Origin: a virus
Reading direction: 5' to 3' (one strand)
IMG/VR virus record: IMGVR_UViG_3300050821_003682
Coordinates: 1-41,976 of that record
Length of the DNA stretch: 41,976 bases
Part shown: positions 1-41,976 of the stretch, in pieces
Layout: each line of letters starts with the position of its first letter
Position numbering within the stretch: the first letter of the stretch is position 1
Notes under the pieces: model-generated
The model's input: the letters and a program-made list of their open reading frames with translations, nothing else
The model's database searches: none
Told to the model about the DNA's origin: nothing
Translations under genes and position numbers: made by a program

Positions 1-246
1 GGCTTGTGGATAAACGCTGCCGGGGTGCAAGGCTTTTGGCAGAACGCCGCCTTAACCCTTGGATCGTGGCAAGGCATATCACTTTCGCAGTTCACCGTGT
101 TTAATTTCAACCTTTCGGTTACCGGCCCACAGCGAGCGCTTGGCTTAAATATCACGATACTAGGTACAGGGGTAGTGTTCCAGGCTCTGGTCATCGGCTG
201 GAAACGAGACAAAGCAAATCGGCATGTGGGGCTAACGGATATATAA
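1..246 (+). CDS. C-terminal part of a tail protein (continues from the right edge)
   Basis: The frame is open from the first base, so the start lies outside the window. The 81 visible residues are beta-rich and end with a pattern like GxxLGLNxTxxGxxxxxQALxIxWxRD, typical of the last strand of phage tail stabilisation proteins. The reading frame matches the open frame at the right edge (gene starting at 40414, 521 whole codons to the last base), so the two pieces would join into one protein of about 602 residues if the contig is circular. A TTG at 4 is possible as a start but has no Shine-Dalgarno, and I prefer the partial-gene reading. Confidence 0.7.
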   Translation, partial: GLWINAAGVQGFWQNAALTLGSWQGISLSQFTVFNFNLSVTGPQRALGLNITILGTGVVFQALVIGWKRDKANRHVGLTDI

Positions 247-249
247 AAT

Positions 250-1026
250 ATGGCATCTCGCGTCGGATCAATTACTCAGTTCGCTCCGCTATCGCCTCCC
301 TGGCAGTTGACGCAGCTTGACCAGAATTTTACTAATGAGACGGCCGGACAAAATGATTCAAGCCTTGGTTACGTTAACGCGGTGGCGACCGATACCGGCA
401 CAGCAAACAACTATGCGGTAACATTGCCGTTCGGTTCGCCGACCGCTTACAACCAAGGGATGACGGTCGCCTTTAACCCGGCCAACGCCAACACCGCAGG
501 AAGCGTCATCACGGTAAGCCCATTAGGGAGCACTCCTATTTTAACAGCTGGCGGATTACCTCTCCCCGCCAATACACTTCTCGTTGGGGTCACAGCTTAC
601 TTGGTTTTTATCGGAAGCGCGTTCCGGCTGCTTAACCAGACGAGTGTCAACCCGAATAACTTTTTCCCGCCGCTCGTTAGCCCAGGGACTTTGACGATTC
701 CCATGCTGGGATTTTCATCACTGAACGCCAATATTTCGCAGAGCATAGCCGGGACTTACACCTACAACATAACCAATCTGTCGTTGGGGACGTTTGTTTA
801 TATCCTGATTAGGACGAGCGGCGTCAACAAACTAGTCGCTCTCAGCGCTAGCGATCCGTCATCAGTGGCGTACAACATCAACGTCGTTTACGGGACAAGC
901 AGTCATATCCATTTTGGAGGAGGGGCTACTGATTTTGCTCCCACTATTTTACTCTATCAAGGGGTCGCGACTTTCGATACCAACGCTGCGCAAAACGTTC
1001 TCTATTTATCTGGAGCAGCCTACTAA
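250..1026 (+). CDS. tail fibre-like protein
   Basis: A 258-residue protein. Its N terminus contains PPWQLTQLDQNFT, resembling the xWxLSQLDANF opening of phage fibre or tail-adhesin proteins. The rest is rich in Thr, Asn, Gly and Ala with short beta-strand patterns and no catalytic motif. The start ATG lies six bases after the stop of the preceding tail gene, and the stop overlaps the next start as TAATG. The position right after the tail protein and before other beta-rich proteins supports a virion surface role. The exact function is inferred from context. Confidence 0.6.
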   Translation: MASRVGSITQFAPLSPPWQLTQLDQNFTNETAGQNDSSLGYVNAVATDTGTANNYAVTLPFGSPTAYNQGMTVAFNPANANTAGSVITVSPLGSTPILTAGGLPLPANTLLVGVTAYLVFIGSAFRLLNQTSVNPNNFFPPLVSPGTLTIPMLGFSSLNANISQSIAGTYTYNITNLSLGTFVYILIRTSGVNKLVALSASDPSSVAYNINVVYGTSSHIHFGGGATDFAPTILLYQGVATFDTNAAQNVLYLSGAAY

Positions 1027-1547
1027 TGCCATCGGTTAACCCCAATACTTGGAAATCTTTGAATCTTACTAAGAAAGATCAGCTTTCTGTATTCCAGACG
1101 CAATTGCCTCAGTACCTGCAGGAAGGGTTTTCGACCGGAAACCTGGCTCAGATCCTAAACGGCAACGGTGGCGGCGCTGTTCCAGGGACGGCGATCAATA
1201 CGAAGCAGGTGACCTTGACCGGCGTCAGCACAAATCAAACCGTCAATTGTGCTGGAGCTCTTCATGTGGCGATCACGATGACGTTCTCCGCCGCGTTGAC
1301 CTTGACCCTGACTAATCTCCAAATCGGGGCAAGCGTTCTGTTGGATGTGACCAATACAACCGGGGGCGGGCTGACGCTTACGATGGCGGCCACAGCGCCC
1401 GGTGGTACGCCGTACATCGTGATCAAAGGCAACACGAGCGGCGGCACTAAGAATTTCCTGGCCGGCGCCACGATCGGAGCTGGGAACGAATTCATTTTTA
1501 GCGGCCAATCAACAACTGGACCGAGCCTCGTGATGGTGGGAAACTAG
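1026..1547 (+). CDS. tail fibre-associated beta-rich protein
   Basis: A 173-residue protein translationally coupled (TAATG) to the preceding fibre-like gene. Residues 1-45 are polar with a likely helix. From about residue 60 onward it is Thr/Gly/Ala-rich with repeated LTLT-type strands, as in phage fibre tips or head-decoration folds. No enzymatic motif is visible. Likely a partner of the upstream fibre protein; family not recognised. Confidence 0.5.
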   Translation: MPSVNPNTWKSLNLTKKDQLSVFQTQLPQYLQEGFSTGNLAQILNGNGGGAVPGTAINTKQVTLTGVSTNQTVNCAGALHVAITMTFSAALTLTLTNLQIGASVLLDVTNTTGGGLTLTMAATAPGGTPYIVIKGNTSGGTKNFLAGATIGAGNEFIFSGQSTTGPSLVMVGN

Positions 1548-1550
1548 CGA

Positions 1551-1568
1551 TGTCATGCCATGACTGAC
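1551..1568 (+). promoter_or_regulatory. dispersed start-site motif, copy 1
   Basis: TGTCATGCCATGACTGAC. It contains the inverted repeat GTCAT-GCC-ATGAC, and the ATG of the next gene (1560) lies in the right arm. No Shine-Dalgarno precedes that ATG. It is the reverse-complement form of the consensus TTGTCAGTCAATGCATGACA found at other gene starts in this window. Confidence 0.6.
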
Positions 1569-2099
1569 GACGAACGGCAACTCGCAATGATGCATCGGTA
1601 CTTCTACTGGTTTGAAGCCCGCGTGCTCGCGCTCGCTTCCCACATGAAAGCAGTGTCAGTCAAAGACCATCCAGAGTTGACGATAGAAGAGCTTCTCCAC
1701 CGTTATATGCTTTGGGCTCTCTCGCACGGGATGCTGCATGTGTTCGGTGATGCCGAGGATAATCCGCACTCAGGGGTGATCGTGCGCCCAGTGGATCACC
1801 GGAGAATTGGTTGGTATCAGGAAGATTATTACGCGCGGCTTTGCGATTATGACGAAGGGGGAGATACCGCGTGGGTTGACTTCTGTTTTGCTCCCGGGAA
1901 TTACCCGCTAATCATTTCGCTCTTAGTGGCCACGGGCTGCAAATACACGTGCTGGGAACACAGGACCACTGGCAAGTTTCATCTGCTTCCGATCGCTCGA
2001 ATGCCGAAGGTGACCCTTCTAAGTGAGTCAAATCACCAGCGTCAGGGCGATTTAACGAAGGAAAAATGGCGCATGGAAATGGAGGTGTCGCTTGGGTAA
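1560..2099 (+). CDS. hypothetical protein in virion operon
   Basis: A 179-residue soluble protein, acidic in its first half, with several Trp and Cys residues (WEARV-like start, TGCKYTCWEH near residue 150). No family recognised. Its position between fibre-like genes and an internal virion protein resembles the small protein found near ejection genes in podoviruses, but that is context only. The start ATG is embedded in the dispersed motif, giving the N terminus MTDDE. The end overlaps the next gene by eight bases. Confidence 0.6.
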   Translation: MTDDERQLAMMHRYFYWFEARVLALASHMKAVSVKDHPELTIEELLHRYMLWALSHGMLHVFGDAEDNPHSGVIVRPVDHRRIGWYQEDYYARLCDYDEGGDTAWVDFCFAPGNYPLIISLLVATGCKYTCWEHRTTGKFHLLPIARMPKVTLLSESNHQRQGDLTKEKWRMEMEVSLG

Positions 2100-3507
2100 G
2101 AAAGGAGGCGGTGGTGGAGGAGGCAGTGGAGCGATCCAGATCCCTTCCGCGCTCAATTCCAGCGGCGGGGCCAGTCTCTTACAGAACGTATTTAATCCGC
2201 TGGGTACGTACGGATCCGAGATGATGGGCGGCTTGGGCAGCCTGGCTAATTGGGCGGCTAATATCGCAACTGGCGGCAATGTATTGGGTGCTCAAGGAAC
2301 ACTGCCGCAGAATGGCTTATTAGCAGGTGGCACCGGTAAAGTCTTTTCGCCTTTTACGAACGCATCCGACAGCAGCACGCTTGGGCCTTTCTTATCACAA
2401 GCGCAGCAGGGCTTGACCGGCATGGAAGCCTCGACGATTACGGGGCAAAACCTGCTTAATACTGGCGTCAATCAGGCTGCGGCGGATCAGACGCAGGCTA
2501 ACTGGCTGACGCACAAGGGGAACGTAATGCTGAGCCAGGCTACAAATGGGCCTGGCCTATTCCCTAGTCAGCAAGCCCAGATCACTCAAGCGGAACAGAG
2601 CCAGCAGGCCGCTGTTCAACAACAGCTTGCTAACGAGGGACTGGGAGGCTCTAGCGTCAACGCTCAGTTGCAAGGACAAGTTAAGATGAGTGCTGCGGCT
2701 GCAGCTGGTCAATTGGTTCAGGGCAACATCTCTGCTGCAAACCAAACGGTTGGCCTCGGACAGACTGCCACCGCCCTCCAGCAAGAACAGCAAAAGATAG
2801 ATCTCGCGGCCCAGCAAGCGCTTTACGGCCAGTTCGCCGGAATCGCTTCTCAGTCTGCATCGATACAAGCCCAGATGTGGAGTGAAGCTCAGCAAGGTTA
2901 CGGCACGCTCGGTCAGATGATGAATTCGACCTTGGCCGCTTTTGGGTACTCGATGAAGACCCAAGAGGACGTCTTGCAGGCTAACGAGACGACGGCACAA
3001 ATCCAGGCCGGCATTGCGACAAGCCAAGCGCAGATGGCGCAGCAAGGGGCCTCCAGCATGTTTGGGGCGTTGGGGTCGCTTCTAGGTCAGGGAGGAAGTG
3101 GCGGCGGCCTATTGGGTGGGTTAATCGGTACTACTGGTAGCGGAATAGCAACAGGTTCTCTCGGGGCTGGAATTGTCGGTCAGGTAGGGGCGACAGCCGG
3201 AACCGGGATACTGGGTGGCCTTGGAGGAGCGCTTGGCGGAATTGGCAGCGGGATAGGTGCGGCGGTTAGCGCTCTTGCTGCTTCTTCTTGTACGGCCGGC
3301 CGTGGAGTAAAAGGAGTAACTGATATTCGATGGGTGCTTTTCCGGGATTGGATTCTTTACAGAGCACCTAGTTTGATTAGGTCGCTTTATGTCGGTCACT
3401 CAGAATCGATAAACGATATCCTGGTTCGTTATCCTTGGGCTCGAGAAGTCATTCTTTTCTTGGTTGATCAGGTGGTGGAACATGACCAGAACACAAGAAC
3501 GGCTTAA
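2092..3507 (+). CDS. Gly/Ala/Gln-rich internal virion (ejection-type) protein with Cys-led C-terminal domain
   Basis: A 471-residue protein starting at TTG, chosen because GGAGG at 2081-2085 sits seven bases upstream and no other start is available. Residues 3-13 are almost all Gly. Residues 95-320 are Gln/Ala-rich helices, typical of phage internal or ejection proteins. Residues 325-393 are Gly-rich and membrane-compatible. A distinct domain starts at SSC (Cys400) and runs to about residue 465 with WVLFRDWILYRAPSLIRSLY, aromatic and basic. From memory, similar Cys-led tails (C-x3-R-x-V-x-G followed by FRxW) recur at the ends of phage internal proteins. The last 26 bases overlap the YcaO gene. 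It may be the YcaO/TfuA substrate; that is inference. Confidence 0.65.
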   Translation: MGKKGGGGGGGSGAIQIPSALNSSGGASLLQNVFNPLGTYGSEMMGGLGSLANWAANIATGGNVLGAQGTLPQNGLLAGGTGKVFSPFTNASDSSTLGPFLSQAQQGLTGMEASTITGQNLLNTGVNQAAADQTQANWLTHKGNVMLSQATNGPGLFPSQQAQITQAEQSQQAAVQQQLANEGLGGSSVNAQLQGQVKMSAAAAAGQLVQGNISAANQTVGLGQTATALQQEQQKIDLAAQQALYGQFAGIASQSASIQAQMWSEAQQGYGTLGQMMNSTLAAFGYSMKTQEDVLQANETTAQIQAGIATSQAQMAQQGASSMFGALGSLLGQGGSGGGLLGGLIGTTGSGIATGSLGAGIVGQVGATAGTGILGGLGGALGGIGSGIGAAVSALAASSCTAGRGVKGVTDIRWVLFRDWILYRAPSLIRSLYVGHSESINDILVRYPWAREVILFLVDQVVEHDQNTRTA

Positions 3508-4675
3508 AAGCGCTGAAAGGCTTTGCAAGCTATCCTATGATTATCTGTTCGATAATTTTGGGATAACCAGGATCAGCGATCTGACTGGGTTGGATGTTAT
3601 CGGTGTTCCTGTCTGGTCTAGCACTCGACCGATAGCGCACACCATTACCTTCTCGGGAGGTAAGAATCTGAACCCAACCTTAGCGAAAGCCGGAGCGATT
3701 GCCGAGGGGATTGAACTCTCTATTTTCGAGAAACATCATGAACCACAAATCCACGGTTTTTATCCTCCTAGAGTCCTTCAAGAGTTACCGATAAGGAAGG
3801 GGTTTGAGATAGGCGGAGGTCATAAATTCCCAGGTGAGATTGTTACTCATTACATGTCGGGTGCTGACGTGTTTTTCCCTAGCGATTTGATTTGGCTGAA
3901 TGTCCGAAAAGAAACGTCTGCGTTCCAGAGGAATTCAAACGGGCAAGCGATCGGTTCTAGCATGGAGGACGCTATCGTTCAAGGGCTCTATGAATGTGTT
4001 GAGCGCGACGCGATGACGATCCGAGCGGAAGCTCAGAAAGAATTCGGAGTGTTTGCGCCCAGGATTGATTTAAGCAACGCCGTTGGGTCGGTAAAGACTC
4101 TGATCGATATTTGCGCGAAAGCGGGGCTGAAGATATACGCCTTCTGTCTGACGTTCGATATCCGTGTTCCGAGCGTGAATGTCTTTCTGGTTGATCCGTC
4201 TGGTTATTATATGCCGACCGTAGGTATGGGAACCAGCATCTGGGACAGCGTGGCTATAGAGCGCGCGATCATGGAGGCAATACAAGGGAGGCTAGTCTAC
4301 ATCAGCGGCGGCCGGGACGACATCTACTTGAGCGATTTCTATAAAGCTAAACAATCCGACCAAAAAGCAATGTGTCGACGGTTTGAAGGACTACCCGTCC
4401 AGGCGACCCCTAATTGGGAGGTAAGAGATTACGAGATAAGCGATGAGCTGGAAATCCTGCTAGAGATGATCGGGCATTGGCGGGACCGAGTACTAGTAAA
4501 AGAGATCCCTGGGGAATTCCCGGCAGCGAAAGTTTTTATACCGGGACTCGAGACTATCGTGACAGAGGATTGGCAACCTGGACGCTGGAAGCATGTTCGA
4601 AACAAATATGAAAAAGACTTTAATCTTTGTCGGTCCAACTCTTTACGGGACAGAGCTGGAGCATTTGCAGGATGA
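3482..4675 (+). CDS. YcaO-family ATP-dependent peptide-backbone-modifying enzyme
   Basis: A 397-residue protein from ATG 3482 (an in-frame TTG at 3464 is also possible). YcaO enzymes activate backbone amides with ATP and form azolines, or thioamides when paired with TfuA. The three family blocks are all present: an N-terminal ATP-site block around residues 59-78 (GGKNLNPTLAKAGAIAEGIE), RNSNGQAIGSSMEDAI leading into YECVERDA around 150-177, and GMGTSIWDSVAIERAIMEAIQGR around 248-270. No Pro-rich C terminus of the azole-forming type is seen; PGLETIV near the end resembles TfuA-associated members. The gene overlaps the preceding virion gene by 26 bases and TfuA by 68. Such a pair inside a phage late operon is unusual. 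The Mg/ATP residues look intact, so it should be active. Confidence 0.88.
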   Translation: MTRTQERLKSAERLCKLSYDYLFDNFGITRISDLTGLDVIGVPVWSSTRPIAHTITFSGGKNLNPTLAKAGAIAEGIELSIFEKHHEPQIHGFYPPRVLQELPIRKGFEIGGGHKFPGEIVTHYMSGADVFFPSDLIWLNVRKETSAFQRNSNGQAIGSSMEDAIVQGLYECVERDAMTIRAEAQKEFGVFAPRIDLSNAVGSVKTLIDICAKAGLKIYAFCLTFDIRVPSVNVFLVDPSGYYMPTVGMGTSIWDSVAIERAIMEAIQGRLVYISGGRDDIYLSDFYKAKQSDQKAMCRRFEGLPVQATPNWEVRDYEISDELEILLEMIGHWRDRVLVKEIPGEFPAAKVFIPGLETIVTEDWQPGRWKHVRNKYEKDFNLCRSNSLRDRAGAFAG

Positions 4676-5159
4676 AGTTTGGTTACCACCAGCAGGACAG
4701 GGAGATGTTTTGAAAAACGTACTTACATACAACCCTAAGCAACTGGTTCTGATCGACGGAACTTTTTATCACACTCTTTCTGTTTGGATTAAAGAGCTGC
4801 TTTATGCCATGGCGGTCGGGGTGCGTTGTATTGGAGCTTCATCGATGGGAGCGATGCGGGCCGCTGAACTCTGGCGATACGGTATGATCGGGATCGGCGA
4901 GATCTTTGAAGCGTACCGCGAAGGGTCAATACAAGACGACGCTTGGGTAGCGATGAGTTATGATCCAGAGACGTATAAACCGCTTACTGAAGCACCATGC
5001 GGGAGCAAGCAAAAGAGACTAGATGCGTTGAAAGCGATTCAGTACGCAAGGGATAATCAGGATTATCCGCCGACTAAGCTCAAGATGTCGGAACTGCGAC
5101 CGCTTTTTACCGGAGTCCTAGACAAAATTCTTGAGAACAACACTCTGATTTATGGCTGA
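4608..5159 (+). CDS. tfuA: TfuA-like protein (YcaO partner, probable thioamidation)
   Basis: A 183-residue protein from ATG 4608 (MKKTLIFVGPTLYG); an in-frame ATG at 4593 would add five residues. The TfuA core is clear: FVGPTLYG at the N terminus, a GTFYHTLSVWIKELLYAM helix, GASSMGAMRAAEL, then GMIGIGEIFEAYREG followed by DDAWVA. In methanogens and thioamide RiPP clusters TfuA works with YcaO to put sulfur into the backbone amide, probably by presenting or releasing sulfide. The start lies within the YcaO 3' end and the stop overlaps the next start, so the two should be co-translated. Function is from the family; the substrate here is unknown. Confidence 0.85.
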   Translation: MKKTLIFVGPTLYGTELEHLQDEVWLPPAGQGDVLKNVLTYNPKQLVLIDGTFYHTLSVWIKELLYAMAVGVRCIGASSMGAMRAAELWRYGMIGIGEIFEAYREGSIQDDAWVAMSYDPETYKPLTEAPCGSKQKRLDALKAIQYARDNQDYPPTKLKMSELRPLFTGVLDKILENNTLIYG

Positions 5160-6171
5160 CGGTGATACAACTCTAGCTCCTCCTCCGGACGATTCGCAGC
5201 TACAAACGCCGCAGATCGTTCAGGATCAACAGCAGACGCCAACCGCTGCCTCTCCTCCTCCTGTCGCACAGCAGAAGCAAGATGCTGAAGATCCGCTGGT
5301 GTCAGAGAAGCCCTATGTCAATGCGTTGATAAAAACGATCAACGATCAGAAGCATCAAGACGAGCAATACATGTCGCAAAGCCAGTCGATGTGGACGGAC
5401 TTTCAGAAGAAGATGTCTGAGATGCAAGCAACACCTGCACCGCAGTTGCAGCAAACTCCTCCGGCTCCAACCACAAAAGACAAGCTCAACTGGGGAACCG
5501 CAATTGGCGACGTGCTTTCGATGGTGGCGATTGCGAGCACAATCTTCGGCAAACATCGCGGCGGCTATGCACAGGCTATCCAGATGTCAGCGGTTGGTGC
5601 ATTCGTTAACGGCTACACGCAGGGAAAAGAGAAGGTTGCTCAAGCCGGTCTTGAACAATGGAAAGAGCAAACCTCACTGATCGAAAAACAAAACGCCCAA
5701 CAATTGCAGGTATACAAGGAGACCTTGGCTGATAAAAAGCTGACCCTGCAAGAGCAGATGGACGTTATCAAGGAGCAAGCTGCGATGACCAATAACGCGA
5801 GGCTTTATCAAGCGGCTGCCACCAAGAATTTGACCGAGTTGGTTAAGACAATCCACGATATGAACACGGCGCATCTTGCTTACAAAAAGGCAAACCAAGA
5901 CGCGACCAAGCATTTTACTAGCACGTACTACAAGCTGCCCAATGCCGCCGCTTATCGCGCCGAAGTGATGAAGCGTTACGGGATAGATCCTGCCAAATCG
6001 GACGAGGAACTTCAGAAAGCGGAGGAAAAGTACCCCCTGGATCAGTTCAATAAAGACTTCAAAGGCGGTACGGTCGAGGAACACGAAGACGATATCCTTG
6101 GCCTAAAGGGCGACAAGAAGCCAACCGAAGAAGATACAAACAAGGTCTTCTCAGACATGGGCTTGCAATAA
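5152..6171 (+). CDS. internal virion protein, Gln-rich coiled coil
   Basis: A 339-residue protein. Residues 1-120 are Pro/Gln-rich and disordered. Residues about 122-165 form a membrane-compatible segment (WGTAIGDVLSMVAIASTIFG). The rest is long charged helices with coiled-coil spacing (KEQTSLIEKQNAQQLQVYKE). This layout fits phage internal or DNA-ejection proteins. The start overlaps the end of tfuA by eight bases, so the YcaO/TfuA pair lies between two internal-protein genes. It has no Cys, so it is a less obvious substrate than the upstream protein. Confidence 0.55.
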   Translation: MADGDTTLAPPPDDSQLQTPQIVQDQQQTPTAASPPPVAQQKQDAEDPLVSEKPYVNALIKTINDQKHQDEQYMSQSQSMWTDFQKKMSEMQATPAPQLQQTPPAPTTKDKLNWGTAIGDVLSMVAIASTIFGKHRGGYAQAIQMSAVGAFVNGYTQGKEKVAQAGLEQWKEQTSLIEKQNAQQLQVYKETLADKKLTLQEQMDVIKEQAAMTNNARLYQAAATKNLTELVKTIHDMNTAHLAYKKANQDATKHFTSTYYKLPNAAAYRAEVMKRYGIDPAKSDEELQKAEEKYPLDQFNKDFKGGTVEEHEDDILGLKGDKKPTEEDTNKVFSDMGLQ

Positions 6172-6174
6172 TCT

Positions 6175-7401
6175 ATGTGGCCAAAGGATAATAATCCCAC
6201 CAAGCCTTACGTGGTTTATTATCAGAACCAGTTTGAGCTTCCGCTCGATGTGGTCTCGTCGCAAGTGGATCTGATGGGGCAGTATCTCGGGATTCCGGTT
6301 ACGGGAGCTCCGATTGTACCACTGATTTCTCGTTTCGCTATCAACCCCAGCATCGGCCCGATTTTCTGGTTAGGCGCAAGTTACGAGGATAACTGGCCGA
6401 ATTATTACGCGATTCAGTCACTCACTGCTCCCACTACGTTTTCAGGTTCATGGGCTTTTTTAGTGAATGCGACTCTCGGTCAAAACTCGGTCGGACGTTG
6501 GACTACGGCAGGGAGTGTGGCTGGTAACCTCGGCAGGATCTACGCGGTCTCGGGGGCAAGCTGGAGTAATTACATAACCGGTGTCAATACTACGATAGCG
6601 ACACAAACCGCTAAACTGATCTCTGATTATCCAGGAGGACTACCGACGGGCAGCGTGGTTGTGATCCACTGCGGGATTAACGAAATGCAATTTGGAGGTA
6701 ATCTCATTGGTGGCGGCATCTTTAGTACGGACGGTACTACCGTTACCTGGGCTCAGAGTGGTTTTACGATGCCGGCTAATCTCGCTAACATCAATGTGAC
6801 GGTGACAAACTCGGCTCAGTGCGTGGCGGGCGCAAACAACCTAGTATTTGTAAACGGACTGTATCTAATGACTGTACAGGCAGTGCCGGACGGAACACAT
6901 ATAACGCTGACAAATTCGTTTAATAACACGCAAGGAACGGTGGTAGCGGCTGGAAACATGCAGGCTTATTCGGCTACCACGATCGCAGCCAATATTACTG
7001 CGGCCCAAACGGGGATAACGAATCTGATTTCAGCCGGAGTATCGCAGATCTATTTTGTTATCTGTCCGAACTTAGGGCAGCTGCCAAACTTCTCTGGCCA
7101 GGCCGCTCTAGCGACAACGACTTGGAACTACTGGAAAACACAAGCCAAAGCGAGCCTTTACCCTAACACTGCGAAACAGGTTGCGGTGTTCGATGTGAGC
7201 GCCGTGACAAATAACATCGTGACCAATCCAACTAATTACGGGTTCAAAGACGCGACGACACAGTGGAACAATTCAGTGACGATCAATCAGAACGATCTTC
7301 TGTTCTTTGATGGGTTCCATCAGAACGCTCCTGGACACGTCGAGATCGCGCATCAGTTTTTCTCCACGATCAGGAACCGGTCTTACTTGAGTCTTTACTA
7401 A
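6175..7401 (+). CDS. SGNH-hydrolase-like tail protein
   Basis: A 408-residue protein. Three blocks suggest an SGNH (GDSL-type) esterase: GASYE with candidate nucleophile Ser69, CGINE at 166-170 with Asn169, and DGFHQNAPGH with Asp379 and His382 at the usual place near the C terminus. In phages such domains sit on tail spikes and deacetylate capsule or O-antigen sugars. A beta-rich insert (about residues 180-260) separates blocks. There is no signal peptide, consistent with a virion part. The stop overlaps the next start as TAATG. The enzyme class is fairly well supported; the sugar target is unknown. Confidence 0.65.
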   Translation: MWPKDNNPTKPYVVYYQNQFELPLDVVSSQVDLMGQYLGIPVTGAPIVPLISRFAINPSIGPIFWLGASYEDNWPNYYAIQSLTAPTTFSGSWAFLVNATLGQNSVGRWTTAGSVAGNLGRIYAVSGASWSNYITGVNTTIATQTAKLISDYPGGLPTGSVVVIHCGINEMQFGGNLIGGGIFSTDGTTVTWAQSGFTMPANLANINVTVTNSAQCVAGANNLVFVNGLYLMTVQAVPDGTHITLTNSFNNTQGTVVAAGNMQAYSATTIAANITAAQTGITNLISAGVSQIYFVICPNLGQLPNFSGQAALATTTWNYWKTQAKASLYPNTAKQVAVFDVSAVTNNIVTNPTNYGFKDATTQWNNSVTINQNDLLFFDGFHQNAPGHVEIAHQFFSTIRNRSYLSLY

Positions 7402-8111
7402 TGCCTTTTACCTTTATACAAGCAGCCTCAGCCCAGGCTACCTCCGTAGCATTCCCCGGAGTGTCCACTACCGGTGATCTTGTGGTCGCTGCGGTCGGAG
7501 CTCTCAACACTACCAACGTGGCTCCGACAAGCGCGACGGTGTTTGATACCGCTGGAACTGGCAACGTGTATACGCAAGCAGGAGCTCCAGCCGCAAGCAT
7601 TCCGTTCTCCGGTGACTTTCTGTTTCTTTATTTATTCTATTGTAACAGCTTCATTGCCAGCGGGAGCGCTATAACGGTTGCTGTCACCTTTTCTCCAAGC
7701 GCAGCATTGGCTTACACCAGCATTCTTGAATACGGTAAACCGGCTGGCACTATTATTGATCCGCTCTCTTATGCTAATCCCACCGGATCAGGCACTGTCG
7801 TTAATGTGAGCACGACGCTGACGAAAGCTTCGGAGTTACTTGTTTGTTTCCCATTCGGCATCCAGCCTTCAGGTTTAACGCCTGGAACGGGATGGACTCA
7901 GCGAAATTACACGACCACCCAGTTGATGAGCGTTGATCAGCTATCTGGAGGAACGGCTGGATCGAATGCTTTGACTCCCGCAAACCAGTCTCCGACCGGA
8001 GCCTGGGGCGCTGTCTTTCAGGCTTTTTATGTTCCGGGCGGTGGCGGTGGTGGTGGGGTCGGCGGATCGCTGATAGGGGCCTATGATTTTTGGGGAGGCG
8101 GCAGTAGTTAA
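7401..8111 (+). CDS. tail-associated beta-sandwich, carbohydrate-binding-like protein
   Basis: A 236-residue protein. Residues 15-200 follow a beta-sandwich pattern: GDLVVAAVGA, then a VFDTAGTGNVYT turn, then strand repeats ending in AVFQAFYVPG. A Gly run (residues 212-220) and a short DFWGGG tail close the protein. The same pattern occurs at the N terminus of the minus-strand hydrolase-like protein at 18459-20186, so this is probably a shared glycan-binding or spike module. Coupled to the SGNH gene by TAATG. Confidence 0.5.
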   Translation: MPFTFIQAASAQATSVAFPGVSTTGDLVVAAVGALNTTNVAPTSATVFDTAGTGNVYTQAGAPAASIPFSGDFLFLYLFYCNSFIASGSAITVAVTFSPSAALAYTSILEYGKPAGTIIDPLSYANPTGSGTVVNVSTTLTKASELLVCFPFGIQPSGLTPGTGWTQRNYTTTQLMSVDQLSGGTAGSNALTPANQSPTGAWGAVFQAFYVPGGGGGGGVGGSLIGAYDFWGGGSS

Positions 8112-8135
8112 AATCGTGTAAAATGAAAGAACCGA

Positions 8136-8561
8136 ATGCTTAAAGGTAACGTCACGGCCTACGCGGCCAATATCTCAGCCAATGGCAACTATTGTCAGGC
8201 GACAACCGCGTTGCCTCAAGTCATCGCTGCCTCTGGAACCTACGACTCGGGCGAAGATGTGTTCGATTCCGGTCAGTACTTAATTCAGACCGGAACTGGC
8301 GTTTCTGCGGGATCTGTATCGGTCGCAATCCTTACGCTATCGCCTGCTGGTGCTCCGGTCTGGGTGACAGCGACGACGCCCAATAGCGCGACCGGCGCGG
8401 CTTTCACTTTGGTCGCTACGCTTGGAGCTAGCGCTACATACAACGGTTCTCTTGGCGTGAGCGGTGGCGTTTTCTTCCCGTGCCTGGGTATTCGCCTAGT
8501 AGTCGCTGGGCTAACAGGCGGTAACATCGCGCTTGCGCAGCTTTACCTGACGAAGCGTTAA
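8136..8561 (+). CDS. small beta-rich structural protein
   Basis: A 141-residue protein, Ala/Gly/Thr-rich, with alternating strand patterns and the ending LTGGNIALAQLYLTKR. No known motif. It resembles in size, composition and ending (TGG followed by a strand) the protein at 18066-18467, so both may be small virion accessory proteins of one fold. The start ATG follows a 24-base AT-rich spacer without a clear Shine-Dalgarno. Confidence 0.45.
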   Translation: MLKGNVTAYAANISANGNYCQATTALPQVIAASGTYDSGEDVFDSGQYLIQTGTGVSAGSVSVAILTLSPAGAPVWVTATTPNSATGAAFTLVATLGASATYNGSLGVSGGVFFPCLGIRLVVAGLTGGNIALAQLYLTKR

Positions 8562-8566
8562 AGCTA

Positions 8567-8586
8567 TTGTCAGTCAATGCCTGACA
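8567..8586 (+). promoter_or_regulatory. dispersed start-site motif, copy 2
   Basis: TTGTCAGTCAATGCCTGACA, the best match to the consensus. GTCAG and CTGAC form a perfect 5-base inverted repeat around a 7-base loop containing ATG 8577, the start of the 1620-residue protein. No Shine-Dalgarno is present. CTATT lies directly upstream and could serve as a -10-like box. Confidence 0.6.
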
Positions 8587-11500
8587 ACCCAGATCTCACG
8601 AGCGATTTTGCCGGGTACGGGTGGTTTGGCCTAAATCCTGACGGATCAGTTGATACCCAGGACAAGGGACAAGGCGCTTGGGGCGCTAACACTCGGGACC
8701 CGACTCTGCGCGGGGTAGCTTTACCCGAGGACACTATACGTCGCTACATCGGTGACCCGCACTCCTCCGCTATAGAGAACGCGATACTTCGGGGGGCGTA
8801 CCAAGTTGAGGTTACCTCTGGAGACGGTCGCAAGGTCTCGGTTCCGATAGTAGACATAGGCCCAGGAAAGTCCACCGGCCGTGGGATCGATCTCACTTAT
8901 GCCACGGCGAAGGCACTCGGGCTGACTGACGGGACCGGTGTTGTCCATTACCGACTTTACGCCGCAGAGCAAGGCTTGCAACAGCCGCAGGCTAGCAACG
9001 GTGATACCTCTGGTGATTTACCGCCCATTGAGGAAGCGGAGGGCGGGGGGCAAGAAACAGCGCAGACTGAAACTCCGCAGGCCGCGCAAACGATTGACCC
9101 CTCGCCTCTCGGGATGTTCCGGCAACAACACCCGGAATATGCCGGCCAATCGGACGAGGACATTACTAAGAAGCTTTTCCAAATCAAGAGCTTCGGGATG
9201 CAGCAGGACGAGTTTGCGAAAGCGCTCAAAGATCCAAATGGCGCTACAACGATCAAGCAGGCGCAAGCTAAGTTTGAGCAGGCTAAGAACCCGCTTCAGC
9301 GCTTCATGGATCAGAACCCGCAGTACGCGGGGCAAGAAGAGGCGGTCAAGAAGAAGCTTTTCGAGTTATACAAGCCCAAGCATCCGCAGGTAACGCAAGA
9401 CGAGTTTAACCACTTACTTGAGCCGGATGGCGGCCACCAGAGTTGGGCGAAGGTTGTAGCTGACACGACGATAGCAACTGCCAAAAAGCTAATTCCTCAG
9501 ACACAAGTGGCAGGGATGGAGCTTTGGAAGGATCTGAACGAGATGGAGAATACGGCCATAGATCGCAATCTCGATTCTGCTTTTGGGATGGCCTATCCAG
9601 ACGCGACAACTCCCGAGCAGAAACAAGCGTATTACTCCAAGTTCTTTGCGATCAAGGACCAGAGCGAACGCGAGAAAGCCTTCATCGCTGATCTAACCAA
9701 GCAGCCTGGAGCGATGGAGAAACTTCAGCAGCAGGGGAAAGACGTCACACAAGTTGTCGCTGAGTTTGACGCAGGGATGAACGGCTTAGAGCATCGGCAG
9801 GAGATGGAGAAAACCCATGCTTGGATGGGTAAAGTTGTTGGTCAACTCGATAAGGAATCGCAAACGTATCTTCCGGAAGCGCAAGAGAAAGTCGCAACGT
9901 TCTTAGCCCAACAGCCGGCTAATTTGATAATTGCTGCTGTTCCAGGTCTACGAGAAACGGGCAACTACGCCATGCTCGTCGGTCAAAACCGCCAATATCT
10001 TGAGACTAAGATGCCGACGCTGGGGAGCGATCAGATCGACCAGATGGCGCGTAAGATGGCCGATGTTCAGTTCCCGGCGCAAGAGGTGGCTTCGCTTATC
10101 ATGATGAGGGGAGGAGGGGCGCTCACTGCCGGGCTGACTAATAAGGTCATGCGGGCGATTGGTGACGTTGTCCTTTCCGGTGGCGCTGGTGCTGCGGCTT
10201 TCACTAACAACCAGTTGATTCGGAACCTGACTGCGAAACAGCCGTTGACTCAAGGGATACCGGAAGCTGTAGGCGAGGGCTTTGCTGTCGGAGCAATCGG
10301 CGGCGGCATGGGCTTAACGGTGCGCGGTATCTCGCAGTTCCTTTCGACGAGCATGAAAGGAAAGCAGGTCTCGGGCACTCTTGAAAAGGTGTCGATCATG
10401 ACGCCGAAAGAGGCGAACGACTTTGCGGAAGGTGGGAGTGAGAACCCCGTTGTCCAGTCGCGCGACTACACGGCGCTGGATCTCGGGATTGCTGCGACCG
10501 AACAGCACGCGCCAGATCACCCAGCTTTGCAGGAGGCTAAAGATGCTCGCGATGCAGGAAACTCCCAGGAAGCGCAACAGCATCTCGATACGGTCTTGCA
10601 GGATCAGCCGCCAGAGACTCATGAGGCGATCGCATCTACGATCCGCTCGATGGTCGACACTCTCGTTGAAAAGCCGCACGAACGCACGCAGACGCCAGCG
10701 ACCGAATGGAAAGAGCTTGGGGCGGCTGAGACTGAGGCGGACGTTCCGGCGGGTGCTGAGACGAAGGTTGATCCGAAGACTGGGGCTACGTCATGGCGGA
10801 TGCCAGCGAGAGATCAGCAGCCTGAAGTGACCGCTCCATACTTCGGGACCGACGAAGCGCCACGGGAAGGTGTTGAGGTAGCACCACGCGAGAAACCAGA
10901 AGTGGAAGGAACGCCACTCGGATTCATGCCTGAGGACATCTTCAAGGCTGGCCGACGTACGGTTGGTTGGCTGAGTCATTTCACGCACTTCGACGAGTTT
11001 GCTAAGAAATGGAACAACGCGATGGCTCCCGAGCGTAATGCCCAAGAAGCGCGCGATGTGGCGCAGATCGGTCGCGGTACTGTGGCAGGTGAAAAGAACC
11101 AAGCGGTGTTGGCGGTTCGCCAGATTGCCGAGGCAAACAATCTTGACAGCGTTATCAGCGGCGGCCTTAAGAGCGAAAGGCGAGCGCAGGAGTTTACGAA
11201 ATACGGCAAGGCGAAACTAATCGAGATGATCTCGGCTCGTGAGCGCGGTCAAAAGATAGGAGACGAGAAGCTCGACAAGCTGTTCGATTTCTACAACTCG
11301 GTCACCGATTACTTCGGCAAACGCGCGCTCGCTAACGGGCTGAAAATGGATAGTTGGATCGATAACTATTTTCCGCACATGATCAAGGGCGACAAGGCTA
11401 CGCAGGCCGAGGCGGTGTCAAAGATCAAACGCATGTGGGGTGATCCTTCTTTCACGAAGCATCGACAGATCCCTACGACAGATTTGGCGGTGAAACTCGG

Positions 11501-13439
11501 CTACGAGATGCGCAGTTACAATCCGGAGCATGTCATCCAGGCGTACGTCCGCAGTGTTAACCGGGCGATCTCTCAGGTCCAGTTACTCAAGCAGATGGAA
11601 GCCGAAGGCTACGCTTGGAACAAGAAAGACTATGTTCCAGATATCGCGAAGGATTGGCCGGAGATCCGCACGCCTGACGGTGTAACGCGCCACGTCGCGC
11701 CAGACACTAAGCCGGTACTCGATAACATGTTCAGTCTGTCGAGCATCTACGACACGCTGGCGGGGCCGGGAACGCGCCTCGCGGGCATCGTGAAAGGCTT
11801 CACTGGGATAAAGTTCGCTTGGTCGGGCTTTCACGCAGTTCACATCATGGGCGTTGACTTGGCGCAGGCCTTGGCGTCAGTCGAGAAGCGGGCGATGCGT
11901 GGCACGCTCAAAGGGGAGGACTTCATGAATCTCCTAGGACGCGCAACCGGACCCGTCGAGATGGTTCGTAAGGGCGGCGCGCCGTTTGGTTCATATAAAG
12001 GCCAGTTTGGCAATCTGATCGAGGTAATGCGCGGCGAAGCTTCTCCTGAGACGCTGTCCGACGCAGACAAGATCAACCGCCGCGACTTGCTGGAGATGGG
12101 CATTGTCCCGCATGTCAGTCACGATCGAGAGATGGCGTGGACTAATTGGATAAGTCAGCAAGCCAACAAGATTGGACCAGCTTCCAAAGTGGCCGGACTG
12201 GGCTACAAGCTTCTGATCAGCGAGCCGTATCAGAAGTACATGTTTGGGAAACTTATCCCGGCGCTTAAAATCAGTTCTGCGCTCGAAGCCCGAGACAGTC
12301 TCCTGCGCGAGAATCCAAACCTTCGTGCGCCGGAGAACAAGATCCAGCGGATGCGCGAGTACGACCGGATACAGCGCGACATCGAGGGCCGGTTTGGCGA
12401 GATGAACTATGACAACCTCCTTTGGAACGGGATGGCGAAGCAGCTAGGAATCAACGTCCCAACGAGCCTGGGTTGGACGCTAGGTTTCTGGCGAATCTAC
12501 GGTGACGGCGTGACAGATACGATCCGCAAGTTCACGCATTTGGATGAACTCGCAGCCGCCAAGCTGCGCGGCGAAAAGCCCGAGCTAATCACCGAGAGAA
12601 TGCTCTACATGGCTAATTACTCGGCACTGGCGATGATCTCTTGCACTCTCGCTTCTTACGCGGCCACAGGGGCCTATCACGGCATCATGGATGCGTTCTT
12701 TCCTGCGGTCGGGACCGACAAGCAAGGCAAGCCGGTCCGCGTCCGAACGCCGTTCTTCACGACCGAATGGGCGAGCCTGTACGCGCATTACAACAAAGAA
12801 GGGCTCGGATTAGGCGCGCTCGATTACTTTGGAAATAAGCTCAACCCAGGCCTTCAAACAATATGGGAACTCATCAGGAATAAAGACTTCCGAGGGAGAG
12901 AGGTTCGAGATCCCGATGACCCGTGGCCACAACAAAGAGCTGACGATGTGTGGTTCGCGGTAAAGAACCTTGGCCTGCCGATCTCGTTCGAGAATCAACT
13001 AAGCAAGGACAAGGTGCAGGCGCACGAAGGGCTTGCCATGTTCCTTGGTTTGTCCCCTGCTCCGACGTGGACCGGACGAACAGGCGCTGAGAACGACATC
13101 ATGAACGCCTATTTCCAAGAAAAGGGCGAGTCGCCTGCCATGAGCAAAGCAAAGGCGGATGTGTACGACGCCAAGAAAGTCTATCAGCAGGCTATAGTCG
13201 ACAAGGATCCTGGCGCGATTGCTAAGGCAAAGGCTGAGCTACATCGGCTAGGAGTAGCAGACAAAACGATTAACGACGCAGAGAGAACCGCTGCAACACC
13301 TCCTGCGGATCGTCTCTTTAAATATCTTTCGAATAAGAGGCAGATCGCTATTCTTAAATCATTTAATCCTCAGCAACGCGCTCATTATCTCCCGCTCGCC
13401 AAGAAGGAAGTGCAGCATGAATGGTATCAGCAGCATTGA
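8577..13439 (+). CDS. very large ejection-type virion protein with N-terminal RlpA-like double-psi beta-barrel
   Basis: A 1620-residue protein. Residues about 8-128 form an RlpA-like double-psi beta-barrel (PIVDIGPGKSTGRGIDLTYA, candidate acid Asp93), a wall-active fold that could cleave peptidoglycan during DNA entry. Residues 177-216 and 239-281 are two copies of a 40-residue repeat (FxxQxPxYAGQ...KKLF...DEF). The remainder is mostly helical and charged with two hydrophobic stretches (near residues 1075 and 1350), like polyvalent or ejection proteins of podoviruses. The start ATG sits in the dispersed motif. It is the largest gene of the window, and the final 23 bases overlap the next small gene. 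Confidence 0.75.
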   Translation: MPDNPDLTSDFAGYGWFGLNPDGSVDTQDKGQGAWGANTRDPTLRGVALPEDTIRRYIGDPHSSAIENAILRGAYQVEVTSGDGRKVSVPIVDIGPGKSTGRGIDLTYATAKALGLTDGTGVVHYRLYAAEQGLQQPQASNGDTSGDLPPIEEAEGGGQETAQTETPQAAQTIDPSPLGMFRQQHPEYAGQSDEDITKKLFQIKSFGMQQDEFAKALKDPNGATTIKQAQAKFEQAKNPLQRFMDQNPQYAGQEEAVKKKLFELYKPKHPQVTQDEFNHLLEPDGGHQSWAKVVADTTIATAKKLIPQTQVAGMELWKDLNEMENTAIDRNLDSAFGMAYPDATTPEQKQAYYSKFFAIKDQSEREKAFIADLTKQPGAMEKLQQQGKDVTQVVAEFDAGMNGLEHRQEMEKTHAWMGKVVGQLDKESQTYLPEAQEKVATFLAQQPANLIIAAVPGLRETGNYAMLVGQNRQYLETKMPTLGSDQIDQMARKMADVQFPAQEVASLIMMRGGGALTAGLTNKVMRAIGDVVLSGGAGAAAFTNNQLIRNLTAKQPLTQGIPEAVGEGFAVGAIGGGMGLTVRGISQFLSTSMKGKQVSGTLEKVSIMTPKEANDFAEGGSENPVVQSRDYTALDLGIAATEQHAPDHPALQEAKDARDAGNSQEAQQHLDTVLQDQPPETHEAIASTIRSMVDTLVEKPHERTQTPATEWKELGAAETEADVPAGAETKVDPKTGATSWRMPARDQQPEVTAPYFGTDEAPREGVEVAPREKPEVEGTPLGFMPEDIFKAGRRTVGWLSHFTHFDEFAKKWNNAMAPERNAQEARDVAQIGRGTVAGEKNQAVLAVRQIAEANNLDSVISGGLKSERRAQEFTKYGKAKLIEMISARERGQKIGDEKLDKLFDFYNSVTDYFGKRALANGLKMDSWIDNYFPHMIKGDKATQAEAVSKIKRMWGDPSFTKHRQIPTTDLAVKLGYEMRSYNPEHVIQAYVRSVNRAISQVQLLKQMEAEGYAWNKKDYVPDIAKDWPEIRTPDGVTRHVAPDTKPVLDNMFSLSSIYDTLAGPGTRLAGIVKGFTGIKFAWSGFHAVHIMGVDLAQALASVEKRAMRGTLKGEDFMNLLGRATGPVEMVRKGGAPFGSYKGQFGNLIEVMRGEASPETLSDADKINRRDLLEMGIVPHVSHDREMAWTNWISQQANKIGPASKVAGLGYKLLISEPYQKYMFGKLIPALKISSALEARDSLLRENPNLRAPENKIQRMREYDRIQRDIEGRFGEMNYDNLLWNGMAKQLGINVPTSLGWTLGFWRIYGDGVTDTIRKFTHLDELAAAKLRGEKPELITERMLYMANYSALAMISCTLASYAATGAYHGIMDAFFPAVGTDKQGKPVRVRTPFFTTEWASLYAHYNKEGLGLGALDYFGNKLNPGLQTIWELIRNKDFRGREVRDPDDPWPQQRADDVWFAVKNLGLPISFENQLSKDKVQAHEGLAMFLGLSPAPTWTGRTGAENDIMNAYFQEKGESPAMSKAKADVYDAKKVYQQAIVDKDPGAIAKAKAELHRLGVADKTINDAERTAATPPADRLFKYLSNKRQIAILKSFNPQQRAHYLPLAKKEVQHEWYQQH

Positions 13440-13566
13440 ACTAGCGGTATTAGCCGAATTAATTTTAAAAGATTCAAGACCAATGACCGATTGGGAGCGC
13501 AAAGTCGCTGCTGATTTCTTCTGGTCGGAGTTTGAAGATGAGCGACCCGATCCTGACAAAGATTAA
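13417..13566 (+). CDS. small acidic protein, 49 aa
   Basis: ATG 13417 is preceded by AAGAAGGAAG, a good Shine-Dalgarno lying within the end of the large virion gene. The product starts MNGISSIELAVLAELILKD, contains DWERKVAADFFW and ends in an acidic DERPDPDKD tail. It overlaps the next gene by 29 bases. Function not recognised; probably a genuine coupled small gene. Confidence 0.5.
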   Translation: MNGISSIELAVLAELILKDSRPMTDWERKVAADFFWSEFEDERPDPDKD

Positions 13567-13963
13567 TTCCGGCTGGGAAAAGTCTGTCGGCGGCGAGAAT
13601 TACAAAAAAGCCGCAAAATGGCTCCGTTTATTCGTGCAATACACGAAGACAAGTAGCGGAGTTCCCGAGGAACACCAGCCCCAGGCGCATGAATGGATTG
13701 CTTTTTTAATCAATAAGCTGGACAATATTGACGACAAATCCGCTCCAGATGTCATCCAGGCCATTAAATTCGCCCGTCGCCAGCTTAAAGCCCGAGTCAA
13801 CTACGGGTCAGGATTTAGTCAAACCCTCTCCGACGAAGAACGGGAGCGAGCCGCCATCATTGGCAAGCCAATTAAACTTGGCTTTCAGGATTCTTTCCGA
13901 ACGAACGGCGCTGCTGATAGCCCTGACTATGAATTTCTCGATAATAATCTGGACGTTGATTGA
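13538..13963 (+). CDS. hypothetical helical protein, 141 aa
   Basis: ATG 13538 is chosen over an in-frame TTG at 13532. The product is a soluble, mainly helical protein (WLRLFVQYTK, HEWIAFLINKLDNI, DVIQAIKFARRQLKAR) with an acidic C terminus. No motif recognised. It lies between the large virion protein and the membrane cluster, overlapping neighbours on both sides, so it belongs to the late operon. Confidence 0.6.
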   Translation: MSDPILTKINSGWEKSVGGENYKKAAKWLRLFVQYTKTSSGVPEEHQPQAHEWIAFLINKLDNIDDKSAPDVIQAIKFARRQLKARVNYGSGFSQTLSDEERERAAIIGKPIKLGFQDSFRTNGAADSPDYEFLDNNLDVD

Positions 13964-14048
13964 TCCGACTTATTTGAGAATAATCGCTTTCGCCTGTTTT
14001 GCGGTCGCTAGCTTTGTAATTTTGAGGTTTGGTAATTCTCCTGAGTAA
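13929..14048 (+). CDS. possible 39-aa membrane peptide
   Basis: ATG 13929 opens a 39-residue frame (MNFSIIIWTLI at the N terminus, then YLRIIAFACFAVASFVI) with one or two hydrophobic segments. It overlaps the end of the preceding gene and stops just before dispersed-motif copy 3. Its location ahead of the holin-like cluster makes a membrane role plausible. No clear Shine-Dalgarno, so it could be chance. Confidence 0.4.
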   Translation: MNFSIIIWTLIDPTYLRIIAFACFAVASFVILRFGNSPE

Positions 14049-14049
14049 A

Positions 14050-14067
14050 TGTCATGCTATGACTGAC
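14050..14067 (+). promoter_or_regulatory. dispersed start-site motif, copy 3
   Basis: TGTCATGCTATGACTGAC, with perfect arms GTCAT-GCT-ATGAC; ATG 14059 of the next gene starts inside it. Upstream lie TTGAGG and, 17 bases later, GTAAAT, a sigma70-like spacing. This supports a promoter reading for this copy in particular. Confidence 0.6.
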
Positions 14068-14217
14068 ATAATGACGCGATCTTACACCACGCGATGGAGA
14101 CGTAACGCACAGGGGTGGATCGAGTCTTGGGTCTTAGGCGGTTTTCATCGCGACTACGCTTTAAATAAATCCGGTCAGTTTGGCCGGTTTTACAACGGAG
14201 CATGGCACTGGAAATGA
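14059..14217 (+). CDS. small basic Trp-rich protein, 52 aa
   Basis: Starts at the motif-embedded ATG (MTDIMTRSYTTRW) and is rich in Arg, Trp and aromatic residues (WRRNAQGWIESWVLGGF, FYNGAWHWK). No family recognised. The stop overlaps the next ATG as ATGA, so translation is coupled to the AT-hook gene. Possibly nucleic-acid binding from its charge; this is a guess. Confidence 0.5.
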   Translation: MTDIMTRSYTTRWRRNAQGWIESWVLGGFHRDYALNKSGQFGRFYNGAWHWK

Positions 14218-14678
14218 AACGTGGACGCCCGGTAGGCAGCAAGAATAAAGAGTCCGTACCTGAAAATGGGTCATTGCCAATTTTGCGGCGTGTCTACAAA
14301 CAGCTGCAAGAGCTTTCTAACGGATCAGGAATAAAGATCCATCAGGTATGGCTTGATGTTCTAGAGAACGGATTGGTGGCAACTCGTGAGATGTATAGAC
14401 CTTTAACCGATGGTCACAAAACCCTGATCGAATACCGAAAATCACTGCGGGAGCAATTAGATGAAACTGATACGAATGACGATACCGCCGGGCTGGACGG
14501 AACTCGACAAGCTGACCTCGAACGAAATGGACATACTGATCTCGGACTGGTTGGATCGACTGGACTCAGCCCCGAACTACAGCCAGTTGCAGACGGACTT
14601 GACCTTGCTCCTGTCGGACCCGGACTCAGCACCGAGGGTGACGAGGCTACTGGAAGCGATCGAGGAGATGATCAATGA
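14214..14678 (+). CDS. AT-hook protein with run-on C terminus
   Basis: A 154-residue protein from ATG 14214, coupled by ATGA to the gene before. Residues 1-11 (MKRGRPVGSKN) contain a classic AT-hook core, RGRP, which binds the minor groove of AT-rich DNA. Residues 20-80 are helical. From about residue 83 the protein turns low-complexity (Gly, Asp, Thr) exactly where another frame (14461-14691) begins, so the tail may be a run-on caused by loss of a stop. The AT-hook call is good; the full length is doubtful. Confidence 0.55.
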   Translation: MKRGRPVGSKNKESVPENGSLPILRRVYKQLQELSNGSGIKIHQVWLDVLENGLVATREMYRPLTDGHKTLIEYRKSLREQLDETDTNDDTAGLDGTRQADLERNGHTDLGLVGSTGLSPELQPVADGLDLAPVGPGLSTEGDEATGSDRGDDQ

Positions 14679-14691
14679 GCAAGTTGATTGA
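14461..14691 (+). CDS. hypothetical helical protein overlapping the AT-hook gene
   Basis: A 76-residue frame directly preceded by TAG. It has a natural-looking composition with amphipathic helices (SNEMDILISDWLDRLD, RVTRLLEAIEEMINEQVD). It overlaps 218 bases of the AT-hook gene in another frame, and its composition looks more protein-like than the run-on tail it overlaps. No family recognised. Confidence 0.5.
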   Translation: MKLIRMTIPPGWTELDKLTSNEMDILISDWLDRLDSAPNYSQLQTDLTLLLSDPDSAPRVTRLLEAIEEMINEQVD

Positions 14692-14701
14692 TCAATGAGC
14701 A
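14670..14701 (+). repeat. 12-bp direct repeat pair
   Basis: GATCAATGAGCA occurs at 14670-14681 and 14690-14701. The first copy encodes the end of the 76-residue protein, and the second carries the ATG (14695) of the next gene. A small local duplication seems to have created the junction. Confidence 0.7.
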
Positions 14702-14919
14702 GACGATACGACAATGGCCAAGCCTCATGGTCCTATCACGTTTGCAGGAACATGGAGGGACGTTGGTCGGTTGTATCGACAAAGAGGGCAACGATGCCTC
14801 CATGGGAGCAGATCGATGGTCCCTACCAGCACGAGGACGCGGTCAGGATATCGAGGGAAAGGAACGAGCTTCGTGCACGACGGTTACATAGAAATGGTTT
14901 TCGAGCAGATCTGTTGTAA
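14695..14919 (+). CDS. hypothetical basic protein, 74 aa
   Basis: ATG 14695 opens a 74-residue frame (MSRRYDNGQASWSYHVC...) with WSVVSTKRATMPPWEQIDGPY and a basic Arg-rich C terminus (RERNELRARRLHRNG). Three frames are open here. This one has the most protein-like composition and its ATG is at the repeat junction. Function unknown. Confidence 0.45.
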   Translation: MSRRYDNGQASWSYHVCRNMEGRWSVVSTKRATMPPWEQIDGPYQHEDAVRISRERNELRARRLHRNGFRADLL

Positions 14920-14929
14920 AGTGCTGCTT

Positions 14930-14947
14930 TGTCCTGCATTGACTGAC
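14930..14947 (+). promoter_or_regulatory. dispersed start-site motif, copy 4
   Basis: TGTCCTGCATTGACTGAC. It carries a TTG at its centre (14939) rather than an ATG. That TTG opens a five-codon mini-ORF (MTDKL) ending at 14956, whose TGA overlaps the ATG of the next gene (ATGA). Confidence 0.55.
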
Positions 14948-14952
14948 AAGTT

Positions 14953-15255
14953 ATGAATATATTCCAAAAAATAGAGTCCTTCTTCGGTTGGGGGTCAAAA
15001 CCCACTACGCCGCCGGCGCCTTCTCAATTCCAATCCGTAATTGACGAGACTGGAAAAGTTGTTGATACGGTTGAGAACTCAGTAAATACGCTTCAACCGT
15101 TCGTTTCGGTTTATCCACCGCTCGCCGGGTATCTATCGGCAATCGCTATCGCCGTTCATGCGCTGGATAGCTACGTGGATACGCTGGAGACTCCGACTCC
15201 TGTTGCCGTGCCTACGCCGGCCGCGCCGGGAGCGATACCGACGGCCAATCTGTGA
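14953..15255 (+). CDS. small Pro/Ala-rich protein of the lysis-type cluster
   Basis: A 100-residue protein. The N terminus MNIFQKIESFFGWG is amphipathic, the middle (residues 50-78) carries a hydrophobic stretch (YLSAIAIAVHAL), and the C terminus is Pro/Ala-rich and disordered. It begins a row of four small membrane-type genes with overlapping ends (GTGA with the next). A lysis or membrane-accessory role is inferred from position only. Confidence 0.5.
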   Translation: MNIFQKIESFFGWGSKPTTPPAPSQFQSVIDETGKVVDTVENSVNTLQPFVSVYPPLAGYLSAIAIAVHALDSYVDTLETPTPVAVPTPAAPGAIPTANL

Positions 15256-15503
15256 ACTTACTGGCTTTATTGGCTGCTGGTGCTCCATCACAGGTTGGAG
15301 CACCTAATTTTGGGGCTTGGGGGCATTACATTTGGTTCATCGTCATCCTGTGTCTGATTATCTTTGTCGTATGGTGGGCATGGTCGCAACTGGCCGCGAG
15401 AGTTCCTGAACCGCTCCGAACCGTCCTCGTTGTTTTAGGGATTATCGCGCTAGCGTTAGTTGTCATCTTTTATGTTCTTTTGCCCTTAAGCGGGCTTTTC
15501 TGA
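15252..15503 (+). CDS. small membrane protein, holin candidate
   Basis: An 83-residue protein from GTG 15252, overlapping the previous stop as GTGA. Two strong transmembrane segments at residues about 27-47 and 57-78, joined by a short loop with RVPEPLR. Size and topology fit class II holins, but three neighbouring membrane genes compete for that role. Confidence 0.5.
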   Translation: MNLLALLAAGAPSQVGAPNFGAWGHYIWFIVILCLIIFVVWWAWSQLAARVPEPLRTVLVVLGIIALALVVIFYVLLPLSGLF

Positions 15504-15507
15504 CGCT

Positions 15508-15813
15508 GTGAACTTCTTCGTCAATCTGATCTGGAAGCATCTCCTTGCTGCCGTGGTCTCTAATTGGGGCACGACAGTAAACGGACTTATCGGGGCCATC
15601 CTCTTGGCTGGTCCGACCCTGTACCATACCTACATCGAAGGCCATTCATTCCAGACGACCGATTGGGCGCTGGTTGGTACTGCGGCATGGCTTGTCATCT
15701 GGAACGCGCTACGGGCCAAATTCAGTTGGTCTAGTATCCTTGGAGCGATGCTCTCCGGCGCTCCTCGCGCACAGTTGGCTGACATGACTAAGGAGAACAC
15801 CACAAAGAAATGA
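15508..15813 (+). CDS. small membrane protein, holin-like
   Basis: A 101-residue protein from GTG 15508. Hydrophobic segments lie at about 24-40 and 53-69, followed by a polar, lysine-ended tail (TKENTTKK). The pattern fits phage holins that end in a charged C terminus. It overlaps the next gene as ATGA. Assignment rests on topology and context. Confidence 0.5.
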   Translation: MNFFVNLIWKHLLAAVVSNWGTTVNGLIGAILLAGPTLYHTYIEGHSFQTTDWALVGTAAWLVIWNALRAKFSWSSILGAMLSGAPRAQLADMTKENTTKK

Positions 15814-16001
15814 GAAGGCGACGCAGAGGCAGATCAAGGGATGACGACTCAGGTTGGTTATTTTTAATGGTCTTTCTCGCCATCGCTTTAATGGTGAGCC
15901 TGATTGTTTTTGTAGCGTTAGATCCAATGAGAATTCTTTGGCTTCTGGCAGCGTGGTCATTCGGCTACTTCGCGACTTGGTTGTACGGAAAATACTCATA
16001 A
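15810..16001 (+). CDS. small membrane protein with Arg-rich N terminus
   Basis: A 63-residue protein, coupled by ATGA. Residues 2-10 are nearly all Arg, followed by DDD, then transmembrane segments at 16-37 and 41-58. The positive N terminus predicts that it stays in the cytoplasm. Could be a holin or antiholin in the lysis cluster. The stop overlaps the next ATG (TAATG). Confidence 0.5.
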   Translation: MRRRRRGRSRDDDSGWLFLMVFLAIALMVSLIVFVALDPMRILWLLAAWSFGYFATWLYGKYS

Positions 16002-16156
16002 TGCCGACTCCAGCAGACCGTAAGACGCCACACGACGAGCGAGACGACGAGACGATCGATTCTGCGACAGGGATCGGCGAGCAGGATGGTCAGATTTTAG
16101 ACAATACTTCTATAGATCCTGAGATTCAGGATAAAGACAAAGGTTTCCCTACATGA
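16001..16156 (+). CDS. small acidic disordered protein, 51 aa
   Basis: Starts MPTPADRKTPHDERDDETID and stays rich in Asp, Glu, Thr and Gln; no hydrophobic core. It is coupled by TAATG to the membrane gene before and ends eight bases before the glycosyltransferase fusion. No function recognised. Confidence 0.5.
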   Translation: MPTPADRKTPHDERDDETIDSATGIGEQDGQILDNTSIDPEIQDKDKGFPT

Positions 16157-16163
16157 GTGGTTT

Positions 16164-17483
16164 ATGGTTGTTTTCGCGACGACATGCAAGAATCGGACGG
16201 ACCACTTGCGGAAAACTCTGCCGCGCAATCTCGCCGATAATCCTGATTCTAGGTTCGTAGTCCTAGATTACAATTCGGGCGACGACCTGATCCCGTTCCT
16301 TCGTACTCTCGAAGGGCCTATCGCTGACCGCCAACTGACCGTCTACAGTTACGCCGGGTGGCCTAAGTTTCGGATGGCGCACGCCAAGAATATGGCGCAT
16401 CGGCTGGGAATCGTTGAGGGCGGCCAAGTGATTGTAAACCTCGACGCGGACAACTTCGCCGGCCCGAACTTCCATGAGTTGGCTCAAGAGATGGTGGCTC
16501 TCGGGCCGGATGTGTTTTTGTGGGCCAACATGGTCAAAGGCGAGATGGATCGAGGGATCAGTGGCCGGATCGCTGTTTCACCGCAACAGTTCCGAAAAGT
16601 CGGGGGCTACGATGAGAAATACTTCGCTTGGGCGTCCGACGATAAAGATCTGAATCTCCGGTTGCGAATGGTTGGCTACCAGGGAATCGAGATCGATAAA
16701 CGCTTTCTGTCTGCCGTTAAGCATAACAACAAGCTCCGATTTAAAGAGTACCCACACCTGGCGTCTTCTCCCGAATCGTATTTCACCGTTGACCCATCCT
16801 GCATAAAGAAAGCCGTAGTTAATGATGGGCGAGTCGGTTGTGGGACCGTGTACCGAAACTTCGATCGAGATGATATCGTTGATATTAAGCCAGTGGCGAC
16901 TCGAGTCTTTGGCGTTGGTCTGTCAAAGACTGCCACCTCTTCGCTGCACAAGGCGTTCAGGATTCTAGGCTACGATTCTTGGCACTGGTCGAGCGCGCAC
17001 ACGGCCAAAGCGATCTGGCAAGAGATGAACACCAACGACCGGTCGCTTACAGTGGAACGGTTCGAAGCGCTCTGTGACCTTCCGATTCCGCTCCTTTACC
17101 AGAAACTGGACGCCGCGTACCCAGGATCTAAGTTCGTTCTGACGATCCGAAACGAAGCGAAGTGGCTGGATTCGATGCGGCGCCATTTCATGGCAGGCCA
17201 TAATCCTTGGAAAGCTAATTGGAATAACGATCCGTTCACGCATCGAGTGCATCAGTTGACCTACGGCCGGTGCGATTTCGACGCTGAGATGTTTCTAGAA
17301 CGATACCGGCAGCACAACGCTGAAGTCATGGAGTACTTCAAATTCAGGCCGGAAAGCTTGGTAGTGTTGCGGATGGACAAGGGAGATGGGTGGCAGAAGC
17401 TTTGCGCGTTCCTTGATAAACCGATCCCGAGCATACCGTTCCCGCATGTGAACAAATCAAACTTATGGTCATTGCAACAATAA
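16164..17483 (+). CDS. glycosyltransferase-sulfotransferase fusion protein
   Basis: A 439-residue protein. The N-terminal half looks like a GT-A glycosyltransferase: FATTCKNRTDHLRKTLP opening, Asp-Ala-Asp at 94-96 (metal/NDP-sugar site), and WASDDKDLNLRLRMVGY at 156-172. The C-terminal half starts near residue 248 with FGVGLSKTATSSLHKAFRIL, a PAPS-binding P-loop of the sulfotransferase type, followed by PGSKFVLTIRNEAKWLDS at 320-337. Such a pairing would add a sugar and sulfate it, or modify a host glycan. No membrane segment or signal is seen, so it should act in the cytoplasm. The acceptor is unknown. Start 16164 is fixed by an in-frame stop just upstream. Confidence 0.75.
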   Translation: MVVFATTCKNRTDHLRKTLPRNLADNPDSRFVVLDYNSGDDLIPFLRTLEGPIADRQLTVYSYAGWPKFRMAHAKNMAHRLGIVEGGQVIVNLDADNFAGPNFHELAQEMVALGPDVFLWANMVKGEMDRGISGRIAVSPQQFRKVGGYDEKYFAWASDDKDLNLRLRMVGYQGIEIDKRFLSAVKHNNKLRFKEYPHLASSPESYFTVDPSCIKKAVVNDGRVGCGTVYRNFDRDDIVDIKPVATRVFGVGLSKTATSSLHKAFRILGYDSWHWSSAHTAKAIWQEMNTNDRSLTVERFEALCDLPIPLLYQKLDAAYPGSKFVLTIRNEAKWLDSMRRHFMAGHNPWKANWNNDPFTHRVHQLTYGRCDFDAEMFLERYRQHNAEVMEYFKFRPESLVVLRMDKGDGWQKLCAFLDKPIPSIPFPHVNKSNLWSLQQ

Positions 17484-18064
17484 AAGGCATACAGGTCGAT
17501 CAAGATGAGCAATCCTACCGAATCACTTGGACTAGTGGCGCCGCTGTTGACGCGGATGCTGCTAATGGACAAGCAGGGAAACCCTTTGCGTATCGATATC
17601 CCGACAATGATGGATGGGACACTCTTGCTGACGCCGGATACCCAAGTCAGTCATGGACTGACGTCCTCTACGACGACGGAACCGGACACCCGTTAACCGA
17701 CGGCCACGGCAATGCGTATTCGAAGACTAGTTACGTCTGGCCGGGTCGCTCAGTGGCCGAGAGAAGCGTGGATGCTTGCACGGTTCCTTACGCCGTGGTT
17801 AATCCTCATGTGCGCCGCAATTCCATTGGAGTGGTTATTGGATGCCGTGTTGTCATTTCGTTTAATGGTCGCCAAGTTGAAGCGGTGGTGGCGGACGTGA
17901 GCGGACCGAACGATATCGGCGAGATTTCAGTGGCGGCGGCTGAAGCGCTCGGGATCAATCCAAGCCCTCGTAGCGGTGGAATCGATTCGGGTGTATCCTA
18001 CCAACTGTTTCCCGGTACAGCGGCAGTCATTAACGGGATAACGTACAGTTTGCAACCAGCTTAA
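17465..18064 (+). CDS. double-psi beta-barrel (RlpA-like) wall-active protein, endolysin candidate
   Basis: A 199-residue protein starting inside the end of the fusion gene. Residues about 103-186 show the RlpA-type pattern: CTVPYAVVNPHV, GCRVVISFNGRQVEAVVADVSGP with Asp144, ISVAAAEALGI, and YQLFPG. RlpA-like proteins are lytic transglycosylases, so this could be the endolysin after the holin cluster; no other lysozyme-like gene is seen. There is no signal peptide, fitting holin-dependent release. It could also be a virion wall-degrading part. A perfect inverted repeat similar to the dispersed motif lies inside at 17646-17662. Confidence 0.55.
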   Translation: MVIATIKGIQVDQDEQSYRITWTSGAAVDADAANGQAGKPFAYRYPDNDGWDTLADAGYPSQSWTDVLYDDGTGHPLTDGHGNAYSKTSYVWPGRSVAERSVDACTVPYAVVNPHVRRNSIGVVIGCRVVISFNGRQVEAVVADVSGPNDIGEISVAAAEALGINPSPRSGGIDSGVSYQLFPGTAAVINGITYSLQPA

Positions 18065-18065
18065 A

Positions 18066-18467
18066 ATGAAGGCTTACGTCGGCTACCAATGGCAAGAAAA
18101 TGCGTTAAGCAGCATAGGCTCGTTTAATCCGGTCGCCGCCTCGGCAGGCACATACTGTACGATTTCGGCCAATAATCCCCCGCTGATTTTTGGCGTGTCG
18201 CCGCAGCCCTACAACGTGAATCTAGCGTTTATCTGCACCACGTTTTATGGGTACGCGAACGCTGGGGTGACAGGCGGCTTAATTCAACTGCAAATCCAAC
18301 TTGCAGACGGAGCTTATAGAGATTACGGCCCGGTACAGGCCCTTTCGGTCCCTGGATTCGCTTTCGCTATCGTGGTGACGACCCCGATTTTTGGGGCTCA
18401 ATTCAATATCACAAGCTCTATTACCGGCGGGTCACTTTTTCTAGAGATCGACGGTCTCTTAGCCTAA
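18066..18467 (+). CDS. small beta-rich protein, last gene of the late block
   Basis: A 133-residue protein with a strand-rich pattern (QLQIQLADGAYRDYGPVQAL, FAIVVTTPIFGAQFNI) ending ITGGSLFLEIDGLLA. It resembles the 8136-8561 product in size and ending. Its 3' end overlaps by nine bases with the minus-strand hydrolase gene, so the two transcription blocks meet here. No enzymatic motif. Confidence 0.5.
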   Translation: MKAYVGYQWQENALSSIGSFNPVAASAGTYCTISANNPPLIFGVSPQPYNVNLAFICTTFYGYANAGVTGGLIQLQIQLADGAYRDYGPVQALSVPGFAFAIVVTTPIFGAQFNITSSITGGSLFLEIDGLLA

Positions 18468-20186
18468 GAATCCCAGTGACGAATAGGGAGTCAGCATTTG
18501 GTAAGCCGTAGATAAGACAAACCATGGCTGGGGAATGACTGGCGGGTTATTCCCGAACAGCAGTTGGTTGTAGAGACTGAATAATTCCTGGCTATTGGCA
18601 TCTGTGTACTGGGACTGATAGAGCTCAAAGAACTGTCCACCAAGTTTTGTAACGTCACCGGCTAGCGTGTAGCCATTAGCAAGTAATCTCTGCATCTGTT
18701 GAACGCCTATGTTGCCGGTTGGTGATGGCTGAAATCCAAGCGGATGACTGACTGTATATTGTTGGAAATAATCGGCTGGTGTACCACCTGAAGTAAGTCC
18801 ATCGGACTTGAACCCAAAGTGCGATCCATATCGAGAGGTACAAGTAGCCAAAAGAGAAGGCATAGAGGTCACATCGCCGGGTACAGGCGCGCCGGTAACA
18901 AATATTAGTTGAGTCTTCGGGAATGCCGCGACATAGAACGGTACATACCCGTTGACCATGGCGTTAATCCAGATCTGGACTCCCCCAAGCGCATTCAGCG
19001 GACCCACCCCGTTTGTGCCTCGAGTTATGTAGCTTTCTCCGTCGCCTACACCTGAATCAAGCGCGATGTACGCCAGGAGCGGAGATCCATCATACCGAGC
19101 TCCGAACGCCTGTACGAACTGCTTGTAATAAAATTGGAATATTGGGTCCCAAGGCGCATATCCAACCGTGGGGACGGTGTTGGAGGCGTTCCAGTACGTA
19201 TACGTTGAACACGCTCCCATCGGGGTCGATCCCAGCCAAGATGGTTGTTTAGAGATTCCGCTAGCAGGACCAGGGTTTGTGAAAACGCCGAGAGCGTAAT
19301 ATTTGTTGTTTAGCTGGCAGAGGTTAATCATGGAATCAATCTCGTTCCAGTTATAAACCCCGATAGAAGGGTTACAATTCTTCCAGCTGAATCTCCCAGA
19401 CGGACCGCTCATATTAGCCTGCGTGAATACCGGAGCTCCTACCCAAGACGCGTCTACGCCGTTAAGGGGGAATAACCCGCGCGCATATTGTCGTACGACA
19501 GGAGCCGTCGCCGCCGGGGCGTTTTTACCGACAAGGGTGCTGTCGTTCGCTACTAGAGCGCAGAGGACGTATGCTGTTGATGGAGCGGTGTTTGTCGCAC
19601 TAAAGGGGACGAGGTTTAGCGGAGTTGTTGGTACAACGGTCCCTAGCGAGTCAGCGGCTCCTTGGCCTATCGAATTTATGCCGCGCGAGTTAAACCCGGC
19701 TCCGATTGTGACGGTTGAATTGGCAGCGCTGTGGTATGCGGCAATAATGAGTGTATCGGTATAGGCCGTTGTGAACAAATCGCTAGCGGGAAAGAATGGG
19801 CCGCCATCCTGGATTAAGGATATCAGATCGAATACAATGCTCGCATTTTGTCCGTTGTACTCGGCGGCAGCCAAGCAAATGCTATTCGCAACCCCGCTCA
19901 TCGTCACCGTTATTGTCATATTCCCGCTGGCAGGGATTGAGTTTATTACAGCGGTATAGAGCGCAGTGTTGTGGTTGCTGCCTTCGGTTGAGGTTCCTAT
20001 TAGAGAATAAGTGTTTGGGACGACCGCGTTATCGGTGACAGTCGAGACCGTAAACGCATTGGTCCAAAACACCCAAAGGATGATGCGCCGTCCGATAACA
20101 CTTGGAGCAGGGCCAGTGATCGTTGCAGAGGAAGCGTTACTCGGGCTTGTCTGCGGCCATGCTTGGCCTAAAGTCCATGCGCTCAT
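18459..20186 (-). CDS. glycoside-hydrolase-like protein with N-terminal beta-sandwich
   Basis: A 575-residue protein on the minus strand. Residues 20-210 match the beta-sandwich seen at 7401-8111 (strand-turn TVTDNAVVPNTYSL, AAEYNGQN). Residues about 240-575 look like a TIM-barrel glycosidase: GVYNWNEIDSMINLC at 276-290, KYYALGVFTNPGP, PSWLG, and LLAYIALDSGVGDGESY with Glu384 a candidate acid/base. A capsule- or biofilm-degrading spike would fit, but the gene sits at the end of the early-type minus operon, not with the tail genes. No signal peptide is seen. Fold-level call only. Confidence 0.55.
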   Translation of the reverse strand: MSAWTLGQAWPQTSPSNASSATITGPAPSVIGRRIILWVFWTNAFTVSTVTDNAVVPNTYSLIGTSTEGSNHNTALYTAVINSIPASGNMTITVTMSGVANSICLAAAEYNGQNASIVFDLISLIQDGGPFFPASDLFTTAYTDTLIIAAYHSAANSTVTIGAGFNSRGINSIGQGAADSLGTVVPTTPLNLVPFSATNTAPSTAYVLCALVANDSTLVGKNAPAATAPVVRQYARGLFPLNGVDASWVGAPVFTQANMSGPSGRFSWKNCNPSIGVYNWNEIDSMINLCQLNNKYYALGVFTNPGPASGISKQPSWLGSTPMGACSTYTYWNASNTVPTVGYAPWDPIFQFYYKQFVQAFGARYDGSPLLAYIALDSGVGDGESYITRGTNGVGPLNALGGVQIWINAMVNGYVPFYVAAFPKTQLIFVTGAPVPGDVTSMPSLLATCTSRYGSHFGFKSDGLTSGGTPADYFQQYTVSHPLGFQPSPTGNIGVQQMQRLLANGYTLAGDVTKLGGQFFELYQSQYTDANSQELFSLYNQLLFGNNPPVIPQPWFVLSTAYQMLTPYSSLGFLG

Positions 20187-20362
20187 TTGCCGTGTTTACT
20201 CTCCGACCACTCTTTGATTTCTTTCTGTCGTTCAGGATCGTCGAAGGCGGTATTTCCGCACACTACCGTGCTTGTGTAGGGATTAACTTCGGGATTCACG
20301 ATTTGAAGTTCGAAAACATCCCATGGAGTTCCCTGTACGATCTCAAGGCCGCTGATTATCAT
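20183..20362 (-). CDS. small hypothetical protein, 59 aa
   Basis: ATG at 20362, stop overlapping the hydrolase start by three bases. It begins MIISGLEIVQGTPWDVFELQ, contains NPYTSTVVCGNTAFDDPERQ and ends in a charged helix (KEIKEWSESKHGK). Overlap at both ends supports reality. Function unknown. Confidence 0.5.
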   Translation of the reverse strand: MIISGLEIVQGTPWDVFELQIVNPEVNPYTSTVVCGNTAFDDPERQKEIKEWSESKHGK

Positions 20363-20516
20363 CGGTCTTTAGATAAGCTTTATTCCAGTATGCATCATGG
20401 TTCTCTATTGATGCGCAGCCGACTGTAGCTAATAAAAGCCACAAACACGCCAAAACAAAACGTGTCCATAGCCACAAAGGAGCCATCAGTAATGCTATGA
20501 GCAATCGGGCCAACAT
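20343..20516 (-). CDS. small lipoprotein-like membrane peptide, 57 aa
   Basis: Starting at ATG 20516 the peptide has a long hydrophobic N terminus (LLIALLMAPLWLWTRFVL) and LLLATVGCAS, a lipobox-like sequence, followed by a polar tail. This suggests a small lipoprotein or membrane anchor. It overlaps neighbours by 20 bases on each side. A longer in-frame start at 20576 is less likely because it lies deep within the upstream gene. Confidence 0.45.
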   Translation of the reverse strand: MLARLLIALLMAPLWLWTRFVLACLWLLLATVGCASIENHDAYWNKAYLKTDDNQRP

Positions 20517-20734
20517 CCGTCGTCGGTGCGCGCCGCTCCTCTCCATGGTCGATTTTGAGCTTCGCGCCGGTTCCAAATCTCGATAGCTTTAGCGCGAGAC
20601 CACCAAGTTGTACCTATCCGGCATTCAGAGCATTGCACCGCAAACATTTCTTCAGGCCCTGTCTCTCGGTCTGAAATTAATTCAGCAGCAGACCCGCACA
20701 TAGGGCACGGCAGCAGTTCAGGATTATTGCTCAT
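20495..20734 (-). CDS. Lar-like zinc-ribbon protein
   Basis: A 79-residue protein beginning MSNNPELLPCPMCGSAAEL, followed by VQCSECRIGTTWW and SRAKAIEIWNRR. This two-CxxC pattern with the AIxxWNRR end is that of Lar-type (restriction-alleviation) small phage proteins. A role in blunting host restriction is possible, but many family members are uncharacterised. The start overlaps the preceding gene as ATGA. Confidence 0.65.
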   Translation of the reverse strand: MSNNPELLPCPMCGSAAELISDRETGPEEMFAVQCSECRIGTTWWSRAKAIEIWNRREAQNRPWRGAARTDDGCWPDCS

Positions 20735-20910
20735 TTGGGTTCAAACTGCTTCGTTGCCGGAGACTGCAACCAATTAACGAATTCGTTCCACCAGCCTTCG
20801 TCACTCTGCATAAAGACTTTCCCGTTCTGCTTTTGTTCTTCAGTGAAAGCCTCCAGAGCTTGGATCTTTGTTCTGGCCCAATGTCCAACTGTTTTTAGCT
20901 CGTGGCTCAT
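20731..20910 (-). CDS. small protein, paralogue 1 of a duplicated pair, 59 aa
   Basis: Begins MSHELKTVGHWARTKIQALE, then a WWNEFVNWL block and a short SPATKQF tail. It is clearly homologous to the 60-residue product at 21822-22004 (MSHERKTVGHWARTKIQAIE and WWDAFTVWL). ATGA overlaps on both sides place it in the coupled minus operon. No outside family recognised; a compact helical, possibly nucleic-acid-associated protein. Confidence 0.65.
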   Translation of the reverse strand: MSHELKTVGHWARTKIQALEAFTEEQKQNGKVFMQSDEGWWNEFVNWLQSPATKQFEPK

Positions 20911-21086
20911 TTGCGTTCTGTCTCCTTGGCTAGCATTCGTGCAAACCGCCTGCTCAATTGACCGTCGGACAGCTTCTCTATCGCCATGCGGATGGTGTTA
21001 GCGTCCTCGGCCTTTGCTCCTTCTAGCAGCCATTTGCGTAAATTGTGGTGCTTGATGTGCCCAAGCAGGGATGCGTATTCGCTCAT
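20907..21086 (-). CDS. small helical protein, 59 aa
   Basis: Begins MSEYASLLGHIKHHNLRKWL, then KAEDANTIRMAIEKLSDGQL and a basic end (RRFARMLAKETERK). No motif recognised. The start directly abuts the stop of the upstream gene (TAA then ATG) and the stop overlaps the next start as ATGA, so it is co-translated. Confidence 0.55.
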   Translation of the reverse strand: MSEYASLLGHIKHHNLRKWLLEGAKAEDANTIRMAIEKLSDGQLSRRFARMLAKETERK

Positions 21087-21401
21087 TTAGAGTGCATCTC
21101 CTTTAATCGCAGCTATCCCCATCTCTGCCACCCCCTTGATTTGATCGGCATCCAGGCCGGTCACGTTCCACGTGTTCCTGTGGACAGCATTCATCCACAA
21201 CAAGCTGTACGGTTCCGCGATTCTTGCTAGCACCATCGTGCGCAAATCTTCTGGAGAAATTTCCAACTCTTCAGCCAGAGAATTAAACCATTTGTAATCA
21301 GTCGCTTTCTTATCGCCCTTTCGATCGACTATGCTGAGCAAAACAAAAGTCGCCGCTGTTATTCCTGCGAGTTGATAGCCGTTGAGTTCGCTCACGACCA
21401 T
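21087..21401 (-). CDS. hypothetical protein with N-terminal hydrophobic helix, 104 aa
   Basis: ATG 21401 is chosen because it gives a 10-base overlap with the upstream gene, whereas the next in-frame start upstream lies well inside that gene. Residues about 8-23 (YQLAGITAATFVLLSIV) are hydrophobic, followed by a soluble helical domain with WFNSLAEELEISPEDL. Possibly membrane-anchored. Function unknown. Confidence 0.5.
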   Translation of the reverse strand: MVVSELNGYQLAGITAATFVLLSIVDRKGDKKATDYKWFNSLAEELEISPEDLRTMVLARIAEPYSLLWMNAVHRNTWNVTGLDADQIKGVAEMGIAAIKGDAL

Positions 21402-21628
21402 CTTTCCGCTAAACGTTCTTGACGATATAATTCTCTCAACACAGCACCGCGAATGGCTGATTCCGTAAAGCCGATAGGTAGATTTTCCCGCCTGACTACA
21501 TGTTCTATCGAGTTGCACCCCATTGCGTCGCAGTTGTGGCTTTCATCATCGCTATTTGGCGATCCGGTCCAGATCAACTGATCGTTCTGTAACCACAGGT
21601 TAGCGTGAATTTTTATTAAATCGCTCAT
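21392..21628 (-). CDS. hypothetical protein, 78 aa
   Basis: Begins MSDLIKIHANLWLQNDQLIW and contains CDAMGCNSIEHVV, a Cys-x4-Cys pair, then helical FTESAIRGAVLRELYRQERL. A single CxxxxC is not enough to claim a zinc finger. The stop overlaps the start of the downstream 104-residue gene, and the start overlaps the upstream stop as ATGA. Confidence 0.5.
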   Translation of the reverse strand: MSDLIKIHANLWLQNDQLIWTGSPNSDDESHNCDAMGCNSIEHVVRRENLPIGFTESAIRGAVLRELYRQERLAERWS

Positions 21629-21825
21629 TGCCTCATCGCCCTCCTGATCCGAGCTAGGGATAGCTCATCCGAGTTGATTGCATCCTCGAGGCTCAGAGTC
21701 TCGACCAGCTCCGATTCGATCTTGTCAGGGATCGAATTGCGAATGTCCGCGATGTCGATCTCGGCTTTCCGCTTAACCTCGGCGGTCACGTGCGCTATCA
21801 GCTTGGTTAGTTTTGCGTTTGTCAT
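21625..21825 (-). CDS. small charged helical protein, 66 aa
   Basis: From ATG 21825, which overlaps the upstream stop (ATGA). It begins MTNAKLTKLIAHVTAEVKRK, is almost entirely predicted helix and rich in Glu, Ile and Lys (KIESELVETLSLEDAI). It could be a coiled-coil or dimerising peptide. Function unknown. Confidence 0.5.
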   Translation of the reverse strand: MTNAKLTKLIAHVTAEVKRKAEIDIADIRNSIPDKIESELVETLSLEDAINSDELSLARIRRAMRQ

Positions 21826-22004
21826 TTGGATTTCCACTTCCTTTTTTCAGGCGATTTCAGCCAGACAGTAAAAGCGTCCCACCATTCTTGATCAGTTAGA
21901 TAATCAAGCCCAATACCGCCTTGCTTGGCGTGCTCAACGAATCCCTCTATGGCTTGAATCTTAGTTCGCGCCCAGTGGCCTACTGTTTTTCGTTCATGGC
22001 TCAT
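21822..22004 (-). CDS. small protein, paralogue 2 of a duplicated pair, 60 aa
   Basis: From ATG 22004 (MSHERKTVGHWARTKIQAIE), chosen over a longer frame because it overlaps the upstream stop as ATGA and aligns end to end with the product at 20731-20910. Shared blocks are the N-terminal 20 residues, a WW(N/D)xF pair and LxSPxxxxW near the end. The central loop differs (GLDYLTDQE here). The copies lie about 1.1 kb apart with four genes between them. Confidence 0.65.
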   Translation of the reverse strand: MSHERKTVGHWARTKIQAIEGFVEHAKQGGIGLDYLTDQEWWDAFTVWLKSPEKRKWKSK

Positions 22005-22255
22005 TGCCCGCTCCTTTCGGCTTGGTAGGCGCGCCATGCTTCTTTAGCTTCCTCGTATGGAACAGGTTCTCCGGTTTCGCACGCCCACCCGAGAGCGAAA
22101 GAAAACGCCTTGCGCTCCCGCTCTTCGATCAGTTCTTTGATCGATATCACGCGCTCTTCTCCGTCCTGATCTCCTCCAACGACATGAACCAAAACACTGT
22201 TGGGAAAATTCGGGTGCTCTCCACCGAATAAGTTAATGATTTTAAGCTCTCTCAT
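22001..22255 (-). CDS. hypothetical protein, 84 aa
   Basis: ATG 22255 is supported by ATGA overlap with the 45-residue gene upstream; a TTG six bases earlier is less likely. It begins MRELKIINLFGGEHPNFPNS, has the acidic-basic stretch EERVISIKELIEERERK and ends in WRAYQAERSGQ. No motif recognised. Confidence 0.5.
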   Translation of the reverse strand: MRELKIINLFGGEHPNFPNSVLVHVVGGDQDGEERVISIKELIEERERKAFSFALGWACETGEPVPYEEAKEAWRAYQAERSGQ

Positions 22256-22389
22256 CGCCAATCCTGCCAGTAGCGCGATTTGACGCGTTTATATTTCACC
22301 GGCCGGTTCGCTAGGTAGACTAGCCTTAGGAAGCAGACCATGGCTACAGCTAGGAAAACAATCGTTTGATAATCAGGATCCCAGCTCAT
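22252..22389 (-). CDS. micro-protein with one transmembrane segment, 45 aa
   Basis: Begins MSWDPDYQTIVFLAVAMVCF, one hydrophobic helix at about residues 9-26, then a basic tail (KYKRVKSRYWQDWR). ATGA overlaps at both ends. Single-pass topology with the basic side in the cytoplasm is likely. Function unknown. Confidence 0.5.
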   Translation of the reverse strand: MSWDPDYQTIVFLAVAMVCFLRLVYLANRPVKYKRVKSRYWQDWR

Positions 22390-22508
22390 ACACGGTCGCT
22401 TAACATGTCGATTGCTTCGTTAAGTCGATCCCAGCCAACTTCCTGGGCCAATGTTTCTGGGTCTGAACCCAGCATAAGGTCTTCTGCTATGGTTTGCAGT
22501 GATTTCAT
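22386..22508 (-). CDS. micro-protein, 40 aa
   Basis: Begins MKSLQTIAEDLMLGSDPETL and ends NEAIDMLSDRV; acidic and helical. Coupled by ATGA to the VRR-NUC gene upstream and the membrane micro-protein downstream. Coupling on both sides is the main support. Confidence 0.45.
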   Translation of the reverse strand: MKSLQTIAEDLMLGSDPETLAQEVGWDRLNEAIDMLSDRV

Positions 22509-22900
22509 ATTGCAAAGAATCGTTTTGCGCCTTTGATCGCCTCTTCTGCTGAATAACAGACAAGGTAGTCAAAATGCTCTCTTGTTAGCCATTCCTGGCG
22601 TTCCTCCTGCTTTTTGCTGAGGACTTCTCCTGGTCGTTTAAATTCGATGAAGAGCGTTAACCCTTTATGGAATAGACTGAAGTCTGGGTGGCCTACCTGG
22701 ATAGTGACTGCCTTGTCTTCTCGGCTCCGCAGATAGTAAATCTGGTTGAGTTGACACCAACTCTTGAAGATACGGTGATCTTCCATTTCTCGCCGGCGGC
22801 TGTATTTCCCCTGCGCTTCTGCTGCGGTCGTCTGCTTTATGGCACGTCTGTCTTTGGCTGACATGAGGCGCAAGAAATGATCTGGGAGGAGTGATGTCAT
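22505..22900 (-). CDS. VRR-NUC family nuclease
   Basis: A 131-residue protein. The compact PD-(D/E)xK core is visible: an N-terminal Glu helix (REMEDHRIF, residues 37-45), VGHPDFSLF with Asp73, LFIEFKRPGE with Glu86 and Lys88, and SKKQEERQ with Gln98. Stand-alone VRR-NUC proteins are common in phages and may act as structure-specific nucleases in recombination. It lies between RecT-side nuclease genes and micro-genes in one coupled operon. Confidence 0.75.
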   Translation of the reverse strand: MTSLLPDHFLRLMSAKDRRAIKQTTAAEAQGKYSRRREMEDHRIFKSWCQLNQIYYLRSREDKAVTIQVGHPDFSLFHKGLTLFIEFKRPGEVLSKKQEERQEWLTREHFDYLVCYSAEEAIKGAKRFFAI

Positions 22901-23154
22901 TTGCTATGGCCCCAGTTAGCTGTTTTCCATTCACCTCTATCTGTTCCAAAGTCTGGTGGGCATGGATTAAAAATGCGCCATCGGTTCTCTTTGATAAAAT
23001 TAAAGGCTTCTCTCTTATCGTCTATCTGTGAAAACCTCCGGAACCAGTATTCAAGGTCTTCTTTATACCATTGATCTCTTTGGTCACAGTAAGCCTGCCA
23101 ACCAGGAGGATCCGGCCTTACTCTTCCGCTCATCGGAGGCCTTCTTCCCCTCAT
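22897..23154 (-). CDS. hypothetical protein, 85 aa
   Basis: Start 23154 overlaps the nuclease stop as ATGA. It is rich in Arg, Trp and aromatic residues, beginning MRGRRPPMSGRVRPDPPGWQ, with WYKEDLEYWFRRF and ENRWRIFNPCPPDFG. Possibly nucleic-acid binding on charge alone. Sits between the two nuclease genes, so probably part of the recombination module. Confidence 0.5.
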   Translation of the reverse strand: MRGRRPPMSGRVRPDPPGWQAYCDQRDQWYKEDLEYWFRRFSQIDDKREAFNFIKENRWRIFNPCPPDFGTDRGEWKTANWGHSK

Positions 23155-24269
23155 CGCTTCACCTCAATCGCGAGGTCTTTCGGCGTTTGCTTGAGCAAAC
23201 CCAACAAAGTCAGTCTTCGAATGACACTCTCGCGCGCCTCGTCTTCTGGCAGCTCTGTCTTAGCCTGCACGATCTTTACGATCTTCGGAAGGCTGGCGGA
23301 CATTGCGGAGCGGAATTCATCCCCTGTCATGCCGCACATTTCTTTGAGCTCGGAGTAGACCTTTTGAAGATCCCCGAAGGTCGTCGTCTCGCCGGTAGGC
23401 CGCAGGTGAAACTGCGAGAAGTCCTCGGGCCGTTCTTTGAGCCGGCCTTTCAGCTCGTCCTTGATGACCTTTGTGATGCTTTCGGCCTGCTTGCCGTACG
23501 CGTATAGATCTTCCAAAAGCCCGTCCGCTATATGCGGCACAAGATCCTTTGGAGAACGGCTTAGGTGCGTCAGGGCCTCGGGTTGAGATAAAGCAGCCTT
23601 ACAGATGATCCTCGCGTTGCAGCGGGCGCAGTGTGGGCCTGGCGTGGCTACAGCGTTCGGGTCATGGATCGCTTGCAATAGCTCGTGAACGCGCTCGGTG
23701 GATTCTATAATGTGCTCCTGCTCATAGAACGCCGGCGGCTGGAACTTCCTGTTGGGCTGAAGGATTGCCGTAACGGCGCGGCGAGATCCGAAATTCTGAG
23801 CAGCGAGCACGACCGCACCGTCCAGTTGCCAGTTCCTGGACGGTGGGTCTACGTGCCCCCAGAGGCTCTTCAAATCGAGGATTAGTGCCGTCTTCCGCTT
23901 ATCGTCAAAGAGGAACACATCATCAGGCTGGCCGCTGAATAGGTTTTCCCCACTCTCGGGGTCTTTATACCACAGCCGTTCTTCGTGGATGTGCCGAACT
24001 GCTGGAGCGTCTACAGTCTTACTGATCTGCTCAACGAGTTCGTCTCGCTTTGCGTCGGCCCTATCGAGCACGTCCTTTTGCTCGATAGTCAGTCCAACGT
24101 CTTTCCCGTCCCATGCCGCGTGGACCTCCTCGCCGTACGCAGCCCACTCGTTTGGCGTCTGCTCGGGCGACAAAAGCTCGAGCTGGAACTTCGCTTTGCA
24201 AGCGTTGTAATCGCCGAACTTGCTGATAGACGGCAGATCTTTTCGGATCGGATCACGGTATTCAGTCAT
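23151..24269 (-). CDS. Cas4/RecB-like PD-(D/E)xK exonuclease with probable Fe-S cluster
   Basis: A 372-residue protein. Motifs in order: Cys24 (YNACKAKF), GEEVHAAWDG with His50, FSGQPDDVFLFD with Asp116/117, ILDLKSLWG with Asp132 and Lys134, and NWQLDGAVVLA with Gln148. Cys214, Cys217 and Cys223 (HCARCNARIIC) complete a four-Cys set like the Cas4/AddB iron-sulfur cluster. The C-terminal third is helical. Next to RecT it should supply the exonuclease half of a two-component single-strand annealing system. ATGA-type coupling joins it to its neighbours. Confidence 0.8.
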   Translation of the reverse strand: MTEYRDPIRKDLPSISKFGDYNACKAKFQLELLSPEQTPNEWAAYGEEVHAAWDGKDVGLTIEQKDVLDRADAKRDELVEQISKTVDAPAVRHIHEERLWYKDPESGENLFSGQPDDVFLFDDKRKTALILDLKSLWGHVDPPSRNWQLDGAVVLAAQNFGSRRAVTAILQPNRKFQPPAFYEQEHIIESTERVHELLQAIHDPNAVATPGPHCARCNARIICKAALSQPEALTHLSRSPKDLVPHIADGLLEDLYAYGKQAESITKVIKDELKGRLKERPEDFSQFHLRPTGETTTFGDLQKVYSELKEMCGMTGDEFRSAMSASLPKIVKIVQAKTELPEDEARESVIRRLTLLGLLKQTPKDLAIEVKR

Positions 24270-24456
24270 ACTTGCTTGAAGTGGCTAGCGCTATGATTGC
24301 TCCGCCTCCCCCTCCTATCATTCCAATGAAGAAGTAGACGCCGAAGTCTAGCAGCGCTTGGTTCACGTTCTCGGGAAGAAGAACCCCCATTGCTACTGAT
24401 ATTGAGCACGAAATTACGGTCCCTATTAGCATCCCTATTATCATTCTGATTGTCAT
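24262..24456 (-). CDS. small two-helix membrane protein, 64 aa
   Basis: Begins MTIRMIIGMLIGTVISCSIS. Two hydrophobic segments at about residues 4-25 and 38-57, the second Gly-rich (FFIGMIGGGGGAIIALA). Start overlaps the upstream stop (ATGA) and the end overlaps the nuclease start. A membrane protein within a recombination operon is odd; function unknown. Confidence 0.5.
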   Translation of the reverse strand: MTIRMIIGMLIGTVISCSISVAMGVLLPENVNQALLDFGVYFFIGMIGGGGGAIIALATSSKYD

Positions 24457-24689
24457 GCTTCGTATGACCTTTCCCGCATCTCGTTGACCTCGAACTCTAG
24501 CTGCGCGTCCGTTCGCCCGAACTCGTCAAGATCGTTTCCGCCACATAGTTTAATCATCTCGTTCTCAGCCGCGTCCCAGCCGAGCTCGAAGGCACCTTCA
24601 AAAACCGCTGTTTCGATAGGGTCCAGTTTGCGTCCCAATCGGGCGGTGAAAGTCGAAAGCCAGTGCTCTAGCGATTGCTTCTTTTTCAT
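24453..24689 (-). CDS. hypothetical protein, 78 aa
   Basis: Begins MKKKQSLEHWLSTFTARLGR, mostly helical, with ETAVFEGAFELGWDAAEN and an acidic C terminus. The GAFxxGWDA pattern resembles small phage proteins of unknown role. It follows RecT by two bases. Confidence 0.5.
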   Translation of the reverse strand: MKKKQSLEHWLSTFTARLGRKLDPIETAVFEGAFELGWDAAENEMIKLCGGNDLDEFGRTDAQLEFEVNEMRERSYEA

Positions 24690-24691
24690 GG

Positions 24692-25501
24692 CTAAGTGAA
24701 CAGCGCCTCTGCTTCCTTCGGTTCTGGGTCTGCTGGTGTTGGCTCCTCGCTGAAGGAGTTGGCGGCAAAGTCGTCGCTTCCCGCGTTCTTGATTCGTTTC
24801 GGCTCGACAGCTTCAGCCTGGATATCAATCGGCGCGTCGTCGTCAGCCCAGATCTTCTCGCGGAGCTCAGGCGAGAATGGGAGCCACTTCGAATGCGGTC
24901 GGAACGCTGTCTTTGCCGCCATAGCTTCGTAGTCTGTCACCCATGGCCCTTTATCTGGCGATTTAGACCTTGCTCTAATGGCGTCGATCTCGCGCTTACT
25001 CATGACGTGAAAGCTTTCACCTCCGTCCTTGAAGCGTACAAACGAGTAAGCAGCGATCACCGGGCCGGGTTCATCGTCAAAGGTTGGCACATGCCTCAAA
25101 TACTGATTCGACCCAAACGAGAACTTGAACTCGTCGCCCTTGTGCACCGCGCGACCTTCAACCAGCGAGACTTCTCCACTTCTGCGCACGATGTCTACAA
25201 GCCCTTTATAGTCGATTACAAGCGTCGCAAGCATCGTCCCGCTCTTTGTATCCTTGAATGGGATAAGATGCGCCATACGGCCGTCTGGCTCCAGCCCGAC
25301 CTGTGATAAACGAACGAGGCAGTCAACGACTGACAATTTCGTGCATTCTTGCAACTTCGGGGTTCGAACAAGCGCTGCGTACGCAACGCGCATAAACCGA
25401 TCCGGCTTCAAATGCGCCGGCAGGATTTCAGCGATTCGAGAAGGTAATTGCTTCTCAAGATACGCCTTCATTGTGTCTGATTTAGTGTCTGGGGTGCTCA
25501 T
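24692..25501 (-). CDS. recT: RecT-family single-strand annealing protein
   Basis: A 269-residue protein, a normal length for RecT. Diagnostic stretches: YAALVRTPKLQECTKLSVVD, SQVGLEPDGRMAHLIPF, LVIDYKGLVDIVRRSGEV, VMSKREIDAIRARSKS, and MAAKTAFRPHSKWLPFS. RecT coats single-stranded DNA and anneals it, pairing with the nuclease downstream at 23151-24269. The C terminus (from about residue 220) is acidic and disordered, as in many annealing proteins. The start overlaps the upstream stop as ATGA. Confidence 0.9.
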   Translation of the reverse strand: MSTPDTKSDTMKAYLEKQLPSRIAEILPAHLKPDRFMRVAYAALVRTPKLQECTKLSVVDCLVRLSQVGLEPDGRMAHLIPFKDTKSGTMLATLVIDYKGLVDIVRRSGEVSLVEGRAVHKGDEFKFSFGSNQYLRHVPTFDDEPGPVIAAYSFVRFKDGGESFHVMSKREIDAIRARSKSPDKGPWVTDYEAMAAKTAFRPHSKWLPFSPELREKIWADDDAPIDIQAEAVEPKRIKNAGSDDFAANSFSEEPTPADPEPKEAEALFT

Positions 25502-25695
25502 TTTATTTCAGGAATTTCAACTATCTGCTCGAGCAATTTTACCAAGGCTGTTTCAACCCCGTTCTGTGCATCGCTTCTTTGCATGTGGCGATGACACGTA
25601 AAATGAATGTAAGAGATCCGCCCATCATCAGTGGAGACCTGAAGATCTCCGATGGCTGTATGGATGTGGTACCAGTGGTCGGTATCGATCGTCAT
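25498..25695 (-). CDS. hypothetical protein, 65 aa
   Basis: Begins MTIDTDHWYHIHTAIGDLQV, with several His residues and ISYIHFTCHRHMQRSD, then a helix (NGVETALVKLLEQIVEI). No motif recognised. Directly coupled to recT by ATGA. A 49-base gap with a hairpin separates it from the next upstream gene. Confidence 0.5.
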   Translation of the reverse strand: MTIDTDHWYHIHTAIGDLQVSTDDGRISYIHFTCHRHMQRSDAQNGVETALVKLLEQIVEIPEIK

Positions 25696-25705
25696 AATTG
25701 AATCG

Positions 25706-25741
25706 TTTTTCTAACAGGAATGTCATTAACTTTTGTTAATT
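25706..25741. promoter_or_regulatory. short AT-rich inverted repeat between minus-strand genes
   Basis: ATTAAC-TTTT-GTTAAT is a perfect 6-base inverted repeat at 25725-25740. The flanks are AT-rich and no U-run follows in the minus direction, so an operator is as likely as an attenuator. The architecture is like GTTAC-GTTTTT-GTAAC at 26304-26319. Confidence 0.35.
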
Positions 25742-25744
25742 TTG

Positions 25745-26002
25745 TCAGTCTTCGTCGGACATTGCATCTTGCCAGACTCGCCAGAAGATTTCGCCCTTTA
25801 TTCGGACCTTTCGCAGCACTGGATTAAGGCCACGCTTCTTCATGGCAGCCACAAAAGCGTTCGCGAACCCTATCGTGTAAAACTTGTACGAGTCGCCCGG
25901 CTCCATCTCGTCGATGGCTTTAGAATACTTGCTTTCTCGAGCTGAACGGCTCTTTGGAATCGGGATTCCTTTTTCGATAATCATGGCGTTTAGCAGTGTC
26001 AT
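25745..26002 (-). CDS. small conserved phage-type protein (IEKGIPIPK family)
   Basis: An 85-residue protein; ATG 26002 is used, but ATG 25984 (MIIEKGIPIPK) is equally plausible. The stretch IIEKGIPIPKSR, then EMEPGDSYKF and IKGEIFWRVWQ, matches a small protein type common in phages and plasmids that opens with a [MI]xIEKGVPIP signature and ends in a basic beta-alpha unit resembling DNA-binding proteins. Function unknown. Confidence 0.55.
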   Translation of the reverse strand: MTLLNAMIIEKGIPIPKSRSARESKYSKAIDEMEPGDSYKFYTIGFANAFVAAMKKRGLNPVLRKVRIKGEIFWRVWQDAMSDED

Positions 26003-26007
26003 ACATT

Positions 26008-26025
26008 GTCATGCATGAGCAGTCA
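26008..26025 (-). promoter_or_regulatory. degenerate copy of the dispersed motif
   Basis: TGTCATGCATGAGCAGTC keeps the TGTCATGCATGA half and a shifted AGTC. It lies immediately upstream of the minus-strand gene at 26002, within a cluster of TGTCAT repeats (25997-26015). Confidence 0.35.
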
Positions 26026-26037
26026 AATTAATGGTGG

Positions 26038-26199
26038 CTAGTTTTTATCTAAATACTGTGTTATAGCTTCTTTAATGGCGTCCGTCGTTGTCATGCGTTT
26101 TGCAACTGCAATTTGCTCGACCATCTGTAACAGGGTAGGAGGTAGTTTAACGGTTACAGGTACTTGCTGAGTAACGGGGGTTGATAAGTCATCCATCAT
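26038..26199 (-). CDS. ribbon-helix-helix regulator, 53 aa
   Basis: From ATG 26199 (MMDDLSTPVTQQVPVTVKLP). QQVPVTVKLPPTLLQMVEQIA gives the strand and first helix, and RMTTTDAIKEAITQYLDKN the second helix, the classic CopG/Arc layout of a dimeric DNA-binding repressor. It is the first gene of the minus block and diverges from the second RHH gene across a 170-base region, so it probably controls this promoter region. Confidence 0.65.
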   Translation of the reverse strand: MMDDLSTPVTQQVPVTVKLPPTLLQMVEQIAVAKRMTTTDAIKEAITQYLDKN

Positions 26200-26369
26200 G
26201 CAAATTTCCCGAAGGAGTGGTATGAATGACTAACAATATATGTCGTATAAAATAACGTCAAGGGTTTTCTAAAATTTCCATAAGGAAAGCCGTAAGTGCC
26301 TAACTGTTACGTTTTTGTAACGTTCTTATTGATTGACTTATCGCGTTTTGCATGGTAGTCCGTCTTTGT
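26200..26369. promoter_or_regulatory. divergent control region between two RHH genes
   Basis: A non-coding AT-rich stretch holding GTTAC-GTTTTT-GTAAC (26304-26319), a likely operator, and a TTGATTGACTT stretch near 26330 that may be a -35 region for the plus genes. AAGGAGTGGT at 26212-26221 is a good Shine-Dalgarno, but it only precedes a three-codon frame (ATGAATGACTAA). No exact promoter is certain. Confidence 0.5.
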
Positions 26370-26375
26370 ATGACG
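26356..26375 (+). promoter_or_regulatory. dispersed start-site motif, weak copy
   Basis: TAGTCCGTCTTTGTATGACG matches the consensus at 14 of 20 positions. ATG 26370 of the RHH gene lies in its right arm. No Shine-Dalgarno is nearby. Confidence 0.4.
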
Positions 26376-26612
26376 CTGATTATGTCCAAAAAAAACGCCA
26401 ATGATGTCGATGCGCGAGTCACAATCCGCGTTGACCCCGAGTACCGAGACGCTATGCAGTCGGCCGCTAACGAGCTAGGCATCAACCAATCGATCCTCGT
26501 ACGTAATGCTGTACAGGAATACATCGAGCGACACGAGAAGTTTTTCTCCCCTACCCTGTTCCGGTGGTTTCGGATCTGGCGCGAGAACCGGAAACGGTCG
26601 AATATGCTGTGA
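26370..26612 (+). CDS. ribbon-helix-helix regulator, 80 aa
   Basis: From ATG 26370 (MTLIMSKKNANDV); ATG 26382 is an alternative. DARVTIRVDPEYRDAMQSAA gives the RHH strand and first helix, and LGINQSILVRNAVQEYIERH the second. Beyond the RHH domain, a basic, aromatic tail (LFRWFRIWRENRKR) is unusual and may bind DNA or membranes. It diverges from the RHH gene at 26038-26199 and is first in the plus-strand early block. Confidence 0.7.
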   Translation: MTLIMSKKNANDVDARVTIRVDPEYRDAMQSAANELGINQSILVRNAVQEYIERHEKFFSPTLFRWFRIWRENRKRSNML

Positions 26613-26656
26613 GCGAGCGAGAAGTTTCTAGAAAAACTAGGAACTTTTTCGCTTGC
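26613..26656 (+). promoter_or_regulatory. long imperfect hairpin
   Basis: Arms GCGAGCGAGAAGTTTCTAG (26613-26631) and CTAGGAACTTTTTCGCTTGC (26637-26656) are nearly complementary around an AAAAA loop. No U-run follows on the plus strand, so it does not look like a standard terminator. It begins inside the RHH gene's last bases and precedes weak motif copy 26660-26679. Could be an attenuator, an RNA processing site or part of an origin. Confidence 0.6.
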
Positions 26657-26659
26657 AAA

Positions 26660-26679
26660 ATGTCTGTCAACGTATGACG
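26660..26679 (+). promoter_or_regulatory. dispersed start-site motif, weak copy
   Basis: ATGTCTGTCAACGTATGACG matches the consensus at 15 of 20 positions and lies directly after the hairpin. An ATG at 26674 opens a 40-codon frame overlapping the next gene, probably not functional. Confidence 0.45.
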
Positions 26680-26680
26680 A

Positions 26681-26700
26681 TTCTTGGACATTCTTGGACA
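26681..26700 (+). repeat. tandem 10-bp repeat
   Basis: TTCTTGGACA occurs twice in direct succession just upstream of the replication-type gene at 26715. Two copies are too few to call iterons; could be a protein-binding site or slippage product. Confidence 0.6.
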
Positions 26701-26714
26701 GTCAATAAACCCAA

Positions 26715-27425
26715 ATGTTCGCCAAAGTGTTCCGGCAAATCTTCGAATCCTCCATCGCTGAGGATTATACCGTTCGCCACGTTTTCATGGATCTGATCGT
26801 TTTAGCTGATCTGGACGGCGTGATCGACAAAACCCATGAGGCAATAGCACGCTTAACCAATGTCCCCTTAGAGCACGTTCAGAGAGCAATTCATGAGCTT
26901 GAGTCGCCGGACCCTAAGAGCCGCAGTGATACCGAAGAGGGTCGGCGCCTAATGCGTTTAGACGATCACCGCGATTGGGGTTGGCAGATTGTCAATTACG
27001 AGGTGTACCGAAATATCCGGGATGAAGAGGCGAGGCGGGCCTACTTCCGTGAGAGAAAGCGGATCGAGAGGGAAAGGAAGCGGTTGTCCAACGGTGTCTT
27101 GGACAGTCAAACGAAGTCAAACGAATCCACCAAAGAAGATACTTCTGTTTCTTCCTCTTTTTCTTTGTCTTTGGAAGAGGGTTCTAGGGAGGAACCTAAA
27201 AGGGATAAAACTCGACCATTAACCGCCAAGGAGGTCGAAGAACACGTGGTCGGATACCTGGAACTGACTCAGAACGACGCGTTTTGGCTATGGGACCACT
27301 GGGTTGGAAATGGATTTACAGTCAACAATAAGAGGATGAAGAACTGGAAGGGCGTGGCCTCGGCGTGGGCTAGAATGCCACCGGAAAGAAACCCTTACCC
27401 TAGCTTGGGATCAGTCAGAAAATGA
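26715..27425 (+). CDS. replication-type DNA-binding protein
   Basis: A 236-residue protein. Residues 1-100 resemble the winged-helix start of phage replication/primosome proteins (DLIVLADLDGVIDKTHEAIA, VPLEHVQRAIHELESPDP, GWQIVNYEVYRNIRDEE). A basic helix follows (YFRERKRIERERKRLS), then a Ser-rich linker and a C-terminal domain with FWLWDHWVGNGFTVNNKRMK. Such proteins often load the host replication machinery. No polymerase or helicase is seen elsewhere, so the phage would rely on host enzymes. Confidence 0.6.
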   Translation: MFAKVFRQIFESSIAEDYTVRHVFMDLIVLADLDGVIDKTHEAIARLTNVPLEHVQRAIHELESPDPKSRSDTEEGRRLMRLDDHRDWGWQIVNYEVYRNIRDEEARRAYFRERKRIERERKRLSNGVLDSQTKSNESTKEDTSVSSSFSLSLEEGSREEPKRDKTRPLTAKEVEEHVVGYLELTQNDAFWLWDHWVGNGFTVNNKRMKNWKGVASAWARMPPERNPYPSLGSVRK

Positions 27426-27850
27426 ACGCAATTCCAACAACTTTCAACGGGATCAAATATCGAAGTCGCCTTGAGGCTCGATGGGCTGAATTCCTGGCAA
27501 ATCGAAATATAGATTTCGAGTATGAACCTGAGTGGCCGGGCTCCTATCGACCAGACTTTCTGCTGACAGATTTCTCAGTGTACGTAGAGGTCAAACCGGC
27601 AGCTTTACTGCAAGAACTCCAACTCTTTCGACATGAAATCATGACCAGTTGCGAGCACTGGATTTGCGTGGACAAAGCCTCTCGTTCTACCTGGCACGTC
27701 ATCGAGTATAACCTGACATTTTGGGAAAGAGGAGTGGAGATGATATTGCCGCTACCGATCGACTTCAGAAGGGAAATGCAAGGTTATGAGGCCGTCGGTG
27801 GTCTTCAGCAAATGATTTTTGATTGTCCGTTAATCATCAATGCTCTATGA
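27422..27850 (+). CDS. TnsA/PD-(D/E)xK-like endonuclease
   Basis: A 142-residue protein. FNGIKYRSRLEARWAEFLAN with Glu18, then FEYEPEWPGSYRPDFLL with Asp45, and VYVEVKPAALL with Glu56 and Lys58 is the PD-(D/E)xK order found in small phage nucleases and TnsA-like proteins. ATGA overlap links it to the replication gene. Likely cuts DNA in replication or recombination; its exact substrate is unknown. Confidence 0.7.
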   Translation: MNAIPTTFNGIKYRSRLEARWAEFLANRNIDFEYEPEWPGSYRPDFLLTDFSVYVEVKPAALLQELQLFRHEIMTSCEHWICVDKASRSTWHVIEYNLTFWERGVEMILPLPIDFRREMQGYEAVGGLQQMIFDCPLIINAL

Positions 27851-28044
27851 AACTAGAAGAAAAAGGCTGGGCTGTGTGTGGAATCTGCGGCGCAGAATGG
27901 CAGACAAATTACTGGCTAATGCTTGGCCAGAAGAAGCTACCGACGATCTGCGTCCACTGTGACGCTAAACAAGCCTGGAAGGTCGCCAAATTCGACCGAC
28001 CAGCCAAAGCTACCAGAATTGTGAGAAGTCCAATCGTGGACTAA
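27847..28044 (+). CDS. zinc-ribbon protein, 65 aa
   Basis: From ATG 27847, overlapping the nuclease stop (ATGA). It starts MKLEEKGWAVCGICGAEWQT and has ICVHCDAKQAWK, two CxxC pairs spaced as a zinc ribbon. Probably binds nucleic acid or protein. The longer upstream frame is rejected because the ATGA coupling marks the start. Confidence 0.6.
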   Translation: MKLEEKGWAVCGICGAEWQTNYWLMLGQKKLPTICVHCDAKQAWKVAKFDRPAKATRIVRSPIVD

Positions 28045-28045
28045 A

Positions 28046-28063
28046 AGTCATGCAACGACAGAC
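28046..28063 (+). promoter_or_regulatory. dispersed start-site motif, weak copy
   Basis: AGTCATGCAACGACAGAC matches the family-A form at 14 of 18 positions. ATG 28050 lies in its left arm rather than at the centre, so it may be a degenerate or chance copy. Confidence 0.35.
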
Positions 28064-28184
28064 GACAAAAGACATGAAACGCCAGCGCCGCCAGGAAGCC
28101 CTAATCGGCTTCCTAAAGCGCAAGAAACACGCTCAAGACCAACTCATGCTCGAAACCACCTCAATCAAGGACATGAAGAAATGA
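28050..28184 (+). CDS. small basic protein, 44 aa
   Basis: Starts MQRQTTKDMKRQRRQEAL, continues FLKRKKHAQDQLM and ends SIKDMKK. Very basic and helical; the stop overlaps the next start as ATGA. It has no Shine-Dalgarno. Possibly nucleic-acid binding on charge; function unknown. Confidence 0.45.
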   Translation: MQRQTTKDMKRQRRQEALIGFLKRKKHAQDQLMLETTSIKDMKK

Positions 28185-28414
28185 GAACGGTCGTCATCGT
28201 CAGTGAAACCGCAGAGGGACACGAGATTTTCGAGGGCGTTATTGAAGTGCCCGACGACGTGGATCTCGAGGCTGAGCGTACAGTCTGGAACAAGTGGTAC
28301 TACGGCAAATATTGCACGAATTTCACGTCACCAAAAAAGGTCAAATACCACAGCCTGCTCGACCAGCTTTTAACCAAGTGCCACAAGATCGGCGTGGAAC
28401 AGTTCACGATATGA
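28181..28414 (+). CDS. hypothetical protein, 77 aa
   Basis: Begins MRTVVIVSETAEGHEIFEGV, a beta-type N terminus, then VPDDVDLEAERTVWNKWYY and a basic C terminus. Coupled by ATGA on both sides. No family recognised. Confidence 0.5.
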   Translation: MRTVVIVSETAEGHEIFEGVIEVPDDVDLEAERTVWNKWYYGKYCTNFTSPKKVKYHSLLDQLLTKCHKIGVEQFTI

Positions 28415-28548
28415 GCCGCTGGAAACCATGCAGCACTCCAGGCTGCCGCGGCGTTTCGTGGGCTCACGGCCTCTGCCATAAATGCTATCAACGAGCTGCG
28501 CGCCTAAAGCGAAAAAGCTTGAACCCCGCGCCCAAATCTGCTGTATAA
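28411..28548 (+). CDS. small zinc-finger-like protein, 45 aa
   Basis: From ATG 28411 (ATGA with the gene before): MSRWKPCSTPGCRGVSWAHG then LCHKCYQRAARLKRK. C-x4-C and C-x2-C spacing suits a single zinc site as in small phage zinc-finger proteins. The basic C terminus fits nucleic-acid binding. Confidence 0.55.
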   Translation: MSRWKPCSTPGCRGVSWAHGLCHKCYQRAARLKRKSLNPAPKSAV

Positions 28549-28555
28549 CTCGACT

Positions 28556-28831
28556 GTGAAACTGTTCGCTCTTCTGTTCGTGTCCGCCGCTCTCTCGAGC
28601 TGCGAAGATTTTGAACACGGATTCGTTGACGGCTACAACCGAGCCCACAGCGCTGATTACGTCTCCTACACGGCGCCAGAAACCACGTATTACGTGCCCC
28701 CACCTCAGCCGCTGTACCACACCGGCGTCATCAACCAAATGGGCCAGCCACCCGCAATCTACTCAGTCGGCCCAACCGGTGGCGTTATCACCCAGATGGG
28801 TCACGCCCCAATCTTCGTTAGCGGTAACTGA
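28556..28831 (+). CDS. small lipoprotein-like protein, 91 aa
   Basis: Starts at GTG 28556. MKLFALLFVSAALSSCEDFE is a short signal with a lipobox ending in Cys16, so the product should be lipidated and exported. The mature part is Pro/Gly/Tyr-rich with a repeat INQMGQPPAIYSVGPT / ITQMGHAPIFVSGN. Phage-encoded lipoproteins can block superinfection or act as spanin outer parts; which applies here is unknown. Confidence 0.55.
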   Translation: MKLFALLFVSAALSSCEDFEHGFVDGYNRAHSADYVSYTAPETTYYVPPPQPLYHTGVINQMGQPPAIYSVGPTGGVITQMGHAPIFVSGN

Positions 28832-29103
28832 TGAGCACTGAACTAATTGAACACCCGCTTTGGTTAGAAAAGCTCTCGTCAGAGAGGCAGCGGCAACTTG
28901 ATAAAAACTGGATCGTTTTTAGTCCAAAAGGCTTGTATCACATCCAGAGTTTGATTTCGAAAGGGAAGCTTGTCGTGGACCCCGCGATTGAGTTGCATGA
29001 AGATTCTTACGTTCCAACCGAAGAGGCTTTCGGTATGCTTAATCGCCAGTCTTTCCACTGGAGCGTTAAGGATTTAATCCAGCTCGATACCAAGCTTCCC
29101 TAG
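28831..29103 (+). CDS. hypothetical protein, 90 aa
   Basis: Start overlaps the lipoprotein stop by one base. It begins MSTELIEHPLWLEKLSSERQ, with GLYHIQSLISKGKLVVDPAI and a C-terminal helix. No family recognised. Its last 30 bases overlap the minus-strand gene at 29074-29493, so the plus block ends here. Confidence 0.5.
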   Translation: MSTELIEHPLWLEKLSSERQRQLDKNWIVFSPKGLYHIQSLISKGKLVVDPAIELHEDSYVPTEEAFGMLNRQSFHWSVKDLIQLDTKLP

Positions 29104-29493
29104 CGCAACGCTGCGCTCACTCGGCTCTTCAGCCGGCGCGTATTCAAGCTGTGAACGATGTTCAGCCAGGCGGGCACATGCTAGACGCCGCCTAAATTCC
29201 GCGAGTGGGAACGTCTTTTTAAACGTTGGGTCGTCTATTAATTCTCGAGCGACCTTCCATCGAAACGGATCAACGATCTCGAGTGTTTCAGCGTCTAATC
29301 CAATCTCTCGTAGGTGCTGAGACCATGTGTGCCGCATCAGCCAGCCGTCAATAATCGATCCGTCGACCCCAAGAATTCGGCGCGCTTTCATTAAATGCCA
29401 CGCGGAAAGCCGCGGATGAATTCTCCCATCGCGTAAGTAATCACGGATGAGTTCAATGCCACGCAGAATGGATTTGTCGCTATTACTTCGCAT
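29074..29493 (-). CDS. hypothetical protein, 139 aa, isolated on the minus strand
   Basis: From ATG 29493: MRSNSDKSILRGIELIRDYL, then RLSAWHLMKARRILGVDGS and a long Arg-rich C-terminal part (FRRRLACARLAEHRSQLEY). It looks helical and nucleic-acid-like, but no motif is certain. It has no neighbour on its strand and is fed from the 467-base intergenic region. Confidence 0.45.
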   Translation of the reverse strand: MRSNSDKSILRGIELIRDYLRDGRIHPRLSAWHLMKARRILGVDGSIIDGWLMRHTWSQHLREIGLDAETLEIVDPFRWKVARELIDDPTFKKTFPLAEFRRRLACARLAEHRSQLEYAPAEEPSERSVALGKLGIELD

Positions 29494-29960
29494 GCGCGTG
29501 AGACCAAAGTATCAGGTGCGATTTACGCGCTCAACGGAATTAATTCGAACCTGAGCCAGCGGCTTCGGTGAGATACAGGGGTTGTTAGGGGATTTTGGGG
29601 GTCGCCGTCAAGCTTATTCGTTCAGTCGGCCGCAAATAGTTCTATTTAATATGATCTCTATTGTATGATATTATGCGTCATGTCAACCACGTAAGTCACT
29701 GAGGCACAATCACTTACGACTCGAAGTCTACTTAGTTAGTAGGCTGAAAAGCAAAGGTTTTAATCGTGTCACTGCTTATGTGATGGTTAATCGGGCCGGT
29801 TGTCGGCTACAGTCGATCATACCTACCAGTCAGGCAGCCTAAGCATTCTTTTTTGTGGTTCACGCACAAACTCGCGGTGGTCAACGCGCGCGCACCCCGG
29901 GAGGTCCCTGTACAATTTTTCCTAAAGAAATTTTTGTTTTGGTGATAGGATTGTCAGTCA
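29494..29960. promoter_or_regulatory. 467-base non-coding region upstream of the late block
   Basis: No convincing gene. It holds an AT-rich stretch with -10-like boxes (TATGAT near 29664), the inverted repeat at 29690-29718, a T-run after AGGC-A-GCCT at 29831-29856 (weak terminator-like), and GTGATAGGAT just before motif copy 5. Location ahead of the terminase makes it a candidate for pac/cos or the late promoter, but no signature proves this. Confidence 0.5.
29690..29718. repeat. 7-bp inverted repeat with 15-bp spacer
   Basis: CGTAAGT and ACTTACG are perfect arms at 29690-29696 and 29712-29718. Could be an operator or packaging element in the large non-coding region. Confidence 0.45.
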
Positions 29961-29970
29961 ATGAAAGACC
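29951..29970 (+). promoter_or_regulatory. dispersed start-site motif, copy 5
   Basis: TTGTCAGTCAATGAAAGACC keeps the left arm exactly; the right arm is degenerate. ATG 29961 is at its centre. TAGGAT, with TG two bases before it, lies directly upstream like an extended -10. Confidence 0.55.
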
Positions 29971-30125
29971 CCGGCCTACAGATTGGCGATTGGATCCAAT
30001 CTGAGAATGGGACGTTGAAGATAGTGCGCATCGAGGAAGGGGTTTACTTGGGGGAGTTTATCGATGGGCCGAACGATGGGCATTACGGGAATTGTCTGTG
30101 GAAAGAACTAGAGCCAGATGAGTGA
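29961..30125 (+). CDS. small acidic protein before the terminase, 54 aa
   Basis: Starts at the motif-embedded ATG: MKDPGLQIGDWIQSENGTLK, then VYLGEFIDGPNDGHYGNCLW and an acidic end. A small SH3-like or beta fold is possible. It occupies the position of a terminase small subunit but is much shorter than usual. It overlaps the terminase start by eight bases. Confidence 0.55.
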   Translation: MKDPGLQIGDWIQSENGTLKIVRIEEGVYLGEFIDGPNDGHYGNCLWKELEPDE

Positions 30126-32073
30126 AGAGATCTGCGGGATCAGCCGGGAGAACTTCATAGCGTTCTGTACGAAGCTGAAGATCCCGGCGAAGGAAGGCGG
30201 GGCGGAACAAGAGGGATCGAGTGCGTTGATTCCGATGGAGTTGATGCGGACGCAGGTTTATCTGGTGGACGAGATCCTTGAGGGGCTGTCGCGCGGGGTG
30301 CACAAGTTCTATGTGCTGAAGTGCCGGCAATCAGGGACTACGACGGCGGGCCTGGCGTTCATCTTGTACTGGTGTTTTAAGCATGACGGGATGTTTTTCA
30401 GCTTTATCGCGGATAGTCAGCAGCGCGTGATGGTGAACCGGTCGCTTTTGGGCGGGATGGTGCGCTCGCTTAAGGATCACCCTGAATGGCGCCAGGAGGT
30501 GTTAGAGAATAACCGGGAAGTGATCGCTTTTGCGAACGAGAGCCGGATTGTTTGGGCGAACGCGAACAGTTCGGATGAAGGTGGGCTTGGTCGAGGTATG
30601 GGGTTAATCGGTTGCTGGGGTACAGAGCTCGGGCGGTGGAAAGATCAAGAGGGGGTGAAGTCGCTGATGAGTGCCTTGGCGAAGAAGAACCCTGTTAGGT
30701 TCCATTGCTTTGAAGGAACGTCGACGGGCCCGGGACTATTCAAAGACTACTGGTCGGCTGAGGACGCGACGGGGGCCAAGTCGATCTTTATCGGCTGGTG
30801 GCTGCATCCGGATTACGATCTGGATTTAGAGGACCCGAAGGAGCTGCAGCAGTATAGAGTGTACTGGGAAGGGATGCCAAGACTTGAGCGCGAAGAGCAG
30901 AAATGGACTGACCAGATAAAGACCCGGTTTGGATACGAAGTAACCAAGAGTCAAATAGCCTGGTGGCGTTATACGCTGAAAGAGGAGTATGGGGGCAAGG
31001 TTGGTCTGATGTATCAGGAGTATCCACCGCTCCCAGAATACGCCTGGCAGTACGGAGGTAAAGGATTTATTGGTCCGGCGGCGCTAGCGAGTGCGCAGAA
31101 TGTGAGCCTGAAGTACGAACGGTATGCGCGCTATTTCAGAGTGGAGCTGGGCCGCACGTTCCAGGATCTTCGCATTGACGAGGTGGAAGAAGGCGGGTGG
31201 TACGACCTCGTGATATGGGAACCGGCGGCTGAAGGGCCGTTTGTCCGGTACGCGATCTCGATGGACCCGGCGCATGGAGCGAGTGAAGACTGTGATGCCG
31301 CCGCGATCCAGGTGTTACGCTGTTACTCAGATTGTGTTGTGCAGGTGGCTGAATGGACCAATACCGAGATCCCGGCGTATCAGCTAGCGTGGGTGCTGCT
31401 TGAGTTGACTGGCGCTTATCTCTCCGAGACCATGATCAATATCGAGCTCCAGGGCGGCGGGCAGGCCGTGCATAACGAGATCGCGCGGTTGCAACAGGAA
31501 GTGGCGCAAGGGTACGAACCGAAGCTCGCCAAGATTTTGAGCGATAGCCGGTTCTATCTTTACAGCCGGCAAGACTCGGTTCGTAAGAGTACCTCGTCAT
31601 TTAACTGGGTGACGACTGGGCGCAACAAGCCGGTGTTACTTGAGACGTTCAGAGATTTCTTCGATCGCGGGCTATTTGAAGTCCGGTCCCCTGCCCTGAT
31701 CCAGGAAGCAAGCGAGATCATGCGTAACCCGCGTAACGGTCGGCTTGAGACCGGGGAACAAGATCACCGGCTGATGGCGGCGGCGATCGGGTTACAGACT
31801 TACTTGCAGATCCTTGAGACTGATATAGGGGGGAACGAAGCCTTCAGCCGGAAACGCGCGGTTGAGACTGCGAACGACCGGCAAGATCCGGATAACCCCG
31901 ATAGTCCGCTAGTCGAGAAACAGCTCGATACAAGCCCTGAAGCGGTGCTGCGGCGGCGCATCTTAGACTTTAAAGACGAGAAGATCCGCGAAGATCACGA
32001 AGCCATGGAACTGATGCGGGAGCAAATCGAGGAATATAGCGCGGGCTTGCCTTTCATCCGGCATCGTCCATAA
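30118..32073 (+). CDS. terL: terminase large subunit
   Basis: A 651-residue DNA-packaging motor. Walker A-like KCRQSGTTT at residues 68-76, FSFIADSQQRV, Walker B-like LIGCWGTELGRW at 163-174 (the acidic pair is replaced by Thr-Glu, so Glu170 probably serves), and a RNase H-type nuclease start ISMDPAHGASEDCDA near residue 380. The tail (about 590-651) is charged and helical. The order TerL, HNH, portal matches known head modules. Start 30118 overlaps the small gene upstream. Confidence 0.85.
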   Translation: MSEEICGISRENFIAFCTKLKIPAKEGGAEQEGSSALIPMELMRTQVYLVDEILEGLSRGVHKFYVLKCRQSGTTTAGLAFILYWCFKHDGMFFSFIADSQQRVMVNRSLLGGMVRSLKDHPEWRQEVLENNREVIAFANESRIVWANANSSDEGGLGRGMGLIGCWGTELGRWKDQEGVKSLMSALAKKNPVRFHCFEGTSTGPGLFKDYWSAEDATGAKSIFIGWWLHPDYDLDLEDPKELQQYRVYWEGMPRLEREEQKWTDQIKTRFGYEVTKSQIAWWRYTLKEEYGGKVGLMYQEYPPLPEYAWQYGGKGFIGPAALASAQNVSLKYERYARYFRVELGRTFQDLRIDEVEEGGWYDLVIWEPAAEGPFVRYAISMDPAHGASEDCDAAAIQVLRCYSDCVVQVAEWTNTEIPAYQLAWVLLELTGAYLSETMINIELQGGGQAVHNEIARLQQEVAQGYEPKLAKILSDSRFYLYSRQDSVRKSTSSFNWVTTGRNKPVLLETFRDFFDRGLFEVRSPALIQEASEIMRNPRNGRLETGEQDHRLMAAAIGLQTYLQILETDIGGNEAFSRKRAVETANDRQDPDNPDSPLVEKQLDTSPEAVLRRRILDFKDEKIREDHEAMELMREQIEEYSAGLPFIRHRP

Positions 32074-32093
32074 TTGTCAGTCAATGTCTGACG
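32074..32093 (+). promoter_or_regulatory. dispersed start-site motif, copy 6
   Basis: TTGTCAGTCAATGTCTGACG. GTCAG and CTGAC are a perfect 5-base inverted repeat around a loop with ATG 32084. Upstream, TTGCCT and CATAAT are spaced by 16 bases, resembling a sigma70 promoter. Confidence 0.6.
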
Positions 32094-32326
32094 TCCAAAT
32101 AACCCAGTTCGAAGGGGATGGAGTAAAGAGAGGCATTGGCGGGCGCGACTGTTTCGTAATCAATATTCGTAGCGGTGATGGGTACGAAGGAAATGAAATC
32201 ACACCGCTCTTGGTTGGACAGCACAGAAACGGGATAAGGTTTGAAGAGGACGGACGGTCGTTCGTTGTCTCGGTTAAAGCCTTTAACTCCTTAGTCAAGT
32301 GGCTGAAAAGCTGGGGTTACTTATGA
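32084..32326 (+). CDS. hypothetical beta-rich protein, 80 aa
   Basis: Starts at the motif ATG (MSDVQITQFEGDGVKRGIGG), with GYEGNEITPLLVGQHRNGIR and a helical end. No family recognised. The stop overlaps the next ATG (ATGA). Confidence 0.5.
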   Translation: MSDVQITQFEGDGVKRGIGGRDCFVINIRSGDGYEGNEITPLLVGQHRNGIRFEEDGRSFVVSVKAFNSLVKWLKSWGYL

Positions 32327-32832
32327 TCCTCAAGGAATTTGATTGCCCGAACTGCGGTTCGTTCTCTGCTCTGATCCCGATCTGTACCCGGTGCGGCAAG
32401 ACAGCGAAGCGCGCTGGGATGAAAGAGATTCTAACTAGCGGGAGGCCGCCGGGGTACGCTTCCGGTGTTGCGCGGCGGACCGACAAGATTCTAGAGCGCG
32501 AGTTTGCTGACCGTGGGATTGTGAATTTCTCTAACGCTAGCGGCGTGTCGAAGCCCAGCTTCTCTAGCCGCGTCATGCCGCCCGGGCTGAACATGGGGGT
32601 CTTAGGCGAAGCGCCCTCCGCGCCACCGATTCAAGCAGGCTACGCGTCTGACCTTGGCCGGATGGGGATCGACCTGCGCAACCTGACGATCGAAGGCAGG
32701 CCGTGGCAACCGCCCAAGCAGGAAGAGTTTCAAGCTCCCGTTAACACGGACCTAGGCCCGCGCGCTAATGAACTCTTGCAGAACCGGGAAGTGATCGGGC
32801 GGACTGATAACCACGGGAATCAGATCGAATGA
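32323..32832 (+). CDS. zinc-ribbon protein between terminase and HNH, 169 aa
   Basis: From ATG 32323 (MILKEFDCPNCGSFSALIPI then CTRCGKTAKR), a C-x2-C...C-x2-C zinc ribbon followed by a Gly/Pro-rich disordered part. The ATGA start is preferred over a longer frame. Similar N-terminal ribbons occur in phage head-module proteins, possibly packaging accessory. The stop overlaps the HNH start. Confidence 0.6.
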   Translation: MILKEFDCPNCGSFSALIPICTRCGKTAKRAGMKEILTSGRPPGYASGVARRTDKILEREFADRGIVNFSNASGVSKPSFSSRVMPPGLNMGVLGEAPSAPPIQAGYASDLGRMGIDLRNLTIEGRPWQPPKQEEFQAPVNTDLGPRANELLQNREVIGRTDNHGNQIE

Positions 32833-33239
32833 GCCTGGAGCCAAAACACAAACGGCTTGCGCGCTATCTTGGTCAGCGTGGTCCAGGTGGACGGCCTCTG
32901 TGTTGTTGGTGCGGGGTTGAGGTGACAGGACGACGTCAGTCGTGGTGCTCTGATGCTTGTGTCTTGGACTTCAAGGCTACCTATTACCGAGCTCCGGACT
33001 GGCAGATAAAACGCGCGATCTTTGAGCGTGACCGAGGGGTTTGTGCGATGTGCGGTGAGCAATCGCACTCCTGGGAAGCGGATCATATTCTAGAATGGGC
33101 AGAAGGCGGGAGGACTAATCTCCAGAATCTCCAGACACTTTGCAGGACTTGTCACAAGAGCAAGAGTGCAGGTTATGCGGCGCGGCGCGCATACAGGCGG
33201 AGGCCAGCTAACAGTCAGCTATCTCTTTTTACAGAATAA
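32829..33239 (+). CDS. HNH endonuclease
   Basis: A 136-residue protein. Two zinc sites: an N-terminal treble-clef-like part (CCWCG at 25-29, Cys40 and Cys44), then CAMCGEQSHSWEADHILEW with Asp85-His86 and NLQNLQTLCRTCHKSKS with the second Cys pair and His109. HNH proteins beside the terminase assist DNA packaging cuts in many phages. It is coupled to the zinc-ribbon gene and directly precedes the portal. Confidence 0.8.
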   Translation: MSLEPKHKRLARYLGQRGPGGRPLCCWCGVEVTGRRQSWCSDACVLDFKATYYRAPDWQIKRAIFERDRGVCAMCGEQSHSWEADHILEWAEGGRTNLQNLQTLCRTCHKSKSAGYAARRAYRRRPANSQLSLFTE

Positions 33240-33244
33240 TTCAT

Positions 33245-34870
33245 ATGTACCTGAGCCCTTTCCCTACGCGCCGCAAAGAAGATCTCTTTCGGGTGCTAGC
33301 GGATTGTCGCTCAGATGCTCCAGCGCGGCAGACCTTCTATGACTCCTGTAAGCGGCGCTATCTATCGGGTGGGACGCCGCTAGATTCAGCGCGAGTTAAT
33401 AAGATCGGTCCTTTCGTCGAAAAGAAAGCGGCGCTTCTTTACTCGCCGGATAGCCTACGCTTCTGGGTTAATGTTCCGCCCGACGAAGAGTCGCAGGAAA
33501 GCTTTCATCAGACTGATCCAGTAGCAGACTTCCTAGCTGAAGCTTGGGCTGACACCGATTCGGATGTGCTATTCAGTGAGGCGGTTACTTGGTCGTTAGT
33601 CAATGGAGCATCAATCCTGACCTTTATCCCCGAGCTAAAGACTAACGGCGAAGTTAACATCGTCACCCACCTGATAGATAACCCTGCCGACTTCGGTGTC
33701 TGGCGGCCAGGACAAACGGATTTGCGGCGTCAGCAGGCTATGAGTCTTACGACTTACTGGACTCTTGCCGAGCTAGAGATCCGGCTACGTCATCATCCGA
33801 TGGGACCGAAGGTGCTTTATGAACTCGCTACCCATAAACCGAACCAAGACTCAGGAGGAGGCGTTATTGAAATGGGGCCTTCGGCTACGGTTTATAAAGC
33901 CGACTGGAATGCTGCTCGCTCTTATTCGTATCAGGCGCAGTATCCCCAGACCTATTATCAGTTGCATGATCTCTACTACTTCGATGATGATCGCGGCGAC
34001 TGGATGGTTGCAACGATTTCTGGGTCGTGTGTCCTATACGATCGGCCTATTGAGGTAGTAGGACTACCCGGCACGCCACCGTTCATTAAGGTTTGTCCTA
34101 ACAACATCCCTGGTTACTTCTGGGGTAAGTCTATGGTCGAGGATCTGGCCAAGCTTCAGCAATGGTACTCGGCGCGCCTGGAAGATATGGACGACTTGTT
34201 TGCTAAGATGTTGCGTCCACCGAAAGCCGCTTACGGTATGGGGCAAGGATTCGAGGGAAAGCTAGCATCGCTAAATCGGCCTGGAGGTAAGGCCGCTTTT
34301 CCTTCGATGAACTCCAAGGTTGAAGAGTTCAAGTCTATGATGTCTCCCGAGATGTTTGAGATGATGTCCGGGATCGATGTCAACTTTAGTTCTGCTTCCA
34401 ACATGGAAGACTTGCTGCAAGGTAAGATGCCCGGTGGCGCTAAGGGTGAGGCAGGGATGGGAATCGCCAAGCGTCTCGGAGGCGCTGTCATCTCGCGTCA
34501 AGCGCTAGCGATCGAGAAACAAGTTGAAGATGCAGCCGGTCTTTTACTCAAGCTCCTCGCCCGTTATCACGCTGACCCGTTAATGGACGACAACAACAAA
34601 CCTTTCTACCTCGCTCAGTTCGCTCCCAACTTTACCGTCAAGGTCGATGGCCGATCCAGTTCGCCGCTCAACATGGACGACACCCGGCAAGATGCGCTCG
34701 TTCTGAAGAAGTTCGGCGCGATCACCAATACCGACCTGATCGACATGATGCATCCGGCGCAAGCCAACAAGTTTAAACGCCAGCAGAAAAAGATCCAATG
34801 GATCGAGATGCTGGCCCAGAAAGTAGTAGAGATACAACAGCAACAAAAGCGGTCCGGTAAAGCCGCTTGA
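33245..34870 (+). CDS. portal protein
   Basis: A 541-residue protein, a usual portal length, in the right place after the terminase and HNH. Features fit: VEKKAALLYSPDSLRFWV near the N terminus, IKVCPNNIPGYFWGKSMVED in the middle, and DNNKPFYLAQFAPNFTVKVD with a Gln-rich C-terminal helix. It forms the ring at the capsid vertex through which DNA enters. Assigned from organisation and sequence character. Confidence 0.75.
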   Translation: MYLSPFPTRRKEDLFRVLADCRSDAPARQTFYDSCKRRYLSGGTPLDSARVNKIGPFVEKKAALLYSPDSLRFWVNVPPDEESQESFHQTDPVADFLAEAWADTDSDVLFSEAVTWSLVNGASILTFIPELKTNGEVNIVTHLIDNPADFGVWRPGQTDLRRQQAMSLTTYWTLAELEIRLRHHPMGPKVLYELATHKPNQDSGGGVIEMGPSATVYKADWNAARSYSYQAQYPQTYYQLHDLYYFDDDRGDWMVATISGSCVLYDRPIEVVGLPGTPPFIKVCPNNIPGYFWGKSMVEDLAKLQQWYSARLEDMDDLFAKMLRPPKAAYGMGQGFEGKLASLNRPGGKAAFPSMNSKVEEFKSMMSPEMFEMMSGIDVNFSSASNMEDLLQGKMPGGAKGEAGMGIAKRLGGAVISRQALAIEKQVEDAAGLLLKLLARYHADPLMDDNNKPFYLAQFAPNFTVKVDGRSSSPLNMDDTRQDALVLKKFGAITNTDLIDMMHPAQANKFKRQQKKIQWIEMLAQKVVEIQQQQKRSGKAA

Positions 34871-34902
34871 AACTCTAGTTCTTAAATTGCTTATAGCATG
34901 GC

Positions 34903-35337
34903 GTGAATATGTGCCGCGCCTTGTTAGCGCTTGCTGCAATCATGGATAGACCAATAGCCGGTGAAGGTAGTTGGATGCGCATCAATTTAGGGCACTTGAT
35001 AACGATAGCGACTTTAGTTATTGGATTTCTCATAACCGCGCAGCAGGTTAAAGATCAGGTTGGTACAGTCCAGAATGATGTGGCGGATCTGAAGAAATCA
35101 GTTCAGGCTATCGAGGCCTCCATTAACACTAATGCTATCACCTTGACCGCGATGAGCGATGCGATCGCGGCGCTAAAGAATACTGAGGCAGAACATGAAC
35201 GACACATGGAATCAACCGATACGAAGGTGGTATCCTTAGAGTCGATCACTAAGACGCTGGATACCAACATGCAACTGATCAACCAGCAGCTACAGTACAT
35301 TGGGACCAGCCACATTGAACCGAGCCGGAAAAAATGA
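34903..35337 (+). CDS. membrane-anchored coiled-coil protein
   Basis: A 144-residue protein from GTG 34903 (ATG at 34909, 34942 or 34975 are alternatives). A transmembrane segment at about 31-46 (HLITIATLVIGFLITA), followed by long coiled-coil heptads (VGTVQNDVADLKKSVQAIE, LESITKTLDTNMQLINQQL). The topology resembles small phage membrane proteins of the head module or Rz-like proteins. The stop overlaps the next start as ATGA. Confidence 0.55.
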   Translation: MNMCRALLALAAIMDRPIAGEGSWMRINLGHLITIATLVIGFLITAQQVKDQVGTVQNDVADLKKSVQAIEASINTNAITLTAMSDAIAALKNTEAEHERHMESTDTKVVSLESITKTLDTNMQLINQQLQYIGTSHIEPSRKK

Positions 35338-35609
35338 CTCCAGACGAACTTCTCGATTATATCAAGGAGTTCCGAAAATCCGATCAGGAGAACATCAAGT
35401 CGGCTCATGCCTCTATGGAAAAACGCCTTGAATCAATCAACGAGTTCAGAGGTCAACTCAAAGACCAAGCAGCCGGATTCGCAACGCGCGAGGAAATGAA
35501 CATTAAGTACAATGCTCTTGAGGCACGTTTGCGCGGAGTCGAACGGTTGATCGCATTCGCCGGTGGCGGAGTGGCCGTAATTCAGATCATCCTACATTTC
35601 ATCAAGTAG
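35334..35609 (+). CDS. coiled-coil protein with C-terminal membrane anchor
   Basis: A 91-residue protein. Coiled-coil helix (LDYIKEFRKSDQENIKSAH) followed by a C-terminal hydrophobic segment (LIAFAGGGVAVIQIILHFIK), the mirror topology of the preceding protein. The ATGA coupling suggests they work together, perhaps as a pair spanning the membrane. Confidence 0.5.
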   Translation: MTPDELLDYIKEFRKSDQENIKSAHASMEKRLESINEFRGQLKDQAAGFATREEMNIKYNALEARLRGVERLIAFAGGGVAVIQIILHFIK

Positions 35610-35623
35610 CCACTTGACATGGA

Positions 35624-35671
35624 GTGAACATCTTCTCTCCTCCAATATTGAAAGGAGGAGCCCACAAGTGA
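35624..35671 (+). CDS. possible 15-codon leader mini-ORF
   Basis: GTG AAC ATC opens MNIFSPPILKGGAHK; the stop TGA overlaps the GTG of the next mini-ORF as GTGA. The start is preceded by TGACATGGA, a weak form of the dispersed motif. Its end carries the Shine-Dalgarno of the next ORF. Confidence 0.35.
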   Translation: MNIFSPPILKGGAHK

Positions 35672-35727
35672 ATATTGCAGATCTGATTTCTCTGAGACGC
35701 GGCGGGCGCCGCAGTAAACGCAAGTGA
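35668..35727 (+). CDS. 19-residue Arg/Lys-rich micro-ORF with strong ribosome-binding site
   Basis: GTG 35668 follows GAAAGGAGGAG (35650-35660), the best Shine-Dalgarno seen in the window. The peptide MNIADLISLRRGGRRSKRK is short and very basic, with eight Arg/Lys. Too short to judge by composition, but the site is hard to explain otherwise. Could be a DNA-condensing or regulatory peptide. Confidence 0.4.
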   Translation: MNIADLISLRRGGRRSKRK

Positions 35728-35762
35728 ATTAGGTCCGCTCTTTCGCTCTAGCGCTTACTAAC

Positions 35763-36224
35763 TTGCCGGATGATTCTCCAGCGGGAGCTGATCCCGGCGC
35801 TCAAAGCACTATAGCTCCCTCTCCTGGCGGCGCTGCCCCAGGTCAGGTTCCGAGCGGTCAACCGGGTGCCGGTGGCGGAAATTTGCCCCCTGCCGGCGCG
35901 CCCAGTCCGCAAGGCGTTAATCCGCAAGGGATGATGGCATTCGGTCGCGGACTAGCCGGCCAAGGAATGCAGTTCCTTTTTATGGCCACTAAGCTGATGC
36001 CGCCAGGCGAAGAGTACGACACTATTCACAAGGCGTACTCCATCCTCTCTAAACATTTCAAAAAACAGGATTTACCGCAAGGTCAAGGCATGCCGCAGGT
36101 ACCGCAGTTCCCCGGCATGCCGGGTGCGCAACCGGGAGGACAACCCGGTGGCCAACCGGGAGCTCCTCAGACAGCAACTCCTAACCTTCCGCGAGGACCG
36201 GCGCCTATGCCGATGCCCGCTTAA
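35763..36224 (+). CDS. Pro/Gly-rich disordered virion-associated protein
   Basis: A 153-residue protein from TTG 35763; an in-frame stop four codons upstream leaves no better start. It is mostly Pro/Gly/Gln (FPGMPGAQPGGQPGGQPGAP) with one helical part (residues 57-105: MQFLFMATKLMPP, HKAYSILSKHF). Between the portal and scaffold genes, it may be a capsid accessory or flexible linker protein. No family recognised. Confidence 0.5.
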   Translation: MPDDSPAGADPGAQSTIAPSPGGAAPGQVPSGQPGAGGGNLPPAGAPSPQGVNPQGMMAFGRGLAGQGMQFLFMATKLMPPGEEYDTIHKAYSILSKHFKKQDLPQGQGMPQVPQFPGMPGAQPGGQPGGQPGAPQTATPNLPRGPAPMPMPA

Positions 36225-36227
36225 CTT

Positions 36228-36410
36228 ATGAGTAAACCAGATTTTTGGCCCACCCGATCTAGCGAACAGTTGTACGAGCAATGTTGCGATCCGGCGAAAA
36301 GCGTCATTCGCGGTCTGCCGCTAGAGGTGCGCGGATACCCAGACCTTACCCGCGACCACGAGAACGTTCCCCCAGCCTACGGACCTGACAAAGAATTTCA
36401 AAAACCGTAA
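36228..36410 (+). CDS. small hypothetical protein, 60 aa
   Basis: Begins MSKPDFWPTRSSEQLYEQCC, rich in Pro and charged residues. It follows the Pro-rich gene by three bases. Probably a head-module accessory; no family recognised. Confidence 0.5.
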   Translation: MSKPDFWPTRSSEQLYEQCCDPAKSVIRGLPLEVRGYPDLTRDHENVPPAYGPDKEFQKP

Positions 36411-36429
36411 CTAACAGAAGGAAAATACT

Positions 36430-36600
36430 ATGGCACTACCATGGCCAGCCAAAGGTAAACCAGCCGACCCAAGATCAGAAGAGCAGATCCAACGTGATCT
36501 CGTGACGATGCGGATTAACCCCGATATCGGCGTACACGACATGTCGAAGTACGAGCCGGGTCCGCTGACCCAAGAGATAATGAAAGTTGGAAAGCGCTGA
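36430..36600 (+). CDS. small hypothetical head-module protein, 56 aa
   Basis: ATG 36430 follows AGAAGGAAA, a good Shine-Dalgarno. It begins MALPWPAKGKPADPRSEEQI and ends QEIMKVGKR, polar and partly helical. It lies directly before the scaffold gene (six bases apart). Function unknown. Confidence 0.5.
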   Translation: MALPWPAKGKPADPRSEEQIQRDLVTMRINPDIGVHDMSKYEPGPLTQEIMKVGKR

Positions 36601-36606
36601 TAGAGT

Positions 36607-37185
36607 ATGGCAACGCCCGCCGCTCCCCCTGTCAATAACCTGACCGAACAACAGATCCTCGAGGCTCTGTTGAAAGACCCTAAGAGTCGCCGGGTGTTGC
36701 AACTCGAAACGAAGAAGAAGTTCCCCGATTATCCGATACCGGAAATCGACGCAGCTTCCGAGATCGAAGAGCGGTTTGCTTCTCAGCTTAATCCGCTCAA
36801 AGAAGAGGTCGAAAGACTTCGTGGCCAACTCGCCTCCAAACAATCAACCGACTCCTGGGAAGGCGCGAAAGAAGAGCTACGCCGCAAGTACGGCTGGAGC
36901 GATAAGACAATCGAATCATTCAAGGCGGATCTCGAAAAAGAGTTCGCAAACGGCGAGAAGCCGCTCGGCTACACCGATCTCGCTGAGTACTGGATGATGA
37001 AGCGTAACGCTCTGCAACCGACTGGAGTGACTACGATCTCCGGCCGCCAGATGCAGGCCGAAGAACAAGACATGCGCAAGATGCTCGATGATCCAACGAG
37101 CGACATCTTTAACCCGACCAAAGCTAAAAAGCTGATGCAGAACGGCTGGGAAGCAGCCAAGCAAGAACTCGCTATGCGGCCATAA
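36607..37185 (+). CDS. scaffold-type protein
   Basis: A 192-residue protein, charged and helical with a long coiled-coil centre (FASQLNPLKEEVERLRGQLA) and a basic C-terminal helix (KAKKLMQNGWEAAKQELA), typical of capsid scaffolds. Directly upstream of the major capsid protein. Assignment by position and composition. Confidence 0.6.
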   Translation: MATPAAPPVNNLTEQQILEALLKDPKSRRVLQLETKKKFPDYPIPEIDAASEIEERFASQLNPLKEEVERLRGQLASKQSTDSWEGAKEELRRKYGWSDKTIESFKADLEKEFANGEKPLGYTDLAEYWMMKRNALQPTGVTTISGRQMQAEEQDMRKMLDDPTSDIFNPTKAKKLMQNGWEAAKQELAMRP

Positions 37186-37203
37186 GGTCATGCGTTGACT
37201 GAC
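37186..37203 (+). promoter_or_regulatory. dispersed start-site motif, copy 7
   Basis: GGTCATGCGTTGACTGAC. Its central TTG (37195) opens a 15-codon mini-ORF. CATAAG lies just upstream and could be a -10-like box. It stands between scaffold and capsid genes, a place where extra expression is expected. Confidence 0.55.
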
Positions 37204-37242
37204 AATCTTTATGACAAACTCCACCTTAACTCCCCGAGGTAA
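37195..37242 (+). CDS. possible 15-codon leader mini-ORF before the capsid gene
   Basis: TTG ACT GAC opens MTDNLYDKLHLNSPR and stops six bases before the capsid ATG. CCGAGG within its end is the capsid gene's Shine-Dalgarno, so translating the leader would touch capsid initiation. Confidence 0.35.
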   Translation: MTDNLYDKLHLNSPR

Positions 37243-37248
37243 CTCCTA

Positions 37249-38256
37249 ATGGCCTTTGGTGGAGTACTCGCACTCGGGCAAGGTATCGAGCCATCCGGCG
37301 TAACCGGCCAGCAACTTGCCTATCTCACACGCCGCAGTTACCTGATGCGCGCTTACACGCAGATTTATACTGCGTGTCCGACGTTAGTCGGCCTCCTCTC
37401 TAAGCGCGTTCGCGCGACGGGCGGTATCGACAACATCATGGTGAACGTCCAGTACCAGCAAATGGTTGCGCCGCAGAATACAGACTTCACTGCAAGCTTT
37501 AACGCTCCGCAGCCGATTGTCGGTATTCAGCCGGCGGCGTTTGCTTACTCGATGGTTGCGGTTCCGATTTCCGTTTATCTGAATGAACTCCTGATTCAGA
37601 ACGAGATGAAGATTCAGGACTTGATCGATATCCGTATGGCGGATGCCGGTAACGCAACGCGCGACTTTCTGGGTCAACAGCTCTGGAGTAACACCACTAA
37701 CTACCAACAGCTTTTCGGTATCCCATGGGCGATCGATGATGGAACCAATAACGCGCAATGGGGTAACATCCCGCGCGCGAGTGGTGCTTGGTGGCAGTCA
37801 AAGCGTTACAACGTTGGCGCCGCCATCACGCGTTCCGGTTGTTTCCTTTACCTGACTGGTTTCACCAAATACTCTGGGGAAGCCCCGCACTTCGGCGTGG
37901 CAGCTCCGGCGACCTGGGCACAGCTAGGCCAAGACTTCCTGCCGCAGGAGCGTTACATCCCTGGCAACGATGTGACTTCACAATACCTCTCGGCCTTCCG
38001 CGCTTACGAGGTCGCCGGAGTACCGGTGTTCATGGACCCGTACGCCACAGAAGGTCAGATCAACTTCTTCAACACCAATTACATGGCGATCTATATCCAT
38101 GAAAAGGTGGATTGGGAGTTCATGGATTTTCAGAGCATGATCCCAGCTTACCAGTTGAACTTCACTGGGGTGGCTCTGTTGCTTCTGCAACTCGTGGTGA
38201 CTAAGCCAAGGGCGCAAGGGGTACTCTACAACATCACCGGCACGGCGGTTATCTAA
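37249..38256 (+). CDS. major capsid protein
   Basis: A 335-residue protein, usual length for an HK97-like capsid subunit without a delta domain. Features: an N-terminal helix (YLTRRSYLMRAYTQIYTACP), VAVPISVYLNELLIQNEMKI, ATRDFLGQQLWSNTTNYQQL, and a C-terminal VAGVPVFMDPYATEGQINFF then YIHEKVDWEFMDFQ. The order scaffold, capsid, adaptor fits. It should be the most abundant product of the late block. Confidence 0.8.
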   Translation: MAFGGVLALGQGIEPSGVTGQQLAYLTRRSYLMRAYTQIYTACPTLVGLLSKRVRATGGIDNIMVNVQYQQMVAPQNTDFTASFNAPQPIVGIQPAAFAYSMVAVPISVYLNELLIQNEMKIQDLIDIRMADAGNATRDFLGQQLWSNTTNYQQLFGIPWAIDDGTNNAQWGNIPRASGAWWQSKRYNVGAAITRSGCFLYLTGFTKYSGEAPHFGVAAPATWAQLGQDFLPQERYIPGNDVTSQYLSAFRAYEVAGVPVFMDPYATEGQINFFNTNYMAIYIHEKVDWEFMDFQSMIPAYQLNFTGVALLLLQLVVTKPRAQGVLYNITGTAVI

Positions 38257-38260
38257 GGTT

Positions 38261-38665
38261 ATGACAAAGGAAGATGTACTTTTTATTTTGAACACGGCGG
38301 CTGATACGTCTGCTCATCAGGGAGCAGGAGTAAATGCGTTGTCTGGTGCTCAGCAGGCAATCAAAGCTTACGCCAAAGATCATACCGAGTTGCAAGACCC
38401 GGAGATCCTTGCTGCTATCGACAGGCTGTTAAAGGTTTCGAGCGCTGCCGAAGTGCCGGGAGTTTACAAGCCTACCGGCTTTAACTTCAACGATTACGTC
38501 GATCAGAAAACAGAACCTGTTGCACCGACGCCAACTCCAACTCCAGAAGCTCCCAAGCTATGGCCTAAGAAAAAGAAGTGGCAACCACCCGTAACAGAGC
38601 CTGTTGTTGAGCCTGTCAATGTTCCTGAACCGACTCCTTTTCCAGCCGAAAAACCAACAGAATAA
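38261..38665 (+). CDS. small accessory protein with Pro-rich C terminus
   Basis: A 134-residue protein. The N-terminal 75 residues are helical (MTKEDVLFILNTAADTSAHQ, QQAIKAYAKDHTELQDP), then a Pro/Thr-rich tail (VAPTPTPTPEAPKLWPKKKK). Between capsid and a decoration-type gene, possibly a head-completion part. No family recognised. Confidence 0.5.
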   Translation: MTKEDVLFILNTAADTSAHQGAGVNALSGAQQAIKAYAKDHTELQDPEILAAIDRLLKVSSAAEVPGVYKPTGFNFNDYVDQKTEPVAPTPTPTPEAPKLWPKKKKWQPPVTEPVVEPVNVPEPTPFPAEKPTE

Positions 38666-38668
38666 TAT

Positions 38669-39298
38669 ATGGCCGTTCCCTTCAATATTAACCCAGCAAT
38701 TGGCCCGATACCGGCGGCAGCCTCGTGGGTCTATAATCAATTCGTCGAGACCGGCAACACGCATTCTAACACGACGTTAGACACGTTGGCGACTGGAACG
38801 AGCATGCTGCAGGTCGGTCAACCGGTGAGCGGTACTGGTATCGTTCCTGGAACAACCATTGCTTCGATTACCAATGCTACGACCGTGGTTCTCAGTGTGG
38901 CGGCAACTGCTACCGGTACCGGCGTAACGATCACCTTCGGAGCTTCTCCTAGTATTGGTTCCATCTTCAGTAACGACGCGAGCTGGGCGACTCCGATCAG
39001 TACGGCAGTCGATGTGCCGGGCTGCGCCTTTGCAATTCCCGAGACGCAAACGCTTAACGCCGGGTCAACATTCGTTCCGGCTCCTGGTGGCGGATTCATA
39101 ACGCTCACGAGTGGTACTACACCGATGACGATTCAGTTTTTCATCAATAGCGTTTGGACCACTATATTTACCGGAACAGCTTCAGTCGGCAGCACCTTCG
39201 GGTTGATTGCCTGTGACGGCGGCAACGTTCGGATTAACTGTCCGACGACAGCCGGAGCTTTCACCTTCTATCGCTATCGACAACAGCCAGTGTTATGA
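38669..39298 (+). CDS. head decoration or structural protein with repeat-type beta domain
   Basis: A 209-residue protein. Residues 30-90 contain the pattern LQVGQPVSGTGIVPGTTIAS then ATTVVLSVAATATGTGVTIT, a beta domain also seen in the tail protein at 40414. The rest is strand-rich (FITLTSGTTPMTIQFFINS). Likely on the capsid or neck surface. No catalytic motif. Confidence 0.55.
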   Translation: MAVPFNINPAIGPIPAAASWVYNQFVETGNTHSNTTLDTLATGTSMLQVGQPVSGTGIVPGTTIASITNATTVVLSVAATATGTGVTITFGASPSIGSIFSNDASWATPISTAVDVPGCAFAIPETQTLNAGSTFVPAPGGGFITLTSGTTPMTIQFFINSVWTTIFTGTASVGSTFGLIACDGGNVRINCPTTAGAFTFYRYRQQPVL

Positions 39299-39726
39299 AC
39301 ACGAGAGCTAAAGCCGTTAGTCATCCGAATATTCAAGTACTGGTCTTTAACAAAGGGCCAGTTGAACCGACGCTCGGGTATGACGGGCAGCAGTACACTT
39401 ACCCGGTCGGGAAAGCTACTCCGGTTCCGGCGGCCATCGCCTATTTCCATTTCGCAGCTGATTACCGGACCGGACGATTGGTACGCCAACGCGAACCGGA
39501 CAAGGACGGGAACCAAAGCTGGTACACAGACCGGCTATCGAGTTATCAGCCGATGTCGCTCGTTTACTCCGACCGCAAAGACAGAGAGCAATGGAAGCTC
39601 GACCAAGCGGAATTGAAAGCTTGGCATGAGTGGTTCGATAAAGGCCTCATCTTCGAGGCAACCGGAACTACCGAGGCGTTGAGTGAAGAAGAGTTCATGG
39701 CGTTGAGAAAGCAGAAGAAGAACTGA
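39295..39726 (+). CDS. hypothetical structural protein, 143 aa
   Basis: ATG 39295 overlaps the previous stop. MNTRAKAVSHPNIQVLVFNK starts a beta-type domain; the C terminus is helical and charged (KAWHEWFDKGLIFEATGTTE). Position between head and adaptor genes. Family unknown. Confidence 0.5.
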   Translation: MNTRAKAVSHPNIQVLVFNKGPVEPTLGYDGQQYTYPVGKATPVPAAIAYFHFAADYRTGRLVRQREPDKDGNQSWYTDRLSSYQPMSLVYSDRKDREQWKLDQAELKAWHEWFDKGLIFEATGTTEALSEEEFMALRKQKKN

Positions 39727-39727
39727 T

Positions 39728-40417
39728 GTGCCTCAACCGCTTTCAACTTATCCTCAGACTCTCCAGAGTTACATCAACACTCTGCGCTATTATCTAGAGG
39801 ACGCTAACTCCACATTCTGGACTGATAACCAGCTCACGACTTCAATCAACATGGCCCGGGACCGGGTCGTGTACGACACGCTCTGCTGCCGCACGTTGCA
39901 GTTTATTACCCTGACGCAAGGGGTACAGCAGTACTCTTGGAACCTGGTATTCACTGCGGCGCAACTATTGCCTAATCCCCCGCCTTTGCGGCAGATCGGG
40001 GAGATCCTGACGATCAATTTGCAATGGTCAATTGCTTTTCAACCTCCATTGCGCCGGTTAGCTTGGGAAGATTTCAACGCGTTGTGTCGCGTTAATCCGA
40101 CCTTGCAGACTCAGCCCATCGCGTGGTCTAAATACGGACAGAACCAGTTCTTTATCGGTCCGCCACCGGCACAGAACTACAAATGCGAGGTCGACGCGAC
40201 TTGGCTCCCGTTGCCGCTGGCTCAGTACACCGACATCGAGTCTGCAATACAGGAGCCGTTCACGACGTTAGTGCCCCTCAAGGCCGCGTTCTGGAGCTTT
40301 TTCTACAAGAACGATGCCGAGAAAGCTCAATATTTCGATTCGCTTTATCAGCTTGAACTTAACCAGATGGCCGCCGCTACGCCCCCTTGGCAGGTCGAGG
40401 ACATGTATAGATCATGA
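39728..40417 (+). CDS. head-tail adaptor protein
   Basis: A 229-residue protein from GTG 39728. The N-terminal helices (YINTLRYYLEDANSTFWTDN, LTTSINMARDRVVYDTL) and following beta region (LRQIGEILTINLQWS, PIAWSKYGQNQFFIGPPPA) match phage head-tail adaptors that sit below the portal. The stop overlaps the next start (ATGA). Confidence 0.65.
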   Translation: MPQPLSTYPQTLQSYINTLRYYLEDANSTFWTDNQLTTSINMARDRVVYDTLCCRTLQFITLTQGVQQYSWNLVFTAAQLLPNPPPLRQIGEILTINLQWSIAFQPPLRRLAWEDFNALCRVNPTLQTQPIAWSKYGQNQFFIGPPPAQNYKCEVDATWLPLPLAQYTDIESAIQEPFTTLVPLKAAFWSFFYKNDAEKAQYFDSLYQLELNQMAAATPPWQVEDMYRS

Positions 40418-41976
40418 GCGGCCGACGAGATCCAATCCAGCAGACCGAGGAGATGCAGGAATGGGCTATCCCACAGATCGGGGTTAGCCCGGTAACAGGC
40501 GTTCAAGGTGCTTTAGCTTGGGGCGGGCTTAACAAGTTCGATCAAGATTCTCGCTGGGTGGTTGGTGACGCTGACTTGGATGACCTGACTAACACCTTGC
40601 CACAGCTAGGCCAGCTTTCGGGTGTTCCAAACAAGAGCGGGATAATCGCCACGCTGCCATCGCCGATGATCTGGCAATCGGCTCAAGTCCTAAACGGGAA
40701 CCTGTTTACCTATTATCTTTGCCAGAATGGTCACATCTATCAGGTGTCGACTAGCGGAACCATCACCGATATTTACACGGCAGCGCAGTTTACCGCGACC
40801 GGAACACTCTCGATCGGTTCAGCGATCATCACCGGCTTTTTAAGTACAGCTAACATGTATGTGGGGATGCTCGTGACTGGTACAGGGATACCGGCCAATT
40901 CAACGATTATTTCGGTTGATTCACCCACCCAGATCCACATCAGTAACACGGCGACAGCAAACGGCGCCCAGCTTCTGACCTTTTCGCCTCCGCTATTTTC
41001 TACTAGTCCAGCGGTAGACATCTCCAACTGGGAAGGAACCCAGATACTTTTTAGCGATGCAGTCGCAGCAAACCTGTACGCCTGGAGCGGAAGCGTCTTC
41101 ACCGCCGCGCTGACTAATCAGCCCGCCAATTACATCGCTGTCTTCGGTAACCGGGTCTGGTTACTCAAGGGAATCACGATCACTTGGACCCAAGGCGGCA
41201 CGTACAACTCGCTCGCCGGAGATTCAGGGACCGCTCTCATAACCGATGCGGGTTGTACGAATGCAATTATCGGCGCGTTTGCTATCCAATCGGCGCTTTA
41301 CTTGTTCGGTTCAAACTGGATCGCTACGATTACGAATCTCTTGGATCAAGGCGCCCCCGCCGTCTTGACCTTCCAGTTTACTGTTATTTCTTCGCAGATC
41401 GGGATCATCTCCAAGTGGTCCGTTCTTGCCTACGGCAACACGATCTATTTTGCGAACGCCTATGGGATCTGGCAACTGCAAGGTTCCCAGCCGGTAAAGG
41501 TGTCCAATGGGTTTGACGGATTTTTCCAGAATCTGAATCTAGCCAACTCAAGCTTTGCGGGCGCATATGGCGAGAACCAGTCAATGCCTAACTTGTTTTG
41601 GTCGGTCTATTACAATGGCGATATTAACGTAGCGGCCGGCTACACGATCTTTGGTATCACGACCAATAACCAGTTGTTCCGGCTCGTTCAAGGGAACCTC
41701 AAGTTTATCACCGGGCTCGTGTCTAGCGCGATCACGAACAATATCCCCGAGGTCTGGGCTACGGACGGGACGAACATCTATCTAATGTTTCAGGATTTCA
41801 CGACGGCGATCACCTCGCAGATCAACACCAAGATATGGGACATGGGGTCTAAGACCCAGTTCAAGACCTACGATTATGTTCAGGTCTTTACGGTACTGAG
41901 TTCCGCCACAACAATCACCATGCAAGCGATATCGGCTAGCGGCCAGCCGGTTGGCGCATCAGTCTCTAAGTCGTTT
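40414..41976 (+). CDS. tail (DNA-stabilisation-type) protein, continues beyond the right edge
   Basis: ATG 40414 opens a frame with no stop to the last base (521 codons). Early residues LAWGGLNKFDQDSRWVVGD, then an inserted beta domain near residues 128-190 (LSIGSAIITGFLSTANMYVG, GTGIPANSTIISVDSPTQIH), then WSVLAYGNTIYFANAYGIWQ and VWATDGTNIYLMFQDF. Character and position after the adaptor fit a P22 gp10-like tail protein. The frame matches that of the first 246 bases of the window. Confidence 0.65.
   Translation, partial: MSGRRDPIQQTEEMQEWAIPQIGVSPVTGVQGALAWGGLNKFDQDSRWVVGDADLDDLTNTLPQLGQLSGVPNKSGIIATLPSPMIWQSAQVLNGNLFTYYLCQNGHIYQVSTSGTITDIYTAAQFTATGTLSIGSAIITGFLSTANMYVGMLVTGTGIPANSTIISVDSPTQIHISNTATANGAQLLTFSPPLFSTSPAVDISNWEGTQILFSDAVAANLYAWSGSVFTAALTNQPANYIAVFGNRVWLLKGITITWTQGGTYNSLAGDSGTALITDAGCTNAIIGAFAIQSALYLFGSNWIATITNLLDQGAPAVLTFQFTVISSQIGIISKWSVLAYGNTIYFANAYGIWQLQGSQPVKVSNGFDGFFQNLNLANSSFAGAYGENQSMPNLFWSVYYNGDINVAAGYTIFGITTNNQLFRLVQGNLKFITGLVSSAITNNIPEVWATDGTNIYLMFQDFTTAITSQINTKIWDMGSKTQFKTYDYVQVFTVLSSATTITMQAISASGQPVGASVSKSF

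Follow-up and report, generated by a model that had tools for sequence, protein, structure and literature searches.

A candidate single-chain sulfoglycosyltransferase recurring in environmental phages

The locus

The stretch of DNA analysed here in its entirety, the window, is a virus record of 41,976 bases that carries genes for a terminase, a major head protein, an SU10-type adaptor, RecT and a nuclease. Near the end of a long run of genes on the + strand lies one that joins a glycosyltransferase (GT) to a sulfotransferase (ST) in its product. The features that concern us are these:

16164..17483, + strand: GT-ST fusion gene; predicted bifunctional protein of 439 aa in an uninterrupted frame; 61 further viral contigs carry this fusion
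16164..16859, + strand: predicted GT-A glycosyltransferase domain, residues 1–232 (PF02709/PF10111; fold matches; DADN 94–97, D160, D162, H187)
16899..17462, + strand: predicted PAPS sulfotransferase domain, residues 246–433 (PF17784; fold matches; conserved motifs)
17465..18064, + strand: following gene, weakly GH75/DPBB-like (PF07335, E = 1.6e-4, under the curated cut-off); context only
15252–15503 and 15810–16001, + strand: small membrane-protein ORFs upstream, holin-like by hydrophobicity alone; context only
33245–34870: portal-like ORF, assigned from position alone (PHROG match absent)

The translation of 16164–17483 is stop-free for 439 codons, as the original prediction of one 439-residue protein had it, and the ATG with which it begins agrees with the usual start of the family (MVVFATTCKNR versus MIVFCTTCKGR). 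It contains every motif named in that prediction: DAD at 94–96, WASDDKDLN, the P-loop GVGLSKTATSSL, and PGSKFVLTIRNEAKW. A frameshift, by which the one protein would become two, was looked for and not found; the unbroken fusion recurs in 61 further viral contigs.

The gene had also been placed between a lysis-type cluster and a wall-active protein. The lysis cluster is plausible but unproven: two short ORFs upstream contain strong hydrophobic segments (Kyte–Doolittle maxima of 3.28 and 3.15), and a Pfam scan of 15252–15503 returned no family above cut-off. The wall-active protein comes down to the weak GH75/DPBB likeness of the following gene, the start of which overlaps the end of GT-ST by 19 bases. 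Pfam scans detected no integrase family among the 52 main ORFs of the window, and no nucleotide-sugar genes within it. Two other features of the window deserve mention. Within the + strand run, overlapping YcaO (3464–4675; PF02624, E = 2e-40) and TfuA (4593–5159; PF07812, E = 7e-29) genes form a thioamidation-type pair in a phage, matched below their cut-offs by NCBIfam models for McrA-glycine thioamidation. And a 1620-aa protein (8577–13439, +) with a weakly DPBB-like N-terminus looks, by eye, like an internal virion or ejection protein.

The glycosyltransferase half

Two Pfam glycosyltransferase families, Glyco_transf_7C (PF02709; E = 4.9e-7, residues 125–179) and Glyco_tranf_2_2 (PF10111; E = 3.6e-5), together span residues 125–192. 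The first scores 29.7 bits against a curated cut-off of 23; PF10111 and PF13641 stay under theirs. Compared by Foldseek, the GT half of the predicted model matches K4 chondroitin polymerase (K4CP; 2z86, E = 1e-8), the Leptospira glycosyltransferase 6p61, ppGalNAc-T2 and heparosan synthase, and these matches to GT2/GT7/GT27-type enzymes such as K4CP and ppGalNAc-T2 bear out the GT-A-like domain that had been proposed for the N-terminus. Both a DxD-type metal/nucleotide motif and, downstream, an acidic (D/E)DxD segment are present. Among 62 fused proteins, DADN 94–97, D160 and H187 are invariant, and D162 is conserved in 92%.

With K4CP (2z86/2z87), heparosan synthase 2 and ppGalNAc-T2, then, the phage domain shares the GT-A fold, the DxD-type motif and the W..(D)DxD segment. 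It differs from them in being a single GT-A module of ~230 aa, and the likeness is remote: identity to K4CP is 11–14% in the structural alignment, and the match to PDB profiles has an E-value of 0.0024.

The sulfotransferase half

The C-terminal half is assigned by Pfam at residues 247–433 to Sulfotransfer_4 (PF17784; E = 3.2e-40), with 138.7 bits against a curated cut-off of 22.8, and solved sulfotransferases match it by sequence at E ~1e-13 when the protein is used alone and 1e-18 with the family profile. By Foldseek, this half of the predicted model matches a schistosome SULT (5tiv, E = 5e-12), Cpz8 (9kf2, PAP-bound) and SgdX2 (8y9p), so the sulfotransferase-like domain of the original prediction can be taken as a PAPS sulfotransferase fold. 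Whether the PAPS pocket might be missing was also checked, and by motif and alignment its residues are there: K255-T256-x-T258 for the 5'-phosphosulfate loop, R329 and S337 for the 3'-phosphate, and a putative acceptor-binding D305. T256, T258 and D305 are invariant in the 62 fused proteins, K255 and R329 are conserved in 98%, and S337 in 94%.

D305 aligns with the Asp of the TTDLP segment of the schistosome SULT. In the Schistosoma mansoni enzyme, the substrate hydroxyl that accepts the sulfate is bonded by Asp91 (PMC4618941), and from the alignment we read D305 as the probable counterpart of this residue. The Sulfotransfer_4 enzymes 5tiv, 9kf2 and 8y9p (the latter two being Cpz8, from Streptomyces, and SgdX2) thus have the fold, the 5'-phosphosulfate loop, the 3'-phosphate R/S pair and the aligned Asp in common with the phage domain, but they are stand-alone chains, whereas the phage domain is fused to a GT. 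The G of KTGT is usually A (KTAT) in the fused STs, which form a clade apart.

One chain

The original prediction had proposed structure prediction and fold comparison of the two halves. An AlphaFold2 model of the full chain, made with 31 fused homologues as input, has a pLDDT of 91.3 and a pTM of 0.89, and in it the halves match GT-A and sulfotransferase folds, respectively. The linker is short and conserved, and the placement of the domains relative to each other is predicted with confidence.

The mean identity of the 62 fused proteins is 52%. Distance matrices for the GT and ST halves are correlated (Mantel r = 0.54, a value reached in 0 of 2000 permutations), indicating that the halves travel together, and the fused ST domains group as one clade (SH-aLRT 99). 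In three pairs drawn from L016, L017 and L019—the three that are unsaturated, others being saturated in one or both halves—dN/dS is 0.04–0.10 in each half. These ratios, calculated from sequence, point to purifying selection on both the GT and the ST.

Distribution

Scans of the viral_contigs collection with the window's single protein or with its terminase as probe gave no matches; alignments were needed. GT and ST alignments found 80 and 58 loci there, respectively, and GT-ST fusions in 61 IMG/VR contigs of 4–265 kb, or 56 once identical copies were dropped. When the fused alignment was used in a further scan, about a dozen more appeared, bringing the total to ~70 virus records. Wherever the GT half is more than 40% identical to that of the window, an ST follows in-frame, barring truncated contigs and one 153-aa fragment; in the fusion of L046, the ST is broken close to the contig end. 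More distant phages have GT-only proteins of ~240 aa (28–36% identity), and ST-only proteins. The combination had been called unusual. For described enzymes it is; in environmental phages, with at least 61 contigs, it recurs.

Cells are another matter. A scan of 84,980 species genomes that relied on two ST motifs, and could thus miss distant cellular fusions, found the full-length fusion in three MAG contigs only (L146, L147 and L148). Two of these three are phage: L147 has terminase- and portal-like ORFs, recognized by eye, and an ST nearly the same as that of viral L042, while the ST of L146 is identical to that of viral L100. L148, apparently an alphaproteobacterial chromosome with ORFs read by eye as SDR, patatin and aldo-keto reductase, is the sole non-phage setting found. 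An Octadecabacter plasmid match (H6, query 183–432) was rejected as a fusion, being a stand-alone ST with an upstream part that aligns across stop codons. Two BFVD entries, A0A6J5QD79 (Caudovirales) and A0A3G4ZUI3 (Edafosvirus), align at low identity to most of the model and are possible further GT-ST fusions, one of them in a giant virus.

Transferases are combined in other ways, too. Phage proteins use the ST as a module with different partners: Methyltransf_24 (L112 2630–3904, L113 808–2220 and L120 5308–6525), Stealth (L128 5980–7290) and PhyH dioxygenase (L136 5929–7530). The ST domains of these are only 31–37% identical to that of the window. In another phage contig (L078 5416–6738), a methyltransferase is joined to a GT domain.

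Neighbouring genes

Within 6 kb of the fusion, neighbours are mostly unshared, the commonest other family occurring in 16 of 62 records. Either the fusion has moved among different phages, or its carriers have diverged far. GDP-mannose dehydratase and FkbM methyltransferase appear twice each among the families listed in a Pfam tally of 147 fusion neighbours. In L011, an epimerase-like ORF lies upstream of the fusion and a DegT aminotransferase downstream; in L061, Methyltransf_24 lies downstream, a homologue of which is carried by L092. A 270-aa protein without Pfam match adjoins the fusion in 16 contigs (including L014 8326–9132 and L108 6594–7400). It is probably this protein that accounts for the 11 neighbours that match phrog_19005, and its motifs, judged by eye only, resemble those of a papain-like peptidase. 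L002 (MT837976.1), a record named as a human-faeces phage, encodes a homologue of the GT next to a radical-SAM-like gene, and may be bacterial DNA.

One neighbour bears on the chemistry. APS kinase (CysC) makes PAPS, the sulfate donor of sulfotransferases. Full-length APS kinase (PF01583, with E-values as low as 2e-62) is encoded, as a separate gene, in six of 63 fusion-bearing virus records (L014, L053, L054, L104, L260 and L271), the 63, searched whole, being sets of 50 and 13, a few of which hold only part of the fusion. In all six the kinase gene is on the same strand as the fusion and no more than 1.5 kb downstream, with none elsewhere in any record, and in L054 and L104 its frame overlaps the fusion stop. 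By comparison, no full-length APS kinase was found in 50 phage records with the GT or the ST only. Nor was APS kinase found in the window or in ~90% of fused records, though many records are fragments and these absences are lower bounds. A neighbour in L025 (7242–8108) was rejected as an APS kinase and left out of the count; it is a kinase and nucleotidyltransferase (adenylyltransferase)-like protein, the likely ATG of which overlaps the fusion stop.

Since the kinases of L260 and L104 are 97% identical, the six records represent five APS-kinase lineages. Four of the five fall in one weakly supported subclade of the ST tree, and the kinase may therefore have been gained independently only twice. 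The association is a pattern spotted after many neighbours had been viewed rather than a pre-set test, and no PF01747-type ATP sulfurylase turned up in the 17 records searched for it. Adjacent APS kinase is indirect support for PAPS as the sulfate donor of the predicted ST.

Proposed function

Our preferred reading, to which we give a probability of roughly 0.68, is that the GT-ST protein is a bifunctional sulfoglycosyltransferase, specific to viruses, by which a sugar is first attached and then sulfated. We infer both activities, their sequential action on one substrate, the donor and the acceptor. The N-terminal GT-A domain would transfer a sugar from a nucleotide-sugar donor, most likely UDP-hexose or UDP-HexNAc, to an acceptor in the cytosol. 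The C-terminal domain would then transfer sulfate from PAPS to a hydroxyl on the sugar just added or on a group next to it, and the outcome would be a short, negatively charged, sulfated glycan deposited by the phage. The sulfate donor would normally come from the APS and PAPS of the host; some relatives may draw on an APS kinase of their own, encoded next to the enzyme.

A hydrophobic segment of transmembrane strength is absent from 60 of the 62 fused proteins, and so the acceptor is probably cytosolic: a virion protein prior to assembly, for example, or a lipid- or nucleotide-linked glycan at the inner face of the membrane. We slightly favour a virion surface protein over a host envelope glycan, at somewhat short of even odds. 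That the carriers share little within 6 kb fits poorly with one dedicated virion protein as the acceptor.

The same spread among phages otherwise little alike suits a different role, remodelling of the host envelope, in which the sulfated sugar would be placed on an LPS, capsule or exopolysaccharide precursor in the cytosol and would block the receptors of competing phages (superinfection exclusion) or otherwise alter the surface. The GT half resembles capsule and exopolysaccharide enzymes (K4CP, heparosan synthase), EpsD-type models match six of 31 members, sugar-nucleotide genes adjoin the fusion in L011, and stand-alone STs occur in glycan loci of alphaproteobacterial plasmids. Set against this, the protein lacks a membrane anchor, no flippase or Gtr-like partner was seen in the window or among the 25 of 61 neighbour families listed, and the lack of an integrase family leaves lysogenic conversion unsupported in the window. 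A host envelope glycan is a possible acceptor, if on the unlikely side. It is less probable again that the domains are fused for co-expression only and act on different substrates, the ST sulfating a small molecule or peptide. STs of the same family (Cpz8, SULT-OR) do sulfate small molecules, and the window has its YcaO-TfuA peptide-modification pair; the short conserved linker, the confident inter-domain model and the correlated evolution of the halves all speak for joint action. A link to RiPPs, suggested by that pair and by the radical-SAM-like neighbour in L002 (read by eye), was dropped when YcaO was found in none of the 50 other fused records searched.

Protection of the genome by glycosylated and sulfated bases seems very unlikely, and DNA a correspondingly poor candidate for the acceptor. 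Phage base-modification systems with glycosyl- and sulfo-transferases figure in the part of a virome paper (PMC10829341) that cites Iyer et al. 2013. However, TET/JBP, thymidylate synthase and hydroxymethylase are absent from the 52 window ORFs (Pfam scan, E ≤ 0.001) and such families are missing, too, among the 25 of 61 families listed for the 147 fusion neighbours, while the GT fold is nearest to glycosyltransferases that act on polysaccharides and proteins, and its best 50 matches include no DNA glucosyltransferase. The least credible reading is that of a chance fusion or dead gene, bacterial cargo without function in the phage. The window's own peptides, used as probes, did find no close relative in viral_contigs. 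But motifs and fusion alike are kept across dozens of phages, purifying selection is strong, and fused homologues from cells are all but missing, by which this reading is largely refuted.

Significance

Glycosyltransferases and sulfotransferases are each known from phages. The ~70 records with the fusion, some with a gene for making the sulfate donor at its side, suggest that sulfated sugars are built by many soil viruses unrelated to one another. The NCBIfam and PHROG collections hold no family that covers the GT-ST fusion, and we found no description of a conserved single-chain combination of the two in the open-licence literature. The broadest form of our preferred reading, a bifunctional sulfoglycosyltransferase, is tentative, and we regard it as rather less probable than not: that many unrelated environmental phages coat their own virions with sulfated glycans by means of a virus-specific enzyme of single origin, some of them with a PAPS-making kinase of their own.

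With an enzyme that is nearly restricted to viruses, conserves both predicted catalytic sites, has its own PAPS source in certain lineages and is widely spread among phages, the sulfation of glycans by phages becomes open to direct test, and the GT-ST protein is a compact candidate for the production of sulfated sugars. If the proposal is true, a charged surface modification would join the phage–host arms race, and sulfated glycosylation of virions would be a widespread phage trait.
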